Shown here one piece after another: positions 1 through 64,000 of a stretch of 64,000 bases of DNA. The notes beneath the pieces were generated by a model. The model was not told where the DNA came from. It did no database searches and saw only the letters and a list, made by a program, of their open reading frames with translations. Source of the stretch: Halobacteriovorax marinus (GTDB lineage: Bacteria; Bdellovibrionota; Bacteriovoracia; Bacteriovoracales; Bacteriovoracaceae). A program made the position numbers and the translations under genes. The stretch spans positions 62,001 to 126,000 of the forward strand of contig MAAO01000002.1 in the NCBI GenBank assembly GCA_002163155.1. The letters run 5' to 3'. Each line of letters begins with the position of its first letter. Position 1 is the first letter of the stretch.

Positions 1-1
1 T

Positions 2-61
2 TTAAAAGAAGTACAAGATGTTTTAAATGGAGACTTTTGGCCAGAAGTTCCTGCTGAATAA
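2..61 (+). CDS. 3' end of an unidentified gene
   Basis: The window opens inside a reading frame. The last 19 codons end in Glu-Val-Pro-Ala-Glu followed by TAA at 59-61. The frame is open from the first base. The residue mix (acidic, one Trp-Pro) looks like an ordinary soluble C-terminus, but there is too little to assign a family. It converges on the minus-strand gene that ends at 71, leaving nine bases between the two stops. Confidence 0.5.
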   Translation, partial: LKEVQDVLNGDFWPEVPAE

Positions 62-70
62 GCAGGATTC

Positions 71-280
71 TTAACCATTCTTAAGCGACTCCGTTTCTAG
101 TTGAAAGTCGCTTAATTTTTTCATTAAACTTTCATTCGTTGACATGATTTTCTTAGCACTTTCGATTCTTGCAAGCAGAAGAGAGCATTCTTTTCTGCGA
201 TCTTTTCCGCTTTCTAAAGACCCAAGATCTTTTAGGTCTTTAGAAATAGTTTCAATGAGAGTATCTTGTAGAGATGCCAA
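71..280 (-). CDS. small coiled-coil protein of unknown function
   Basis: This encodes 69 residues, starting at a TTG preceded by AAGGA about eight bases upstream. The protein is charged and almost wholly helical in composition, with Leu spaced in heptad fashion, so a short coiled coil is likely. It has no signal peptide and only one Cys. It follows yebC on the same strand with a 14-base gap, so co-transcription is likely. I do not recognise the family. Confidence 0.5.
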   Translation of the reverse strand: MASLQDTLIETISKDLKDLGSLESGKDRRKECSLLLARIESAKKIMSTNESLMKKLSDFQLETESLKNG

Positions 281-294
281 AAAAAAATCCTTAT

Positions 295-1026
295 TTAGAG
301 ATTAGCGAAACGTTCGTCAAACTCAATATTGTGATAAACCTTTAAAACATCTTCATCTTCTTCAAGAGAATCAACAAGTTTCATAATCGTTAGATATGTT
401 TCGTCATCAACTTCTTTGAAAGTTAAGGGTACTTGCTCTAGTGCCGCTTCTTCGGGGGCAACATTTAATTCTTCAAGTTTCTTTGAAACTGAACCAAAGA
501 TTTCCATGGGACCAGTAATACTAAAGAATCCATCTTCTAGTTCAATATCTTCAGCACCAAGCTCAATCATTTCCATAGTGAAATCATCTTCGTCTAAGGC
601 ACCTTGAGGAATTTCAAAAACAGCTCTTCTATTAAAAACAAATTGTAGAGAGCCTGTAGTTCCAACTGCTCCACCTGCTTTTTTAAAGTGAACTCTCACA
701 TTGGCAATTGTTCTAGTAGGGTTATTTGTTGAGGCTTCAACAAAAATCGCCACACCATTTGGTCCATAACCTTCATAAGTGATGTCATTGTAACCATCAT
801 CAAGATTTCCACAACCCTTAGAAATGGCGCGATCAATATTATCTTTAGGGACATTATTCTTCTTACATTTTTCAAGGGCAACTTTTAAAAGGAAGTTTGT
901 ACCTGGATCTTCACCACCAACTTTGGCAGCTGAAGTGACTTCCATTAAAATTTTTGTGTAGATCTGACCTCTAAGTTTATCGTTAGCACTCTTTTGCTTA
1001 ACAATATTTGCCCATTTTCTTCCCAT
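295..1026 (-). CDS. yebC: YebC/PmpR-family protein (TACO1-like)
   Basis: This is a YebC/TACO1 protein of 243 residues, the usual family length. YebC proteins are described as DNA-binding regulators and, more recently, as factors that help ribosomes translate proline-rich stretches. The N-terminus reads MGRKWANI, matching the family start (GHSKWANI), followed by the conserved KLRGQIYTK block. The signature GYGPNGVAIFVE, then NNPTRT, lies around residues 85-105, and the C-terminal acidic segment is present. The start ATG has GAGGA upstream. A translation role would suit a genome that encodes the PDPTPD-repeat protein found near 47 kb, but that link is inference. Confidence 0.95.
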   Translation of the reverse strand: MGRKWANIVKQKSANDKLRGQIYTKILMEVTSAAKVGGEDPGTNFLLKVALEKCKKNNVPKDNIDRAISKGCGNLDDGYNDITYEGYGPNGVAIFVEASTNNPTRTIANVRVHFKKAGGAVGTTGSLQFVFNRRAVFEIPQGALDEDDFTMEMIELGAEDIELEDGFFSITGPMEIFGSVSKKLEELNVAPEEAALEQVPLTFKEVDDETYLTIMKLVDSLEEDEDVLKVYHNIEFDERFANL

Positions 1027-1120
1027 ATAATCCTCTTTTAATTTTTTGCCTATTATAGTGAGGAAAACACGAATGAAAAAGTAAAATGTTAATGTAATAT
1101 TAGATAGTTAGGGTGAAAAC

Positions 1121-2044
1121 TTAAAAGAATCCGGTAAGGATTAACGATAATTCTTGGTTTAGATAGTAATTTGAAAGCAGGCCAGCGACCCATTTCTTTT
1201 TGAACTTGTATTGGACACCAGCAAAACTGCTCCATTTTCGATCATAAGTGTAGAAAGCTTTATTTTCAAAGTCGTATTTTCGTCTATCGGAAATCTCAAG
1301 CTTCCTGCCATAGGAGAAGATAAATTTCCTATAAAAGAATCCTCCAGAATAGATGTGAACTTTTTCAACAGTGCTTATACGATTGGTAAATAGTGTGTAG
1401 TCGAAAGTAATAAAGGGGAGATTGAGTCCAAGGGAGTAAGAATCTACATAGAATTCTGTTGCAGTTCGTAAGGAGTTAGAATCTAGCGTCGTTGCCGTTC
1501 CCTCATCTTTAAAGCGGGAATAACCTAAGTTAAGTGGACCAAGAGAAAGGCCTAAACCTCCACCTAGATGAATATTAGAGGTCTCTTCAACATACTTACC
1601 GATAAGACCTAAATTGATAGAGAAGAAACCTTTCTTAGTTTTATATAATGAAAGTGCAGTGGCAAAAGTGTACTTCTTTGACTTGTACTTGCCGTTATCA
1701 CTTTGGATCCTTCCTTCATAGTCTTCAGTTAATTCTTTGGCGGTATTTCCAAAAAAGGTGTCATCTGAGTTTGAACTCGAAACTCCTGCTCCTACCTTTC
1801 CATTTCCAGTAACAAAGCTAAATTCAAAGCCATCCCAAGTTATAGCTTCTACGCCAAAACCTTTTACTGAGGCCATGGAAGCGGGTGAGCTGAATGAACT
1901 TGATGAAGTGGGTCTACTGGCACCTAGACCCTTATTGATAGAGTGGGTATTTCCACAACTATTGAGCTTTAAATATTTACAGGGATCGTAGGCCGCGAAG
2001 CAGCTTTGTCCTATGAGAATAATGAAAAGGGTTATCAATTTCAT
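1121..2044 (-). CDS. predicted outer-membrane or secreted beta-rich protein
   Basis: This encodes 307 residues with a Sec signal peptide (hydrophobic core at 3-16, cleavage expected after SCFA). Two Cys follow in the first mature segment (DPCKYLKLNSCG). The rest alternates hydrophobic and polar residues with many Gly, Ser and aromatic positions and ends in Phe-Phe, typical of outer-membrane barrels. A Ser-rich linker lies near residues 45-58. No enzymatic motif is visible. It stands alone between yebC and the HNH-like gene. Outer-membrane barrel is the best call; a soluble beta-rich secreted protein is the alternative. Confidence 0.7.
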   Translation of the reverse strand: MKLITLFIILIGQSCFAAYDPCKYLKLNSCGNTHSINKGLGASRPTSSSSFSSPASMASVKGFGVEAITWDGFEFSFVTGNGKVGAGVSSSNSDDTFFGNTAKELTEDYEGRIQSDNGKYKSKKYTFATALSLYKTKKGFFSINLGLIGKYVEETSNIHLGGGLGLSLGPLNLGYSRFKDEGTATTLDSNSLRTATEFYVDSYSLGLNLPFITFDYTLFTNRISTVEKVHIYSGGFFYRKFIFSYGRKLEISDRRKYDFENKAFYTYDRKWSSFAGVQYKFKKKWVAGLLSNYYLNQELSLILTGFF

Positions 2045-2100
2045 AGGATTATTTTAATTGATGGGTGAGATGAATTCGATGCAAAAAATAATTACCACTC

Positions 2101-2910
2101 TTAAATATTATCTGATGCTTTTGCTTTTGATTCTTTCATCTTTCTATATTGTTCTTTTCTATACTTAGACATGTGTTCTTTGTTCTTATCGCGCATTTCT
2201 TTTTCTTGAGCTTTTTTCTTTTCTTTGGCCATCTCATAGAAATCAGACCCAGTACTAGAGCTCTTTGTTTTTATTTTCGTGGCCTTCAACTTCGCTCTAA
2301 GTTCTTTGTCCCTAGCACGTTTGAGCTCTTTTGCATTTTCGTAAAACTCTGTACCTTTTAAACTTGTGGCCTTAATGACTGTCTTATTCTTTTTGAGCTT
2401 ATCTCTAAGTTCTTTATCTTTGACTCTTTTAAGCTCTTTTGATTTTTGATAGAAATCATTTTCTGTAAGACTGACTTTTGGTGAATCAGTTTTACTCTTT
2501 GTTTTAGGTTTCTTCTTCTTTTCAACAAAGAGGTTCTTTGCTTCAAGTAACGCTATGATTTTCTCTAGAAGTTCTTCGTCGCTAGATCCTGATAATTGAA
2601 AATGCACATCAAAAACTTCTAAGAGATATTGACTTAGATATTTTAAAAAGAGCTGAGACTTATCTAATTTGAAATGATTAAGAAAAGTTTCCTCTCCAAT
2701 AATATGCAGAGCAGAGCTACCTGTTGTGTGAAATTCATTGAGAAGTGGAATACAAAAGTAGTCAGATGGTTTTAGTGAAGTTCCACCATTTGTCCCAAGG
2801 CGAATATGGTGAGCACACTCAGCCTTCTTACCGGAAACTACGCAGGGCTGCTTTCGTAACCAATTAAGGTACTTGAGATTGCGATGATTGCGATGAGCGC
2901 TTAATTCCAT
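2101..2910 (-). CDS. HNH-like (DUF968/Ref-type) putative nuclease with C-terminal helical repeats
   Basis: This encodes 269 residues. The N-terminal 65 residues hold a metal-site pattern: Cys23, Cys32 and His34-His35 (ECAHHIR), a GTNGG turn, then PLLNEFH with His61. This arrangement resembles the DUF968/Ref-type HNH nuclease fold. Residues 140-265 are Lys/Glu-rich and contain three repeats of about 35 residues built on the pattern FY-x2-(A/S)KELKRA-x-DKELR-x-KLK. These form a long basic helix that probably binds nucleic acid. The function is inferred from the motif only. No restriction or phage genes are nearby. Confidence 0.6.
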   Translation of the reverse strand: MELSAHRNHRNLKYLNWLRKQPCVVSGKKAECAHHIRLGTNGGTSLKPSDYFCIPLLNEFHTTGSSALHIIGEETFLNHFKLDKSQLFLKYLSQYLLEVFDVHFQLSGSSDEELLEKIIALLEAKNLFVEKKKKPKTKSKTDSPKVSLTENDFYQKSKELKRVKDKELRDKLKKNKTVIKATSLKGTEFYENAKELKRARDKELRAKLKATKIKTKSSSTGSDFYEMAKEKKKAQEKEMRDKNKEHMSKYRKEQYRKMKESKAKASDNI

Positions 2911-3108
2911 ATTCGGTTTTGCCCTGTAAATTTACTGATTCTAAAATTATAAAAACTAAATTTTGAAATGAAAAGGTAAAGATCTCTCAGAAGATTTTAT
3001 TTAAGGGGCCGTCTGTAAGCTAAGTAATGGCAATTACATCGAAATCACTTGTTTCTATTAGTGCGTCATTGTGATACAAGTGCTCAAAAAACAACGAATG
3101 GATTAAAG

Positions 3109-3603
3109 ATGAAAGAACTCATACAAACTATCTTGGATAGAATTGAAATTGAAAAGAAAGAGAAGCTAACTAGGCTCTTAAATAAATGCATAAAAATCGG
3201 TATAGATGCGGACAAACTTGAACATGCCACTGCTGATCAAGTCATCTTTAAGATGGAAACGTTCTTTAGAGGTTTACCCGGAGCTCTTAATGAGATTCCA
3301 AAAGGTGAGAGACAAGCTCTTACTTTCAAAATCATGGAAATTATTTTTGAAGAGTTAGGTTTAGAAGTAGATAAAGATGAATGTTTTATTCTCTACCATA
3401 TAAGAGACCTTGGAAAATTTAGAGTTAAAGAAACTAAACTCTTTGATGAGCTTACAATTGAATGGAAAACTCATAAGGATTATGTTCTCGATTCTCAGGA
3501 CTATTCCTACGCATTAAAGAACCTCATGCGTTCTAAATTAATTGATTACAGAAAGAGAAACATAGCTCTCAAGCAAACTCTAACGTTTTGTTATAAATTC
3601 TAG
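3109..3603 (+). CDS. hypothetical soluble protein
   Basis: This encodes 164 residues when started at the ATG (MKELIQTIL); a longer TTG start at 3049 has no ribosome site and adds an unlikely N-terminus. The protein is charged and mostly helical, has no signal peptide or membrane span, and ends in FCYKF. I recognise no domain. It lies 51 bases upstream of the DEAD-box helicase on the same strand and may share its transcript. The 198-base gap before it, facing the HNH-like gene, shows no clear promoter or RNA. Confidence 0.6.
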   Translation: MKELIQTILDRIEIEKKEKLTRLLNKCIKIGIDADKLEHATADQVIFKMETFFRGLPGALNEIPKGERQALTFKIMEIIFEELGLEVDKDECFILYHIRDLGKFRVKETKLFDELTIEWKTHKDYVLDSQDYSYALKNLMRSKLIDYRKRNIALKQTLTFCYKF

Positions 3604-3654
3604 TTTAGTCTCAAGCCTAATCACATCTTTCATATAAAAAGTCCTGGAGGACTA

Positions 3655-5115
3655 GTGAGTAACTCATTATTTACAAATTTAAATATTCTACCTGAAGTTC
3701 AAAAAGTAATAGACGAAATGGGCTTCACTACGCCAACTGAAATTCAAGAAAAGGCGATTCCAGTTCTCAATGATACGGACCGTGACTTTGTTGGACAGGC
3801 GCAAACGGGAACCGGAAAGACTGTGGCGTTCGTCGTTCCTTTACTTTCAAAAATAAATACTAAAAGTAATTATGTTCAAGCAATTATTTTAGCTCCCACG
3901 AGAGAGCTAGCTAATCAGGTTGAAAGTGAACTTGTTAAACTAGGTAAGTACACAGATGTAAAATCAACTTGTATCTACGGGGGAACTGATTACGACAAAC
4001 AAATTAGTGCTCTAAGAAATGATAGACCACATATTGTAGTGGGAACACCTGGTCGAGTTATTGATATGATCAACAAAGGTCATTTAAGATTGGATAAAGC
4101 CAGATTCTGTATTCTAGACGAAGCGGATGAAATGCTGACGATGGGTTTCTTTGAAGATGTTCAAATTGTTCTTTCCAAGTTTCCGAATAAGAGACAGTTA
4201 ATGATGTTCTCGGCCACAATGCCCAAACCGATTATCAGGTTAATTAAGAACGAATTTAATAATCCAATCGTTGTCAAAATTGCGAACATGTCGCTTAGTA
4301 ACGATGATATTGAACAAAAGTATTTTGTTGTGCGAGACAAACATTTTAAAGAAGCTCTAGCTCGCTTAATTGACGATGCTAAAGACGTTTATGGAATCGT
4401 ATTTTGTCGAACAAAGATTGAAACAAAAGAAGTTGGAGATGACCTCAAGAAAAGAGGACTCGCTGTAGATGTTTTAAATGGAGATTTGGGTCAATTTGAA
4501 AGAGACCATGCCATGAGAAATTTCAAAACTAAGAAAGTAAATATTCTTGTTTGTACTGACGTGGCAGCAAGAGGTATTGATATTGATAACCTCACACATG
4601 TCTTCAATTTTGGTCTGCCAAGAGATAACGAAAGTTATGTCCATAGAATCGGTCGAACTGGACGTGCGGGAATGAAAGGTAAGGCCTACACAATCGTGGG
4701 ACCCAAGTCGTCATTCGCTATGAAAAATATTGAACGACATATTAATAAAACTATTGAATTGGCTAAGCTTCCTTCTATTGATGATTTAAAAAGAAATCTT
4801 GTGGAAAGAGAAGTGGATGCAGCTGCACAAATTCTCACGGCGATTAAAGCAAAAGGGGAAGACTTTAAAACTGAAGTGGCCTTTGATCTTATAGTTGAAA
4901 AGTTCTCTGATCTCTCGCAAGAAGAACTCCTTAAGCTTATGTTTGTGTGGAAGTTTAATAAAGAAATGAGACATTATAATAACCTATCAGACATTGAGAA
5001 ATTTTCTCCCTCTGCGACAATATCTAAACCTAGAAAAGAAAGACCAGCTCACGGTCGTACACCAGAGTCTAGAAAAAAGAAGCACAGTGGTCCTAGAAAG
5101 TATTCCAAAAAGTAG
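3655..5115 (+). CDS. DEAD-box ATP-dependent RNA helicase
   Basis: This is an RNA-unwinding ATPase of 486 residues. All core motifs are visible: Q motif region (PTEIQ, 27-31), Walker A AQTGTGKT (49-56), PTRELA (81-86), TPGR (131-134), DEAD (155-158), SAT (186-188), ARGID and HRIGRTGR. About 100 residues follow the core, ending in a basic Lys/Arg tail (RKKKHSGPRK) that probably binds RNA. The start is a GTG with a strong TGGAGGA site. It resembles CshA/DeaD-type helicases of ribosome assembly, mRNA decay or cold response; which one cannot be told here. The methyltransferase follows after seven bases. Confidence 0.95.
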   Translation: MSNSLFTNLNILPEVQKVIDEMGFTTPTEIQEKAIPVLNDTDRDFVGQAQTGTGKTVAFVVPLLSKINTKSNYVQAIILAPTRELANQVESELVKLGKYTDVKSTCIYGGTDYDKQISALRNDRPHIVVGTPGRVIDMINKGHLRLDKARFCILDEADEMLTMGFFEDVQIVLSKFPNKRQLMMFSATMPKPIIRLIKNEFNNPIVVKIANMSLSNDDIEQKYFVVRDKHFKEALARLIDDAKDVYGIVFCRTKIETKEVGDDLKKRGLAVDVLNGDLGQFERDHAMRNFKTKKVNILVCTDVAARGIDIDNLTHVFNFGLPRDNESYVHRIGRTGRAGMKGKAYTIVGPKSSFAMKNIERHINKTIELAKLPSIDDLKRNLVEREVDAAAQILTAIKAKGEDFKTEVAFDLIVEKFSDLSQEELLKLMFVWKFNKEMRHYNNLSDIEKFSPSATISKPRKERPAHGRTPESRKKKHSGPRKYSKK

Positions 5116-5122
5116 GAAAGGT

Positions 5123-5731
5123 ATGAGTAAACAAATTTCATCAGCAGTACTTAGAAATAGAGAACCTATTTTAGATATTTTATCTAAGTACTTTATTGAT
5201 CACAAGAGATTATTAGAAGTAGGAAGTGGTGCAGGTGAACATGCTACATATTTCTGTGAACATTTTCCAAAACTTCAATGGGTAACTAGTGATGTTAGAG
5301 AAAATGAGCGGGCAATTGTAGCTCATTTGCGTTCGGCTAAAATGAAGAACGTGCATGGTCCAGAAATATTAAAAGTGGGTGTGGATGATCTTCCAAAAGG
5401 TGTTTTTGACTACGTTTTTAGTGCCAATACTCTGCACATAATGTCATGGAAAGAAGATAAGGCACTCTTTAAACTTCTTGGTAAACGCCTTAGAGAGGGC
5501 GCACTTGTGATCTTCTACGGGCCTTTTAATTATGCTGGTGAATACACAAGCTACAGTAATGAAGCTTTTGATAAATGGCTAAAAGACAGAAATGAAAAAT
5601 CAGGAATTAGAAATTTTGAAGATGTCGTAAGTTGTATGACTAAGGGTGGTTTTAAATTACTACAAGACCATGAGATGCCTTCTAATAATAGAACCTTAGT
5701 ATTTGAAAGATTACCTTACATAAAGAAATAA
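5123..5731 (+). CDS. DUF938-family SAM-dependent methyltransferase
   Basis: This encodes 202 residues from the ATG, with AGGAAAGG just upstream; the frame extends 43 codons further 5' into the helicase gene, but that part is not needed. The SAM-binding motif I is LLEVGSGAGEHA, followed by the acidic loop VTSDVREN and motif IV FSANTLHIMSW. The end of the protein carries YGPFNYAGEYTS. This series matches the DUF938/UPF0585 (METTL26-like) family. The substrate is unknown. It sits between an RNA helicase and rlmN, so an RNA-related role is possible but unproven. Confidence 0.85.
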   Translation: MSKQISSAVLRNREPILDILSKYFIDHKRLLEVGSGAGEHATYFCEHFPKLQWVTSDVRENERAIVAHLRSAKMKNVHGPEILKVGVDDLPKGVFDYVFSANTLHIMSWKEDKALFKLLGKRLREGALVIFYGPFNYAGEYTSYSNEAFDKWLKDRNEKSGIRNFEDVVSCMTKGGFKLLQDHEMPSNNRTLVFERLPYIKK

Positions 5732-5753
5732 TTTTACAGGTTAGAGCGCGACT

Positions 5754-6788
5754 TTGAAGAAATCATTCTACGGACTAAATTTTGCAGATCTTGAAAATCT
5801 TCTCATTGAGAATAAGCTCAATCCTACGGCCGCAGCTCTGCTCTACACTTGGCATTACAAGAAGAAACAAACCAGTCAGTGCCTGGATAACGTTTCTAAG
5901 AAAACGATTAAATTTCTTGAAGAGAACATTCACTTCGACTTACCAGTTATAGACACAGTTTCTGAAGCTGAAGATAGTACGGTTAAATTCTTAGTTAAAT
6001 TAAATGATGGGAAAAAAGTAGAATCGGTTCTCATTCCTTTTCATAATAAGTATTCCATTTGTATTTCTTCTCAAGTGGGCTGTGCCATGAACTGCTCCTT
6101 TTGTTTTACGGGAACGCAAGGTCTTAAGAGAAATCTTTTAACAGAAGAGATCGTAGGACAATTTCTTGTAGCTTGGCATTGGCTAGCAAAGAATAGGCCA
6201 GGGCAAGAGAGAATCTTAAATATTGTCTTCATGGGACAAGGTGAACCCCTCCATAATTTTGATCATGTGAAAAAGGCCTGTGAGATCTTTCTCTCAAGTC
6301 ATGGAACTTCTGTAGGGCATCAGAAGATTACCATTTCTACTTCAGGTTATATCCCGGGACTAAAGAGATGGAAGGATGAAATTCCTGGCGTCAATTTAGC
6401 GTTATCTCTTCATTCTCCATTTGAAGAAAAGAGAAATGAACTTATTCCCATTAATAAGAAATACCCTCTAGCAGAAGTTCTAGAGTATTTAGATGCTATT
6501 CCCTTAAAGAAGAAACAATTTGTCACCTATGAGTATCTTCTTATAGCTGGATTCAATGACTCAGACATTGACGCTCATAAAACGGGAGAGTTGATTCAGG
6601 GAAAGAAGGCCTATATCAATCTGATTCCCTTTAATCCATTTCCAGGTACCAAATATAAGAGACCTAGCTACGAACAAGTGGGTCGCTTTAAAGAGATTCT
6701 AGATACCTATAAAATCCCAACCATTATTCGTGGAACTAAAGGGGACGATGTTCTAGCTGCGTGTGGTCAACTTAACACAGCAACTTAA
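5754..6788 (+). CDS. rlmN: 23S rRNA (adenine2503-C2)-methyltransferase RlmN
   Basis: This radical-SAM enzyme methylates C2 of A2503 in 23S rRNA and of A37 in some tRNAs. It has 344 residues. The 4Fe-4S cysteines are C110, C114 and C117 in VGCAMNCSFCFTG. GQGEPLHN carries the conserved GE motif, and Cys337 in LAACGQL is the methyl-carrying cysteine of the family. The start is TTG; AGGTTAGAG lies 9-17 bases upstream. The gene follows the methyltransferase by 22 bases in the same plus-strand run. Confidence 0.95.
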   Translation: MKKSFYGLNFADLENLLIENKLNPTAAALLYTWHYKKKQTSQCLDNVSKKTIKFLEENIHFDLPVIDTVSEAEDSTVKFLVKLNDGKKVESVLIPFHNKYSICISSQVGCAMNCSFCFTGTQGLKRNLLTEEIVGQFLVAWHWLAKNRPGQERILNIVFMGQGEPLHNFDHVKKACEIFLSSHGTSVGHQKITISTSGYIPGLKRWKDEIPGVNLALSLHSPFEEKRNELIPINKKYPLAEVLEYLDAIPLKKKQFVTYEYLLIAGFNDSDIDAHKTGELIQGKKAYINLIPFNPFPGTKYKRPSYEQVGRFKEILDTYKIPTIIRGTKGDDVLAACGQLNTAT

Positions 6789-6812
6789 GCTCTATCGTGT
6801 TATAGTCTCACT

Positions 6813-7070
6813 ATGACAAAATCAAATGGCATGTTTGCCACAATGTATGAAGTTAAAAAAGATTCAGAACTTGGAAAGTATCTAGTGTGTCCCCTGGGAA
6901 CAGAGGAACATTTGGATTATGCAATCGTGTGCAATAGTGAGTTTGATGCTAAGAATATCTGTGCACAAATTGCTATGCAAATGTTAGCTACACCAGAAGA
7001 ATCTCCCTTGAAATACAACTCCAAGGGAATTCATAGTAATGGTCGTACACGCTTATATTCACTGAAGTAA
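6813..7070 (+). CDS. small hypothetical protein
   Basis: This encodes 85 residues with no signal peptide. The start ATG lacks an obvious ribosome site; a TATAGT sequence ends six bases upstream, so a nearly leaderless transcript is possible. The protein has three Cys and mixed alpha/beta composition, and it ends in TRLYSLK. It lies between rlmN and the yaeQ-like gene, 13 bases ahead of the latter. I do not recognise the family. Confidence 0.6.
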   Translation: MTKSNGMFATMYEVKKDSELGKYLVCPLGTEEHLDYAIVCNSEFDAKNICAQIAMQMLATPEESPLKYNSKGIHSNGRTRLYSLK

Positions 7071-7083
7071 GGAAGAAGTCACA

Positions 7084-7620
7084 ATGGCCCTCGGCGCTAC
7101 TATTTTTAAAGTAAATTTAAACATCTCAAATTTTAATACTCACTACTATCAAGATGATAATCTCACCTTGGCGATGCATCCTTCTGAAAATGAAGCTCGT
7201 ATGATGTACCGACTCTTGGCCTACATTTACTGTGCCCACGAAGACTTGGAATTTTCCAAAGGACTCAGCAATACTGAAGAGCCAGAACTGTGGCAAAAAG
7301 CTCTAACTGGTGACATTATTCACTGGATTGAATTAGGTCTGCCAGATGAGAAGAGAATTAGGCAAGCTGCTGGAAAATCTCAGAAGGTTTCTATTTTCAC
7401 TTATCATCAAAAGAAAGCACAGGATTGGCTTCCCAAGATAAAAGCGAAGTTTGATAACAATGAGAAGGTTAATATATTTCACTTAGAAGTGGTTGAAAAT
7501 GGACCGATTGATAAGTTTGTGACCAAATCTATGAACTTAAGTTGTACAATAGAAGACAACTTAATGTACCTCGGAAACGACGATGAGAGAATTGGGATTG
7601 AAGTCACGAAATCCTGTTAG
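7084..7620 (+). CDS. yaeQ: YaeQ-family protein
   Basis: This encodes 178 residues, the usual YaeQ length. The start MALGATIFKVNLNISN and the following HYYQDDNLTLAMHPSE match the conserved N-terminal strands of YaeQ. The ELWQKALTGDIIHWIELGLPDEKRIRQA block around residues 66-95 is the family core. Structures of YaeQ show a restriction-endonuclease-like (PD-(D/E)XK) fold, but its biochemical role is unsettled. GGAAG lies upstream of the ATG. The solute-binding protein follows after five bases. Confidence 0.9.
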   Translation: MALGATIFKVNLNISNFNTHYYQDDNLTLAMHPSENEARMMYRLLAYIYCAHEDLEFSKGLSNTEEPELWQKALTGDIIHWIELGLPDEKRIRQAAGKSQKVSIFTYHQKKAQDWLPKIKAKFDNNEKVNIFHLEVVENGPIDKFVTKSMNLSCTIEDNLMYLGNDDERIGIEVTKSC

Positions 7621-7625
7621 ATCAT

Positions 7626-8381
7626 ATGAAAATTAAATTGGTATCTCTTATATTTCTGACTTGGTTCTCTCTTTCACTAGGTGCGAAAGAAGTCGTTATC
7701 TGTGCAGACAATTGGTGCCCTTATAACTGTGAACCCAGTAGTTCGAATCCAGGTTTCATGGTTGAGATCGTTAGAGAATCCTTTAGGTTATTTGGAAGTG
7801 GCGAAAAGGTTGTTTACAAGTTGCTGCCTTGGACTAGGGCCATGAAGGAAGCAAGAGCTGGGACCATTGATGGAATCATTGGAGCGATTGATTCTGAGTC
7901 AGTAGGACTTCATACTCCATCTCTAGAGCAGGGGATGATGTCTGCTCAATTCTTTACTCATAGTAAAAAAATGTGGAAATTTTCAAATACTTCCCAGTTA
8001 AAAAATTCTAAAAAGAGAGTCGGAGCTGTTAAAGGTTATGACTTTGATTCGCATATTGCTAAGTTCTTTAAAGAAAATCCTGCTCAAATTCAATACTCTC
8101 ACGGTGAAGAAGCGTTACCTAAATTAATAAATATTCTAAGACACCAGAGAATAGATACTATCATCGAAGACCAGGCGGTATTTTGGAATAAAGTTAAAGA
8201 GCTTAAAATTTCTAAGAATACTTTTAGAAGCGCTGGCCCGGTTGGTCCTACAAAGAAGCTCTATGTGGCGTTTCATAATAAGTCCCATGCCAAAATTGTC
8301 GCGAAGGGAATGGTGGCGCTTAGAAAGTCTGGTGAATTAAAGAAAATCCTTAAAAAGTACAACTTAGTCGACTGGAAATAA
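7626..8381 (+). CDS. periplasmic solute-binding protein, family 3 type (orphan)
   Basis: This encodes 251 residues with a signal peptide (cleavage near SLGA-KE). The mature protein begins VVICADNWCPYNC and has the two-lobe layout of family 3 (amino-acid type) binding proteins: MVEIVRESF, then PWTRAMKEARAGTIDGIIG, and a C-terminal GELKKILKKYNL. The paired cysteines in CPYNC are shared with the second such protein near 11 kb. No ABC permease or ATPase genes are adjacent, so it is an orphan receptor or binding protein. Substrate unknown. Confidence 0.85.
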   Translation: MKIKLVSLIFLTWFSLSLGAKEVVICADNWCPYNCEPSSSNPGFMVEIVRESFRLFGSGEKVVYKLLPWTRAMKEARAGTIDGIIGAIDSESVGLHTPSLEQGMMSAQFFTHSKKMWKFSNTSQLKNSKKRVGAVKGYDFDSHIAKFFKENPAQIQYSHGEEALPKLINILRHQRIDTIIEDQAVFWNKVKELKISKNTFRSAGPVGPTKKLYVAFHNKSHAKIVAKGMVALRKSGELKKILKKYNLVDWK

Positions 8382-8497
8382 TCTTCATTTTCTTTTATAT
8401 CGGTATGTTAGGTTTTGCCACTGCCTCTCTATTTTTCTAGAATTGTGAACGTGTTCATGGTACTTTTTTTCTCCACACTTTTTTTGGGAGAGTTATT

Positions 8498-9049
8498 ATG
8501 AAAACAATTATTGTAACAATGACACTTTTTCTTTCACTTAGTTCTTTTGCAGGTAGTGCCAGTCATAAGATGACATTTTCTACGACTAAAGACTTAGAAC
8601 TTGTTCTCTCACACATTACTGACTACGAAAACTCCTGCCAAACTGGTTGCGTAAACTATCTTCCTTCAGTTGATAGAATCACAGTTCTTAGAAATATAGA
8701 TTATGCTGATGATCAATTCTACACTTGGACTTTTGTTAATGATTTTATGAACTCGAAGTTCTTTTCAAAAGTGATTATCACTAGAAGTGAAAACGAGATG
8801 ACAATTTTAACAGAACAAGTAGGGAAGTCTCTTGGAAAGAGACTAGCTAAAGCATCAGGACTTAAGAGTAGTCCACTTCTTGCCTCTACAAGCGCCAGCT
8901 ATCACCTTATAAATGTAAACGGAGAAACGATAATTACTTATAATATTAATGTGAAATTCAAAGGTTTACTTTTAAATGCTGCTAAAAAACAAATAAAAAA
9001 AGGCATTGTGAATTCAGCCAATGCCATACGTAAAAATCTACTAAAATAA
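8498..9049 (+). CDS. secreted protein, possible START/SRPBCC-like fold
   Basis: This encodes 183 residues with a clear signal peptide (MKTIIVTMTLFLSLSSFA). The mature part begins SASHKMTFSTTKDLELVLSHITDYENSC, contains one close Cys pair (SCQTGC), and ends in a basic helix. A beta-rich middle followed by a long C-terminal helix would fit a polyketide-cyclase/START-like fold, but I have only pattern resemblance. GGGAGAG lies upstream of the ATG. The gene converges on the matrixin gene with 11 bases between stops. Confidence 0.6.
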   Translation: MKTIIVTMTLFLSLSSFAGSASHKMTFSTTKDLELVLSHITDYENSCQTGCVNYLPSVDRITVLRNIDYADDQFYTWTFVNDFMNSKFFSKVIITRSENEMTILTEQVGKSLGKRLAKASGLKSSPLLASTSASYHLINVNGETIITYNINVKFKGLLLNAAKKQIKKGIVNSANAIRKNLLK

Positions 9050-9060
9050 CTGCAAGGGCC

Positions 9061-9828
9061 TTAAGTTTCTAGCTCAAGTTGTTGAGTTTTCAGTTTCTTA
9101 GTACCCATAAGAGTAATTAAGAAGATTAGTGAGAGCATGAGAAATCCTCCTCCTCCTCCTTTATCGTTATCAATTGCGATAGTTCCGCAACTTGCAGGTA
9201 GAGCATCTTCATTGGGATAGAGGTAAGTCAGTCCATCCTTATCATCCATAGTTAATCTCTCTTGAACTTTTGAACCAATAGAGAAGTACATGAGGGCAAC
9301 GGGATCAGAAGAGTGTCCCAATCCAAGACTATGACCTAGTTCGTGAGCTATGGTTGCTAATTTTTCAGCTTGCCCTTGATTGATAAAATTTCCATTGGCA
9401 TTAACTAGAAATGCTCCTCTTACACTTCCGTCAGAGAAGCTCGCTATTCCTCCTACTCCCAAAGTATTGTCGTCGGCGGGAGATGGAAAGAGAGTGACAT
9501 TAGTACTACAACCTACAATAATAGTGTTTGCAGTTGTAAGTAAGGCCGCAGCACCTATTGAAGTTTCACCATTTATTGAAACGGCAACTTCTGAGCCTTT
9601 ATTAATAACCAGTGAGCTAGTGGTCACGCGACTCCAATATTCCTCTGCAGCTTCTTCTACTAGATCTAAGAGAACAGTGTTAGTTATTCCTGCCCCTGCA
9701 CAACTATCATTTGAAACATTCACAGTGATTTCTGTAGTGCTAAACTTAGTGGCCGGGTTAGAAACTAAAGTGAAGCCCATGGTGGAATGAGTAAGAAATA
9801 TTAGAGAAAATAAAAAAAACTTCTTCAT
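9061..9828 (-). CDS. secreted matrixin-type zinc metalloprotease with Gly-rich/TM C-terminal tail
   Basis: This encodes 255 residues with a signal peptide ending near TMGF. The zinc site is a perfect matrixin motif, HELGHSLGLGH, followed by the Met-turn in PVALMY; this is the metzincin HExxHxxGxxH layout, so an active endopeptidase is expected. The C-terminus carries five consecutive glycines, a hydrophobic span of about 17 residues, then KKLK. That tail resembles GlyGly-CTERM/MYXO-CTERM sorting signals, which are cleaved by a membrane peptidase. It lies nine bases downstream of a barrel gene and is probably co-transcribed. Confidence 0.85.
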   Translation of the reverse strand: MKKFFLFSLIFLTHSTMGFTLVSNPATKFSTTEITVNVSNDSCAGAGITNTVLLDLVEEAAEEYWSRVTTSSLVINKGSEVAVSINGETSIGAAALLTTANTIIVGCSTNVTLFPSPADDNTLGVGGIASFSDGSVRGAFLVNANGNFINQGQAEKLATIAHELGHSLGLGHSSDPVALMYFSIGSKVQERLTMDDKDGLTYLYPNEDALPASCGTIAIDNDKGGGGGFLMLSLIFLITLMGTKKLKTQQLELET

Positions 9829-9837
9829 AACTATCCT

Positions 9838-10407
9838 TTAAAGATTATAAGTAACAGAGAGGGAATAACTCACGTCTCTAGTTGAAGAGATAGGGTCAAA
9901 TAAATAGAACTGAAACTTCATGGCATAGTTCTTAGTAAGGTCTCCTTGTAGACCTATGTTCCAAGTGGTGTTGTAACTTGTTGAAGTCTCACTGGGTCTA
10001 TAGAAAGTAGCTGTACTACTTCCATTAGAGAGAGTGACTGTTGCACCATCTCCTCCAATGGAAGTTCTAAAGAGTCCAAGACCGTAGCGCAGGATAAAGG
10101 TGGATGAAAATTGATATCCAAAGTCTGCTAACAGAAACATGGTTGATTTATCATAGTCATCAAATTTCTCAGTGGCATGAAAGACATAACCAAATTCGGG
10201 CATGAAGATTTGATTAAAAGGAGCCGATAGCGTTGTATTAAAAAGAATGTAGGGCTCTGCTGAGAGAGTTCTTCTAGAGCCAGTTTTTGTTTTTTGAGTA
10301 CTAAGTCCAAAGGGCACGTAGCCACCAATTCCCACTAGAGCAAATGATTTTACCGGTATGAAAAGGCATAAACTTAGTAAGAGTAGTCGTTTAATTATTT
10401 TTTCCAT
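9838..10407 (-). CDS. small outer-membrane beta-barrel protein
   Basis: This encodes 189 residues. The signal peptide ends at KSFA. The mature part starts LVGIGGYVPFGLS and continues as alternating hydrophobic/polar strands (SFALVG, YGLGLFRTS, MKFQFYLFDP) ending in VTYNL, a typical barrel terminus. Its size suits an eight-stranded OmpA/OmpW-like barrel. It is directly upstream of the matrixin protease on the same strand. No enzymatic residues are visible. Confidence 0.65.
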   Translation of the reverse strand: MEKIIKRLLLLSLCLFIPVKSFALVGIGGYVPFGLSTQKTKTGSRRTLSAEPYILFNTTLSAPFNQIFMPEFGYVFHATEKFDDYDKSTMFLLADFGYQFSSTFILRYGLGLFRTSIGGDGATVTLSNGSSTATFYRPSETSTSYNTTWNIGLQGDLTKNYAMKFQFYLFDPISSTRDVSYSLSVTYNL

Positions 10408-10577
10408 GATTCATTCTGAAATAATTTTGGAAATTTTAAATACGCATAGAGGCATTTAGTGGATGAATATCCTTAAGTAAAAGTCCGACTAAGAGTCTTG
10501 AAATGTATATTTAATGCGGCTTTGTAGGGGGTGAGATATATTTTCGTTGAGAAGACATTTAAGAAATTTTAGATAAA

Positions 10578-11375
10578 TTAAGACTTCGGGGGATTTTTAA
10601 TGAGTTTTATTTTACGAGTAATACCATAGCTCTTATATATTTCTTGCAGCTTTCCACTCTTGTAAATTTTTAAGAATTCACTATCAATATGCTTCAGTAA
10701 GACTTGTGATTTCTTACCACTAGGGTAAATAGAAATGGAGTTATTAAAAATGCCTATTTCTTTAGGGTCGGATATTATGTTATTTTTTAGAACGGATTTT
10801 TTAAAGTAGTATTCTGTAGCAATCTCTCCTGCGAGAAAGCTAGTGTACCTTTTTCGCTTAATGAGAGAAATCATTCTAGGTAGATGTTCTAGATTGTTAA
10901 TATATTGAATATTCTTAAATTCATTTCGTTTAATATAATCGTTTATCTCAGTATTCGGATAGATAAATGCTCTAACCACAACAAAGCTTTCGTTTCTTAG
11001 AGAATCTAAATTCTTATAATTCCATTTAGAACCTTTTAACTTATAAAAGTAAGTGGGGTTTGGGACTGTGACAAATTTTGGAAAGATATTTTCTTTTAGT
11101 TGGATCTGGTTTCCACCTAGAAAACCATCATACTTACCTGAGGTTATTTCTTGAAAGGCCCTCATAATGGGTTCAAAAGTAACTTTTACTTTGTATTGAG
11201 TAGCAGGAAAGATCTCATCTAGAATGTCGATCATAATTCCTTTCTGAGTGGCAGATTGGCACATGAGTGGGCAGTAATCTACGGTGAGAAAGTGTAGCTC
11301 TTGTCTGTCTTTCGCATAGGCGACAGTTGAGAGGAGAGAGGTGAGTAAGAATAGACTTACTAGTTTTACGAACAT
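10578..11375 (-). CDS. periplasmic solute-binding protein, family 3 type (second orphan)
   Basis: This encodes 265 residues with a signal peptide ending near AYA. It has the same layout as the protein at 7.6 kb: a Cys pair right after the first strand (DYCPLMCQ), GIMIDILDEIF, PIMRAFQEITSGKYDGFLGG, and a C-terminal SGKLQEIYKSYG. No transporter genes are adjacent. It is transcribed away from the four-cysteine repeat gene. The 170-base gap downstream of it (10408-10577) shows nothing I can identify. Ligand unknown. Confidence 0.8.
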   Translation of the reverse strand: MFVKLVSLFLLTSLLSTVAYAKDRQELHFLTVDYCPLMCQSATQKGIMIDILDEIFPATQYKVKVTFEPIMRAFQEITSGKYDGFLGGNQIQLKENIFPKFVTVPNPTYFYKLKGSKWNYKNLDSLRNESFVVVRAFIYPNTEINDYIKRNEFKNIQYINNLEHLPRMISLIKRKRYTSFLAGEIATEYYFKKSVLKNNIISDPKEIGIFNNSISIYPSGKKSQVLLKHIDSEFLKIYKSGKLQEIYKSYGITRKIKLIKNPPKS

Positions 11376-11597
11376 GGAAATATATATACATGAATTTCAG
11401 CTAATTGAGAGTGAAAAACAATAAGTAATGGGAATTAGTGAGTGTAGTATTCTTTTGGCCCCTTTCAGGTGTAAGTTTTGCCTTAAAACTATCAAATTCT
11501 TACAATCGAACCCTTTTCTCATGTAGAGAGATAGGTGCCATTGTCTTATAAAAACCAAATCGATAAACATTAATTAAGAACAAATTCTTGGGAGGGA

Positions 11598-12413
11598 ATG
11601 ATGAAGTTAGCAAAAATCGCCTTAGTTGCATTTACAGTTTTAGGCTCAAGTGCCATGGCCGCAACGTCATATGATGTCTGTAATAAAATACAAAGTATCA
11701 ATAGCTCAAATGGCGCCCGTTGTGTGTCCATTATATCCAGAGGTGCTTACATCTCTGATGAAGCAGCAGGAGTTTGTCTCGTAGCCGCTAATAGCTCAAC
11801 CTCAAGCGCTTTAAAGTGTCTGCAAGCAGCCGTTGATAAATCTATTCAACCAAGCGCTGCTAAAGTCTGTAAGAAGGTCGCTTCTATAAATTCTAATAAT
11901 GTTCAAAGTTGTATGAGCGCCATTGGCGACGCAACATATTCTGGAGGAATTACTAAGTCTTGTTTAACCACTGCCAACTCTTCTACTTCACAAGCGGTCA
12001 AATGTTTACAGACCGCAAAGAATTCCTACATTCAAGATAGTGCAGTCAAGGTGTGTACTAAAGTCGCATCAATCAATACGAATAATGTTGTATCTTGTGT
12101 GAGTGCTTTAAAGGATAAGGAATTTTATAATGGAGTTGAAAATATTTGTCTAAGTACTGCCAATAGTTCAACTTCTGACGCTGTAAAGTGTCTTCAAAAC
12201 GCTGGAGTTAATTACTACGGTGGAGGTCAAGGGAATCCTGATGACGGAGATGTAGGAAACCCTGGTATGACTGTAACAGTTTCAGTTAAGAAAATTAAGA
12301 GATTAGAAAAAGCTCTTGAACGTGCCTTAGACAACCTTGAATTTGGTTCATTAGAAACAGCCGCTAAACAATTAGCTAGAGCTATGAAGATCCTTCAAAA
12401 AATACAAAACTAA
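11598..12413 (+). CDS. secreted protein with three four-cysteine repeats and a C-terminal helical tail
   Basis: This encodes 271 residues with a signal peptide (cleavage near SSAMA). Residues about 26-200 contain three repeats of about 60 residues, each with four cysteines spaced C-x13-C-x16/17-C-x13-C. Each repeat contains SIN followed by ANSST and then KCLQ. Twelve regularly placed Cys imply disulfides and extracytoplasmic folding. A Gly/Asp/Asn-rich linker follows, then a basic amphipathic helix of about 45 residues. GGGAGG precedes the start. A strong bidirectional terminator follows. I do not recognise the repeat family. Confidence 0.8.
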   Translation: MMKLAKIALVAFTVLGSSAMAATSYDVCNKIQSINSSNGARCVSIISRGAYISDEAAGVCLVAANSSTSSALKCLQAAVDKSIQPSAAKVCKKVASINSNNVQSCMSAIGDATYSGGITKSCLTTANSSTSQAVKCLQTAKNSYIQDSAVKVCTKVASINTNNVVSCVSALKDKEFYNGVENICLSTANSSTSDAVKCLQNAGVNYYGGGQGNPDDGDVGNPGMTVTVSVKKIKRLEKALERALDNLEFGSLETAAKQLARAMKILQKIQN

Positions 12414-12421
12414 ACCAAAAA

Positions 12422-12453
12422 AAGGCCAGCATGGTGCTGGCCTTATTTTTTTT
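12422..12453. terminator. bidirectional intrinsic terminator
   Basis: The hairpin has a perfect nine-base stem (AAGGCCAGC/GCTGGCCTT) around a five-base loop (ATGGT). A T-run follows on the plus strand and an A-run precedes it, giving a T-run for the minus strand. It separates the converging four-cysteine gene and the M1-like peptidase gene. Confidence 0.92.
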
Positions 12454-12455
12454 AT

Positions 12456-13790
12456 CTAAAGTAGATTAAATAATTCTTTTGAGCTTAAGTGAGGGTGAAA
12501 AGCATTTTCTTTTACTTTAATATCACTTTTATCAATACCGTTTCTTCCATAAATATAAGTATCAAATTCATTAGTCAAAGTCGTATTGTAAAAGGCCTCA
12601 ACCGCTGATTTGAATTCATGAGTTTTAAAAGGTTTAAACTTTCTTGTTTCAAAGAATGACTTTAAGAAGACTTTGAAGCTTTCTTGCTCTTTAAACTTTC
12701 CGTGTAGATATCCTATAAACTTCATTCCCTTTGAATAAGCATTTCTATCAGTTGTTCTTTGATAAGTAGAATGCGAGGCCATTATAGTTTTAGAAAGACT
12801 TCTCTTAGAATAAGATCTATATCCTCCATCTCTCCAACTCGCTATCGCTTCATCAACCCAACCTGAGTTACCATGTGCTGGCATGATTCCTCTTGCAAAG
12901 TAACTATGAGTCAGCTCATGTCCAAGAGCACTGTGGCTTGTGATAGTGGCCCCACAATACTCCATTCCACCAGAACCAGCTCCGTAAACGATAACTTGCT
13001 TATGTGGCCATGGTCCGTAATCTTTTTCAAGTTCTGCAAGAATTCTTAGCGTCGAACTCATAAATCTATTTACTGATTGATTCGTGTAAACTGTTACAGG
13101 AATTTCTCTGCCATCAATTGATTTATAAATTTCTTTCTTCTCGTCTTTTAGTCCTTTCTTAGACATGTGGAAAAATAATGAACTAGCAGTGAAAGTCTCA
13201 GGGTAACTTACTGTCCAATGATTTTTTGAGATTTCTAAAAGATCTCCATTGGTATAGAGCACATGTTCAATTTCTGAATTTATAATTTTAATTTCAAATG
13301 AATTCTTATACTGATCGTATTCAAGGTTTGTTGGAAGGTACTGTTCAAGATACTTTCTATCACTTAGGTCACTCATCCAAAATGCACTTCTTACATAAGT
13401 AGAGCTCCAAGATAAGTTCTTAGTAATATCATTTTCGATGACTAAAGTATGATTTCCTATTGTGAGTTTTTTATCAATGTAGCGAACTTTAGAAACGCCA
13501 TTCATAGAAGTTGTTTTAGAGACAGCACTAACTCCATCAATGAGAAGAGAAGAAGGATTATTCACTAAATCAAAGATGGGCTTTCCAGCTACTGATTGAG
13601 AGAATTCAATTGTTGTTGTTGCTAGGGCCTTTCTCGTTTTAATGTCGTATGTGATAACTGAAGAAGCTGTTTTAAAATCAACAAAGATTCCCTTTGAACT
13701 TCTTTCTAAATTTAATGTTGGTGGGGCAAGATGTAGGTTGGCAAATGTTTGCATAGATAATAGCAGCGCTACCAAAGCGAAAGTTTTCAT
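12456..13790 (-). CDS. secreted M1-like (gluzincin) zinc peptidase
   Basis: This encodes 444 residues with a signal peptide (cleavage near TFA). The zinc site is HELTH at 291-295, with Glu314 exactly 18 residues later in WVDEA; this is the gluzincin M1 pattern HEXXH-x18-E. GGMEY at 274-278 occupies the place of the GAMEN exopeptidase motif of M1 enzymes, with the last residue changed, so aminopeptidase activity may be altered. The N-terminal 200 residues look beta-rich, like the M1 N-terminal domain. The protein is shorter than typical M1 enzymes. It is a candidate exported prey-degrading enzyme (inference). Confidence 0.85.
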   Translation of the reverse strand: MKTFALVALLLSMQTFANLHLAPPTLNLERSSKGIFVDFKTASSVITYDIKTRKALATTTIEFSQSVAGKPIFDLVNNPSSLLIDGVSAVSKTTSMNGVSKVRYIDKKLTIGNHTLVIENDITKNLSWSSTYVRSAFWMSDLSDRKYLEQYLPTNLEYDQYKNSFEIKIINSEIEHVLYTNGDLLEISKNHWTVSYPETFTASSLFFHMSKKGLKDEKKEIYKSIDGREIPVTVYTNQSVNRFMSSTLRILAELEKDYGPWPHKQVIVYGAGSGGMEYCGATITSHSALGHELTHSYFARGIMPAHGNSGWVDEAIASWRDGGYRSYSKRSLSKTIMASHSTYQRTTDRNAYSKGMKFIGYLHGKFKEQESFKVFLKSFFETRKFKPFKTHEFKSAVEAFYNTTLTNEFDTYIYGRNGIDKSDIKVKENAFHPHLSSKELFNLL

Positions 13791-13902
13791 AAATCCTCCT
13801 GATTTAAAACTCCCTTATTTTAACTCAATTAAAGAGTTTCTCTGGAGATGTAATATTATTTTATTATTTAAAGGGGTGTAATCTTTAGCATTTGACATTA
13901 TT

Positions 13903-13930
13903 GCTCAAGTATTTGAGGATAAACCCGATA
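13903..13930 (+). promoter_or_regulatory. possible sigma-28-like promoter
   Basis: CTCAA, 15 bases, then CCCGATAA is one change in each box from the FliA-type consensus CTAAA-N15-GCCGATAA. The -10-like box ends only eight bases before the ATG of the small gene, so a transcript from here would be nearly leaderless. This is a by-eye match and chance is possible. Confidence 0.3.
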
Positions 13931-13938
13931 AGTAATTC

Positions 13939-14139
13939 ATGAAAGTAGACACTAAAGTTAGTCCCACAATTGCTAAACTACAAAGAGAAAACAATTCTCT
14001 AGGCTCTGTTGGGGCCAAGACTAAGATTGTAGTTGAGGCCGATGAAAAGGTGGCGAGAGAGTCATTGGCTCACTTATCAAAACCTTCAAAAGCGCTTAAA
14101 ATCTTTGCTTCTGCTCTAAGAAAGCTCAATTCTTTTTAA
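13939..14139 (+). CDS. small basic hypothetical protein
   Basis: This encodes 66 residues, starting at an ATG with no clear ribosome site. The protein is Lys/Ala/Ser-rich, with a possible central helix (ADEKVARESLAHL) and a C-terminal amphipathic helix (ALKIFASALRKL). It has no Cys, signal peptide or membrane span. It may be leaderless given the promoter-like sequence just upstream. I cannot assign a family. A chance open frame is possible, although the coding-like composition and position between two clear genes favour a real one. Confidence 0.45.
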   Translation: MKVDTKVSPTIAKLQRENNSLGSVGAKTKIVVEADEKVARESLAHLSKPSKALKIFASALRKLNSF

Positions 14140-14212
14140 ATTCATAACATCTCAAAATTACATTAGTATTTCACTGAGTTTTATTAAATAAGGCTTATTC
14201 AAAACCTGATTT

Positions 14213-14226
14213 ATACCGATGGGTAT
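14213..14226. promoter_or_regulatory. short inverted repeat ahead of the lipoprotein gene
   Basis: ATACC-GATG-GGTAT forms a five-base inverted repeat that ends six bases before the ATG at 14232. It could be an operator or a small hairpin masking the ribosome site. The evidence is only the symmetry. Confidence 0.25.
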
Positions 14227-14231
14227 TAGGT

Positions 14232-15773
14232 ATGATTAAACTAATTCTTCCCATTCTCTTTCTCTTACTAAGCTCTTGTTCAAGCAACAAGATTAAGAGA
14301 ACGCCAAGTTCTCTATCTAGAGATACTAGTTGCAATAGTGCCATGAAGAATTTCTTTTTTTCCAAAAAATCATGGAGAAAAAAAGTTCTAGATAAAATTC
14401 CTTTTACTAAAAAGAGTGTTGATAAAGTTACTGATGAAACCTATGAGAAAATCTATTACTGGATAAGTACCTCTGGCCACTCTACTGAAGCGACAAAGAA
14501 GCTTCACGGGAAATTTAAAAATCTTCCACTTTCTGATAAACAATTTAAACTCATTCTTAATGAGTATGACCATTTTCCTAAAACTCAAAAGAAAGCAGAG
14601 GAGCTCTTCTATTATCTTTCCTATGCAACTTCATTTCATGAAAAGAGAAAGTTACAAGTCTTGAGTGATTTAAAGTTTGTGAAGAACGGAAGAAAGAACA
14701 AGTCTAAACGATACGATGATTTTCTAAAGTCTAGAGATAAGTTCAAAAAGTATGAATTAAAGGAATTAGAAAAAATAAAGTTAAAATATAAGTTAGATAC
14801 AGATCTCAGTGATTTAAAAATACAACGTTTGGCAAAGAAAGAAGCGAAGGTGGCGAGAGAGAGTTTTGAAAATCTTAGTTATGCCTGTCACGCTAAAGTT
14901 AAAACTGCTGATAACGCTATTGCTAGCAAGAGGTTTCAAAAGTTCGCTCTAGTTGTAACTCCTATTAGTACGGCTTCTATGTTTACCTTTGCTAATCGTG
15001 AGGAACTTGCTGATGCCTACAATAAGGAAGATCAAGAGAGGATGAATACTTGGTTCAAAAAACTAGGTTATGAAGTTGTACTCATGTCCACGCTGAATAT
15101 GATCTTAGCTAAGATCATGTCTGAACCTACTGGAAGCTATTTTTCAAAAGTCTGGAAAGGAGCCGTATCAGACATATCCCTTATTAAAGTGGATAGTATT
15201 ATCTATGAAAAAGTCTTCTCAGCTTCAGAAGCAGATCTACAAAAGAAATTTGATAACTTAAAAAATAATCCTGAGTATAAGAAGATGTTAGTTGAGCTCG
15301 ATGAAATGTTGAATAAGGGAAATGCTTATCAGGAGTTCAAAGACAATATGTTCAATACTGTTAAAAGTGTTCTCTCTTTTGGAAAAAATGAAGGCGAAGC
15401 AAAGATAGATACTAAAATTGATCTCACTAAGTTTTCAAAAGAAGAGCTTGAAGACCCACAAGTTAAAGATGCCATTTTAAAGGCGATAACTATTCAAATG
15501 TATGAAGAAGATAAAGGACCAGAGGGTGATGCTCTTGCTTCCTTAATTCATACAGGAAATAAGGGTGAGGATCGTATGTTCTTCTTCATGGAAGTGGCAC
15601 CTATCTATCACACTATAAATGTAGGGGTCGCAGCTCTTATTTATAATACAATCTGCATGGGAAAGAATAATCCAGCCAAGGCATTTAGGCATGCCGCTAT
15701 GATTTATGCCGCTTGGAGTTTTGGCTATAATTTATTTGAGTTTAGTTCTAGACAACATCAGATTGGTCAGTAG
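14232..15773 (+). CDS. large lipoprotein of unknown function
   Basis: This encodes 513 residues with a lipoprotein signal: a hydrophobic core then LLLSSC, with the acylated Cys at 16 followed by SSN. The mature protein is Lys-rich and helical for about 220 residues. It then has several hydrophobic stretches (near 237-255, 280-295, 460-475 and 490-505) that could touch a membrane. No known domain is recognised. The small lipoprotein gene follows after eight bases on the same strand, suggesting a two-gene unit. Confidence 0.7.
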   Translation: MIKLILPILFLLLSSCSSNKIKRTPSSLSRDTSCNSAMKNFFFSKKSWRKKVLDKIPFTKKSVDKVTDETYEKIYYWISTSGHSTEATKKLHGKFKNLPLSDKQFKLILNEYDHFPKTQKKAEELFYYLSYATSFHEKRKLQVLSDLKFVKNGRKNKSKRYDDFLKSRDKFKKYELKELEKIKLKYKLDTDLSDLKIQRLAKKEAKVARESFENLSYACHAKVKTADNAIASKRFQKFALVVTPISTASMFTFANREELADAYNKEDQERMNTWFKKLGYEVVLMSTLNMILAKIMSEPTGSYFSKVWKGAVSDISLIKVDSIIYEKVFSASEADLQKKFDNLKNNPEYKKMLVELDEMLNKGNAYQEFKDNMFNTVKSVLSFGKNEGEAKIDTKIDLTKFSKEELEDPQVKDAILKAITIQMYEEDKGPEGDALASLIHTGNKGEDRMFFFMEVAPIYHTINVGVAALIYNTICMGKNNPAKAFRHAAMIYAAWSFGYNLFEFSSRQHQIGQ

Positions 15774-15781
15774 AGACATAA

Positions 15782-16081
15782 ATGAAATTATTAAAATACC
15801 TATTACTTTTTCAAACCATTCTCTTAATCGGCTGTAGTAAGAAGAAGGTTCAAGAGAATGCCACATTTGATCGTCGCGGGAAACCTACTAAATTGTGTAG
15901 TATTCGGGCAGGGGATGGACGTGGACCCTATAAACCTCTGGGAAGGTTAAACGAACGAGAGTGTAAAAAAAGCATTTCAAAACTCTGTAATGAAGAGCTC
16001 TATAAACAAATTCACCGAACTAAGGGACATTTCGCCAGAGGTAAGTATGGCGAGAGAATTATGATTGGAACCTGCCCCTAG
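15782..16081 (+). CDS. small lipoprotein
   Basis: This encodes 99 residues with a lipoprotein signal (LLIGC, lipidated Cys at 18) followed by SKKK, which does not carry the inner-membrane retention Asp. The mature part is basic and has four Cys (LCSIR, RECKK, KLCNEE, GTCP), enough for two disulfides. It is probably translated with the upstream lipoprotein. Function unknown. Confidence 0.65.
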   Translation: MKLLKYLLLFQTILLIGCSKKKVQENATFDRRGKPTKLCSIRAGDGRGPYKPLGRLNERECKKSISKLCNEELYKQIHRTKGHFARGKYGERIMIGTCP

Positions 16082-16187
16082 AATCTTCTAAGTGTCCAAA
16101 ATTATTGTATAACTTGTATTCTTTACTTGAAAATCCACAAAGTCTGAAGCTTGAGGTATGCTCCCAAAAAACTTATGGGAGAACACA

Positions 16188-16982
16188 ATGAAAATTTCAA
16201 TACTTTTAGGGCTTTTGATATCTTTTAATGTCAGTGCCAAAGTCTGCAACCTTGAAGCAGGATTAACTAAGAAACAAATTAAAGTCATTAATAAAGCTAA
16301 GAAAATAAAAAGAGTGGGACCAAATAGTGCTCTACTTGGAAAACACGTTTATGAAGTAGATGTGCTTAGTGATAAAGAATCTAACTTTGTGGTCCTGTTA
16401 GGTGAGGCGCACATTAAGGGATTGAGATCATCACTCATTGGAAAGAAAGTTGTTAAGGCCTTTCCTGTGAGAATGTTAGAAGGTGTTCCAGCTGATGAAG
16501 TGAGAGAGCTTATCAGAAAAAATCCTGAATTTGCTGGAGTCTTAGGTTACCAAAGAGTTCTCGCTAGATATTTAACTTTCAACTTCTTTGGAAGTACGAT
16601 TAATGTGGCAAGGAAGAAAGGCCTTCTCTTTGACTTGGGTGGTAATTCAGTCTTAGAAGATAAGAAAGTTGTTCTAGAAACAACATTAAATAATGCCTTT
16701 GATATTATGAACTCATTAGAGTCTTTATCTGAATATGGGAAAAAGGGAATTAACCTTCCTCTTGAAATTGGTCGTTATATTGAACCCTCTGCAGAAGATA
16801 GTTATATCCTTGACGCAAGAAATGTAAGAATGGCCGAAAACATTGTGAATTACACATCAGCAGATTCACTACGTATTGAAAATGCTGGAGCAAAAATTGT
16901 GATTATTGGTAGTGCCCACAATCCAGGAATTGTTGAGCTTCTAAAAGAAACTAGTAATTTAGAAAAGTGCGATAATATATAA
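16188..16982 (+). CDS. TraB/GumN-like secreted protein
   Basis: This encodes 264 residues from the ATG after GGGAGAACACA, with a signal peptide ending near VSA. The conserved features of the TraB/PrgY/GumN/TIKI superfamily are present: LLGEAH near residue 75 after the first strand, a DARNVRMAENI segment near 220 (the R-N/D-xxM pattern) and IVIIGSAHNPGI near the end. TIKI members are metalloproteases; bacterial relatives are mostly uncharacterised. The gene converges on rlmF. Confidence 0.7.
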   Translation: MKISILLGLLISFNVSAKVCNLEAGLTKKQIKVINKAKKIKRVGPNSALLGKHVYEVDVLSDKESNFVVLLGEAHIKGLRSSLIGKKVVKAFPVRMLEGVPADEVRELIRKNPEFAGVLGYQRVLARYLTFNFFGSTINVARKKGLLFDLGGNSVLEDKKVVLETTLNNAFDIMNSLESLSEYGKKGINLPLEIGRYIEPSAEDSYILDARNVRMAENIVNYTSADSLRIENAGAKIVIIGSAHNPGIVELLKETSNLEKCDNI

Positions 16983-16990
16983 AAAGTTTT

Positions 16991-17014
16991 GGTACGAGGA
17001 TTACTTCTCGTACC
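16991..17014 (-). terminator. terminator hairpin overlapping the rlmF stop codon
   Basis: GGTACGAG and CTCGTACC form a perfect eight-base stem around an eight-base loop. On the minus strand it is followed by AAAACTTTTT. One arm and the loop include the last codons and the stop of rlmF (Trp-Tyr-Glu-Lys-stop), so the hairpin is partly coding. Confidence 0.7.
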
Positions 17015-17966
17015 AGGTTTCTCTTTCAGCTTTACTGTGAAAACTCCAAGCGATAAATCTTGTTATCTTCTGCCCTTGAATCATTTCAATTGTTTTTAAC
17101 TCCGAGACATTCACTTTCTTGAGTTCTTTATAGAGCTTTTCTAGACTCTCTTTTTTTGAAACAAGAGTCGTAAACCATAGGCAGTTTTTCTTAAAATGTT
17201 CACTTTGGATAATCATTCTGGTTATAAATTTAACCTCTCCACCTTCGCACCACAACTCAGTACTCTGACCGCCAAAGTTCAGTGTTGTTTCGTGTTTGGC
17301 CTTCTTATTGATGCCCTTCTTCTTGGCACTCTCAGTTAAATTAGAGATCTTTCTAGCTGTTCCCTCTTGTGCTTCTTCAAGGGAAGAGTGAAATGGGGGA
17401 TTACAAATTGTGAAATCAAATTTCTCATCAGGTTTAATTAAATCATGAAATATCTTGTTAGCATCATTTTGAAAACGACACTTGATATTGCCCTTTGTAG
17501 AGGGGTTATTTTTTAGAATTGATTTTGCTGAGTTTATGGAGTTTGAATCAATATCAGAACCAACAAATTTCCAACCATAGACACTATTTCCCACTAAAGG
17601 ATAAATACAATTTGCGCCCACACCAATGTCGAGACCTTTGACTTTCTTACCCGTGGGAATCTCTTCTTGATTAGACTCTGCCAAGAGGTCTGCAATGTAG
17701 TGGATATAGTCAACTCTTCCGGGAATAGGTGGACAGAGGTAACCTGTGGGAATACTCCAATTTTCTATTTTATAGAAGTGCTTCAGGAGTGCCTTATTGA
17801 GAGCTAATACTGCCTTAGGGTTTCCAAAATCTATAGATAGATTACCAAAGGTATTCTCCTTCACAAAGGGGGAGAGGGTCTCTTCTGTCTGCATGAGACT
17901 TTCAAAGTCATAGGAGTCGTCATGTAGATTTCGCGGGTGTAATCCCTTTTTATTTACTTTTGTCAT
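17001..17966 (-). CDS. rlmF: 23S rRNA (adenine1618-N6)-methyltransferase RlmF
   Basis: This SAM-dependent enzyme makes m6A1618 in 23S rRNA. It has 321 residues, close to E. coli RlmF (YbiN). The family start GLHPRNLHDDSYDF is present, followed by a RVDYIHYIADLL block, the SAM site GLDIGVGANCIYP, and the N6-adenine catalytic motif NPPFHSS near residue 190. Late conserved blocks GGEVKFITRMI and TRFIAWSF are also seen. The gene ends in a hairpin that serves as its terminator. Confidence 0.95.
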   Translation of the reverse strand: MTKVNKKGLHPRNLHDDSYDFESLMQTEETLSPFVKENTFGNLSIDFGNPKAVLALNKALLKHFYKIENWSIPTGYLCPPIPGRVDYIHYIADLLAESNQEEIPTGKKVKGLDIGVGANCIYPLVGNSVYGWKFVGSDIDSNSINSAKSILKNNPSTKGNIKCRFQNDANKIFHDLIKPDEKFDFTICNPPFHSSLEEAQEGTARKISNLTESAKKKGINKKAKHETTLNFGGQSTELWCEGGEVKFITRMIIQSEHFKKNCLWFTTLVSKKESLEKLYKELKKVNVSELKTIEMIQGQKITRFIAWSFHSKAERETWYEK

Positions 17967-18069
17967 AATTCCAATTTGTCTAAGGTGATACGTGTATTAA
18001 CTTTATCATCTATACCTTCTCTTGGACAACTTTACTAACTTTAGGCAATATAAAGAAAGTGAGGTTGTA

Positions 18070-18948
18070 GTGACAAATGAAATGAAGAGTTTAATTTATG
18101 GGATTATAGGAGTGTTGTGTTTTGGTATTACACTTCCTGTGACCAGATACATTTCACCTTCCTTTGATCCATTCTTCATAGGTTCTGCTAGGGCCTTCAT
18201 TGCAGGTTTAACTGCTATTGTAGTTCTATTCTTGCTCAAGGCCGTTAAACCCACAAAAGCGCAAATTAGACCTCTCTTAGTAGTCACTTTTGGCGCAGTT
18301 CTAGGTTTTCCCGTTATGGCCTCTTTCGCTATGAAATATGTCCCAGCTTCTCACGGAGGTGTTGTGGTAGGGCTTCTTCCCATGGTGACGGCAATTTTTG
18401 GTACAATGATTACTAAAGATAAGCCGAGCTTTTGGTTTTGGGTGACTTCAGTTATTGGAAGTATCCTGATTGTTTCATTCACCTTATTAAAAGGGGGAGG
18501 ACACTTTCAAATAGGAGATATTGCTCTCTTTATAGCCGTTCTTTGTGCTGCTATTGGTTATGCCGTTGGTGGAACACTCTCAAAAGAAATGGGAGGAAAG
18601 TATGTTATTTGTTGGGCCACAATTTTCGCTCTACCATTTGTTCTCTACCCGGCGATAACTTTATTTCCTAGTGATCCAACAAGTATTGCGATTGAGCACT
18701 GGGTGGGATTAATTTATCTCTCTCTGATAAGTCAGCTCTTTGCCTTTTTCTTTTGGTATAAGGCCCTCGCTATGGGAGGTATTGCAAGAATTAGTCAATT
18801 ACAACTAACTCAACCAGTTATTACTCTCTCTATTTCTGCTTTATTTATTGGCGAGCTCATTGGACTGCAAACCATAGTCTTTGCCTTTCTAATTATTATA
18901 GTTGTGACTATTAATAAGAAAATGCCCATTGCAACTCCTAACTCTTAA
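18070..18948 (+). CDS. EamA/DMT-superfamily permease
   Basis: This is an inner-membrane transporter of about 292 residues with ten predicted spans in two EamA repeats: the first begins LIYGIIGVLCFGITLPVTRY and the second begins after KGGGHFQIGD. I favour the GTG at 18070 (GAGG five bases upstream); the ATG at 18082 is the alternative, and a TTG at 18022 is unlikely. DMT permeases export or import small metabolites; the substrate cannot be told. It stands alone, diverging from rlmF. Confidence 0.85.
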   Translation: MTNEMKSLIYGIIGVLCFGITLPVTRYISPSFDPFFIGSARAFIAGLTAIVVLFLLKAVKPTKAQIRPLLVVTFGAVLGFPVMASFAMKYVPASHGGVVVGLLPMVTAIFGTMITKDKPSFWFWVTSVIGSILIVSFTLLKGGGHFQIGDIALFIAVLCAAIGYAVGGTLSKEMGGKYVICWATIFALPFVLYPAITLFPSDPTSIAIEHWVGLIYLSLISQLFAFFFWYKALAMGGIARISQLQLTQPVITLSISALFIGELIGLQTIVFAFLIIIVVTINKKMPIATPNS

Positions 18949-19009
18949 GAACTTTTATAAGGTATTCCTTAATATTTAATTAAATCAAATTCATTCTAAA
19001 CAATCCGAA

Positions 19010-19603
19010 ATGACATCTATGAAAAAGAAAAAACATAGATGGATTTTAGGAATCTTTTATTTTTTACTCTTAGTTATAGCTGTAACCACTATTCGTAGCG
19101 GTTACTACTTAAACTATGGTGCACCTGTGGGGAAAATGATTTCCACTAAAAAGCTTACGAGTAACTGGACTATTGTTCATGTGCTAGGTGAAGGATGTAC
19201 TTGTTCCATTAAAATTTTTAAATACTTGAGTAAGAGAGGATTGACTAAAGGAGCCAGCGAGAAGGTCATTTATTTTGGAAAAAGAAACCTCCATACTACC
19301 GCACTTGAAAAAGCTGGTTTTCTTATTCAATTAAGTACTCTTGAAGAAATGGAAATTAATAATAGGACGCTACATGGCCTTCCTTTTTTCCAAATTTATT
19401 CGCCAGATAAGTCTCTAAAGTATAGCGGTGGTTACAGCACTTCGATGATTAGTGAAACAACTGAGTTGAAAGACTTACTTGTCTTTGAAAAAATAAGAAA
19501 TGATAAAAGAAATATTAAAAAAAATCCCGTTTACGCTTGTGAAACTGGTGGCGAATATCAAACCCAATTGGATCCATTTAGATTAAGGTACACGAGGAAT
19601 TAA
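19010..19603 (+). CDS. membrane-anchored protein with thioredoxin-like features
   Basis: This encodes 197 residues with an N-terminal membrane anchor (residues about 11-29) after a Lys-rich start. The exported part contains a GEGCTCSIKIFKYL segment, a Cys-x-Cys where a thioredoxin-like fold would place its active site, and later a HGLPFFQIYSP stretch reminiscent of the cis-Pro region. This pattern suggests a periplasmic thiol or metal-handling protein. The ATG at 19019 is an equally good start. It lies five bases ahead of the glutamate-synthase-like gene. Confidence 0.55.
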   Translation: MTSMKKKKHRWILGIFYFLLLVIAVTTIRSGYYLNYGAPVGKMISTKKLTSNWTIVHVLGEGCTCSIKIFKYLSKRGLTKGASEKVIYFGKRNLHTTALEKAGFLIQLSTLEEMEINNRTLHGLPFFQIYSPDKSLKYSGGYSTSMISETTELKDLLVFEKIRNDKRNIKKNPVYACETGGEYQTQLDPFRLRYTRN

Positions 19604-19608
19604 TACTT

Positions 19609-21183
19609 ATGATAAATCTCATAACTACACATCCATGGATCTCATTGATAGTGGGATCTTTTCTTCTTTTCTCTCTCGTATTTATTTTTGATGTTTTTGT
19701 TCAAAAGAAATATGCGGTACTTCACAATTTCCCTGTGTTTGGACATTTGAGATATATTCTAATGATGATTGGTCCAGAGATGCGCCAATACTGGGTAGCT
19801 AATGATAAGGAAGAACAGCCTTTTAATAGATCTGAAAGAGATTGGATTTATGCTTCAGCTGAAGATGAAAATAATACCTTTGGTTTTGGTACCAGTGAGG
19901 TTATTTATTCGATTGGTTATCCCATTATCAAAAATGCAGGATTACCTCTGGCAGATAGTAGAGTGTATAAAGATGAAAATAATCCCATGGCACTACCTTG
20001 CTTGAAAGTTATGGGAGAGTTTAATAAGCGCAAGAAAATGTTTCGCCCAGCTTCCATCGTAAATATTTCTGGAATGTCCTTTGGCTCTCTTGGGGAGAAG
20101 GCCATTAAGTCATTAAACCTTGGAGCCAAGCTAGCAGGTTGTTACCACAATACTGGAGAAGGTTCCATTAGTGATTACCACAAAATGGGTGGAGATATTA
20201 TGTGGCAACTGGGGACTGGCTACTTTGGTTGTCGCGATGAATTTGGAAAATTCTCCCTTGAAATATTAAGGGAAAAAGTTGCAGACACTCCACAAGTGAG
20301 GGCGATAGAAATAAAACTTTCCCAAGGAGCAAAACCTGGTAAGGGAGGAATCTTACCGGGAGCAAAAGTGACTGCCGAAATTGCAAGAGTTAGAGGTATT
20401 CCACAGGGCGTCGACTGCCTTTCTCCCAATTCCCATAGTGAATTCTCTAGCCCCGGAGAACTTATAGATTTTATAGAATTAATAGCAGAAGCGACAGGTC
20501 TTCCTGTGGGAATCAAAGCGGCGATTGGTCAGGATGAATTTTGGATTGAGTTGGCAAGTCTTATGAAGGAGAGAGGTGAGGGACCTGACTTTATAACTGT
20601 TGATGGTGGTGAAGGAGGAACTGGAGCTGCACCTCTCACTTTTGCTGATCATGTCTCGCTACCATTCAAGCTAGGTTTTTCAAGGGTCTTTAAGTTATTT
20701 CAAGAAAAAGGTCTTTCAAAAAGAGTGGTGTGGATAGGATCCGGAAAACTAGGTTTTCCTGATCGTACTATTGTGGCCATGACTATGGGATGTGATATTG
20801 TCCACATTGCCCGTGAGGCGATGTTAAGTATTGGTTGTATTCAAGCACAGCAGTGTCATTCCGGACATTGTCCCGCAGGAATTACAACTCAAAACAAGTG
20901 GTTGCAAGGGGGAGTGAATCCAGAAGTAAAGGCTAAGAACTTTCAAAATTATATCTATCACTTTAGAAAAGAGCTCATTCAGATCTCCCATGCTGCAGGT
21001 TACGAGCATCCAGGACAATTTAGACCAGAAGATATAGAGTTCAGTGCTGGTGTAAATTTATTTAAAAACGTAGAAGAGATTTTTAGTTATAGAAAAGATC
21101 CTTTGTCTTTTACAAGTATGGAAGATCTCTTAACTGAGAATGAAAGAGATCGAGTACCGCCACGCTTGCGAAAACTCGGTTAA
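19609..21183 (+). CDS. FMN-binding glutamate-synthase-related protein
   Basis: This encodes 524 residues with one N-terminal membrane span (about 10-32). The rest matches the FMN/TIM-barrel domain of glutamate synthase: ISGMSFGSLGEKAIKSL, NTGEGSISDYH, the KLSQGAKPGKGG loop, GVDCLSPN, GIKAAIGQD, VDGGEGGTGAAP, and an iron-sulfur-like cysteine set in GCIQAQQCHSGHCPAG. It lacks the glutaminase domain and is membrane-tethered, so it is one of the stand-alone GltS-like oxidoreductases of uncertain reaction. Its tight spacing with the upstream thiol protein suggests a shared job. Confidence 0.85.
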   Translation: MINLITTHPWISLIVGSFLLFSLVFIFDVFVQKKYAVLHNFPVFGHLRYILMMIGPEMRQYWVANDKEEQPFNRSERDWIYASAEDENNTFGFGTSEVIYSIGYPIIKNAGLPLADSRVYKDENNPMALPCLKVMGEFNKRKKMFRPASIVNISGMSFGSLGEKAIKSLNLGAKLAGCYHNTGEGSISDYHKMGGDIMWQLGTGYFGCRDEFGKFSLEILREKVADTPQVRAIEIKLSQGAKPGKGGILPGAKVTAEIARVRGIPQGVDCLSPNSHSEFSSPGELIDFIELIAEATGLPVGIKAAIGQDEFWIELASLMKERGEGPDFITVDGGEGGTGAAPLTFADHVSLPFKLGFSRVFKLFQEKGLSKRVVWIGSGKLGFPDRTIVAMTMGCDIVHIAREAMLSIGCIQAQQCHSGHCPAGITTQNKWLQGGVNPEVKAKNFQNYIYHFRKELIQISHAAGYEHPGQFRPEDIEFSAGVNLFKNVEEIFSYRKDPLSFTSMEDLLTENERDRVPPRLRKLG

Positions 21184-21203
21184 ATGATTCAGAAATTATT
21201 GTT

Positions 21204-21869
21204 TTAATCTTGAGTAAGAGATCTAACAAAAACATTTCCTCTTTTGCTAGAGACTTTAAAGCCTAGAGAGCGAATCTTCTTATTGAGATTAGAGAAGTGA
21301 GTCGAGAGGTTATTCTCTGACATATTTTGAGTATTGTTCCAGACTTTTTCAATGACTTCGATTGTCGAAATCTCCTTATTTTCCACAATTAGTTTGAAGA
21401 GAAAGAATTCCTTTGGTGTGAGTTCTACGGAGAGTCCTTCCTTAGTCACTTTAAATATATTGTGATCAAAGTTAATCCCTTCAATACTTAATACAGTACT
21501 TGTTTGGTTTGCAGAATTTAACTTATTATAAATCCTCTGTACTTTCTCCGGCCAAGACATCTCTGGCGTTAATAACTCACATGAACCAAGCGATAATGCC
21601 CTTAGTTTTACATCAATATCATTAGTTGAGGAAAGAAAGAAAATAGGCTGTCCAGAGTATGTATCTGACTTGGTTATTCTCTCGTAGAGTTGGAAACCAT
21701 CTAGTAGAGGAATCATTATATCTAAAATAATTGCTTCGAAAGTGAGAGTTTTTATTGCATCCAAAGCTTCAAAAGGGTTTTCGAAAGCGGTTACTTGAAA
21801 GTCTTTTAAGTTCTCTTGAAATGCCTGGATTTTTGCGGGATTATCATCTATATAAACAATTCTATTCAT
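21204..21869 (-). CDS. response regulator with receiver and winged-helix output
   Basis: This encodes 221 residues from the internal ATG (MNRIVYIDDNPAK); a longer frame to 21917 exists but lies outside the receiver fold. The receiver has the acidic pair DD at 8-9 and the phosphoacceptor Asp50 in AIILDIMIPLLDG. The C-terminal 100 residues carry the OmpR/PhoB-type winged helix (VELTPKEFFLFKLIVENK, then NNLSTHFSNLNKKIR and KVSSKRGNVFV). It is divergent from the histidine kinase, a likely cognate pair. The usual receiver Lys region reads GSCELLTPEMSWP, so the conserved Lys is replaced by Leu or Thr. Confidence 0.9.
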   Translation of the reverse strand: MNRIVYIDDNPAKIQAFQENLKDFQVTAFENPFEALDAIKTLTFEAIILDIMIPLLDGFQLYERITKSDTYSGQPIFFLSSTNDIDVKLRALSLGSCELLTPEMSWPEKVQRIYNKLNSANQTSTVLSIEGINFDHNIFKVTKEGLSVELTPKEFFLFKLIVENKEISTIEVIEKVWNNTQNMSENNLSTHFSNLNKKIRSLGFKVSSKRGNVFVRSLTQD

Positions 21870-21976
21870 AATATATTTTAACATTTTGCAGTTGTGATTT
21901 ACAATAGTTGCAGGCAATCTTGAAGATTTCTTAATTTTGCTAAATGAACTTTATAGAGAAAATGTAAGAGAGAAAT

Positions 21977-23164
21977 ATGACTTCAATTTCCCAATCACTT
22001 TATGTTCAAAAAGAGTTTTCAAAACTTTTCAAAATGGTCATCTATATTTCGATTTCCAATTTAATGATCATGGTGTGGGATGTGCTAGGTCTTGGCGCGG
22101 AATTAACTCTTAGTTATCTCTCTATGAAAGCTCTTTTCATAATCTCTCCAATTCTCTGTGTCTACTTATATAAAGTCATTCCTAGTTTCAGGAATCTAGC
22201 TCAACCCATTATCGCAATAATTTATTTTCTCTACTGTTATTATTACACTGCGAATCTGAACTATTCTTACTACACTGCCTTCATTCAGTTCTTTATGGGA
22301 ATTGTGGTCTTCTTTAGATTCTCAAAGAAGTCTTTTCTCATAAGCTATGGCATTGGATTAATTCTCGTCTACTGTGCCGTACAGTCACTGCAAGGAGGTA
22401 GGAGTGTCGCTGATTTTGTAGAGCTCTCAGAAATAATTTATGGTGCGATTCTACCTATTTACTTCATTTCTTTTGTCGTTTTTTTTACAATTAAAAATGC
22501 TGAACTTGAAGACGATATGAAGTCTTTATTCTTTCAAGAGATAGGAAAGAATGTGGGCTTTCTCATTCATGAGATTAAGCAACCGATTAAAGAGTTAATG
22601 AATACAACCAATCCTAACTCTGAATCAGTGGAGAGTTTAAATGAACTCCTAGAAACGGCAAATATTATTTGGCCTTCGCAAGATCAAAGTGCAGTTCTTC
22701 ACACAGGGGATGTTCAAACGAATGATTTGATTTCTGAAGTCCTAAATAGTTATAAGAAATATCTAAACTATATTGATGTTGAAATTATAGTTGATCCTCA
22801 AATTCCTAAACTCTATACGAATAAAGCAATTCTTAAAATTATAATAAAGAACATCATAAAGAATGCACTAGAAGAAATAGTTAATGATGATCTCAAAAAT
22901 AGTGTTATTAAAATTTCATTTACTAGAAATCAAAAAAATCTTTATTTCGTTATTTCAAACTCTATCAAGGTGGGCAAGAAAGTTCCTTTGAAGAAAATAT
23001 TTGATGCAGGGTTTAGTGGGAAAAATGGTGCCGCGAATAAGGGAATAGGTCTCTTTATTACTAAGCAATTAGCTCAACGTATAACTTGCTCGCTCGAAGC
23101 AACTCAGACTCATGATACTTTCTCTATGGAGCTTTCCTTTCCAAGCTCAATTATGTTATCCTAG
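21977..23164 (+). CDS. membrane sensor histidine kinase
   Basis: This encodes 395 residues with about six membrane spans in residues 20-172 and no large periplasmic loop, so it probably senses within the membrane. The phosphorylated His is His198 in FLIHEIKQPIKE. The C-terminal ATPase domain has the N box (IIIKNIIKNALEEI), a G1-like loop (FDAGFSGKNGAANKGIGLFITKQLAQ) and the final beta segment. The divergent response regulator starts 107 bases away, which supports a two-component pair. Signal and targets are unknown. Confidence 0.9.
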   Translation: MTSISQSLYVQKEFSKLFKMVIYISISNLMIMVWDVLGLGAELTLSYLSMKALFIISPILCVYLYKVIPSFRNLAQPIIAIIYFLYCYYYTANLNYSYYTAFIQFFMGIVVFFRFSKKSFLISYGIGLILVYCAVQSLQGGRSVADFVELSEIIYGAILPIYFISFVVFFTIKNAELEDDMKSLFFQEIGKNVGFLIHEIKQPIKELMNTTNPNSESVESLNELLETANIIWPSQDQSAVLHTGDVQTNDLISEVLNSYKKYLNYIDVEIIVDPQIPKLYTNKAILKIIIKNIIKNALEEIVNDDLKNSVIKISFTRNQKNLYFVISNSIKVGKKVPLKKIFDAGFSGKNGAANKGIGLFITKQLAQRITCSLEATQTHDTFSMELSFPSSIMLS

Positions 23165-23194
23165 TCGTTTACTGTAAGTTTATTTGGAAATGAT

Positions 23195-24457
23195 ATGGCC
23201 TTTTACGCAATCGACTTTGGAACCTCAAATTCATTACTAAGTTATATTTCTAATGAGGGAGATATCCTTCCAATACCTCTTTCTGGCGATGAGAAGTATA
23301 TTCTAAGGTCTCTCTTATTTACTGCTGAAAAAGGTCGCTGGCACTTTGGTGATGAAGCGATTGCAGAGTATGTGGAAAATGATGGAGAGGGACGATTCTT
23401 TAGATCACTTAAGAAGTTTCTTCCTGAAGCGAGTTATAAAGGTACTGAAGTACACAATAAGAAAATGAAAATTACCGACCTCATCGCAACTTTCATAAGA
23501 GAAATGCGAGAAAGGGCGAATAAGAAAATTGGAGAAGATATTGTAAAAGTCGTCCTTGGAAGACCTGCTCTATACTCTAAAGATAAAGTCAGTGATCAAT
23601 TGGCAGAAGATAGAATGAGAGAAGCCTGTGAGATGGCAGGTTTTAAAGAGATTCATTTCTGTCCTGAACCTTTGGCCGCCGGTTTGGATTACGACAAGGA
23701 TAATTCGCAGGAGAAAATAGTCTTGATTGCGGATTTTGGAGGGGGGACTTCAGACTTCACTTTAATGAAGCTACATGAAGGACTTTACACGCAAGATGAT
23801 ATTCTTGGTATCAGTGGAGTGTTTACTGCAGGGGATGCCATAGATGGAGAAATGATGAAGAAATTTGTCTCTCGTCATTTTGGCTCTGAGTTTGAGTTTA
23901 AAATTCCTATGGGAAATAACATACTTAAATTTCCAAAGTTACTTCTTAGTAAACTCTGCTCTCCAGCTCATATCACTCATTTAAGAGAGAGGGAGACTTG
24001 GGAGTACTTAAAAGAGATTCAAAAGTTTTCTCTTGATGAGGAAAGTAAAAGGCAACTAGATCAGCTCTTCACTCTTGTTGAGTGCCAGTTAGGATTTCCT
24101 ATTTTTAATCAAATTGAAAAATCAAAGATTGAAATTTGTAAGGGTCTAGAAAGTTCACATCTCTTCAATTACCAATACCCTGGAATTAATATTGAGCAAG
24201 AGTTAAGTCAGGCTAATTATAATGAAAAAATGCAACCAGTGGTTGATAAAATTATGAAGAGTATGATGGAAGTTTTTCAGCAAGCTCAAATGAAAACATC
24301 TGACGTAGATGAAATTTGCTTAACCGGTGGTACGGCACAATTCACTCTCATCCAAAACTATCTCAGAGATACTTTTGGAGAAGAGAAATTGGTAGAACAC
24401 AATATCTACCAATCCGTGGTTGGTGGACTTTCTCAATACGCTTTGAAATTAATCTAA
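23195..24457 (+). CDS. yegD: YegD-like Hsp70-family protein
   Basis: This encodes 420 residues in the actin/Hsp70 ATPase superfamily. Phosphate 1 motif AIDFGTSNS lies at 4-12, followed by the connecting FCPEPLAAGLDY and phosphate 2 ADFGGGTSDFT. Adenosine motif ICLTGGTAQF and the C-terminal VGGLSQYAL are present. The protein ends after the nucleotide-binding domain and lacks the DnaK substrate domain, as in E. coli YegD (about 450 residues). It starts 30 bases after the kinase gene. Role unknown; a chaperone-like ATPase is inferred. Confidence 0.85.
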   Translation: MAFYAIDFGTSNSLLSYISNEGDILPIPLSGDEKYILRSLLFTAEKGRWHFGDEAIAEYVENDGEGRFFRSLKKFLPEASYKGTEVHNKKMKITDLIATFIREMRERANKKIGEDIVKVVLGRPALYSKDKVSDQLAEDRMREACEMAGFKEIHFCPEPLAAGLDYDKDNSQEKIVLIADFGGGTSDFTLMKLHEGLYTQDDILGISGVFTAGDAIDGEMMKKFVSRHFGSEFEFKIPMGNNILKFPKLLLSKLCSPAHITHLRERETWEYLKEIQKFSLDEESKRQLDQLFTLVECQLGFPIFNQIEKSKIEICKGLESSHLFNYQYPGINIEQELSQANYNEKMQPVVDKIMKSMMEVFQQAQMKTSDVDEICLTGGTAQFTLIQNYLRDTFGEEKLVEHNIYQSVVGGLSQYALKLI

Positions 24458-24742
24458 GACGATTTTAAGGCCATTTGAAATAACAACACCATCGATGGAA
24501 TCTCCAATCGATTTCTCACAATTAATTCCTTCTAATGTTATTCCACTATTTAGTATTTCACTCATATCTAGAGGGCATAGAGCATGTTCTCTAAAGTAAG
24601 AAAAATCACCTACGGAAACAAGACATGTTCCTGTAGAAATAGTTTTAATCTCTGTAATTTTAGCAACAATTAAGGCCTCAAAGTTATTACAGGCAAAAGT
24701 CGATTGTGATGCCAAGATTAGCAATGCGATTATTATTTTCAT
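24449..24742 (-). CDS. small secreted cysteine-containing protein
   Basis: This encodes 97 residues with a signal peptide (ALLILASQSTFA). The mature part begins with Cys-Asn-Asn-Phe and has four Cys in all, enough for two disulfides. Its stop overlaps the end of the yegD-like gene by nine bases on the opposite strand. No domain is recognised. The start ATG has AGGAGAG upstream. Confidence 0.65.
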   Translation of the reverse strand: MKIIIALLILASQSTFACNNFEALIVAKITEIKTISTGTCLVSVGDFSYFREHALCPLDMSEILNSGITLEGINCEKSIGDSIDGVVISNGLKIVLD

Positions 24743-24845
24743 AGTTCTCTCCTAGAGAGAGACTATCTATCATTTATAGATTTATTTAAGAAGTGGTTCT
24801 TTAAAAAAGATTTCACAAAACTCGTTTTAGAGTTAGAATTTAGTT

Positions 24846-25415
24846 ATGAAAAAAACGACACCTTATTCTAAAATTCTTTTTAAAACTAAGCGACTAATTA
24901 TTAGACCTTACAAGTTAACAGACTTTAAGTCCTGTCAGCTTTCGCATGCTGCTAGACTTAAGAAAGTGAATACCTTCGATGAACCTATTTACACTACTTC
25001 TTTTGAATCTTATTCAGAGTTTAAAGAAAAAGTTACTACCTATAGAGAACATGGAAAGTTAAAAGTACATTTTATCTTTGGAATATTTGAAAAGAAGACG
25101 GGAGCCCATGTGGGACAAGTTGATCTCTTCCTTATAAATAAACAAATGAGTTGGGGGAATTTAGGTTATCAAATTCAAAATCATTCGTGGGGAAAGGGCT
25201 ACGCCACTGAGGCCAGTAAGGCCGCTCTAAAGATTGCTTTTAAAGAACTTGGGTTTCATAGGATTGAAGCAGGAGCTGAACTTAAAAATATTGCGTCTCA
25301 TAAAGTAGCAAAGAAAGCCGGGATGTTGCGAGAAGGTATTAGACTAAAGTTCTTTCCAAATAATGGTGGTCTCGACATGGTGATCTTTGGCGCCAATGCC
25401 ATAGATTATCGGTAG
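24846..25415 (+). CDS. GNAT-family N-acetyltransferase (RimJ/RimL type)
   Basis: This encodes 189 residues with the acetyltransferase layout of RimJ/RimL proteins: TKRLIIRPYKLTDF at the start, GNLGYQIQNHSWGKGYATEAS (acetyl-CoA-binding Q/R-x-x-G-x-G/A region as WGKGYATEA) and KNIASHKVAKKAGMLREGI near the end. Members acetylate protein N-termini, antibiotics or small amines; the substrate here is unknown. It stands alone on the plus strand and its stop codon lies inside the hairpin shared with the next gene. Confidence 0.9.
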   Translation: MKKTTPYSKILFKTKRLIIRPYKLTDFKSCQLSHAARLKKVNTFDEPIYTTSFESYSEFKEKVTTYREHGKLKVHFIFGIFEKKTGAHVGQVDLFLINKQMSWGNLGYQIQNHSWGKGYATEASKAALKIAFKELGFHRIEAGAELKNIASHKVAKKAGMLREGIRLKFFPNNGGLDMVIFGANAIDYR

Positions 25416-25428
25416 GGAAATCCCTACC
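25411..25428. terminator. symmetric hairpin containing both convergent stop codons
   Basis: GGTAGGGA-AA-TCCCTACC is an 18-base inverted repeat. The TAG stop of the acetyltransferase gene (25413-25415) and the TAG of the barrel gene (25424-25426) fall in the two arms. There is no T-run on either side, so it may pause or stabilise transcripts more than terminate. Confidence 0.55.
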
Positions 25429-26608
25429 AATAAAAAGAAATACTCGCTTCAATGTAGCTGTCTTTTTCATAGAGATATAGTCCACTCACTGGGGCGGGTT
25501 CATGAATAATGTTGGCATTCACTTCCCATTTCCAATTTTCATTGATTCTTCTTTCCGCTTCAATTCTATAGCTAGTTAAACTCATATCGTGATTATTCAC
25601 GAACATTCCTGCTAGAATTTCAGTGGACTTTACGTCATTGAGAGCAATCCTTGTTCCAATAAATGTATGATCGTAGAAAGGAGTTTGAGTTTTAGTTCCT
25701 CGCTCATCATAGAGCCACTCTGCAAGAACTCCCACATCTAAACCAGTTTGTTTTATATTTGAGAAAGTATATTCAAAACCAGTCACAGTACTAAAGAATC
25801 TTTGTTCGAGTTGTGAGTCTCTCACAATCATCTCTGTCTTAAGTAACCAGTTCTCATAAATATATTGTGAATCAATCGAGTACTGCTCCATTTGTGTATA
25901 AATAGGAGCTATCTCAGTGGAACTAATCGCTTTGAAAAAAGGATCCCTATTTGTTCCATTAAAGTAACTCAGTCCTAATTCAAAGTCTCCAAAGTAGTGA
26001 GACCATCTAAGGGCATAGTCAGTATGATTTTGCCCATCAACGTGCATGTATTGCACTTTATCAGTATTGACGACTAGCGGACCTCTAAAACGTCCTTCAC
26101 TACCTGAAAAAGTTCTCTCTCTAAAGTAGGGTAGAGCAAAACCGGTAAACGTTCCATAGTCCGTGAGATAACTCAAATTCACCATGGGTTGTCCCAGTTT
26201 ATCTTCACCATCTATATTGTCTACGAAATCTGATTGATTAATCACATCTACTAGATGGTATGATTCAGTCACTCCCCAGAATACTTTTGAAACTCCTATA
26301 CGTGTCTCAATATTATTGAAAGCTCCAACATAACTCATTTCTCTTAAGTCAAAGTGAGTTCTTTCATTGTCTTGCTCATCCACCCTTAAGTAGGGAATGA
26401 CTGTCGTAACTTGTCTATCATTGTCCCATGAGTACATCGCTTGAGGTTCTATCACAAATGATGGTTGTAGCTTTTCTGTATTTCCATACTTTCCTTCTTC
26501 CGGAAAGTAGCGAACTTCTCCTTTCGCTACTCCTGAAAAAGTGAATTCCTGTGCAATTGTTTGGGACGTCATTAATGATAGAAATGAAAGTGCTATGAGC
26601 TTTTTCAA
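25424..26608 (-). CDS. outer-membrane beta-barrel protein of the RND operon
   Basis: This encodes 394 residues from a TTG start with GAGG upstream, inside the end of the preceding gene. The signal peptide ends near IAQ. The mature protein is barrel-like: many aromatic-flanked strands, repeated Tyr/Trp, and a C-terminal EASISFYW ending in Trp. It is last in the order RND pump, LolA-like protein, barrel, so it probably forms the outer-membrane part of the same export or lipid-transfer route. Size suits a 16-stranded barrel. Family not recognised. Confidence 0.7.
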   Translation of the reverse strand: MKKLIALSFLSLMTSQTIAQEFTFSGVAKGEVRYFPEEGKYGNTEKLQPSFVIEPQAMYSWDNDRQVTTVIPYLRVDEQDNERTHFDLREMSYVGAFNNIETRIGVSKVFWGVTESYHLVDVINQSDFVDNIDGEDKLGQPMVNLSYLTDYGTFTGFALPYFRERTFSGSEGRFRGPLVVNTDKVQYMHVDGQNHTDYALRWSHYFGDFELGLSYFNGTNRDPFFKAISSTEIAPIYTQMEQYSIDSQYIYENWLLKTEMIVRDSQLEQRFFSTVTGFEYTFSNIKQTGLDVGVLAEWLYDERGTKTQTPFYDHTFIGTRIALNDVKSTEILAGMFVNNHDMSLTSYRIEAERRINENWKWEVNANIIHEPAPVSGLYLYEKDSYIEASISFYW

Positions 26609-26611
26609 GTA

Positions 26612-27403
26612 TTACCTCAATCTCTTTAAAGAGTTCTTATTAAAATCTCTGTCCGAAATATCTTGATTAAATTTGTAATCATTCCAAACTAAACTAGTAC
26701 TCTTTCCTGTCTGGTGGTTTTTCATGTGCATTTCATCTGGTCGCCACTTTCCATTTTGATACTTCTTGTATCCGATATAGTTTAAAGTTTTTAAAAGAGA
26801 CTCTTTTCTATCGTAGAATTCTATTTTTTGGATCGTCCAATTCTCTTCGTTTACCCAGACTATTTGTTTAGTATAACCTGAATTCTTGTCTACCGGGTAG
26901 CGTTCAATTATGTGACCTTTTACTGAAACTTTTGATTCCGTACTAATATACTCGTAAGAGTATTTCTCAACTTCTTGTGATGAGATATCTTCATAAGCAA
27001 ATTCACTTCCCATAAAAGGGCCTGACTTATTATTTGAAGAAATTCTCTTCACTCTCTTTAGCGCAGGTAAGTAGAGCCACTGATCATCAGAACCAACAGC
27101 ATGAGAGAAACTTAAGAATGAAGTTCCCTTTACATCTCTAGGAGTTTTGAAGATGGTTAATGACTTGTCCCCATCTTCTTTCACTTCTAGTGTTTTAATT
27201 TTCATTTGTCTCGTGGACTTCTGTCCTTGTTTATTAAGAAGTACCATTTTTACATTTGCTGTTTGATTCACAAATCCTTCATTTGTTATATCAATTTGCG
27301 TAGCCACCCATAGACCTTTATTCTCTTCTGCTTTGACTGTAGAACCTAGACCAAAGGCCAGTGCTACTATGGCAATTGAAGCCACTGCGTTTTTAAGTTT
27401 CAT
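26612..27403 (-). CDS. LolA-like outer-membrane lipoprotein-sorting protein, internal start
   Basis: Translation can begin at an ATG inside the long RND frame, preceded by AAGGAGAT with ideal spacing. It gives 263 residues with a typical signal peptide (MKLKNAVASIAIVALAFGLG, then STVKA-EE). The mature part resembles outer-membrane lipoprotein-sorting/LolA-like proteins: LFKTPxD-like IFKTPRDVKGTSFLSF, DDQWLYLPALKRVKRI, GSEFAYEDIS, and a final WNDYKFNQDISDRDFNK. Such proteins are often encoded beside MMPL pumps as separate genes. I favour a free second protein, made with or instead of the fusion. Confidence 0.8.
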   Translation of the reverse strand: MKLKNAVASIAIVALAFGLGSTVKAEENKGLWVATQIDITNEGFVNQTANVKMVLLNKQGQKSTRQMKIKTLEVKEDGDKSLTIFKTPRDVKGTSFLSFSHAVGSDDQWLYLPALKRVKRISSNNKSGPFMGSEFAYEDISSQEVEKYSYEYISTESKVSVKGHIIERYPVDKNSGYTKQIVWVNEENWTIQKIEFYDRKESLLKTLNYIGYKKYQNGKWRPDEMHMKNHQTGKSTSLVWNDYKFNQDISDRDFNKNSLKRLR

Positions 27404-29740
27404 TTTATCTCCTTTATTTTTTATATTAGACTTCTCTTTTTCTTTTTCATCAACTACTGCAAGTAGTGCTGGTAGGAATGTAAAGTCAGCTATGAGAGCG
27501 ACAATTATTGTCAGTGCTGAGAGAGCACCAAGTGTGACGTTCATTTTAAAGGCTGAGAACATTAGTATTGAAAACCCAATCGAAAGCACGACTGAAGTAA
27601 CAATGAGTGCAGAGCCTACAGTTGAAAATGAGTATTCAATCGCCTCTTTAGTTGAGAGTCCTTTCTCCCTTCTAGCTCTTACGTATTTAGAGAGAAAGTG
27701 AACTGTATCATCAACCACAATTCCTATGGTCACTGAGCTCACAATGGCAATGGCAAATCCCGCCGTTCCTACAACTAGTGACCAAATTCCAAAGGCGAGT
27801 ATCGCAGGAATAATATTTGGTAGTAGTGAGATAAGTCCGTATTTAAAACTTCTAAGTGAAACTATTAAAACACCCGTGATTAAAAGAAACGCTAAGAGTG
27901 TTCCCCAGGCCATTGCCTTAACATTTCTCTCTGTAATATAAGAGAACATAATGGCAGGTGAAGAACCAAGAGTGTGCATAGTGGCCGGTGCATTGTCTCT
28001 TAACCACTGCTCGATCTTAGTATTTGAACTAAGTAAGTCCTTTGTTTCAACATTTGAAAATGTAGCAATCACTCGCGTTGAATCTTTATCAACATTGATT
28101 TGATTATTTAAATCTAATCCATAAGGAAGACTCATTTCATAGAGGAGAAGATACTGTGCTGCTAGTTCTCTACTCGTTGGAAGAGAGTAGAATTCTTCTC
28201 TATCGGCGTGCATATTCTTATTGAGTCGCTTAAAGATATCCGTAACAGTTGATACATGAATGACATGAGGTTGAGCTCTGAGCCAGTTAGAAAACTCTTC
28301 TACCTTACTTAAGTAAGCAGGATTAGAGATTCCCCCTGATTCTCCAGAACCTAGGTCATAGTTTAACTGGTAAATTCCAGTTAAGTTTTCCATCACATAG
28401 TCAGTGTGGTTTCTAAATTCAATAGACTTATCAAAGTAATTTACAAATTGATCATTAAGTTGAATCTTTGGAATTTGTACCGCAAGAAAAACCGTTGTAA
28501 AAAGAGTTGTAAAGAGAACTCCTTTCTTATGATCTACAATCCAATCTGCAAACTTTACAGCAAATGGTGAACCGCTCTTAACGATTTTCTTAGGTTGTCT
28601 AAAAGGCATGAGTGTAACAAGGGCAGGCAATAATGTTACAGAGAGAACAAAGGCCATTGTTACACCCATTGCCGTGATGTTTCCTAAATCATGAAAAGGA
28701 GGAGTATCACTAAAGTTTAAAGAGAGAAAACCAATGGCAGTTGTAAAACTCGTCAGAAAGACAGGTGTAAAATTTGCTGCCATGGCTTCAATAATCGAAT
28801 CCTTTTTGGAATGTCCTAGTGACATGGAATAGAGAATACTTTTTAAAATGTGAATAGAATCTGCAATCGCTAGAGTTAGAATAACTGTTGGTGCAATTGA
28901 TGATGGGGGAGTAATAGGTATTCCAAAAAGTCCCGCTGCTCCCATTCCGGCAACAACTGAGAAGAAAATTACATTTAAGGTGGCGAGAACTGCCATTCCT
29001 GATTTTAGTAATACTGCCATTATTAAAAGAATAACTGCATACATAATTGGTGTTAAAGTCGACATATCATTCATGGCCGCTTCGTTAAAAGCATTATTCA
29101 TCATGGCCAGACCGGAGAGTCTAAATTCTAAGTGAGGATATTTTTCTTCAAATTCTGCCGTTAACTCTCTGGCATATTTGGCAACACTTGGAACTTCCTC
29201 CGGACTATTGCCTGGAAAACTAAGCTTTATATTAAGGGCGGTTACAGATGAATCAGGATTGATAATCCTATTGGCCAGCAGTGGTTCTGCTAGAGCGATT
29301 TTTTGAATTTCTTGTAATTCTGTTTGTGTCAGTGATTTTGGATCCTTTACTAGGTCTGCAACTATGAGGTCATCTTCTATGGCCTTAGTGTGTTGAAAGT
29401 TTGTAAGGGAATCAACTCTTGTTGAAAAAGGAATTTTCCATGAACGCTCAGTTATTTCTTTAAGAGCAATCATTGTTTTCTTAGTAAAAACATTCTTATC
29501 TTTAGGGGAGAGAACAATGAGTAGGCCATCATCTTTGGCATAAACATTTTGTAATTTTTCAAAGGCCAATCTCTGTGGATTGTCTTCTCCAAAGAAATAG
29601 CGGTAGTCGCTATTCATGGTAATTTTTGTCACTCCACTTCCGAGACTTAGTGCCAGCAGAATGGAGAAGAAGATGGTCTTTAAGGGATTGCTAATGACAA
29701 TTTTTGCTAATCGAGCCCCGTAATTCTCTCGCTTATTCAT
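26612..29740 (-). CDS. MMPL/RND-type transporter fused in frame to a LolA-like domain
   Basis: This is a 1042-codon frame. Residues 1-779 are an RND/MMPL transporter: a first span at about 15-35, a periplasmic loop, spans at about 225-375 (with ILTLAIADSIHILKS), a second loop, then spans at about 610-755 (with TIGIVVDDTVHFLSKYVRA). This is the HpnN/hydrophobe-exporter type. Residues 780-1042 form a separate periplasmic protein that retains its own start signals (next entry). The join lies in a Lys/Glu-rich segment next to an A6 run. The start has AAGGA upstream and a palindromic operator 15 bases further up. Confidence 0.85.
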   Translation of the reverse strand: MNKRENYGARLAKIVISNPLKTIFFSILLALSLGSGVTKITMNSDYRYFFGEDNPQRLAFEKLQNVYAKDDGLLIVLSPKDKNVFTKKTMIALKEITERSWKIPFSTRVDSLTNFQHTKAIEDDLIVADLVKDPKSLTQTELQEIQKIALAEPLLANRIINPDSSVTALNIKLSFPGNSPEEVPSVAKYARELTAEFEEKYPHLEFRLSGLAMMNNAFNEAAMNDMSTLTPIMYAVILLIMAVLLKSGMAVLATLNVIFFSVVAGMGAAGLFGIPITPPSSIAPTVILTLAIADSIHILKSILYSMSLGHSKKDSIIEAMAANFTPVFLTSFTTAIGFLSLNFSDTPPFHDLGNITAMGVTMAFVLSVTLLPALVTLMPFRQPKKIVKSGSPFAVKFADWIVDHKKGVLFTTLFTTVFLAVQIPKIQLNDQFVNYFDKSIEFRNHTDYVMENLTGIYQLNYDLGSGESGGISNPAYLSKVEEFSNWLRAQPHVIHVSTVTDIFKRLNKNMHADREEFYSLPTSRELAAQYLLLYEMSLPYGLDLNNQINVDKDSTRVIATFSNVETKDLLSSNTKIEQWLRDNAPATMHTLGSSPAIMFSYITERNVKAMAWGTLLAFLLITGVLIVSLRSFKYGLISLLPNIIPAILAFGIWSLVVGTAGFAIAIVSSVTIGIVVDDTVHFLSKYVRARREKGLSTKEAIEYSFSTVGSALIVTSVVLSIGFSILMFSAFKMNVTLGALSALTIIVALIADFTFLPALLAVVDEKEKEKSNIKNKGDKMKLKNAVASIAIVALAFGLGSTVKAEENKGLWVATQIDITNEGFVNQTANVKMVLLNKQGQKSTRQMKIKTLEVKEDGDKSLTIFKTPRDVKGTSFLSFSHAVGSDDQWLYLPALKRVKRISSNNKSGPFMGSEFAYEDISSQEVEKYSYEYISTESKVSVKGHIIERYPVDKNSGYTKQIVWVNEENWTIQKIEFYDRKESLLKTLNYIGYKKYQNGKWRPDEMHMKNHQTGKSTSLVWNDYKFNQDISDRDFNKNSLKRLR

Positions 29741-29754
29741 GTGTGTATCCTTGT

Positions 29755-29772
29755 TTACTTACTAGTAAGTAA
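29755..29772. promoter_or_regulatory. TetR-type operator upstream of the RND gene
   Basis: TTACTTACTAGTAAGTAA is a perfect 18-base palindrome ending 15 bases before the RND start codon. The half-site ACTTAC recurs in two further palindromes flanking the tetR gene, so this is a likely binding site for that regulator. Confidence 0.8.
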
Positions 29773-29833
29773 GTCGTTAGTTTTAAAAAAAAGAACATTC
29801 TGTGTTCTAACTATTTGTAATTATAATCATACC

Positions 29834-29849
29834 TACTTACAAGTAAGTA
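29834..29849. promoter_or_regulatory. second TetR-type operator upstream of the RND gene
   Basis: TACTTAC-AA-GTAAGTA is a 16-base palindrome 62 bases beyond the proximal site and just downstream of the tetR terminator. It shares the ACTTAC half-site. The two sites may bracket the RND promoter. Confidence 0.75.
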
Positions 29850-29861
29850 AGTGCTGTTGTT

Positions 29862-29885
29862 TAAAAAAAGGACTACTTAAGTCCC
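29862..29885 (-). terminator. intrinsic terminator of tetR, overlapping its stop codon
   Basis: On the minus strand, GGACT-TAAGT-AGTCC forms a hairpin that extends by a G-T and an A-T pair and is followed by seven T. The TAG stop of tetR sits at the loop edge. It separates tetR from the RND operon promoter. Confidence 0.75.
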
Positions 29886-30445
29886 TCTGCCCACTCTTTC
29901 AATAGACCTGATAATTCATTCTTGGCCTGGGCGACATTTCCTATATGCTGTCCACAAGTCATCACTCCAAGCATAATAGTGTGAGATCTTCTTGCTTCTC
30001 TTAGAGCATTTAGGTCGCTTCTGATTTCACCATTATCTATGGCATCTTGAATAGTAGACTGAAATAACTCTTCAAATTTTCTATAGAAACTACAAGCTAG
30101 TCCCTGAAGGTTTTCAGGTAAACTATTTTGAGTCGCCATTTGCGTACAGACACAAATACTAGTAGTACCAAGGGCTTCAGCCTGTAGCCAGAAGTTGTCT
30201 TCTACTCCTTGGATGAAACCAAAGAAGTTTCCCTTGTAACCTTCAGCAAGTGCGCTGAAGTTTTTAAACTGAGTTTGTCCGTAATTATTCGTCACTTCGA
30301 TAGCGAGAGATTCTTTATTTTTGAAATGATAGTGCAGGTTAGCTCGAGTTGTTCCCAACTCTTTAGCGATAGTCCCGAAGTTAAGGTTTTCAAAACCTCC
30401 GGTCATCATTTGTTTCTCTGCAGTTAATAGTATTTCATTTCTCAT
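29873..30445 (-). CDS. TetR-family repressor of the RND operon
   Basis: This encodes 190 residues. The N-terminal helix-turn-helix is typical TetR: FENLNFGTIAKELGTTRANLHYHFKNKESLAIEV (about residues 18-50). The C-terminal ligand domain has a CVCTQMA stretch with two Cys. The gene precedes the RND/LolA/barrel operon on the same strand with its own terminator between them. Matching palindromes lie 13 bases before its start codon and ahead of the RND gene, which supports autoregulation and control of the pump. The inducer is probably a hydrophobic pump substrate (inference). Confidence 0.92.
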   Translation of the reverse strand: MRNEILLTAEKQMMTGGFENLNFGTIAKELGTTRANLHYHFKNKESLAIEVTNNYGQTQFKNFSALAEGYKGNFFGFIQGVEDNFWLQAEALGTTSICVCTQMATQNSLPENLQGLACSFYRKFEELFQSTIQDAIDNGEIRSDLNALREARRSHTIMLGVMTCGQHIGNVAQAKNELSGLLKEWAEGLK

Positions 30446-30457
30446 AGGACCATTCTT

Positions 30458-30475
30458 ACTTACATGTATGTAAGT
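30458..30475. promoter_or_regulatory. TetR-type operator upstream of tetR
   Basis: ACTTACAT-GT-ATGTAAGT is an 18-base palindrome with a two-base centre, ending 13 bases from the tetR start codon. It shares the ACTTAC half-site with the two sites upstream of the RND gene. Confidence 0.75.
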
Positions 30476-30537
30476 TTCAAGTTAAAACTTCCTTAAAATG
30501 TATTATCTATATAAAAACAGTGGCTTAAGAGTAGGAA

Positions 30538-31530
30538 TTATCTATTTAATCCGTACTCAGAGAAGAAATCGAGGATGATTTTGGTAGCATCTGGCCCATG
30601 GGGGTCATTGAATTCGTATTGATTGTCACCACCACTCCAAGCGTGACCAAGAGTCTCGATCATATATCTCTTAATGTAGGGACGACCTCGGTGAGACCAA
30701 GTAACTACGTCGTATGAATAGAGATTGTCTGGCGTGAATTTTTCAAAAGTCATTTCATCGTCTAGAGAATTGTCACGAATCCCATTGTCTAGATAGTCGT
30801 TAAAAATTCTTAATTCAGATTCAACTTGAGTGGCATGGATTGCTCGCATGACAGCTCCTCTTGAGCCGTGAATGATAACTGCGGGAAGAGGGTTTTTCTT
30901 AGGAGTAAATCCTGAGCAAGAATATCCTTTCGCTGCTGCAACTTCTGGAGCTATCTTACTACCATTGTAGACAACTTCTTTTGCTGAAAATACATCACTT
31001 GCTGCTTTATACATTGTTCCGTGGTGAGTTGCTACTGCTTGAAAACTTCTGGGGTAACAGTTGGCCAGTATAGAAACCACAGCACCACCAGAGCTCATAC
31101 CTAACAGAAAAGTTTTATCTTTGTTTAAACTAAACTCTCTAGTCACTTTCTTAAGGCCACCCATAATGAGTTCTGCCTCTCCAGTATTTTTCATTTGGTT
31201 TGTAGGAAGAAACCAATTCCAACAATTATAGATATTGAAAAATTTAGACTGTTCTGGATAGTAAACAGCAAAACCTAATTTCTCTGCCCATTCGTTTAGA
31301 CGAGTTCCCGCTGCAAATGATTCACTATCTTGCATGCAACCGTGAAGGGCGATGATGACAGGTATTTTTCCATGATTAGTACTTTCACTGTGATTGCTTG
31401 GAAGAAAAACTTTATAAGATCTCATTCCATTAAAGCTATAGTAACTACCACTTTCAATTCTTCCCGCTTCTAAATTTGGCGAAAGTAAAAAAAGTAGTAC
31501 TGAAGAAAATGTAAAAAGAAATTTAATCAC
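30538..31530 (-). CDS. secreted PHB-depolymerase/feruloyl-esterase-like esterase
   Basis: This encodes 330 residues from a GTG with AAGGA upstream and has a signal peptide ending near LEA. The alpha/beta-hydrolase features are those of the PHB depolymerase/LpqC esterase family: ALHGCMQDSESFA (oxyanion loop), nucleophile elbow GMSSGGA near residue 145, PAVIIHGSRG, and the late His in LGHAWSGGD. It may cut polyhydroxyalkanoate or other ester substrates outside the cytoplasm. It lies nine bases after the TetR gene on the same strand, so it belongs to that regulator's transcript. Confidence 0.88.
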   Translation of the reverse strand: MIKFLFTFSSVLLFLLSPNLEAGRIESGSYYSFNGMRSYKVFLPSNHSESTNHGKIPVIIALHGCMQDSESFAAGTRLNEWAEKLGFAVYYPEQSKFFNIYNCWNWFLPTNQMKNTGEAELIMGGLKKVTREFSLNKDKTFLLGMSSGGAVVSILANCYPRSFQAVATHHGTMYKAASDVFSAKEVVYNGSKIAPEVAAAKGYSCSGFTPKKNPLPAVIIHGSRGAVMRAIHATQVESELRIFNDYLDNGIRDNSLDDEMTFEKFTPDNLYSYDVVTWSHRGRPYIKRYMIETLGHAWSGGDNQYEFNDPHGPDATKIILDFFSEYGLNR

Positions 31531-31539
31531 AATTTGTCC

Positions 31540-32187
31540 TTAGTAAGTTTCCACAAGTGTTTTAATAATACTTAATACATTCTCTTTACCTGTTTTAAGA
31601 GAATAGTCCTTAGTTGTATAACAATCTTGAATTGTAGAAGAAGTTAAGTTCTGAATGATAGAGCTCAATGCTTTGGCCTTCTCACTGGTGAAGTTCTTCT
31701 TCATTTGTGCTTTGAGAATAAAGTAAATTCTCTCTTGTCCTTTCTTTTTAACTCTATCGTTTAGTTCTAAATAGTCTTCATCAATACTACAAAAGTAGTA
31801 GAGAAGTAGAATCACAGACACTTGCTTGGGATGTAAATCGGCCCAACTAAAAGCAGCTTCCACATATTTAATCAGCATGTCTTCGCCACTGGTGGCCTTA
31901 GCAATATGCTCAAGAGACATTTGTTGATAGGTCGCCAGGATGTATTTTATCGCCGACTTAAAAATTTCATGTTTATCCGCAAAGTGATAGGCCACATGAG
32001 CACGACGAGTTCCTATGACTTTTGCAATGGCCTCATAAGAAGTTTTCTCAATGCCCAGTGTTGCCAGACACTCAATAGAGGCCTTAATAATCTCAACCTT
32101 TTTAAGATCACCTTTTCTAGGGCGAAATTCAAAGAGGTCATAGAGAAGCGGGTCAATTTCATTCTTTGCGGTGCTGGTACTTTCCAT
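31540..32187 (-). CDS. TetR-family regulator of the esterase/acyl operons
   Basis: This encodes 215 residues. The N-terminal helix-turn-helix is SIECLATLGIEKTSYEAIAKVIGTRRAHVAYHFADKHEIFKSA (about residues 30-72). The C-terminal ligand domain is helical. It is followed by the esterase gene and faces a plus-strand operon of acyl-group enzymes across 158 bases that hold two palindromes. Control of both directions is the simplest reading. TetR proteins of this context often sense acyl-CoA (family knowledge); the effector here is unknown. Confidence 0.9.
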   Translation of the reverse strand: MESTSTAKNEIDPLLYDLFEFRPRKGDLKKVEIIKASIECLATLGIEKTSYEAIAKVIGTRRAHVAYHFADKHEIFKSAIKYILATYQQMSLEHIAKATSGEDMLIKYVEAAFSWADLHPKQVSVILLLYYFCSIDEDYLELNDRVKKKGQERIYFILKAQMKKNFTSEKAKALSSIIQNLTSSTIQDCYTTKDYSLKTGKENVLSIIKTLVETY

Positions 32188-32220
32188 ATTCAGAACCTAT
32201 CACAATGTTTGTGGCAACTC

Positions 32221-32230
32221 AAAACGTTTT
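32221..32230. promoter_or_regulatory. palindrome in the divergent TetR control region
   Basis: AAAACGTTTT is a perfect ten-base palindrome about 34 bases upstream of the TetR start codon. It may be part of a regulator site; the AT-rich symmetry alone is weak evidence. Confidence 0.3.
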
Positions 32231-32250
32231 ATACGTAGCGATAGTTATTT

Positions 32251-32266
32251 TTGTACGTCTGTACAA
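32251..32266. promoter_or_regulatory. probable operator between tetR and the acyl operon
   Basis: TTGTAC-GTCT-GTACAA is a 16-base inverted repeat with six-base perfect arms. A TTGACA element that could be a -35 box for the plus-strand operon lies six bases after it. Its central place in the divergent region makes it the best candidate TetR site. Confidence 0.65.
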
Positions 32267-32345
32267 TTTTCTTGACATCAATATATCATCTTGAGAGAGT
32301 TCATCGATATTGAAACATTTGAAATGAAAATTATTGAGAGAAGAA

Positions 32346-33158
32346 ATGATTAAATCGGGTCTTTTTATTAAAGATGATATGAGAATTCACTATGAAATTC
32401 AGGGGGTTGGACCATCAATTCTGTGCTTTTCTGGTTTTGGTTGCTCCAATTACAATTTTGACTTTCTAAGAGATGAACTCTCTAAGAACTTTCAATTAAT
32501 ACTCATTGATAACCGTGGCATGGGTAAATCCTCTCTAGTTTCTAAGGATTATCTCATAGATGACCTAGCTGTTGACGGGATTGAGCTCATGGCGAAGTTG
32601 GGTATTGAGGCTTTCTCTGTGATGGGAATTAGTATGGGTGGATTCATTGCTCAAAAAGTTGCGCTTAAAGCGGCGGATAGAATTCAATCTCTAGTCCTCG
32701 CTTGTACCACTTCTGGTGGAGAAGATTTTCCAGCGCTCAATAAGTTGAATGAGGAAAGTATAAAGAGATCATTTGAATTAGATCCAAAAACTTATAATTT
32801 ACTCGTTTTGAACTCTACAGTTCATCCCAGTGTTGAAATTGAAAAACCAAAACTTTTTGAAGAAATTTTAAATTTAAGAATGAAAAATATGCCTAAGCTT
32901 TCACAAGTGCTGCTGCAACAAAGTGCAGTTGATAAATTTCTTCAATCAAAAATTGATCTCTCAAAAATAACTTGTCCAGTACTTATTCTCTCTGGAGCTG
33001 ATGATCGTTTTGTAATTCCAAAGAATGCTTATGTTTTAGAAGATAAAATACCAAACGCAACATTGAAGTTCATCGATGAAAGTGATCATCACTTCTTTTT
33101 AGAAAAGCCCTTAGAAACAGCAAATGTCGTTTCAGAATACTTAGGATTACAATTATGA
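32346..33158 (+). CDS. alpha/beta-hydrolase
   Basis: This encodes 270 residues from the ATG after GAGAGAAGAA. The fold is classical: FSGFGCSNYNF after strand 3, DNRGMGKSS, the nucleophile elbow GISMGGF, the acid Asp in SGADDRF, and a final His in ESDHHFFLEK. No signal peptide, so it is cytoplasmic. It heads a six-gene operon, and its stop overlaps the FabH-like start as ATGA. It could hydrolyse an acyl thioester, ester or 3-oxo-ester intermediate of the pathway; the exact substrate is unknown. Confidence 0.88.
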   Translation: MIKSGLFIKDDMRIHYEIQGVGPSILCFSGFGCSNYNFDFLRDELSKNFQLILIDNRGMGKSSLVSKDYLIDDLAVDGIELMAKLGIEAFSVMGISMGGFIAQKVALKAADRIQSLVLACTTSGGEDFPALNKLNEESIKRSFELDPKTYNLLVLNSTVHPSVEIEKPKLFEEILNLRMKNMPKLSQVLLQQSAVDKFLQSKIDLSKITCPVLILSGADDRFVIPKNAYVLEDKIPNATLKFIDESDHHFFLEKPLETANVVSEYLGLQL

Positions 33159-34180
33159 ATATTTGTTTAAAGAAAGCAGCAGTATGGTTGCCTAAAGGAT
33201 ATGAGGACTCAGATTTTATTTCTTCTGAATCAGGTATTCCAAAAGAAGTTATTGAAAAGAAAATGGGGATTATAAGAAAGTGTCGTGCCGACAGTGACAC
33301 TCATCCTGGAATGATGGCAGTCAATGCTGCTAGAAAAGTTCTTAAAGGCATAGATCCTCTAAGTATAGATCTAATTATTTGGACGGGTTCAGAATACAAA
33401 GAACACCCTGTTTGGTCTGCAGGAATTTATGTACAAAGAGAGTTGGGTCTAAAGAATGCTTACGCTTTTGACGTGGCAGCAAGATGTTCAACCAATGTTT
33501 TGGCCTTAGGTCTCGCAAAATCTCTTATGACAACAGATAAGAAATTAAACCGTGTTCTTCTCTGTGGTGGTCATAAGACAGGTGATCTTGTGAACTACAA
33601 GGATGAAACTTCTCGTTTCTTATATAATCTTAGTGATGGTGGTTCGGCGATGCTCTTGGAGCGTGGGGAAACTAATCCTATTCTTGAAAGTTCTATTATA
33701 ACTGATGGTGACTTTAGTTTAGACGTTATTATTCCAGCCGGAGGCACAAAGAAACCTCTTAGCACTAAACCTGCAGATCACGAGATGTTCCTTACTTGTC
33801 CAGATATTGTTGGAATGAGAGAGCGGCTAGCGGATAGATCTTTAGATAATTTTTTAAAAGTTATTAAGACTGCTGCACAAGATTCAATGCATAAACCTAT
33901 TGATTATCTAGCACTTCTACATATGAAGAAGTCTGCACATGATGGAATTGTTGATCAATTAGAATTAAATTCAGAACAAAGTATATATATGGATCACTAC
34001 GGACACTTCGGTGCTCCCGACCAGGTTCTATCTCTCGCTCTGGCTGAAAAAAGAGGGCTCTTAAAGAAAGGTGATCATGTGGTTCTTGCTTCTGCTGGAA
34101 TTGGTTATACATGGTCGGCCATATCTCTTCGTTGGGATGAGAACACAATTGATTTAGAAGATTTTACAGAAATATTATAA
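33155..34180 (+). CDS. FabH-like ketoacyl synthase III family protein
   Basis: This thiolase-superfamily enzyme of 341 residues has the nucleophile Cys111 in DVAARCSTNV and a probable catalytic His256 in LLHMKKSAH. Where FabH has the conserved Asn (YGN), this protein reads MDHYGHFGAPDQ, so His284 seems to take its place. The substitution suggests it is not the housekeeping FabH. Relatives include starter-condensing, OleA and acyltransferase types. It is translationally coupled to the upstream hydrolase and sits in an acyl-group operon. Confidence 0.85.
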   Translation: MNICLKKAAVWLPKGYEDSDFISSESGIPKEVIEKKMGIIRKCRADSDTHPGMMAVNAARKVLKGIDPLSIDLIIWTGSEYKEHPVWSAGIYVQRELGLKNAYAFDVAARCSTNVLALGLAKSLMTTDKKLNRVLLCGGHKTGDLVNYKDETSRFLYNLSDGGSAMLLERGETNPILESSIITDGDFSLDVIIPAGGTKKPLSTKPADHEMFLTCPDIVGMRERLADRSLDNFLKVIKTAAQDSMHKPIDYLALLHMKKSAHDGIVDQLELNSEQSIYMDHYGHFGAPDQVLSLALAEKRGLLKKGDHVVLASAGIGYTWSAISLRWDENTIDLEDFTEIL

Positions 34181-34189
34181 GGAGTAGAT

Positions 34190-34918
34190 ATGAAAGGTTT
34201 AAGTACAAGTAGAGTTTTTATTACAGGTGCAGCTTCAGGAATTGGAAGAGCGACAGCTCAAAGATTTTATAACGAAGGGTCAAATTTAGTTCTGGTTGAT
34301 ATGCCAACAGAAGAAGAGTCTGAACTAAAGGCGATGTTTCCTGAGAGAATGACTTATCTGCAAGCTGATGTGACTACTAAAGTTGGTCTTGATAAAATAC
34401 AAGAGCAAGTCAATCTAGGACTTGATGTTTTTATAAATAATGCTGGAATTACAAGAGATGCAACTGTTCACAAAATGACTGATGATCAATGGGATCAAGT
34501 TATTGCTGTAAATTTAACAGCTATCTTTAAACTCTCAAGAATGGCCGCCATTAAAATGAAAGAGCAAAAGAGTGGAGTCATATTAAATGCAGCTTCTGTT
34601 GTTGCTCACTATGGTAACTTTGGTCAAACTAATTACACTGCCACTAAAGCAGGTGTTATTGCCATGACAAAAACAATGGCCAAGGAGTTAGGAAAAGATG
34701 GAGTAAGAGTTAATGCTATTGCTCCAGGATTTATTGGAACGCCTATGGTGAGAAAAATGCCAGAAAAAGTTCTTGAAATGATGGAAGGGAAAGCTCCTCT
34801 TAGAAGATTAGGTGAGCCTGAAGATATAGCTGCAGCTTACGCTTTTCTAGCAAGTGAAGATGCTAGTTTTATTACGGGAACATGTTTGAATGTGGATGGG
34901 GGAGTAGTATTAGGTTAG
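34190..34918 (+). CDS. FabG/PhaB-like short-chain dehydrogenase
   Basis: This NAD(P)H-dependent 3-oxoacyl reductase type has 242 residues. The Rossmann motif is TGAASGIG (12-19); NNAG lies near 82; the catalytic Ser (AASVV), Tyr and Lys (NYTATKAG) are in order, and the C-terminal PGFIGTPM and TGTCLNVDGG are standard. It would interconvert 3-oxoacyl and 3-hydroxyacyl thioesters, on ACP or CoA. AAGGAGTAGAT precedes the start. It follows the FabH-like gene by nine bases. Confidence 0.93.
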   Translation: MKGLSTSRVFITGAASGIGRATAQRFYNEGSNLVLVDMPTEEESELKAMFPERMTYLQADVTTKVGLDKIQEQVNLGLDVFINNAGITRDATVHKMTDDQWDQVIAVNLTAIFKLSRMAAIKMKEQKSGVILNAASVVAHYGNFGQTNYTATKAGVIAMTKTMAKELGKDGVRVNAIAPGFIGTPMVRKMPEKVLEMMEGKAPLRRLGEPEDIAAAYAFLASEDASFITGTCLNVDGGVVLG

Positions 34919-35694
34919 AAATCTACCACCATATTCAAAAATCTAAAAATGATTCTGCAAAGTGGTTAGTTCTAGTTAATGGACTCTTTGCAGATTTAAA
35001 TTCTTACGATGAAGTCGTTAAGAATCTTGGCGATGAATTTCATATTCTTCGATACGATTGTCGTGGACAAGGAAAGAGTTTTAAACCAGATGGAATATAT
35101 ACTCTTTCTAAACATGTTGAAGATTTAGAAAGTCTTATTAAGGATCTTTGCATACAAGATCTTACAATTCTTGGATTAAGTAATGGAGGGCGTATTGCCC
35201 TCGAGTTCGCCAAGAGAAATAGGGATTTAGTTTTAGGAGTCGTTGCGTGTGATACTTACGACAAACCAAGTGAATTATTAAAGTTAAAATTACAAAGCTG
35301 GCTAAAAGCATTTGAAACTGGAGGTGCAACTCATCGTTTCGATGTGGCGACTCCTTGGATTTGGGGCGAAAGCCTTTTGCAAAAAAATCCCAGTCTCATT
35401 GCATTCTATAGAGAACGAGCGGGAGAAATGGAAGCCCATGCGGTTAAAGGGTTAATTGAGGGAGCTATGGAAGGAGATGTTTCTTTAGAAGCTATTCATT
35501 GCCCCGTTTTCTTGGTTGTTGGAAGAGAAGATGTTCTGACTCCACCTTTTCTACATGAAGATATGTGTAATAAAGCAAGAGCTCAATCAAAGAAAATCCA
35601 AATGAGAATTGTTCCAGGTGGGCATGCCTCTATTTTAGAATATCCTCTGACTGTTATGAATGAAATTCTTCCTTTCGTTAGGAGTCTTGCATGA
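34882..35694 (+). CDS. second alpha/beta-hydrolase of the operon
   Basis: This encodes up to 270 residues. The fold signature is VNGLFADLNSYDEV, RYDCRGQGKS, nucleophile GLSNGGR, acid Asp in GREDVLTPP and His in GGHASILEYP; it resembles 3-oxoadipate enol-lactonase-type hydrolases. The only ATG in frame overlaps the reductase gene by 37 bases; an ATT after GGGGGAG near 34909 would give a shorter protein with better spacing, so the start is unsure. Its stop overlaps the ligase start as ATGA. Cytoplasmic. Confidence 0.87.
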   Translation: MFECGWGSSIRLEIYHHIQKSKNDSAKWLVLVNGLFADLNSYDEVVKNLGDEFHILRYDCRGQGKSFKPDGIYTLSKHVEDLESLIKDLCIQDLTILGLSNGGRIALEFAKRNRDLVLGVVACDTYDKPSELLKLKLQSWLKAFETGGATHRFDVATPWIWGESLLQKNPSLIAFYRERAGEMEAHAVKGLIEGAMEGDVSLEAIHCPVFLVVGREDVLTPPFLHEDMCNKARAQSKKIQMRIVPGGHASILEYPLTVMNEILPFVRSLA

Positions 35695-37190
35695 AGTGGA
35701 ATAATTTTCTCCACTTGAATGAAGTTCTCTATCCTGAGAAAACCGCTATTGTGGATCAGAGATCAAATTTAAGTTATAACTATTCTGAGCTTAGTCATAT
35801 AGCAAACTCATGGGCCTTATATCTACAGAACTTAGGTATTGAAAAAGGGGACCGTGTTGCAATCCTCGCACAAAATAGGTTTGAGCATATCTCACTTCTA
35901 TTTGCAGTTTCAAAGTTAGGGGCCATTTTAGTTCCACTAAATTTTAGATTATCCATTGGAGAAGTTGATTCTATTCTAGAGCGTATTGAGGCAAAAGTTC
36001 TCTTAGCAGAAGGTGAACAACAGCAAAATTACAGTGGTAAGTATATAAATCTCAATGAATTTGATTACGCTACTCTTAGAGAACTAGCTACTACTCATGT
36101 AGATTTGTCGGCATACTTTGAAGAGACTTCTTCGACTTTAGATGACGATATTCTCATGCAATTCACTTCCGGCAGTACAGGAATCCCTAAAGGTGTTCTC
36201 ATGCATGGAAGAATGCTGTTATCAAACCAAGAGGGAACAGTTAAGAATTGGCAGTTAACAAATGATGATGTGACAATGGTGGAAACGCCATTTTTTCACA
36301 CCGGTGGTTATAATGTTCTGTGTTTACCTCTTTTATTCTTAGGGGGAAAAGTTGTTCTGGCAGAAAAATTTGATGTGGAAAATGTTTTTAGAACTATTCT
36401 TAAAGAAAGAATAACTGTTTACTTTGGTGTTCCCACAATGTTTCAGATGATTGCAGATACTGACAGCTTTGATTATATGGACTTTTCGTCTCTTCGCTTC
36501 TTTGTCTCTGGCGGTAGTGCCTGTCCAGTTGAACTCATAGAACAGTATCAACAAAAAGATCTTTCTTTTAAACAAGGTTTTGGTTTAACTGAAGTTGGTC
36601 CAAATTGTTTTCTCTTGGAATCAATTGATGCTATTACCAAACTAGGCTCTATTGGGAAACCTATGAGTCACTCTAATGTATTAGTAAAAGGCCTTAGCGG
36701 AGATATTGCAAAAGTTAATGAAGTAGGAGAGCTTCTTATTAAAGGAGATCACTTATGTCGTGGATACTATGCAGATGAAAACCGCTTTAATGAATCACTA
36801 GATAATGGATATTTTAAAACTGGAGATCTCGTTCGTTTTGATGAAGACGGTTTCTTCTATGTTACTGGACGAATTAAAGATATGTATATTTCAGGGGGTG
36901 AGAATGTTTATCCTGGTGAAGTCGAAAAGCAACTTGTGACAATTAAGGGCGTGCAAGAAGCTGTAGTAGTCGCTATCCCTTCTATGAAATGGGGGGAAGT
37001 GGGACACGCGTTCTTACAGACCAAACAAAGATTGATCTCATCTGATGATATTAGAGATCTTTTGAAGGATTCGCTCTCTAGATATAAATTTCCTCACTCA
37101 GTAGAGTGTTTAGACACTTTTCCACTCTTAGCGAATGGAAAGGTAAATAGAAATAAACTTAAAGAAATGGCCACCTTAATAGGGAGATAA
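35691..37190 (+). CDS. acyl-CoA synthetase/AMP-dependent ligase
   Basis: This enzyme of 499 residues activates a carboxylic acid with ATP and normally passes it to CoA. The AMP-binding P-loop is FTSGSTGIPKG (about 160-170). The A5 region reads GFGLTE, the hinge TGDLVRFDEDGFFYVTGR is followed by KDMYISGGENVYPGEVE, and the C-terminal catalytic Lys lies in NGKVNRNKL. The type matches fatty-acid or short-chain acyl-CoA ligases. Coupled to the hydrolase by ATGA and followed four bases later by a symporter that could import its substrate. Confidence 0.93.
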   Translation: MKWNNFLHLNEVLYPEKTAIVDQRSNLSYNYSELSHIANSWALYLQNLGIEKGDRVAILAQNRFEHISLLFAVSKLGAILVPLNFRLSIGEVDSILERIEAKVLLAEGEQQQNYSGKYINLNEFDYATLRELATTHVDLSAYFEETSSTLDDDILMQFTSGSTGIPKGVLMHGRMLLSNQEGTVKNWQLTNDDVTMVETPFFHTGGYNVLCLPLLFLGGKVVLAEKFDVENVFRTILKERITVYFGVPTMFQMIADTDSFDYMDFSSLRFFVSGGSACPVELIEQYQQKDLSFKQGFGLTEVGPNCFLLESIDAITKLGSIGKPMSHSNVLVKGLSGDIAKVNEVGELLIKGDHLCRGYYADENRFNESLDNGYFKTGDLVRFDEDGFFYVTGRIKDMYISGGENVYPGEVEKQLVTIKGVQEAVVVAIPSMKWGEVGHAFLQTKQRLISSDDIRDLLKDSLSRYKFPHSVECLDTFPLLANGKVNRNKLKEMATLIGR

Positions 37191-37193
37191 ACT

Positions 37194-38660
37194 ATGAATT
37201 CTGAAACTTTTAAATACGTTGTTACGTTTGTGTTTGTTGCATTCACTTTCTATCTCTCATACTTAGGTATGAAGAAAACCAAAGATCTTAGAGGATTCTC
37301 TATTGGCAATAAGGATATGGGACCAGTTCTTATTGGTATTACCATGGCCGCTTCAATTTCTTCTACTGCCACATTTGTTATTAATCCAGGTTTTGTCTAC
37401 ACACACGGATTAGCAGCTTACTTGCATTATGCAGTGGCAGCTAGTTTTGGAATTATTACAGCTTTTCTTCTTTTAACTAAAGGGTTTAGAAAACTTGGAG
37501 AGTCTAAGGGAAGTTTAACTATTCCTGATTGGATATATCACCGTTACCAAAGTAGAGGTCTTTCTCTATTTTTTGCTGTAATAAATTTATTAAGTGTCAC
37601 ATTTGTTGTACTCATTTTAGTGGGATGCTCAATTCTCTTAAGTTCTCTCTTTCCTGTTTCCCAGAAAATGGCACTCGTTATGTGCATTACGTTTGTTTTT
37701 AGTTATGTACTCATGGGTGGAACTTATGCCCATGCTTATACAAACACTTTTCAGGGAATCTTAATGGTTCTAATCAGTCTCTTTCTCTTTGGGTCGGGGC
37801 TAAAGTATTTTGAAGGGGGATTTCTCACTTCATTGCAATCCATTAGTCAAAGTTATGCTTCTATAGTTAATCCTGATAGTCATCTCTACTATGATTATTT
37901 CTCAGTTTTCATAAGTTCATTTCTCATAACGTTTGCACTGATGTTTCAGCCTCACATCTTTTCAAAAATTCTCTATATTAGAAAAGATGAAGATGTTTCT
38001 AAATTTATTGCTACTACTTTCATTGTAGGAACGGTTTTTGGTCTCATGCTCTTTGTTGGATTTTACGCTAAATTATCAGGTCTCGTTGTAGACAGACAAG
38101 ATATGGTAGTGAGCGAATACATCATTCAAGAATTCTCCACCGGTACTTTTGGACCATATATTCTAGTTTTTATTACCCTTACTTTACTGGCAGCTGGACT
38201 TTCTACTTTAGATGGAATTCTTGTTTCTCTCTCGGCGATGGTGGTCAATGATATTTATCTACCTTTCTTTGGTAAGAATCTAAATGAAGAAACTCGTGAG
38301 CGAAATGCTTTAAAACTTTCAAGAGTAGTTCTCATAGTCATTGGTCTCTTTTCCTTTGCTCTAGCGTGGAGTCCTCCAATGTTAGTGGGACTATTTGCGC
38401 AAAAGGGAATTTATGCTCTAGCGGCAGCGTCATTTACACCAATTTTATTAGGAGTATTAATGAATAGAGAACTTCCTATTTGGTTAATCGGAGGAGCTTC
38501 ACTCATTGGTTTTTTTGGGCACTTGATTCTTAATTTATTTCTAGGGTTCGCTAATCCTAGTGTATCGAGTTCAATTTCTATGATTTCCTCGCTTCTCTTT
38601 GCAATGGCCGGGATATGGTTTACGCAGAAAGAAAGTAAGCAAGTTGAGCTAAGTTCCTAA
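37194..38660 (+). CDS. sodium:solute symporter (SSS family)
   Basis: This inner-membrane protein of 488 residues has about 13 spans. Family marks include the GNKDMGPVLIGITMAASISSTATFV start (SSS spans 1-2) and the GLSTLDGILVSLSAMVVND region near the middle-late sodium-site helix. SSS members move acetate, pantothenate, proline or other small solutes with sodium. Last gene of the acyl operon, so import of a short carboxylate for the adjacent ligase is the natural inference. Confidence 0.92.
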   Translation: MNSETFKYVVTFVFVAFTFYLSYLGMKKTKDLRGFSIGNKDMGPVLIGITMAASISSTATFVINPGFVYTHGLAAYLHYAVAASFGIITAFLLLTKGFRKLGESKGSLTIPDWIYHRYQSRGLSLFFAVINLLSVTFVVLILVGCSILLSSLFPVSQKMALVMCITFVFSYVLMGGTYAHAYTNTFQGILMVLISLFLFGSGLKYFEGGFLTSLQSISQSYASIVNPDSHLYYDYFSVFISSFLITFALMFQPHIFSKILYIRKDEDVSKFIATTFIVGTVFGLMLFVGFYAKLSGLVVDRQDMVVSEYIIQEFSTGTFGPYILVFITLTLLAAGLSTLDGILVSLSAMVVNDIYLPFFGKNLNEETRERNALKLSRVVLIVIGLFSFALAWSPPMLVGLFAQKGIYALAAASFTPILLGVLMNRELPIWLIGGASLIGFFGHLILNLFLGFANPSVSSSISMISSLLFAMAGIWFTQKESKQVELSS

Positions 38661-38760
38661 TATAATTAAACAAGATCCTATATGATATTTTAAATTTATG
38701 GCCAAATACCTCTACAAAAAGCTATAAATCAAAAATATTCTAATGAAAGGATCTTATAAA

Positions 38761-39810
38761 ATGTTTAAGAATTTAGAGAGACGAGATATATTTCTTTGGT
38801 ACTTAATCCTAAGTGCCATGACTGTTCTCATGGTTTTTGTTGGTGGATTAACTAGGCTAACTGGTTCTGGTTTATCCATGGTGGATTGGAAACCAATTAT
38901 GGGTGTCATTCCTCCCTTATCTCTAGAGAGTTGGTTAGAGGCCTTTGAAAACTATAAGAGGTTTCCTGAGTTTCAACAAACGAAGAGCTCTCTAACATTG
39001 GAAGGATTTAAATCTATTTTCTATCTTGAATATCTTCATCGAATTCTTGGACGCTCTTTTGCTCCTGTTTTGATTTTTCCTTGGATCTTCTTTAACTTTA
39101 AAAAGAAACTTCTTAGAAAAGATAACTTTAAAATATTGGGAATGTTACTTCTTGGAGGATCGCAAGGCCTTATGGGCTGGTACATGGTTAAGAGTGGGTT
39201 AGTGAATGATCCCTATGTTAGTCACTATCGATTAGCCGCCCATCTCATTCTCGCCATTTTCATAATGGGGCTATTTTTTTGGATGGCGTTAAGAGAATTG
39301 CCTAGTGCAGAAAAAGCACAGAGTGAATCTTCTCTCTTGAAAAAATTATCATGCATTATTCTTAGTTTAATTATTGTACAAATTATCTATGGAGCCTTCA
39401 TGGCAGGTTTAGGTGCCGGTCATGGTTACAATACTTTTCCAAAGATGGGGGAAGTGTGGTTTCCTGAGCAATTACAATTTTCTGGGATAAGCTCTTTGCT
39501 ATCGAAAATGATTTCTGACAATACGTTTGTTCATTTTATTCATAGACTACTGGCCTATACGCTTTCTCTCTTAATTTGTTTTATGTTCTATAAATCAAGA
39601 AAGACCCAGTTAAACACAAGTCAAAAATCTGCTATTAAGCACCTGCTTTATATGGTGGTTCTTCAGTTTACTCTTGGAGTGATCACTCTCTTAACTTTTG
39701 TTCCTATTTTCATGGCATCAATTCACCAAATGGGAGCGGTGGCACTCTTTATCGCTGGGGTTTATACAGTATTTACTTTTAGCGAAAATGAAATCACTAC
39801 TTCGCTGTAA
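38761..39810 (+). CDS. ctaA: heme A synthase (CtaA/COX15 family)
   Basis: This membrane enzyme oxidises heme O to heme A for cytochrome oxidase. About 349 residues from the ATG with AAAGGA ten bases upstream; a start at 38743 would add six residues. Eight spans and the paired heme-ligand histidines are visible: EYLHRILGR, SHYRLAAHL, FVHFIHRLLAY and SIHQMGA. The early GGLTRLTGSGLSMVDWKP block is typical of COX15-type enzymes, as is the long loop with GHGYNTFPKMGEVW. It implies an aa3-type oxidase elsewhere. Its end overlaps the cyclase gene by 14 bases. Confidence 0.95.
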   Translation: MFKNLERRDIFLWYLILSAMTVLMVFVGGLTRLTGSGLSMVDWKPIMGVIPPLSLESWLEAFENYKRFPEFQQTKSSLTLEGFKSIFYLEYLHRILGRSFAPVLIFPWIFFNFKKKLLRKDNFKILGMLLLGGSQGLMGWYMVKSGLVNDPYVSHYRLAAHLILAIFIMGLFFWMALRELPSAEKAQSESSLLKKLSCIILSLIIVQIIYGAFMAGLGAGHGYNTFPKMGEVWFPEQLQFSGISSLLSKMISDNTFVHFIHRLLAYTLSLLICFMFYKSRKTQLNTSQKSAIKHLLYMVVLQFTLGVITLLTFVPIFMASIHQMGAVALFIAGVYTVFTFSENEITTSL

Positions 39811-42043
39811 GGGTGTAGACTCCGTCCCATTCTTCTGGTGGCGGGTTCTCTTTAAAATCATGGCACCTCTTAATATAAACCTCACTAGGATTAATTGAAG
39901 GGATTTTGTTAGGGTATCTATTCTTTTCAAATTGGATGCTAGTAGTAAATTCTTTAATAGCTTCATCCCACTGTTTATTCTTGTAAAACTCTAGTCCCTT
40001 TTCAAACGTCTCTTTTAAATCTAATAAGTTTTTTTCTGTTTCTCCGTGGCTCCCTAGGAGATCAAACGTTTTTACGGGCTCACTCTTTCCTACAACTTTT
40101 ATAGTATCTAACTCTCGCCAATCAAAACCTTCTCCTGTTAAATTCTTAGTAAATTCTGTCACATGATTGAAGATTCCATATTGTTTGGCCGCTTCTTCTA
40201 AGCGTGCTGCGAGATTCACAGAATCTCCCATCATAGTGTAATTCATTCTGTTTTTTGAGCCCATATTTCCAGTCACTATTTCTCCAGAATTTAAACCAAT
40301 CCTCATACGCATAATTTTAACAACTGCGGGCCATTTGTCTCCTTCGCTGACCCATTTCTCTCTTAATTCAAGTAGTGCTTCCTGCATTTTTAAACTAACC
40401 CTACAAGCCCTAGAGGCGTGATCATCCTGATGCATAGGAGCACCAAAGAAAGCAATAATGGCATCTCCTTCATACTTATCCAGTGTCCCATGTTCATCTA
40501 GGAGAATATCTGTCATGACGGTTAAGTATTCATTTAGAAGTTCCACTAATTCTGTGGCCGACAATTTTTCAGAGAAAGAGGAAAAACTTTGAATGTCTGT
40601 AAAGAAAGCGGTGAGTTCTTCTGCTTTTCCTCCAAGAGTAGGTTGATCACCACTGTCATACATCATCTCAATAAGTTCGGGAGAAATATAGTTACCAAAA
40701 GCTTGTCTCAAGAACGCTTTGTCCTTAGTCGTATTATAAAAATCAAGCATGGTTATCCATAAATAAGAACCAATGACTGCGTGAAGTACAAAGAAGAGCG
40801 TAAGTTCATAACCCAGTGGGGAGAAATAAAAAGTATCAGAAAGGATTAAACCTAGGGAAAATGAAATAACAAAAATTGCATCATAGAAGGCACTTTCTTT
40901 CCAAGATATAGCAATCATAGAAAAAGTTCCTAAGAGCATTAAGCACCATGACCATAGGAATGAAGAATTCTTGGGGGCAAAATTTCTCTTATCAAGCATC
41001 ATTTGCGCCATATTCATGTGAAAGAAAACTCCTGGAAGTTTAGGATCTACAGGTGTGTATCTCAAATCATGGGCACCAAATGCGGTGGAAGCAATAAAAA
41101 CCGCTTTATCTTTAAACGCTTCAAACATATCAGGGTCATCATTACTGGCCTCTAGTAATTGATAAATAGGAACGCTCAAAAAGTTTGTACTATCTCCTAA
41201 CCAGATGATTTTAGTTTCTCCTCCGAAGTTCAACTCCAACTCCCCGTAGGGTAATTTCAAAACTCCAGATCCTTGAGCATCTATATTGATTTGAGGTGTT
41301 TCTTTTGATAGTAACTGATAAGTTGAGAGAGCAATTGAGGGTAGAAACATTTCGTCTAAATTAGCAACGACAGGATATTTTCTAAACACTCCATCAGGAT
41401 CTTCTTTCGCTCCAATAAAAGCAAGCACAGGATCTGCTGCAAGAATTTTATCTATGGGATAAGTTGTAGACATGACTCTGAAGATTTCTAAACTAAGTTC
41501 TGCTTCTTGATTAGATTCTAATATGAAGTTATATAAAGTATCAGGTGTTTCACTCAAGGATACATTATCTTCTTCTTGATCTATAGATGCTAGCGAGTAA
41601 GGAATGATAATTTTCTTACCATGCTTCTGAAATTTCTTTATTGCAGTTGCAAATTCTTCATCGGGGCTTATTTTAGCAATTGACCTTTCAACTTCGGAAA
41701 AGACCACATCAAAAGCTATGACTTTCGCACCGTAGTGGTCAAGCTTCTCAATAATAGGAACCCAGGTTGCTCTTGACCAAGGAAAACGTCCTAGTTTTTT
41801 TAAAGAGAGATCATCGATTGCGGCGAGGGCAATATCCTTAGAAATAGGTGTTTTGTCACGTGAGACATTCATACGAAAATCATAGAAGCGATCTTCAAAG
41901 TATGATGGGTAAATAAGCATGTTCTTCACCCATACGGGAAAATTAGAGTATTCTATTTGTCTTTGAAATTGGTAGATACCAACACTAATAATAGAAAACA
42001 CAACCAAATTAAATAGTCCGACAAAGCGTACAATCTTAAACAT
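39797..42043 (-). CDS. CHASE2-domain class III adenylate/guanylate cyclase
   Basis: This encodes 748 residues. An N-terminal span (about 8-25) leads into a periplasmic CHASE2 sensor domain (about 35-340, with DIALAAIDDLSLKKLGRFPWSR and KAVFIASTAFG). Three spans follow (about 355-440), then a class III cyclase domain (about 480-680) with metal Asp residues in FFTDIQSFSSFS and KYEGDAIIAFFG, and the TMMGDSVNLAARLE motif carrying the purine-specifying Asp and the catalytic Asn and Arg. A short TPR-like tail follows. It faces the FecR operon across 121 bases. Confidence 0.93.
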   Translation of the reverse strand: MFKIVRFVGLFNLVVFSIISVGIYQFQRQIEYSNFPVWVKNMLIYPSYFEDRFYDFRMNVSRDKTPISKDIALAAIDDLSLKKLGRFPWSRATWVPIIEKLDHYGAKVIAFDVVFSEVERSIAKISPDEEFATAIKKFQKHGKKIIIPYSLASIDQEEDNVSLSETPDTLYNFILESNQEAELSLEIFRVMSTTYPIDKILAADPVLAFIGAKEDPDGVFRKYPVVANLDEMFLPSIALSTYQLLSKETPQINIDAQGSGVLKLPYGELELNFGGETKIIWLGDSTNFLSVPIYQLLEASNDDPDMFEAFKDKAVFIASTAFGAHDLRYTPVDPKLPGVFFHMNMAQMMLDKRNFAPKNSSFLWSWCLMLLGTFSMIAISWKESAFYDAIFVISFSLGLILSDTFYFSPLGYELTLFFVLHAVIGSYLWITMLDFYNTTKDKAFLRQAFGNYISPELIEMMYDSGDQPTLGGKAEELTAFFTDIQSFSSFSEKLSATELVELLNEYLTVMTDILLDEHGTLDKYEGDAIIAFFGAPMHQDDHASRACRVSLKMQEALLELREKWVSEGDKWPAVVKIMRMRIGLNSGEIVTGNMGSKNRMNYTMMGDSVNLAARLEEAAKQYGIFNHVTEFTKNLTGEGFDWRELDTIKVVGKSEPVKTFDLLGSHGETEKNLLDLKETFEKGLEFYKNKQWDEAIKEFTTSIQFEKNRYPNKIPSINPSEVYIKRCHDFKENPPPEEWDGVYTLTAK

Positions 42044-42093
42044 CTAATCTCCCTGCTATCTTTTCGACTTTTTATCATTTCATGCAACATAAT

Positions 42094-42124
42094 TTTCTTT
42101 AAAGAAATAGAACTCATAAGTTCT
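42094..42124. promoter_or_regulatory. two adjacent palindromes in the cyclase/FecR control region
   Basis: TTTCTTTAAAGAAA (42094-42107) is a perfect 14-base palindrome and AGAACT-CATA-AGTTCT (42109-42124) follows one base later. They lie between the divergent cyclase and FecR-domain genes, about 50 and 40 bases from the respective starts, and are good candidate regulator sites. Confidence 0.55.
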
Positions 42125-42164
42125 TGCTTCGATAAAAAAATCCAAAATAAAATAGAATTATTCT

Positions 42165-44315
42165 ATGAAAAAACTACTACTACTTACTATTTTACTCAAT
42201 TTCTCATCCACCTCTGCCAAAGGGATTATTGCTACAATAACTCTTTTGAAAGGATCCGGAAGTGTCCTCTTTCCCGGCGCACAACATGTTGTTCCTATAA
42301 AGAAGGGAATGAAGCTTCTCGAAGACACATCCATTCTTACAAATGATAAAACGTTTGTGAAAATCTCCTTTTTAGCTGGTGGGAAAACTTCAATCGGTGC
42401 CAATACTAAAATCGTATTGGTTAAGGGGGGTAAGAAGAAAGCAACATTTGTTAGTCTTCTTAAAGGTCAGATCAGAGCGAATATTCCTAAGAAGTCGGGA
42501 AGGGTGCACGATAACCTAAAACATAAACTCATTATAAAAACTCGCCATGCCTCACTTGGGGTAAGGGGAACAGAGTTTTTGACTGTGCACAACCCTGAAA
42601 ACCATATTACTTCCATGATTACGTTTAAGGGGGAAGTGGCCTTTGTGAAAGTGAAGAAGAATCTACTTTCTACTAAGGTTGAAAAAAGAATTCTTGGTCT
42701 GATGCAGGTTGATGATTTTGATGCCATCCTAGATGGAAAGGATTCTGAAGTTGTACGAGAGGGAAGATATTCAGGAGTCATACCTACTAAAGAAATTGCC
42801 ACTATCCCTACTAAAATTTCTCCAAAACAATACGAGATTTTAAAAAGTAACGTAAATCTGGACTTTGATAATAAGAGTGAAGTTGTTAGTAATGGTGAAA
42901 AGGATAAGAAGGGAACTTATAAAACTTATGTTGATGATCCTCCTGCAGAAGGATTTTATGATGATGAAACTGGAGCTTATGCACCAAGGTCCGGTGGTTA
43001 TTTAGATATAGAAACGAGTATTTATGTTCAACCTGACCCTGGAAGTAAGTTAGATAAAAAAAATAATGTCTATATTCTCTCTGATCAATTTGGTGGCGTT
43101 GATGAAAAAACTGGGGATTATATTCCCCCTGAAGGTTTAAGTCTTACTGCTAGTAAGGGATTTGTTATTAAAGATATGACAAATGCAGAACAACTTCGAA
43201 TTGCATCAAAAGTTTTTGGTATTGATGTAGATGGAATCTTAACTCCAAAGATCAAACGAAATTTAAAGAAGAGTTTATCGCAAATGTTATTTGTAAAGAA
43301 AGCTATTCTTAATAATGAGATTCGAGATGAGCTCTTAGACCTTGAAGATTCAGATGTTGATGGATTAGAAAACATTGCAAGAGAATTTAGAAGAGCACTT
43401 GATAGTATTAAAGAGGTATTGGAAGTGAATACTTCTCTCGCTCTAGGTACAAGTTCAAATGTAACTGATCAGGCATTTGGCCAAACATTTAAAGTTTCAA
43501 ATGTAAGTAGCTCGTTCTTGGAGTTTGATTTTGAAATTAAACATAACAACTATCTCTTATCTAACTGGGTTTCTACACCATATTTTGGTTTTGAATTAAC
43601 TAAGTATTTCTCTAGTCACGAAAATGTAAAGAGCTCTTCACTTTGGGTTTTTAATATAGGAATCGAAAATAAAATTAGTCATGGATTTGGAGATTTAAAT
43701 ATTGATTTAGAAGTTAAGAAGGCCAGCAAACTAGAAAAGAATAATATGTTCTACGAATCTTTTTACAATGTTGAAAGTGTTAAACACCAATCCGAGAGTA
43801 GTTTCTTTTATCAATTCATAGAAGTCTCTGTGAAAGAAAAAATTAAAATAGACAAATGGAGATCTGTTTCATTTGGAGCAGATTTTAAAAACTATGACAC
43901 TTTTTCAGAGACTCTTAATGGGAAACAATTTAACTATTGGGCAGAATTACAAGGACGTTTCCTTCCCCGCTATGAATTAGTAGGCAAGTATTTAGTTTCA
44001 GATCGCTCGTCTAAGCAATCAATTGGAAAAACATCCAAAACAGGTTTTTCGGCACAGTTTAATATCTACGAAATTTATACGAGATTCACTTTTCGCTCAG
44101 AATTCTCTAATTTTTCTCTTAAACACAAAGATAGCGTCGTGGCCAGCTCCAAGGGTGTGGAGAAGGAAAGTACATTGAAGTTTGGTTTAGATTCAGAACT
44201 CGGAATCAATTTCTCTATTGGTCTTAATCAAGAATTTATAAAAGTAAAAAGTTTATTAAACGAAGCAAATTATAAGGAAAGTAAAACTATGGTGAGTTTA
44301 AATTATACCTACTAG
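42165..44315 (+). CDS. exported FecR-domain protein with barrel-like C-terminus
   Basis: This encodes 716 residues with a signal peptide (cleavage near TSAKG). Residues about 25-165 match a FecR domain (VLFPGAQHVVPIKKGMKL, DTSILTNDKTFVKISFLAG, then TRHASLGVRGTEFLTVH). Four short repeats at about 264-325 share a D-x2-T-x2-Y pattern ending in Pro-Gly. A helical linker follows, then about 250 residues of aromatic-rich strands ending NYTY, as in outer-membrane barrels. Unlike classical FecR it has no cytoplasmic part. First gene of an operon containing an ECF sigma factor. Confidence 0.85.
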   Translation: MKKLLLLTILLNFSSTSAKGIIATITLLKGSGSVLFPGAQHVVPIKKGMKLLEDTSILTNDKTFVKISFLAGGKTSIGANTKIVLVKGGKKKATFVSLLKGQIRANIPKKSGRVHDNLKHKLIIKTRHASLGVRGTEFLTVHNPENHITSMITFKGEVAFVKVKKNLLSTKVEKRILGLMQVDDFDAILDGKDSEVVREGRYSGVIPTKEIATIPTKISPKQYEILKSNVNLDFDNKSEVVSNGEKDKKGTYKTYVDDPPAEGFYDDETGAYAPRSGGYLDIETSIYVQPDPGSKLDKKNNVYILSDQFGGVDEKTGDYIPPEGLSLTASKGFVIKDMTNAEQLRIASKVFGIDVDGILTPKIKRNLKKSLSQMLFVKKAILNNEIRDELLDLEDSDVDGLENIAREFRRALDSIKEVLEVNTSLALGTSSNVTDQAFGQTFKVSNVSSSFLEFDFEIKHNNYLLSNWVSTPYFGFELTKYFSSHENVKSSSLWVFNIGIENKISHGFGDLNIDLEVKKASKLEKNNMFYESFYNVESVKHQSESSFFYQFIEVSVKEKIKIDKWRSVSFGADFKNYDTFSETLNGKQFNYWAELQGRFLPRYELVGKYLVSDRSSKQSIGKTSKTGFSAQFNIYEIYTRFTFRSEFSNFSLKHKDSVVASSKGVEKESTLKFGLDSELGINFSIGLNQEFIKVKSLLNEANYKESKTMVSLNYTY

Positions 44316-44324
44316 GGTTAATGT

Positions 44325-45959
44325 TTGACGAAGAAATTTAAGTTAGTACTTAGAACGTTCTTAATGTTTTTTATAGCTATTACGCTTAGTGGATTACTAT
44401 ATGCAGATTCAAAGAAAATCCATCTCACAGAAAAGGAAGCTTTTGATTTAGGTATGTCTTCATTTAAAAAGAAAAAATATATTCAGAGTTTGCAGTTTTG
44501 GAATTATCTCTGTGAAAAGAATTCTAAGAAAGGTGTATATTTCTTCAATAGAGGAAATGTTTACTTCTCTTTGCAAGATTATCAAGCAGCACTTTTATCT
44601 TATAGGCGAGTCTTAGAGGTTGATAGTGAACTTTCTCAAGTCGCAGCTCTGTACATGTCAAAGTGTTATAAAAAATTGGGGAAATTTTCTACCGCTAAAT
44701 TGACTCTTCGCTCTTTATTAAAGAGTCAAGATTTAAGACCTACTGTTAGAGGTCTTGCTCAAGAAGAAGTTGAATTAATAAAAGAAGCGAAGAAATCAAA
44801 AGATCGTGAACAAAAATCTATTCCTCTTGAATTTGTTCTTGGCCTTAAGTATTTTAAACAACAGAAGTATGTTGAATCTATTGCGAACTTAGAGCTTGCT
44901 AGCAAAAGTTATTCAAGTCCTGAGTTATACCTAATAAAGGGAATTTGTTATTTTAAACTTAATAATAATAAACTTGCTAAAGTTAATTTAAGATTAGCAG
45001 CTAAAAAATCTAGCGATCCTGACATAATTAGTAATGCTAGTGCTCTAATGTCTCTTATCAAGCAGAAGGAATCTGAAGTTGTAGCTGTAGTCTCTCCTTG
45101 GAATATAACTCTTGGAGCAACTCTTGATTATACGACAAATCCCTTAAATGTCACAGAAGTAGATACTGGAAGTAAGGAATCTCAATATTCTCTAAGTTTT
45201 GGTTTAGGGTATGATTTTATTGTATTCAATGGCTTTCGTATTAGTCCTAATTATGATCTAAGCTTTGATCAATCTTTTAAAACATCTGATGACCGCTTTG
45301 TTGAACATGTAGGAAGTTTGTCTCTTCTTTACTTTGGTAATTTAGGCTACATAAAGCTATTGCCAAGTTTCACAAAGCAGGACTCCGGTAAGAAGCCGTA
45401 CCTTACGAAGTCTGGCGGTAGCTTTAGTGGAAACATCAATTATCTCAAGTTCTTCTCTACATCATTAAGTTTTGTCACAAGTCAGAATAATCCTGAAAGT
45501 ATTGAACAAAGCTATTTAAATGGTAAATCAAATAGTCTCTCTATAAGCGAAACATTTTCTACAGAGAAGTTTTCTTTTAGTGCATCACTATCTCTTACTA
45601 AGGATCAATTTCAAGATGAAGCTGATAATGTTCTAAGTAAGAAAGCCACAGGCGCAAGTTTAGGACTCTACTTTTATCCACTAGAAGTTTTCACCATTTC
45701 TACTTCCTTAAATTACTTAAGAGAAGTTTATAAAGAGGACTCTAGTAGTGGCTTTATCAGAAAAAATACGCAAACCTCTCTAAGTTTAGGGCTGACTTAC
45801 GATCTAACTAAGAAAGTTAATATATTCTTTAATAGTAATCTCTCCATTGATGACGGGAATTTAGATACGCAAACAAATGAAGTAGGGGTGTCTTTAACTG
45901 ATGATCTCTATGAATTCGATGAACAAGTTTCAATAGGTATAACCTGGTATATTTTATGA
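44325..45959 (+). CDS. TPR protein with C-terminal outer-membrane barrel-like domain
   Basis: This encodes 544 residues from a TTG start with an N-terminal hydrophobic export signal (LMFFIAITLSGLLYA). Residues about 30-240 hold TPR repeats (for example VYFFNRGNVYFSLQDYQAALLSYRR-type helices). From about 250 the sequence changes to alternating strands (NITLGATLDYTT, SLSFGLGYDF, SFSASLSLT) to the final GITWYIL, as in a barrel. The stop overlaps the sigma-factor start as ATGA, so they are translationally coupled. It resembles other TPR-plus-barrel proteins used in secretion or surface assembly. Confidence 0.8.
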   Translation: MTKKFKLVLRTFLMFFIAITLSGLLYADSKKIHLTEKEAFDLGMSSFKKKKYIQSLQFWNYLCEKNSKKGVYFFNRGNVYFSLQDYQAALLSYRRVLEVDSELSQVAALYMSKCYKKLGKFSTAKLTLRSLLKSQDLRPTVRGLAQEEVELIKEAKKSKDREQKSIPLEFVLGLKYFKQQKYVESIANLELASKSYSSPELYLIKGICYFKLNNNKLAKVNLRLAAKKSSDPDIISNASALMSLIKQKESEVVAVVSPWNITLGATLDYTTNPLNVTEVDTGSKESQYSLSFGLGYDFIVFNGFRISPNYDLSFDQSFKTSDDRFVEHVGSLSLLYFGNLGYIKLLPSFTKQDSGKKPYLTKSGGSFSGNINYLKFFSTSLSFVTSQNNPESIEQSYLNGKSNSLSISETFSTEKFSFSASLSLTKDQFQDEADNVLSKKATGASLGLYFYPLEVFTISTSLNYLREVYKEDSSSGFIRKNTQTSLSLGLTYDLTKKVNIFFNSNLSIDDGNLDTQTNEVGVSLTDDLYEFDEQVSIGITWYIL

Positions 45960-46489
45960 AAGATATTAAACAAATATTCATTGGTGCAAGAGAAGGCAGA
46001 AACGATTGTGTTCAATTTCTCATTGAAATTTATCAACCTCGTTTATTAAAATTCTGCTTCTTTCTCACAGGTGATTACAATCTCGCCCAGGATATTTCAC
46101 AGGAAACATTTCTTAAAATGTTAAAAAATCTTCATAGTATTAAATCTGAAAAGGCTATTTACAGTTGGTTAATTACTGTCGCAAGAAACAACTTCTTAGA
46201 TATTAAAAAGAGTAAGTTTAATTCTTTAGAGGAGTTACCGCTAAACTCCCTCGTTGATCGAAATAACCATGACTTAGAACTCTTACATGATCTGGCTTAC
46301 GCCTTCTCTCAACTCGAGGTTAAGGATAGACTCGTATTACTCGTCGTTGATTTTGAAAAACTTTCCTACATAGAATCTGCACAATTCCTTGATATAAGTG
46401 AGAATGCGCTGAAATTGCGTCTGCACAGAGCGAGAAAGAAATTATTATCAATCTTAGATGAAACAAACCCTTACTCTGAGTCGTCTTAA
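45956..46489 (+). CDS. ECF-type RNA polymerase sigma factor
   Basis: This sigma-70-family regulator of 177 residues has only the two essential regions. Region 2 runs about 20-85 (FCFFLTGDYNLAQDISQETFLKML, with AIYSWLITVARNNFLD as 2.4). Region 4 runs about 115-165 (RLVLLVVDFEKLSYIESAQFLDISENALKLRLHRARKKLL), a clear helix-turn-helix. Its start overlaps the TPR-barrel stop, and a single-span membrane protein gene overlaps its end, the usual place for an anti-sigma factor. Confidence 0.93.
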   Translation: MKDIKQIFIGAREGRNDCVQFLIEIYQPRLLKFCFFLTGDYNLAQDISQETFLKMLKNLHSIKSEKAIYSWLITVARNNFLDIKKSKFNSLEELPLNSLVDRNNHDLELLHDLAYAFSQLEVKDRLVLLVVDFEKLSYIESAQFLDISENALKLRLHRARKKLLSILDETNPYSESS

Positions 46490-46955
46490 ATATATGAAGA
46501 CTAAATACGAGCATTATATTCAGGAATTTGAGAATCTAAACTTTAAGGATAGTTCAGTAATCTATAAGGACTATTCTAGGTGGAAAGTGCAGCGACGTAT
46601 GATTCATTTTACTAGCTCAGTAGTCATTGTTTTACTGTTAACTTTTTCAAACTCCAACATAGGAACTACGACAAGTTTTAATGTAGTAGACGATAATATC
46701 TATAAAGTGCAGTTGCTTGGAAGCGATAAGTTTCCAAGTGTTCAAGTTATCTTAGGGGAGGGATTATCCTTTGTTTCAGATAAATTTCCCTCCGTTTCTG
46801 AATTGCGTGAATTAGATTTTGAAGTTTCTTTGGAGGGTCTATCTATTTTAGTGACATCAGACTCTAAAGGAACAAAACCAATACTTCTTAAGTATTACAA
46901 CTCAGATAAGAAGTATTTGATTAAGAAAGTATATTTGAATATTAAGTCACTATAA
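46458..46955 (+). CDS. single-span membrane protein, candidate anti-sigma factor
   Basis: This encodes 165 residues (153 if the ATG at 46494 is used). About 50 cytoplasmic residues precede one membrane span (HFTSSVVIVLLLTF), with about 95 residues outside. The order cytoplasmic N-terminus, one span, extracytoplasmic C-terminus, and the overlap with the sigma gene, match many anti-sigma factors. I see no zinc HxxxCxxC motif or known anti-sigma domain, so the call is contextual. No lipobox. Confidence 0.6.
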   Translation: MKQTLTLSRLKYMKTKYEHYIQEFENLNFKDSSVIYKDYSRWKVQRRMIHFTSSVVIVLLLTFSNSNIGTTTSFNVVDDNIYKVQLLGSDKFPSVQVILGEGLSFVSDKFPSVSELRELDFEVSLEGLSILVTSDSKGTKPILLKYYNSDKKYLIKKVYLNIKSL

Positions 46956-46968
46956 GGAAGTAGAAAGT

Positions 46969-48411
46969 ATGAAGAAGATTGGCATCATTTTACTTATTTA
47001 TTCGTTACTCATTTCGCAGGCCTTAAGTGAAGTCTATATGGCCGATTCCGATGATATTACTAAGTTTGATAAAATCTTAAAAAAAGTCTTAAAGGCCAAG
47101 CAGAAGAAAGCTAAGTCTCAAGTAGCGGGTAGTTCTGAAGAAACAAAAGAGTCTACAGAATCTACAGAATCTAAAGATGATGAAAATTCATTGCTTGGTA
47201 AACTCATGAGCGATGAGAACTTAAAAGAAATTGTTGTTGATGAACTCTCTGGAGAAATTGATTCTCTAAGACAAGTCCTTAAGGCCTACTTAATTCAAAC
47301 CCAATCGCGTAGAATTTCTGGCGGGTCTCAAGACTTTAGTACTAGTACAACAGACCCTGAAGCTTTGAGGGAGTTACAAGAGCTTATCGAAGCAAATATA
47401 TTTACGCCTGAGCCTGAAGAGGTCGTGGTTAATGAACCTGACCCAGATCCAACTCCGGACCCCGATCCAACTCCTGACCCAGATCCAACTCCGGACCCAG
47501 ATCCAACTCCGGACCCCGATCCAACTCCGGACCCAGATCCAACTCCGGACCCCGATCCAACTCCTGACCCAGATCCAACTCCGGACCCCGATCCAACTCC
47601 TGACCCAGATCCAACTCCGGACCCCGATCCAACTCCTGACCCAGATCCAACTCCGGACCCCGATCCAACTCCGGATCCAGATCCAACTCCGGACCCAGAT
47701 CCAACTCCGGACCCCGATCCAACTCCAGATCCGACGTCCGATCTACAAAGAAGAATTGATAAGATCCAAAATAAATTGGAGCAAGCTAAACTTAGAATTA
47801 TAGCTAATTATGTAAGAAGTTATGATCACTTAAAAGAAGTTCTCGAAAGTCATCCTCACGGAGGTAAAGTTGATAGAATTCTAGCTAAGAGTGAAGCTCG
47901 TAAAGATAAGAAAATTGCTTTTGTAACTAATCTCTTTGACTCAAAAAAGGATCATATTGAAGATGTTCTTACAAAGCACTCTGATCACGGACATGATGGT
48001 GATTTAAAACATCATATTAAAAAAGGTAAGGTGGTTGCTAATTACTTGTCCAAGTACCATAAGCTTAAAAGTAAAATTTATAAGAGTCACTCTAAGTATA
48101 AAGAAGATAAGTTCAAAGCTCGTTCAAAATTTAGAAAATTTAAAGCACTATTTTCTAAAAACGACAACTTTGTGGCTAAGTTGGAGAAAAAGAAAGCTAA
48201 ATTGAAAAAGAAAATTGATAAAATTAATGAAAGAAGAAAAAAGAAAAATGACAAAATTCGTGCACGAATTAAACATATTAAGGAAAAGAAAATTGAAAGG
48301 TTAAAAAGGATAAAGGAGAAGCACAAAAAATATCATGATAAACATAAGAAGCATGGGCATGATGGACACGATGGGAATCACCACGGTCATGACGATGATG
48401 ATGACGATTAG
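46969..48411 (+). CDS. secreted PDPTPD-repeat protein with His/Asp-rich C-terminus
   Basis: This encodes 480 residues with a signal peptide (ending near ALSE). After an acidic helical region come sixteen copies of the hexapeptide PDPTPD (residues about 159-254), which should form an extended rod. A Lys-rich coiled-coil region follows, containing HPHGGK, HSDHGHDGD and KHGHDGHDG segments, and the protein ends in HHGHDDDDDD. The His/Asp clusters should bind divalent metal. No LPXTG or barrel anchor is seen. Last gene of the FecR/ECF operon and probably its surface or periplasm-spanning product. Confidence 0.85.
   Translation: MKKIGIILLIYSLLISQALSEVYMADSDDITKFDKILKKVLKAKQKKAKSQVAGSSEETKESTESTESKDDENSLLGKLMSDENLKEIVVDELSGEIDSLRQVLKAYLIQTQSRRISGGSQDFSTSTTDPEALRELQELIEANIFTPEPEEVVVNEPDPDPTPDPDPTPDPDPTPDPDPTPDPDPTPDPDPTPDPDPTPDPDPTPDPDPTPDPDPTPDPDPTPDPDPTPDPDPTPDPDPTPDPDPTPDPDPTPDPTSDLQRRIDKIQNKLEQAKLRIIANYVRSYDHLKEVLESHPHGGKVDRILAKSEARKDKKIAFVTNLFDSKKDHIEDVLTKHSDHGHDGDLKHHIKKGKVVANYLSKYHKLKSKIYKSHSKYKEDKFKARSKFRKFKALFSKNDNFVAKLEKKKAKLKKKIDKINERRKKKNDKIRARIKHIKEKKIERLKRIKEKHKKYHDKHKKHGHDGHDGNHHGHDDDDDD
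47443..47730 (+). repeat. 16 tandem copies of an 18-base unit
   Basis: The unit CCAGATCCAACTCCGGAC (with third-base variants such as CCC, CCT and GAT) is repeated sixteen times in frame and encodes PDPTPD. Units are near-identical, so recent expansion is likely. Copy-number change keeps the frame and would alter rod length in steps of six residues. Confidence 0.95.
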
Positions 48412-48550
48412 AATTTTATATAAAATAAAGAAATTATAAAGGCTTTAGGTAAAATTGATATCTCTTCAATTTAATTGTTTTTAACTTTTTCAGTGTAACC
48501 CGATAGGTTATTAGGTTTCTACTTATTGATAAATTGGAGATTTATACATT

Positions 48551-48967
48551 ATGGAAGAAAGAAAATTATCTGACTTATATCCTCATCAAATTTTACTTGT
48601 GGAGGATAATATCAAAAATCAAAAGGTTGCTAAAAGGACCTTTGAAAAGTTAGGTTATAGCTGTGACATAGTCGAAAATGGATTGCAGGCCTTGGATCTG
48701 ATTGATTCGAAAAGTGTAGGTCATTATTCAATTGTCTTCATGGATATTCAAATGCCTGTAATGGATGGTATTGCTGCCTCTAAGGACCTTCTTGTTACCT
48801 ATGGTTCTTCTCGCCCTAGAGTTGTTGCTATGACTGCAAATGTCTTTAAAGAAGATAAGAAGAAGTGTAGGGAAGCGGGAATGGAGTATTTTCTCTCTAA
48901 GCCAGTGGATATAAAGCAGCTTGAAGATGTTCTTGTTAAATTCTATTCTCGACAAAATGTAGCTTGA
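48551..48967 (+). CDS. single-domain response regulator (CheY-like)
   Basis: This encodes 138 residues, only a receiver domain. The acidic pair is in LLVEDNIKNQ, the phosphoacceptor Asp is in FMDIQMPVMDG, the switch Thr/Ala in VAMTAN and the Lys in FLSKPVD. These fit the receivers of hybrid kinases. No kinase gene is adjacent. The 139-base AT-rich gap upstream holds a TAACC-CGATA-GGTTA inverted repeat at about 48496-48510 but no clear promoter boxes. Confidence 0.92.
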   Translation: MEERKLSDLYPHQILLVEDNIKNQKVAKRTFEKLGYSCDIVENGLQALDLIDSKSVGHYSIVFMDIQMPVMDGIAASKDLLVTYGSSRPRVVAMTANVFKEDKKKCREAGMEYFLSKPVDIKQLEDVLVKFYSRQNVA

Positions 48968-49021
48968 GAAGCTGCAATATATGTTAGAATTAAGTAACTT
49001 TTATTCTTAGGACACTTTGAA

Positions 49022-49243
49022 ATGAATAAAGATAGATTAAAATCAATAGTAGCAATTGCTGGAGGACTCTTAGGGTTATTATATATTCTAAATCCAACAG
49101 CAGGCATAATAGAGTTTATTCCGGATAATATTCCCTATATTGGTAATCTTGATGAAGCTGCCGCGGTGGTTTTAATACTTGGTTGCTTAAGACACTTTAA
49201 TGTTGATTTAACAAAGCATTTTAAAGGGAAGAAGAAGTCTTAA
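49022..49243 (+). CDS. DUF1232-like small membrane protein
   Basis: This encodes 73 residues with two hydrophobic stretches (about 9-26 and 45-58). The motif IPDNIPYIGNLDEAAAVVLIL is the core of the DUF1232 (YkvA-like) family, whose function is unknown. The end is Lys-rich and cytoplasmic by the positive-inside rule. It lies 54 bases after the receiver gene and converges on recQ with five bases between stops. Confidence 0.8.
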   Translation: MNKDRLKSIVAIAGGLLGLLYILNPTAGIIEFIPDNIPYIGNLDEAAAVVLILGCLRHFNVDLTKHFKGKKKS

Positions 49244-49248
49244 AATTA

Positions 49249-51114
49249 CTATTGATTCAATTCAACTAGAATATCGAGAAATATCTTTCCATAGCGTTTT
49301 AATTTCTTTGGACCCACTCCGTGGATTTCTTCAAGTTGGTATAGTTCTGTAGGTCTATGTTCAACCATTTCTACAAGGGTTTTATCAGGAAAAATTTTAA
49401 AGGTTTGTGTTCTCTTCTTCTTCGCTAGATTATTTCTAAAAATTTTAAGATTTTCGAGCAGTGTTTTATCGGTACCGTCGTAGGGGATGAAGTCGTTAGA
49501 TACTGCTGCTTTTTTCTTTGTTTTCTTTCTGGGAGATGCTTTCTTTTTGGTCTTTGCCGTAGTCTTACTCACTGTTTTCTTATAATCGGCCCTAAGGTAG
49601 ACGGACTCGCTTCCTTCAAGAACAGCTATGGCCTTTTTAGTCAGTTTTAGCTCTGAACTACCATCCATAATCATTTTTAAATGACCAAGGGCGATCAATT
49701 GCCTAAAAATTGAATGCCAAAGGGCCTCATTATATTCATGTCCGGCCTTAAAGCTTGGAATATTTAAATGACCATGGCTTTGCACTGTAGCTGTAATATT
49801 TCCAAGCAAGACATCAATCATATAGTGAGAGTTATACTTCTGTGATGTTTCGTAGACACACTTAAGAGCAAGTTTCGAAAGTTCCGTGGCATCAATTTGT
49901 TTGGCAACAGGTGCGTGGCAAGTGTCACAATTTTCACAGGGGCCAGTGTAGGGGTCATCAAAGTAACCTAGGAGAACTTCTCTACGACACTTGGTGGTTT
50001 CACAAAAGCCAAGTATGGCATCTAGCTTTTCTTCGATAACTCGACGTCTAGCAGCTGAACTCACGCCTCTACAGGCCATCTTTTTAAGGAGAACCAAGTC
50101 TCTTAGTCCATAGAGCATCCAAGCGTTTGAAGGAAGTCCATCTCGACCAGCGCGACCGGTTTCTTGATAGTATGACTCAAGACACTTTGGTAGATCCATA
50201 TGGGCCACAAAGCGCACATCTGGTTTATCTATACCCATTCCAAAAGCAATGGTCGCTACAACAATTGTTTTTTCTTCTTTAATAAATTTTTCTTGCGCCT
50301 TATCTCTATACTTCTGTGAAAGGCCAGCGTGATAAGGCAGTGCCTTGAAGCCAGCTTTTACCAGCTCTTTTGCTGTTTCTTCTGTACTCTTTCTAGAGAG
50401 ACAGTAGACAATGCCAGAGTGGTTGAGGTGTTCATTTCTTAAATATTCAATGAGTTTTAATATGTTTAGAGCTTTAGTGCCTTTCTTCTCAATGGAGTAG
50501 TGAATATTGGGTCGATCAAATGAACCAATAAAGACAGGGGAGTTATGTAGACCAAGACAGCGGATGATTTCTTCTTTGGTAGCATGCCCAGCTGTTGCTG
50601 TTAGGGCGATTCTAGGAATGTTTGGAAATCTCTTTGCGAGGATTCCTAGTTCCATATACTCCGGGCGAAAATCATGTCCCCATTGTGAAACGCAATGGGC
50701 TTCATCAATGGCAAATAATGAAATTTCGATCCTATCGAGGACTCCTTGAAAATATGGAGACATTAGTCTCTCAGGGGAGACATAGAGGATCTTTAAATTT
50801 CCAGCAAGTAGGTTCTCTTCGATTTCACCTTGATCAGCGTGAGATAGGGAAGAGTTGAGAAAAGCCGCTTCGACTCCTTTATCTAGGAGAGCGTCAACCT
50901 GGTCTTTCATTAAAGCTATTAGGGGAGATATGATGACAGCTGTTCCAAATCTAGAGAGAGCTGGAATTTGGTAACACAGTGATTTCCCTCCACCAGTCGG
51001 CATGAGGACTAGGGCATTTTTTCCAGCAATTACATGATTAATAATTTCTTCTTGATCTCCACGAAATTGATCGTAACCAAAGACTGTTTGAAGAATAGAT
51101 AAGGCGTCAGACAT
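49249..51114 (-). CDS. recQ: ATP-dependent DNA helicase RecQ (copy 1)
   Basis: This encodes 621 residues with the full RecQ layout: Walker [16 protein letters not shown] box in [20 protein letters not shown], motif [12 protein letters not shown], the RQC zinc cysteines ([12 protein letters not shown], then CENCDTC), and a C-terminal HRDC domain (about 545-620). A Lys/Ala-rich linker precedes HRDC. RecQ unwinds recombination and replication intermediates 3' to 5'. A second full-length RecQ is at 57.7 kb; the two are clearly different in sequence. Confidence 0.95.
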
Positions 51115-51172
51115 GTCTAATATTATACTAATTCTGATCGCTTACGATAGTTTTTTATGAGGTTCTATCTTG

Positions 51173-51188
51173 TTTCAATTCATTGAAA
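51173..51188. promoter_or_regulatory. inverted repeat between recQ and the methyltransferase gene
   Basis: TTTCAAT-TC-ATTGAAA is a 16-base inverted repeat in the 168-base divergent region. It could be an operator for either gene. Only the symmetry supports it. Confidence 0.35.
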
Positions 51189-51282
51189 TAAGGTCATTCC
51201 GTGAATTTAAAACCTATAGATGGTAAATTATCTAAATTATGCTAATGTTTCAAACAATTTAACCCTCACAAAGAAACTCCCA

Positions 51283-52089
51283 ATGAAAAAGACTCAACCC
51301 GTTGATATACACGCCCTCTATTTAGCCTCTGTGCAAGATCCCATGAGTGATATCGAACGAATCTCTAATATATATAGTGAAATATTTCAAAAACAGGCCA
51401 AGAGTTTTAGAGAAGACTTTAGTGGTACCTTCGCCCTAAGTTGTTGTTGGGTGCAATCTGATATTGAACGCTCAGCTATCGCCATTGATATTGATCATGA
51501 AACTGTTGAATACGGAAAAAAGAATTACCTCGCTAATATGAATGAGAGTGAGCAGGGAAGATTGCAGGCGATTGAAGGCAATTGTATTGTAGAGACTGAG
51601 GCTGTTGATGTTATAGCGACTTTTAACTTTTCCTATTGTCTACTGCATAAGAGAAGTGAGCTATTAGATTACTTTAAGAAGTGTCACACTTCATTAAATG
51701 ATAACGGCATGATGATTATGGATAATTTTGGTGGAAGTGATAGTGAAATCCCTGAAGTACAAGAAAGAGATATAGAACATGCAGATCACTTAGGTCCCTT
51801 TATTTTTGAATTTGAAAGAAAGTCCTTTAATCCTATTGACCGCTTAGCGCACTATGGAATTCATTTTAAGTTTCCCGATGGACGCGAGGTGATGAATGCT
51901 TACACTTATCACTTTAGAATGTGGAGTCTTACAGAACTCAAGGATCTTTTAGAGGAAGCAGGTTTTTCTAAGAGTCATGTTTACTGGGAAAAGTGCGACA
52001 AAGATGGTTTCGGGAATGGAGAGTTCTACCAAACTTTAGAAGAGGAGAACTCAGTGAATTGGAATGCCTATATCGTTGGTGTTAAATAA
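51283..52089 (+). CDS. class I SAM-dependent methyltransferase
   Basis: This encodes 268 residues from the internal ATG (MKKTQPVDIHALYL); the frame extends upstream but without a ribosome site. The sequence KSFREDFSGTFALSCCW is a divergent motif I, AIDIDHETVEYG the acidic loop, and VIATFNFSYCLLHKR motif IV. MIMDNFGG is post-motif. The substrate is unknown. Its end overlaps the amidotransferase-like gene by eight bases. Confidence 0.8.
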   Translation: MKKTQPVDIHALYLASVQDPMSDIERISNIYSEIFQKQAKSFREDFSGTFALSCCWVQSDIERSAIAIDIDHETVEYGKKNYLANMNESEQGRLQAIEGNCIVETEAVDVIATFNFSYCLLHKRSELLDYFKKCHTSLNDNGMMIMDNFGGSDSEIPEVQERDIEHADHLGPFIFEFERKSFNPIDRLAHYGIHFKFPDGREVMNAYTYHFRMWSLTELKDLLEEAGFSKSHVYWEKCDKDGFGNGEFYQTLEEENSVNWNAYIVGVK

Positions 52090-52843
52090 GCTTCTTAATC
52101 TCATTGAGCATTCCATTAAATTCCGTTGCAAACTTATGTGCATCTCCCGGCCATCTCGCCGAGAGGTAGTTTCCATCTCTTACACAGAAGCCACGGGACA
52201 ATTTCTTCAGAGAATCTCTCAAGAGAACCATGGGTCCTTGAATAAAATCAGATTCAGATTCTAAGTTCTCAATAACTTCTTCTTCCACAGTCGTTTCAGG
52301 ATAGGTCTTATAGTAAGTGCCAAGTCTTTTCTTAGTAAGTAGGTAGGCCAAATTTTCGGAACTCTTAAGTAGCGCTGTGGTTTTTCTAGTATGAAGGACA
52401 GACTTATTAGTTTTCAAAGACTTACTTCTCGCCACAAGTAGCACTCCATGACAAATGGCTGCCACTGGTTTGTTGTTATCAAAGAAATGAGCAACGCAAT
52501 CTTGTAACACAGAAGACTCTAGAAATTCTTTCATTCCCTGTGCATGTCCACCTGGAAGTAGTAGGGCATCAAAACTCTCTATATTTATATTGTCGTAGGA
52601 AATAGGGTTGTTGAACTCTGAACTCTCTGTAAGTTCTTTATAAGCTTGTTTTCCATTCTTATCTGCTACGAGAAACATTCCAAAGAGGCCTAGTCCATCA
52701 CCTTCAATCATTTTCATATCAGCAATTCCCTTCTCACCCTTGGGAGTTGCGAAAGTAATCTTGTGCTGTTTTAAAATTTTAAAAGGTACCGCCACTTCTG
52801 TGGGATCAAAGTCCCTTGCAGGTAGGGGAATGAGTATATTCAT
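52082..52843 (-). CDS. DJ-1/PfpI-like (class I glutamine amidotransferase fold) protein
   Basis: This encodes 253 residues. The nucleophile-elbow Cys is in VAAICHGVLL, preceded by LLLPGGHAQGM (oxyanion loop) and followed by a likely His in the late region. The N-terminus MNILIPLPARDFDPTEVAVPF carries the conserved Glu region of the family. Members are deglycases, chaperones or peptidases; the exact role is not clear. No signal peptide. It follows the NDH-2 gene after 32 bases on the same strand. Confidence 0.82.
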   Translation of the reverse strand: MNILIPLPARDFDPTEVAVPFKILKQHKITFATPKGEKGIADMKMIEGDGLGLFGMFLVADKNGKQAYKELTESSEFNNPISYDNINIESFDALLLPGGHAQGMKEFLESSVLQDCVAHFFDNNKPVAAICHGVLLVARSKSLKTNKSVLHTRKTTALLKSSENLAYLLTKKRLGTYYKTYPETTVEEEVIENLESESDFIQGPMVLLRDSLKKLSRGFCVRDGNYLSARWPGDAHKFATEFNGMLNEIKKLI

Positions 52844-52875
52844 AATTCTCTCTTTTTAAATAAGTCCTCTTCATT

Positions 52876-54090
52876 CTACTCCCTATCTGTAATAATCCTT
52901 ACTCCTTTTTTCTTAAAAAAGAAGATAAAGGCCCACTGGGTAAAAACCATGATTCTATTTCTAAAATCAATCAAAAAGAGAATATGAATAAAACTCCAAG
53001 CTAACCAAGCGATAGGTCCAGAAACTTTCATCCCCCTAAAATTCATAACAGCTTTAAAATTACCAATGGTGGCCATGTTTCCCTTATCTAAGTACTTAAA
53101 CGGTAGTGATTTTCTTCTCTTGAGCTGTCTCGCTACATGTTTGCCCTGTTGAGAGGCAACGGGAGCAAGGGCGGGGAGAGGAGTGTTATCAGCTCCTATA
53201 AAGTGAGCACTATCTCCTAGAATATAAATATTTGGATAATTTTTTAAGCTAAGATCACTCTCTACAATCGCTCTTCCCATACGGTCTTGCTTGACCTCTA
53301 GAATATCTATAAGTGGAGAGGCCCTATTTCCCGCTGCCCAAATGATATTTTCTGAGAGTATCTTCTCATCTCCCATATGAATGACACCTCTCTCAATTTT
53401 AGAGACTCGTCTATCAGTAAGAACAATTACCCCAAGCTCTTCTAAGTAGCTCTTGGCCTTTTGTGAGAGTTTGCCAGAGAAAGAGGGAAGAACTTCTCCT
53501 CCTCCTTCAATCAAATACACTTTCGTCTTAGAAGCATCAAAATTCTTATAATCATTTAGTAATATCTTATAGGCAATTTCAGCAAAGGCTCCAGCCAGCT
53601 CCACTCCTGTAGGTCCAGCACCTACTATCACAAAGTTTAAAACTTCCTTACCAGTAAGCTCACACTCTTCAAAAGACTTTAAAACTTTATTTCTAATTGA
53701 GAGAGCGTCTTCGAGAGTTTTAAGTCCTGGAGCTAGCTTCTTCCAATCATCATTTCCAAAGTAGAATGGTCTCGCTCCGGTGGCGATGATGAGATGGTCA
53801 AATTCATAGGTCTTGTTTGATTTACAATTAACCAAATTATTCAACTTATCGATGAAACTTACTTCATCTAAGAAGACTTTAATATTTTTTGCACTACTCA
53901 CTACTTCCCGTATTGGAACAGAAATATCAGCAGGAGAGAGTGCGGCAGAAGCCACTTGATAGAGGAGAGGCTGAAAGAGATGATGATTCTTCCGATCAAT
54001 TATAGTCACTTCAAAATCTGTATTCGCCAAAGCCTTAGCTGCCGCAATTCCAGCAAATCCTCCTCCAATAATAACTACTCTTTCTAACAT
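52876..54090 (-). CDS. ndh: type II NADH dehydrogenase-like FAD oxidoreductase
   Basis: This encodes 404 residues from an ATG with AGGGAGTC upstream; 40 more codons upstream are not needed. FAD site: VIIGGGFAGIAAAKAL at the N-terminus; DHHLF-like RKNHHLFQPLLYQVA; NAD site: VIVGAGPTGVELAGAFAE; YILGDSAHF near the end. A C-terminal hydrophobic stretch (IAWLAWSFIHILFLIDF) anchors it to the inner membrane. It should pass electrons from NADH to quinone without pumping protons. A LysR gene diverges 97 bases away. Confidence 0.9.
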   Translation of the reverse strand: MLERVVIIGGGFAGIAAAKALANTDFEVTIIDRKNHHLFQPLLYQVASAALSPADISVPIREVVSSAKNIKVFLDEVSFIDKLNNLVNCKSNKTYEFDHLIIATGARPFYFGNDDWKKLAPGLKTLEDALSIRNKVLKSFEECELTGKEVLNFVIVGAGPTGVELAGAFAEIAYKILLNDYKNFDASKTKVYLIEGGGEVLPSFSGKLSQKAKSYLEELGVIVLTDRRVSKIERGVIHMGDEKILSENIIWAAGNRASPLIDILEVKQDRMGRAIVESDLSLKNYPNIYILGDSAHFIGADNTPLPALAPVASQQGKHVARQLKRRKSLPFKYLDKGNMATIGNFKAVMNFRGMKVSGPIAWLAWSFIHILFLIDFRNRIMVFTQWAFIFFFKKKGVRIITDRE

Positions 54091-54147
54091 TCTTGACTCC
54101 CTAAACTTGTTTAAGCTGATAATATTTACTCTACGGCTATTATTAAC

Positions 54148-54176
54148 TTGAAACAATAGTCGTAATTTGAAACAAT
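54148..54176. promoter_or_regulatory. direct repeats TTGAAACAAT in the ndh/lysR control region
   Basis: The ten-base sequence TTGAAACAAT occurs at 54148-54157 and 54167-54176, 19 bases apart (about two helical turns), between the divergent ndh-like and lysR genes. This spacing suits binding to one DNA face by a multimeric regulator such as the LysR protein. Confidence 0.55.
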
Positions 54177-54187
54177 CTATTTCCAAT

Positions 54188-55093
54188 ATGGAAATAATTA
54201 AGAAAACCACATTCGATCGCCTCTATGCCTTCCAATTAGCTACTCTTGTCCAAAAAGAAGGCTCTTTCATTGCTGTTTCCAAGAGACTTGGGGTAACACC
54301 TTCAAATATCACTAAAGAAATTCAAAAACTTGAAGATTACTTAGGAATAAAACTGTTTAAAAGGACCACAAGATCTATCGCTCTCACTCAGGATGGAAAA
54401 ATTGCTTTAGATAAAGCAAGAGACCTCATCAATGGTTTTACTGATTTAGAGGATGAACTTAAGGGGACAAAGGATTTTGTTAGAGGCTCTTTACATATTA
54501 CGGCACCGACAACTCTTGGTCAGAATCTCTTGGCCGAAATATTTGCAGATTATCAAATCCAATATCCATTCATAGATATTGATCTACGTTTTACGGACCG
54601 TATTTTAGATCCAGTTGAGCAGGATATAGATTTAAGTATAAGAACAGCTTTCTCATTAAAAGACTCTAGTCTCTACGTGAAGGAACTTTCAAAGTTGAAC
54701 CGAGTGATCGTGGCCTCTTCTGAGTATCTTGAAAAATACGGTTTACCTAGAACACCGTCTGATTTATCAAAGCATAATTGTCTACTCTATATGAGAGGAG
54801 ATAGTCCTTTTATTTGGTCTTTTAATAAGGGAGATCAAGCGCAGAAAATACATGTCACAGGAAGTTACAAGTCTAATAATCTCATTAGTCTAATTAAGGG
54901 TTGTGAGCGCGGGGTGGGGATATTAAATATTCCAAGGTACCTAGTGGAAGAAGAAATTAAAACGGGAAAATTAACGGTTCTCTTCAAGAGCTGGAAACTT
55001 CCTGCCCATAGCATCTTTTTACTCACCAGTAGAAAACCTTCTAAGAGTAAGAGAATAGATTCGATTATTAAATTCCTATCCAGTAAATTATAA
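54188..55093 (+). CDS. LysR-family transcriptional regulator
   Basis: This encodes 301 residues from the ATG MEIIKKTTFDRL (a TTG at 54167 would overlap the direct repeats). The N-terminal winged helix is GSFIAVSKRLGVTPSNITKEIQKLEDYLGIKLFKRTTRSIALT; the rest is the two-lobe effector domain (LHITAPTTLGQNLL onward). It resembles the AaeR/PerR-like CrgA group. The divergent ndh-like gene is its likely target (inference). A sequence (TTGAAACAAT)2 lies in front of both genes. Confidence 0.93.
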   Translation: MEIIKKTTFDRLYAFQLATLVQKEGSFIAVSKRLGVTPSNITKEIQKLEDYLGIKLFKRTTRSIALTQDGKIALDKARDLINGFTDLEDELKGTKDFVRGSLHITAPTTLGQNLLAEIFADYQIQYPFIDIDLRFTDRILDPVEQDIDLSIRTAFSLKDSSLYVKELSKLNRVIVASSEYLEKYGLPRTPSDLSKHNCLLYMRGDSPFIWSFNKGDQAQKIHVTGSYKSNNLISLIKGCERGVGILNIPRYLVEEEIKTGKLTVLFKSWKLPAHSIFLLTSRKPSKSKRIDSIIKFLSSKL

Positions 55094-55210
55094 ATTCTCA
55101 TTTTTCACATTACATATTTGTAAGTTGAGTTTCGTCTATATTCAGACGAAGATTCATTCATAGAAAAGTTTAAAACTAATTTTTAAACAATACCTAACTA
55201 GGAGAATGAA

Positions 55211-55660
55211 ATGAATGCAGAACTTAAATCAATTGATAGGAAGCTAGTTGAAATCCTAGCAAATGCTAATGTTATGTGTACCAAACTAAATCAAGTTTCT
55301 ACTGAACTTCAAAGTGAAAGGAATCAACCTCTTTATGCGCTTGCTAAAACTGGCAGTCACTACTTTGCGAGAATAAGTAATGACACTGTGAAGGCCCTTT
55401 CTACTCGCGGAGTTGTCCTCCCTGCAAATAGAAAAGACATGCTAAAACATGCAAAAATTCAAGTTGAAGAAATTGGTTCCCCGCCCATAGGAAGCCCCGT
55501 TGATATTATGCTTGAGGATTGGCAAACATTTTACAATGATTTTCAAGAGATTTTTGAATTTTCAAAAGAGGAGTTTGATCCAATACTAAGGGCCTATTCT
55601 CGAAGTCATTCAGATATTATGGATGAAGGGATTTTGATGCTTAGAAATAAAATTGCGTAA
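55211..55660 (+). CDS. hypothetical soluble protein
   Basis: This encodes 149 residues starting at an ATG with AGGAGAATGAA upstream. It is largely helical (LKSIDRKLVEILANANVM), with a central VVLPANRKDM segment and a GSPPIGSP turn, and it has a single Cys. No signal peptide or membrane span and no known domain. It is followed by a short open frame and a terminator-like hairpin. Confidence 0.65.
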   Translation: MNAELKSIDRKLVEILANANVMCTKLNQVSTELQSERNQPLYALAKTGSHYFARISNDTVKALSTRGVVLPANRKDMLKHAKIQVEEIGSPPIGSPVDIMLEDWQTFYNDFQEIFEFSKEEFDPILRAYSRSHSDIMDEGILMLRNKIA

Positions 55661-55686
55661 ATGAAATCTTAAAAAAAGGAGTTACT

Positions 55687-55737
55687 ATGACCACTTGTAT
55701 TTTTGAAATATATTGTCATAAACCTAAATTACTTTAG
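55687..55737 (+). CDS. possible 16-residue small ORF with strong ribosome site
   Basis: ATG follows AAAAAAAGGAGTTACT, an excellent ribosome site. The frame encodes MTTCIFEIYCHKPKLL and stops. It may be a tiny peptide, a remnant, or chance. It sits in the 150 bases between the 149-residue protein gene and a terminator-like hairpin. Confidence 0.3.
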   Translation: MTTCIFEIYCHKPKLL

Positions 55738-55764
55738 TTATTTAATTAGATAAATCTCTCTCTA

Positions 55765-55799
55765 GGAGGGGGGCTCTCCTTGAACCCTCTCCTTCTTTT
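55765..55799 (+). terminator. terminator-like hairpin after the 55.2 kb gene
   Basis: GGAGGGGG (55765-55772) pairs with CCCTCTCC (55785-55792) with one G-T pair around a 12-base loop and is followed by TTCTTTTA. A competing short hairpin AGGAG/CTCCT also exists. Confidence 0.55.
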
Positions 55800-55809
55800 A
55801 CTTGCAAAT

Positions 55810-57378
55810 TTACCAATCAATAGGGAAGTAATCTTTTAAGAACTTACCGCACCAATGCTTACCAGTCATAATTCCATCAAAGAAAGGGTCACAAACTCTG
55901 GCAGCACCATCCACAATATCAAGTGGTGGTTGAAAATCATGTTGCTCTTCTTTCTTCTTAGAAAGTGCTACTGGATCTTCATCTGTTACCCAGCCAGTAT
56001 CTACCGCGTTCATATAGATTCCATCTTTAGCAAAATCTAGTGCCGAAGTGTGAGTCATCATATTAAGTGCGGCCTTGGCCATATTTGTGTGAGGGTGACG
56101 ATCTTCTTTCTTAAAACGGTGAAACTTTCCTTCCATCGCCGACACATTTACAATATGCTTCTTACCAGTGAAGTCTTTTCTCATTAAACTCACTAGACGA
56201 TTCACAAGAACAAATGGTGCTACAGCATTCACTAATTGAACTTCTAGCATTTCTGGAACTTGAATTTCACCCAGACGCAGACGCCAGCTATTGGTTTTTC
56301 TAAGGTCCACTTGTTGTAAATCTACATCAAGTTTTCCCACAGGAAAAACTTCTTTAGAAGTAATCGAGTCATCAATACTATATGGGATTTGAGAAAGTTC
56401 TGCTGAAGCCCTAATTCCAATTCCTGGAGCATTACTTTGCCAAGCGACAGGAAGATTCTTTCCATCTTTATCATGGGCCACTAATTTATCAATACAACCA
56501 TTATGATTCTCTAAAAGAGAAGCTGCCCCTGGAGAGAGATCAGCAATTGATAATCTCTCATTTTCCATTAAGTGAGAATAGAAACCACTTGGACGACGTA
56601 CAGTTTGAGCGGCGTTATTGATAAGAATATCAAGGCGCTCATAATTTGTTTCTATGTAACGAGCAAAGAGCTCCACACTTGGAGTGTGTCTAAGATCTAG
56701 TCCATAAATCTGTAAGCGGTGTCCCCATTCAGAGAAACCAGGCTCTTTCGAATAACGAATTGCCGAGTCCACAGGGAATCTAGTGGTGGCAATAACTTTT
56801 GCACCAGCTCTTAAGAGAAGGAGAGTTGCTTGAAAACCAATCTTCAAACGAGAACCAGTGATTAATGCCACTTGTCCTGTAAGGTCAGTTTTCTGATACC
56901 TCTTTAAGTAATTTAAATCCCCACAAGGTTCGCACATACTGTCGTAGAAGTGGTGAACTTTTGAGAATTTAGACTTACAAACGTAGCAATTTCTTGGAGT
57001 CGTATATTCGCGCTCTTCCAGGTTTTCTGCTTTTGCTTTATTTAAATTTTCAAGTTGTGCAGGAGCTATGAAGACATCTGTTTCTCTAGCTGAACGAATA
57101 CCTGTGGCCTTTCTAGCTCTTCTATTTAGCATCATAGTATTCTGACTACGAAGTTTCTTTACGTCTTTTTGTCTCTTTTTAATTTCTTCGCGATTTGGAC
57201 GAGAAAGTTTTCCTGAAGACTTAAGCATTTCTACTCTTTGTTCTTCACTTAGAAGTGTTAATTGATCACTCTTGTCCGCAAAGCTTTTAAGGAGCTTTAT
57301 GGCGTTGTTAATCTCGTCTTGAGTAAACTCAGTTTCTATATTTTCTCTATGATTATCCATGGGATAAGTAATTAACAC
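55810..57378 (-). CDS. SDR-family protein with N-terminal zinc ribbon
   Basis: This encodes 522 residues (516 from the ATG at 57360; the GTG at 57378 also lacks a ribosome site). A basic helical N-terminus is followed by a zinc-ribbon pattern, C131-x2-C134 and C149-x2-C152. A Rossmann SDR domain begins near 168 with [13 protein letters not shown] and NVSAMEG are present, but the usual Tyr of YxxxK is Thr ([11 protein letters not shown]), so ordinary dehydrogenase chemistry may be lost. The SDR core carries a long insertion (about 265-370). Function unknown. Confidence 0.8.
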
Positions 57379-57683
57379 GGGGCTTTAGAGTAGGCAAGGA
57401 ATAGGCACACATCAGACAACTGTTTTGTGTTAAATCAATCTACTAGCAACCCTTCCTATCTACTGAATTTTAAAAGGTTTTCAGAATATAGAGAGTCATT
57501 TGTGATCTACTCGCTAAATCATCTAGCTTCTCTCCAGGATTACTTGGTTAAGAAAGGCCATAACTAATATATGTTTGGATAACGCAAGGTCATTTGTCGC
57601 GGTGCGAGTAAGGCGCAATTCAAAAGTGGAATAGGACTCATAGAAAGCTAGAATATATCTCTCAATTATTGTAATGTTTTCCC
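57379..57683. other. 305-base intergenic region upstream of recQ copy 2
   Basis: This stretch lies between the divergent SDR and second recQ genes. I find no open frame of useful length, no clear promoter boxes, no strong hairpin and no tRNA-like cloverleaf. A part near 57600-57640 is locally G+C-richer than the rest. Probably a plain divergent control region. Confidence 0.4.
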
Positions 57684-59480
57684 ATGAGAGACACTAAACT
57701 ACACGATATTTTAAAACAAACTTTTGGTCACGCTAGCTTTCGCTTTGATCAGTTAGAAATCATCAATTCTATTTTAGATGGACAAGATGTTCTGGCCATT
57801 ATGCCAACAGGTGGCGGTAAGTCTGTTTGTTTTCAAGTGCCCGCACTTTTTAGTGAAGGTATTACTCTGGTTGTCTCACCTTTGATTTCTCTCATGCACG
57901 ATCAGGTTCTAAATTTAAATGCTAACGGTGTTGAAGCCTGTTATTTAAATTCCGATCAAGATCAAGTTGAGAGAAGAATTGCTGAACAGAAAATTTTAAA
58001 TGGTGAAGTGAAACTTGTGTATGTTTCTCCTGAAGGTCTTCTTTCAGGATCTCTTGCTCACTTCTTCGCAAATTTAGATATTTCTCTTGTTGCTATTGAT
58101 GAGGCTCATTGTGTTTCTCAGTGGGGGCATGAATTTAGAAAAGACTATACTCGTCTAGGAGAGTTAAAAGATATTTTTCCCACGACTCCTTTTCTAGCTC
58201 TTACGGCCACGGCAGATGCAAAGACTAGAGATGATATTTCTCTTCAATTAAGGTTTAAAGACTCAAAAACGTTTGTCTCTTCTTTTGATCGTCCAAATAT
58301 TAAATATCATATTTGTGAACGCGATAATGAGATGAAACAATTAAATGAATTCATAAAAGAAAACCACGCAAACGATACGGGAATAGTTTACTGTCTTTCA
58401 AGACGAAAAGTTGAGAAAGTAGCCTCAGATTTACAAGGCATGGGTTACAATGCCGTCGCCTATCATGCTGGGATCAGTGCTGATATCAAGAAGAAAGCAC
58501 AAGAGGACTTTAACCGCGAGGAGAGTATCATCGTTGTGGCCACCATTGCTTTTGGAATGGGGATCGATCGACCGGATGTTCGTTTTGTGGCGCATCTTGA
58601 TCTTCCAAAAAGTATTGAGAGTTATTACCAGGAAACTGGTCGTGCGGGCAGGGACGGAAAAGAGTCTAACGCTTGGATGGTCTATGGTTTACAAGATGTG
58701 ATTAAACTCTCACAAATGCTTGAGACCACTAATGCTGGAGAGGCCTATAAAGTCTCGGCAAGGCAGAAATTAGATTCTATGTTATCTCTGTGTGAAACAG
58801 TGAACTGCCGCAGACAATATCTTCTTTCGTACTTTGAAGAAGAGAGTTCGGATAAGTGTGGTAACTGTGATGGTTGTTTAAATCCTGCTGAAACTTGGGA
58901 TGCCACAGTAGATGCGCAAAAAGTTCTCTCGGTCATATTTAGAACGGGGCAAGTTTTTGGAGCCGGACATATTATTGATGTTTTAAGGGAGAGTAAGAAC
59001 GCCAAAATTACTGAACGCGGACACGATAAACTCTCTGTCTATGGTATTGGAAAAGATAAGGCCAAAGCCCATTGGAACAGTATTGTAAGACAGCTTTTAA
59101 ATGGAAAGTACATTGCCGTAAAGAACTGGGAATATAGAAACCTATGCCTCACTCCTAAGAGTTCAGAAATATTAAAAAAAGAAATCGTTTTCAATCTTAG
59201 AAAACAAAAAGATAAACCTCTCGCTAAGCGCAAGGTTAGTGCCATAACTGCCAGTCATGGACGAATAGACCTCTTTGAAGAACTCAGACAAATTCGTAGT
59301 AATATGGCGATGGAAGGTAATATTCCTCCCTATATGATCTTTGGAGATAAGTCTCTCCACGATATGTGCCAACTCATGCCGAGAAATAAAACAGAATTTC
59401 TGATGGTAAATGGAGTGGGACAAAGTAAGTGTGATAAGTACTCTGAATCTTTTCTTTCAAAAATTTCAGAGCATCTCTAG
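57684..59480 (+). CDS. recQ: ATP-dependent DNA helicase RecQ (copy 2)
   Basis: This encodes 598 residues, a complete RecQ: Walker A PTGGGKSVCFQ, DEAH in [16 protein letters not shown], motif [12 protein letters not shown], the zinc cysteines (NCRRQYLLSYF, then CGNCDGC), the winged helix (AHWNSIVRQLL), and an HRDC domain (about 530-598) with NGVGQSKCDKYS. It is a paralogue of the RecQ at 49.2-51.1 kb. Its last four bases overlap the end of the opposite membrane-protein gene. Confidence 0.95.
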   Translation: MRDTKLHDILKQTFGHASFRFDQLEIINSILDGQDVLAIMPTGGGKSVCFQVPALFSEGITLVVSPLISLMHDQVLNLNANGVEACYLNSDQDQVERRIAEQKILNGEVKLVYVSPEGLLSGSLAHFFANLDISLVAIDEAHCVSQWGHEFRKDYTRLGELKDIFPTTPFLALTATADAKTRDDISLQLRFKDSKTFVSSFDRPNIKYHICERDNEMKQLNEFIKENHANDTGIVYCLSRRKVEKVASDLQGMGYNAVAYHAGISADIKKKAQEDFNREESIIVVATIAFGMGIDRPDVRFVAHLDLPKSIESYYQETGRAGRDGKESNAWMVYGLQDVIKLSQMLETTNAGEAYKVSARQKLDSMLSLCETVNCRRQYLLSYFEEESSDKCGNCDGCLNPAETWDATVDAQKVLSVIFRTGQVFGAGHIIDVLRESKNAKITERGHDKLSVYGIGKDKAKAHWNSIVRQLLNGKYIAVKNWEYRNLCLTPKSSEILKKEIVFNLRKQKDKPLAKRKVSAITASHGRIDLFEELRQIRSNMAMEGNIPPYMIFGDKSLHDMCQLMPRNKTEFLMVNGVGQSKCDKYSESFLSKISEHL

Positions 59481-60949
59481 GCCGCTTTAGAGTCTAGGAA
59501 TTGGTGGGCCAGCTTACTTGATTTATCATCAAGGTAGTTAAATCTTAGTAATCTCTCTGAGAATGACCAATGCAGTGGAGTTTTATACTTTAATATTTCA
59601 GTCAAAACTGTCCTATGATTTATATCATCCATAAGAAACATTTCGTGAATACTATTGGCCAAGAAATTGTGACCAAGAGAGCGTGAATTCCAATAAGTTT
59701 TAACTGCCACTCGTTTCGTGACAATTTCATGTTTGCCTTTATCCTTTAGAGCATCTTTCCAAAATTTACTTATAAATTTGTCAAAAATATATCCCGCTTG
59801 TTCTTGATCGATGGATGAAAATTCTAAGAGAAGATGCCCACTGTCATAGAGATAAGTTTCATAGGCGAAGTGAATATCTTTTTGATAGGCAAGTTCCGCA
59901 AAATGAAACCAGCTGTGGAAGGCTAAATTTAAATTTTCCTTATCATGAGAGAGAAGCTTAATCATATTTTTAAAGTAGTGAGAAAGACTTTGAATCCGCT
60001 CAAACTTTTCCTGTAGAATAGCAATTTCAGTGAGTCGATTAACTAACATGAGGTGAAATTCAATCATGATATTATCTTTATTTTCAATGGAGACGATGAG
60101 AGACTCCACGAGATTCTCACAGGTCTTACTGATGACTTCATCTTGATCTTTATCAATTCCTTTAAGGATTTGATGGTACTTTCCCATGATATAAGCTTCT
60201 GGCCAACACTTATGTTCAATTAAGTACTCTTTTCCAACATCGCTATGACCTGGAATAAATTTTTGAAATTCATTTCTCCATGGCGCATCGTAGCGTTGTG
60301 GATCTGTTATTAATTTCATTTGGCATTCATGAATCATGTCAGAAACTAGAATCATGAGTTGTCTATCATCTCTAGAACTTGCAGTGAGAGAAATATTGGC
60401 AATGGTATCGAGAGTGTCAAAAATCTTTGTATAGTTTCTCTTTAAATCATGTCCTGCATTTAAATCATCCAGTGAATCCGTGACTACTGTAGCCAGAAGA
60501 GGCAGGAAGTAACTCGGTCTTAAAAACTGACTAATGTAATAGAGAAAGGGAAGTATGGCCGCCATGGAAAAGCAGCTTATCATATAGGATAACTGTATAA
60601 AATTTGTAAAGTAAGCGTGATCAACCGGAACTAAATTCACTAGTATGAGAACCATGTGATTAAACAGGATGATACTTAGTCCTGTAATGATTAGTGGGTG
60701 CCTTACAAAAACTTTGACTAGCCCTGGAGTGTAGAGATTCGAAGCTAAGGAAATTATGAGAGCAATGGCGGTTAGCGTAGCTCCAAACATGCCGTTGATC
60801 ATTCTACTCGCAGCACTTAAATTGATTGCTGTTAATTGGTCAGGATCTGATATTTCCCATAGCGTTCGCCCTAGACCCATCACTAGTAAGAAACAAATGA
60901 TGGTGAGTGGAATAAAACCTGGGCGAGTATTTTTCTTTATATATAGCAT
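59477..60949 (-). CDS. membrane protein of unknown function
   Basis: This encodes 490 residues. Four hydrophobic segments lie in the first 150 residues (about 12-30, 50-70, 85-105 and 118-142), followed by about 340 mostly helical, charged cytoplasmic residues. The layout resembles DUF2254-type membrane proteins, but I cannot confirm that. No catalytic motif is visible. Stops of this gene and recQ copy 2 overlap by four bases. Function unknown. Confidence 0.6.
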   Translation of the reverse strand: MLYIKKNTRPGFIPLTIICFLLVMGLGRTLWEISDPDQLTAINLSAASRMINGMFGATLTAIALIISLASNLYTPGLVKVFVRHPLIITGLSIILFNHMVLILVNLVPVDHAYFTNFIQLSYMISCFSMAAILPFLYYISQFLRPSYFLPLLATVVTDSLDDLNAGHDLKRNYTKIFDTLDTIANISLTASSRDDRQLMILVSDMIHECQMKLITDPQRYDAPWRNEFQKFIPGHSDVGKEYLIEHKCWPEAYIMGKYHQILKGIDKDQDEVISKTCENLVESLIVSIENKDNIMIEFHLMLVNRLTEIAILQEKFERIQSLSHYFKNMIKLLSHDKENLNLAFHSWFHFAELAYQKDIHFAYETYLYDSGHLLLEFSSIDQEQAGYIFDKFISKFWKDALKDKGKHEIVTKRVAVKTYWNSRSLGHNFLANSIHEMFLMDDINHRTVLTEILKYKTPLHWSFSERLLRFNYLDDKSSKLAHQFLDSKAA

Positions 60950-61016
60950 GACTATTTATCGTCAGCTGCTAGGAGAAGTTGTTTCAATTTTTCCTCAAGA
61001 GATGAGGGGGATCTCT

Positions 61017-62582
61017 TTATTCAAAGATTGTCTTGAGATTTGAGACGTCGTCAAAGAGAACTTCTCCTGCCTCTTGTGAACAAGTGGCGAATTTCTCTTT
61101 AAAGGGAATCTCTTTCATCACGCGATTGAGAGTTGTTTTAAATTTTTTAAATTCTTTTTTAGAAAGGGAGAGTGTCGCTAATCTCGCAGGTGCAAAAGAT
61201 GCCAGATACATGAGATCTCTCACATCAATTTCTCCAATCTTTGTGTAATGGTAAATGGAAGAACTCACAGATATGGGAGATAAACTAAAAGACAGACCAA
61301 TTTGCCCTGAAATTGCATCACATGTATTTATATTTCGAGAAAGTGAATCAAGGGCAAAGATTAAATTACTCAATCCTGGATTTTCTTTCTCGATCCAATT
61401 CTTTAATTTATAGGTTGTCGTTTTTAATATGGCGCCAATGGGAAAGAGACTCTCTTCTTGTATTGAACTGTTCTCAAACGACTGAACTTCAACTATCTTC
61501 TTACCGAGTTCTCTATAGGACTCAGTCCCTTTTTCAGAAGACATTTTAGCAAAGATTTTTAAAATAATCAGAGCTCCTATGGCCGACTTCTTAGAGCCAA
61601 ATATTTCCATAACTTTCGCAGTTGGAAGATGGGCAATACTATTTATTTCCCACATTAATTCGGAAGGATTAAAGAGTCCTTGCTTCTTTCCCTCTGCCAA
61701 TTCAGCTAAAAGCTTTCTTAACTTCATTCCAATGCTATAACTTCCCCCTATAGAAAAAGGAAGCCCTATCATCTCGGCTGACACGCCAGCAGCAACACTT
61801 AGGAATTTTCCGCTATACTCTTCATTATCTTTACACCCAAAAGTCTTAATCACATCTAAAGTGACACTAATGCCCACATCAGTTTCTACCTGTAATCCTG
61901 GGGCGCAGAAAAAGCCCATTTTTCCATCGTGAATAATCGCTTCAAAATTCGCCTGAATACCAAAACCTGCTGAGGCTTTGGGAGTAATCGCTATTCCTGT
62001 TCCATGTAGTAAATTGATGGCCACATCTTGAGTCTTACCTGCAACTTTAGAACCAAGGGACATAATTGTTTTATAGGTCTTCTTCATAGTGTAGAGAAGT
62101 GACCAGATCCTTTTCACTTGTACTGCTGGTAATTGAATTTGTTTTAAAATAAAGTCGGGACTATTCCAACTGTAGCTCCTCTTCATTCCTCGCCATAGCG
62201 TGTTGTTCTTCGAGGAATCTATGGAGGCCTGGGTATTTAAACCTCTTTGAAACTTTACCCACTTGTCCGCTTGTTCAAAGAAGCCATATTTATTTGAACA
62301 ACTAATGAGGCGATCTACTTTGCAGGCAAGGTATTTAGATTGAATAATATTTTGGCGATTTAAGAATTGGTATTTAAAAACTTCAGACCACTTTCTCTTA
62401 AGGTTACTAAAGGGGAATTTCTTGTAACAGACTCTCTCTTCTCTGGACTGACAGCTCTGTCTCTTCTTAATCAGAACAGTATTCTCTTCCCCATAGAGAG
62501 AAGCTGGAAAGCGCTCTTTTAACTTTCCCGTTGAGCAGGAAAAGAGAGAAACTAAGAGAATGAAAGAAAGATACTTCAACAT
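61017..62582 (-). CDS. large lipoprotein of unknown function
   Basis: This encodes 521 residues with a lipoprotein signal (LVSLFSC, acylated Cys at 16, followed by STGK). The mature part has ten or more Cys (for example SCQSREERVCYK and ISCSN), mixed strands and helices, and a Gly-rich AGFGIQANFEAII region near 203 followed by further Gly-rich blocks. It may fold into a periplasmic or outer-membrane-facing protein. No known domain. The length resembles the lipoprotein at 14.2 kb, but I see no clear shared motif. Confidence 0.7.
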   Translation of the reverse strand: MLKYLSFILLVSLFSCSTGKLKERFPASLYGEENTVLIKKRQSCQSREERVCYKKFPFSNLKRKWSEVFKYQFLNRQNIIQSKYLACKVDRLISCSNKYGFFEQADKWVKFQRGLNTQASIDSSKNNTLWRGMKRSYSWNSPDFILKQIQLPAVQVKRIWSLLYTMKKTYKTIMSLGSKVAGKTQDVAINLLHGTGIAITPKASAGFGIQANFEAIIHDGKMGFFCAPGLQVETDVGISVTLDVIKTFGCKDNEEYSGKFLSVAAGVSAEMIGLPFSIGGSYSIGMKLRKLLAELAEGKKQGLFNPSELMWEINSIAHLPTAKVMEIFGSKKSAIGALIILKIFAKMSSEKGTESYRELGKKIVEVQSFENSSIQEESLFPIGAILKTTTYKLKNWIEKENPGLSNLIFALDSLSRNINTCDAISGQIGLSFSLSPISVSSSIYHYTKIGEIDVRDLMYLASFAPARLATLSLSKKEFKKFKTTLNRVMKEIPFKEKFATCSQEAGEVLFDDVSNLKTIFE

Positions 62583-62657
62583 AGAGTCTTATCGACAAAA
62601 ATAGTTGGTTTCTTTAGCTCGATTTCACCTCTAACAGGAAGAAATTACAGGTTTTTC

Positions 62658-62686
62658 TTGAGGTTTAACCACAGCAATCGCTTAAT
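62658..62686 (+). promoter_or_regulatory. possible sigma-70 promoter for dbpA
   Basis: TTGAGG, 17 bases, then CTTAAT matches the -35/-10 consensus at four of six positions each with ideal spacing. Transcription would start about 15-20 bases before the dbpA ATG. Confidence 0.35.
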
Positions 62687-62711
62687 GCTTATAAAGCTGC
62701 TATATAGACTC

Positions 62712-64000
62712 ATGAACGAAAAATTTAATACACTACCACTTAAACCAGAGCTCCTAAAAAACCTTGAAGAGCTTAAGTTCCACCAAATGACTCCCATTCA
62801 GGCGAAGAGTCTTCCAGTTATATTGGAAGGACGCGATGTTATCGCTCAGGCCAAGACAGGAAGTGGAAAGACCGCTGCCTTTGGTTTAGGGATTTTAAAC
62901 TCTTTAAACATGAGAGATTCCTATCCAAAATGCCTCATTCTTTGTCCAACAAGAGAGCTTGCTGAACAAGTGGCCAAGGAAATTAGAACTCTGGCCCGTA
63001 TGTCTAAGAATACAAAAGTTCTTACTATATGTGGTGGTACGAGTGAGTATCATCAAGAAAGATCTCTCTCCCATGGAGCTCACATTGTTGTGGGAACGCC
63101 AGGACGTATACAAAGTTTTCTTAAGAAGGGAATTTTAAATTTAGATAGAGCTGAAACTCTAGTGCTAGATGAAGCCGATAGAATGTTAGATATGGGCTTC
63201 TATGATGAAATGATGAATATCATCTCGTATTTGCCAGAAGACAGACAGTCTCTGTTATTTTCAGCCACCTATCCAGAAGAAATTCGTGAGTTAGGAGAGA
63301 GCTTTCAAAACGATGCTGTAGAAGTGAAAGTTGATACTATGCATGTGGAGAGCTCTATTGATGAGATCTTCTACGAAGTACAAGGGCACCAGGAAAAGAA
63401 TGATGCTCTTTTAAAAATTCTTTCAAAGTACCGTCCAGATCGTTTGATTATCTTTTGTAAGACTAAGAGAATCACTGATGATGTGGCAAAGTTTCTCGTG
63501 AAGCAGGGCATTTATGCTGCTGGAATTCACGGAGATCTTGAGCAGAATGAGAGAACTGAAATTATGACGAAGTTCTCTAATCGTAGTCTCTCTATTCTAG
63601 TGGCAACAGATGTTGCGGCCAGAGGATTAGATATAAGTGATCTCGCAGCGGTTGTTAATTACGATCTACCTACTGATCCTGAAATCTATGTTCACCGAAT
63701 TGGAAGAACAGGAAGAGCGGGACAGAAGGGAATGGCCTTTAGTTTATTTCTAAATAATAAGGGTTATATTCTCGACGATATTGAAGACTACACTGTTAAG
63801 AATTGTAAGTGTGAAGAGATCTCAGACATTGAAATCGAGCAGACTTATGATCTGACTCCTCCCATGCAAACCATTTACATTAGTGGTGGTAAGCGCGATA
63901 AATTGCGACCAGGAGATCTCTTGGGGGCAATTGTGGGTGAGGCGAAGGTTGATTCTAGCAATGTGGGCAATATTTCAATCTTCAATGTTCTAAGTTACGT
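62712..64000 (+). CDS. dbpA: DEAD-box RNA helicase DbpA, partial (3' end outside window)
   Basis: The frame runs from an ATG to the window edge, at least 429 residues. DEAD-box motifs are present: AQAKTGSGKT, PTRELAEQ, TPGR, DEAD (VLDEADRML), SAT, ARGLDI and HRIGRTGRAG. The last residues (KRDKLRPGDLLGAIVGEAKV) match the start of the DbpA RNA-binding domain, which directs the helicase to hairpin 92 of 23S rRNA. So this is a ribosome-assembly helicase, not a duplicate of the one at 3.7 kb. Confidence 0.93.
   Translation, partial: MNEKFNTLPLKPELLKNLEELKFHQMTPIQAKSLPVILEGRDVIAQAKTGSGKTAAFGLGILNSLNMRDSYPKCLILCPTRELAEQVAKEIRTLARMSKNTKVLTICGGTSEYHQERSLSHGAHIVVGTPGRIQSFLKKGILNLDRAETLVLDEADRMLDMGFYDEMMNIISYLPEDRQSLLFSATYPEEIRELGESFQNDAVEVKVDTMHVESSIDEIFYEVQGHQEKNDALLKILSKYRPDRLIIFCKTKRITDDVAKFLVKQGIYAAGIHGDLEQNERTEIMTKFSNRSLSILVATDVAARGLDISDLAAVVNYDLPTDPEIYVHRIGRTGRAGQKGMAFSLFLNNKGYILDDIEDYTVKNCKCEEISDIEIEQTYDLTPPMQTIYISGGKRDKLRPGDLLGAIVGEAKVDSSNVGNISIFNVLSY

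Follow-up and report, generated by a model that had tools for sequence, protein, structure and literature searches.

A four-gene cassette of a TPR-barrel protein, an ECF sigma factor, a candidate anti-sigma factor and a tagged secreted protein in Bdellovibrionota, flanked by FecR and CHASE2 cyclase genes in two genomes

Results

Organization of the block

The window (the whole stretch of 64,000 nucleotides that was analysed) comes from a 4.5-Mb genome assembled in 16 contigs, which the relatives of its cyclase assign to Bacteriovoracales, phylum Bdellovibrionota. A block of six genes is located at positions 39797–48411, and gene calls together with the family scan confirm every gene named there by the preliminary description. 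On the minus strand, and divergent from the operon formed by the other genes, lies that of a CHASE2-class III nucleotide cyclase of 748 amino acids (39797–42043; gene call, family scan and tree). The operon, on the plus strand, starts with the gene for an exported FecR-domain protein of 716 residues with a C-terminal β-strand region, a member of a paralogue family (42165–44315; scan and model). It is followed by the genes for a 544-residue protein with a TPR solenoid and a 14-stranded outer membrane β-barrel (44325–45959; scan and structure model), an ECF sigma factor of 177 residues with homologues at the same position in relatives (45956–46489; family scan), a single-span anti-sigma factor candidate of 153 residues (46494–46955; profile and alignment), and a secreted partner of 480 residues (46969–48411; alignment, tag profile and repeat scan). 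The divergent promoter region between the cyclase and FecR-barrel genes (42044–42164, no strand assigned) contains the inverted repeat AGAACTCATAAGTTCT.

The stop codon of the TPR-barrel gene and the start codon of the sigma factor gene overlap as ATGA (45956–45959), exactly as had been reported. The single-span gene probably starts at 46494, 4 nt past the sigma factor stop codon and without overlap. The start codon of the TPR-barrel gene is TTG, or else an internal ATG. No promoter motif common to the upstream regions of the relatives' operons rises above shuffled background.

A lone receiver-domain response regulator is encoded just 3′ of the block (48551–48967). It does not belong to the unit and is missing from the matching locus of Bacteriovorax sp. 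MedPE-SWde.

The TPR-barrel protein

The TPR family match of this protein has an E value of 7e-12. Its structure model (25 sequences) has a mean pLDDT of 88, with the TPR solenoid at residues 36–253 and 14 strands at residues 259–542. The matches of the predicted barrel include OmpG and CymA, with Z scores of about 22. Those of the TPR arm are the peptide-binding TPRs of SycD, PcrH and CHIP, with Z scores of about 18; in both cases this is a statement of shared fold. BcsC, the barrel of which has 16 strands, is among the Foldseek matches that span both the TPR and barrel regions. Comparison of the barrel model with viral structures gives generic porin and TPR matches only.

The family scan detects no TonB receptor family in the window protein, and the model has no plug. 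A search for PF04575 gave no match to the window barrel at E≤1 and none to three further members at E≤0.5, the remaining members being judged among the 25 most frequent families listed.

The sigma factor and the single-span protein

The sigma factor matches PF04542 (region 2, 1.1e-12) and PF08281 (region 4, 3.2e-9). For the single-span protein and the repeat protein, the family scan finds no family above the curated cut-off.

A single transmembrane segment, at about residues 36–54, separates the short, basic N-terminus of the single-span protein from its periplasmic domain, which has about 100 residues. In the alignment, a P-x-P-[FY]-x-K-T-R-[VI]-L-A-like segment precedes the membrane span in many relatives; most of them have a longer and less degenerate N-terminal segment than the window copy. 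This is the layout of class I anti-sigma factors, with an anti-sigma segment, a transmembrane segment and a gene beside that of an ECF sigma factor. The zinc-binding HxxxCxxC motif of the ZAS subgroup is absent from the alignment, the family scan gives no FecR match in the protein, and its periplasmic domain has no match among the sequences of solved structures.

In Desulfobacterota, where there are only partial matches to the single-span profile (9 of 297 genomes), the profile matches zinc anti-sigma factors over the segment that follows the zinc domain, together with the transmembrane segment. Of the five loci in which such a protein was called, four have a sigma factor gene upstream. Because of these matches and the segment ahead of the membrane, we read the single-span protein as an anti-sigma factor that lacks the zinc half, and it is probably the anti-sigma factor of the block. 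The FecR protein is not the anti-sigma factor.

The secreted partner

The secreted partner in the window has a signal peptide, the mature N-terminus EVYMADSDDITKFDKIL, a PDPTPD spacer, a Lys-rich stretch and a His/Asp tail. The spacer, noted earlier as a PDPTPD repeat, is real: it is encoded by an 18-bp tandem array for (PDPTPD)n on the plus strand, with 15.9 copies at 47440–47726 and 91% matches. The protein is the largest member of its family, and among the loci read the spacer is found only in the window species and MedPE-SWde. The MedPE-SWde orthologue (L102:14776–15952) is split by a frame break within the array, which could reflect either misassembly or switching.

Throughout the family, the signal peptide (called by eye) is followed directly by a tag, for example VPATSEDLxxFDxxL, with the motif A[TS]xxDxxxFD. 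The tails beyond it cannot be aligned, and their pI values range from 4 to 12. The preliminary description suggested a surface fibre or spacer, which is hypothetical for the protein in the window; its family combines a constant N-terminal tag with unrelated tails. No C-terminal export signal or lipobox is seen in the alignment of the secreted proteins.

A profile of the tag gives strong matches in Bacteriovoracales (E<1e-13) in six genomes only, all of which carry the module, with one copy each and no orphans. Since the proteins used to build the profile were themselves linked to the module, the informative part of this result is only that orphans are absent. Weaker matches mostly cover the signal peptide.

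A four-gene core in the phylum

The profile of the single-span protein identifies 27 loci in 26 of 369 genomes of the phylum, from nine families. The surroundings of these loci show a core in the order TPR-barrel, ECF sigma factor, single-span protein and small secreted protein. In each of the 26 loci for which the 5′ side of the single-span gene is covered, the gene immediately before it is that of the sigma factor. Of 25 testable loci, 22 have the TPR-barrel gene immediately 5′ of the sigma factor gene, and 26 of the 27 loci encode, immediately 3′ of the single-span gene, a secreted protein with an A[TS]xxDxxxFD-type tag. These counts are not independent, as the genomes are related. The exceptions for the barrel gene are one gene off (L104), divergent (L282) and missing (L278). 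The conserved unit across the phylum is therefore this core of four genes, and not all six as the preliminary description had supposed.

Two genomes have a TPR-barrel and secreted-protein gene pair without the sigma and anti-sigma factor genes (L105 and L106). This suggests a division into a working pair, formed by the barrel and its client, and a sigma pair that controls it. Mantel comparisons of tree distances give r = 0.56 for the sigma factor with the barrel and r = 0.58 for the sigma factor with the anti-sigma factor (0 of 2000 permutations), and a weak value of r = 0.23 for the barrel with the anti-sigma factor (104 of 2000).

Two loci have further features. In L104, a secreted protein of 177 residues that is extremely rich in Lys and Arg is encoded between the TPR-barrel and sigma factor genes (6778–7311). 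An apparent fusion of the anti-sigma and secreted-protein genes in L283 was rejected, as an assembly gap of Ns lies between the two.

A search of 25 genomes beyond the phylum, carried out without a positive control, returned an empty answer for the cassette.

The FecR protein and the cyclase

The cyclase matches the CHASE2 domain at E = 1.4e-43 and the class III cyclase domain at 4.7e-25. Its motifs are complete, with FFTDI (480), KYEGDAI (523) and YTMMGDSVNLAAR (602). The metal Asp pair is kept, and the Lys/Thr specificity pair is one that, from what is generally known of class III enzymes, we take to be that of an adenylate cyclase.

The FecR match of the 716-residue protein has an E value of 1.4e-9. 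The model contains a confident FecR domain at residues 21–163, which can be superimposed on the signalling domain of PupR (6ovk) with a Z score of 13.5 and an rmsd of 2.7 over 140 residues. It is followed by about 12 C-terminal strands with pLDDT of about 55. The protein had been described as an exported FecR domain joined to barrel-like strands; the signal-peptide-like N-terminus and the FecR domain agree with this, and the term barrel-like is plausible and not firm.

Relatives of the cyclase are found in 115 of 125 genomes of the order, and relatives of the FecR protein in 115 of 129. The FecR-barrel family has undergone a large expansion, with up to ten relatives per genome in many genomes of the order, and genome G000 has 16 FecR-domain genes.

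Many loci in Bacteriovoracales (L115, L116, L118–L120 and others) contain a co-directional operon of FecR, TPR-barrel and CHASE2 cyclase genes, with the cyclase last (referred to as module A). One copy is located in the source genome itself (C1:919179–924404, L120), and its cyclase and the window cyclase share 51% identity. Unlike the core in the window, module A has three genes, with no sigma factor, anti-sigma factor or tagged secreted protein. The barrels of the core and of module A can be aligned over their full length, with an hhalign probability of 98.2.

FecR genes also adjoin CHASE2 cyclase genes in many loci of Neomarinimicrobiota, and operons of FecR and CHASE2 kinase genes have been published in Burkholderia (PMC5192318). 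In view of these loci and module A, the pairing of cyclase and FecR genes is a common arrangement of an already known type. In Neomarinimicrobiota and Spirochaetales (L226 and L227), matches of the TPR-barrel profile with 912 and 1020 residues adjoin CHASE2 cyclases.

The complete block in a second genus

The window and Bacteriovorax sp. MedPE-SWde (G050, L102 and L158) are the only two cases in which the core is flanked by the cyclase and FecR-barrel genes. For the four proteins with the longest alignments, the identities between the two are 54% (cyclase), 35% (FecR-barrel), 36% (TPR-barrel) and 34% (sigma factor). The borders of the block are sharp, with different genes outside it on either side. 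The two cyclases are sisters in the tree (support 0.86), and in MedPE-SWde the FecR and TPR-barrel genes overlap as TAATG. The nearest other cyclase relatives (L109 and L110) have no FecR or TPR-barrel neighbours. Other genomes of both genera do not have the block, which has therefore been lost often or has moved as a unit.

The check for a conserved neighbourhood thus finds it kept in relatives and does not refute the earlier reading. The proposal of an envelope-facing sigma factor system with unusual parts, kept in relatives, holds in that the block recurs in one other genus.

Comparison with known systems

As in FecA-FecR-FecI and PupB-PupR-PupI, the window encodes an outer membrane barrel, an ECF sigma factor and a membrane anti-sigma factor candidate, and the model of its FecR domain resembles the signalling domain of PupR. 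In contrast to these two systems, the barrel in the window is porin-like, with 14 strands and a TPR arm, and no TonB-dependent receptor domain is found in it. The FecR domain belongs to an exported protein with C-terminal strands, and the anti-sigma factor candidate has no FecR domain.

The BiofilmReg operon of Burkholderia (LysM-FecR, CHASE2 histidine kinase and response regulator; PMC5192318) also has the gene of an exported FecR protein next to that of a CHASE2 sensor. In comparison, the output in the window is a class III cyclase, the FecR domain is joined to barrel-like strands, and a TPR-barrel and the sigma factor cassette are added. Type XI secretion (Slam/NilB, DUF560; PMC8406197) has in common with the cassette a periplasmic TPR arm, a 14-stranded barrel (by the model in our case) and a clustered exported partner. 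Unlike type XI secretion, the cassette has no PF04575 in the members scanned, its partner has no lipobox, and a sigma/anti-sigma pair is included.

In Bdellovibrio bacteriovorus HD100, Bd0880-Bd0881-Bd0882 likewise have an ECF sigma factor followed by a single-span protein, and deletion of bd0881 reduces the efficiency of predation (PMC3464611). The bd0880-0882 operon was rejected as a copy of the cassette, as its upstream gene is small and Spy-like, and there is no barrel and no tagged secreted protein. Bd0882 (L309:6770–7078), a single-span protein of 102 residues encoded after the sigma factor Bd0881, matches the anti-sigma profile weakly (4.2e-5); the published account reports no anti-sigma homology for it (PMC3464611).

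We found no description of the four-gene cassette in the open-access literature, which is weak evidence of novelty. Sigma/anti-sigma surface signalling is already known, and it is this set of four parts that appears, on that weak evidence, to be undescribed. According to the preliminary description, no described system with the set of genes in the block was known. This remains acceptable for the cassette, and does not hold for the pairing of cyclase and FecR genes, which is separate, common and of a described type (PMC5192318).

Discussion

The architecture of the cassette is well supported in its gene order, predicted barrel fold, anti-sigma-like layout and fixed client tag. We propose that it consists of an outer membrane TPR-barrel and a dedicated exported client, watched by the ECF sigma/anti-sigma pair, a proposal whose chances we put just short of even. 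The client would be exported to the periplasm, where its N-terminal tag may dock in the groove of the TPR arm. This step is weak, because structural matches of the kind observed for the arm are common among TPRs. The barrel would then export or display the client, with the tail as the variable surface part. The periplasmic domain of the anti-sigma factor could sense free client or free barrel, such that failure or completion of assembly would release the sigma factor to transcribe its own operon.

In the window species and MedPE-SWde, the same outer membrane hub is linked to a CHASE2 cyclase, and hence probably also reports via cAMP. The connection of cyclic nucleotide and sigma factor output that was proposed earlier may hold, as suggested by the gene linkage at these two loci. 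The scheme in its entirety, with a TPR-barrel translocator that reads the A[TS]xxDxxxFD tag, a variable displayed tail, a sigma pair that reads export, and in some species a CHASE2 cyclase in parallel, is a good deal more speculative, and we consider it rather unlikely to hold in every part.

The secreted protein could instead be a periplasmic stress reporter or inhibitor, of the CpxP or RseB kind, that binds the anti-sigma factor, with the barrel as a porin-type receptor or stress sensor. Small, soluble and hydrophilic proteins beside an anti-sigma factor with a periplasmic domain would suit such a function, as would the lack of a visible C-terminal export signal or lipobox. On the other hand, the pairs without a sigma factor in two genomes point to a partnership of barrel and client, and the tails are as variable as surface-exposed sequences. 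We regard this function as unlikely. The presence of BcsC among the structural matches raises another one, in which exopolysaccharide would leave the cell through the barrel, as with PgaA or BcsC, and the secreted protein would be part of the matrix. However, the model has 14 strands as compared to 16 in PgaA (PMC8406197), and no polysaccharide synthase or glycosyltransferase recurs near the cassette, with the neighbours judged by eye, which makes an exporter of this kind highly improbable.

A further question concerns the relationship of the cyclase/FecR pair to the cassette. They may be independent neighbours, which would be compatible with a barrel and client watched by a sigma pair. They occur together in only two of 26 genomes, the cyclase is on the opposite strand, and its relatives in L109 and L110 are without nearby FecR or TPR-barrel genes. 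Yet the entire block is retained with exact borders across two genera at 34–54% identity, the FecR and TPR-barrel genes overlap in MedPE-SWde, and FecR, TPR-barrel and CHASE2 cyclase genes form an operon elsewhere too. We consider independence possible but doubtful.

If the barrel and its client are indeed watched by the sigma pair, a phylum with predatory bacteria, in which few sigma factors have been studied, would gain a defined sigma/anti-sigma cassette and a testable set of partners. The signal of FecR/CHASE2 sensors has been stated to be unknown (PMC5192318), and these sensors would become tied to a physical hub in the outer membrane. The tagged, hypervariable secreted proteins are candidates for surface molecules that face the prey or the environment.
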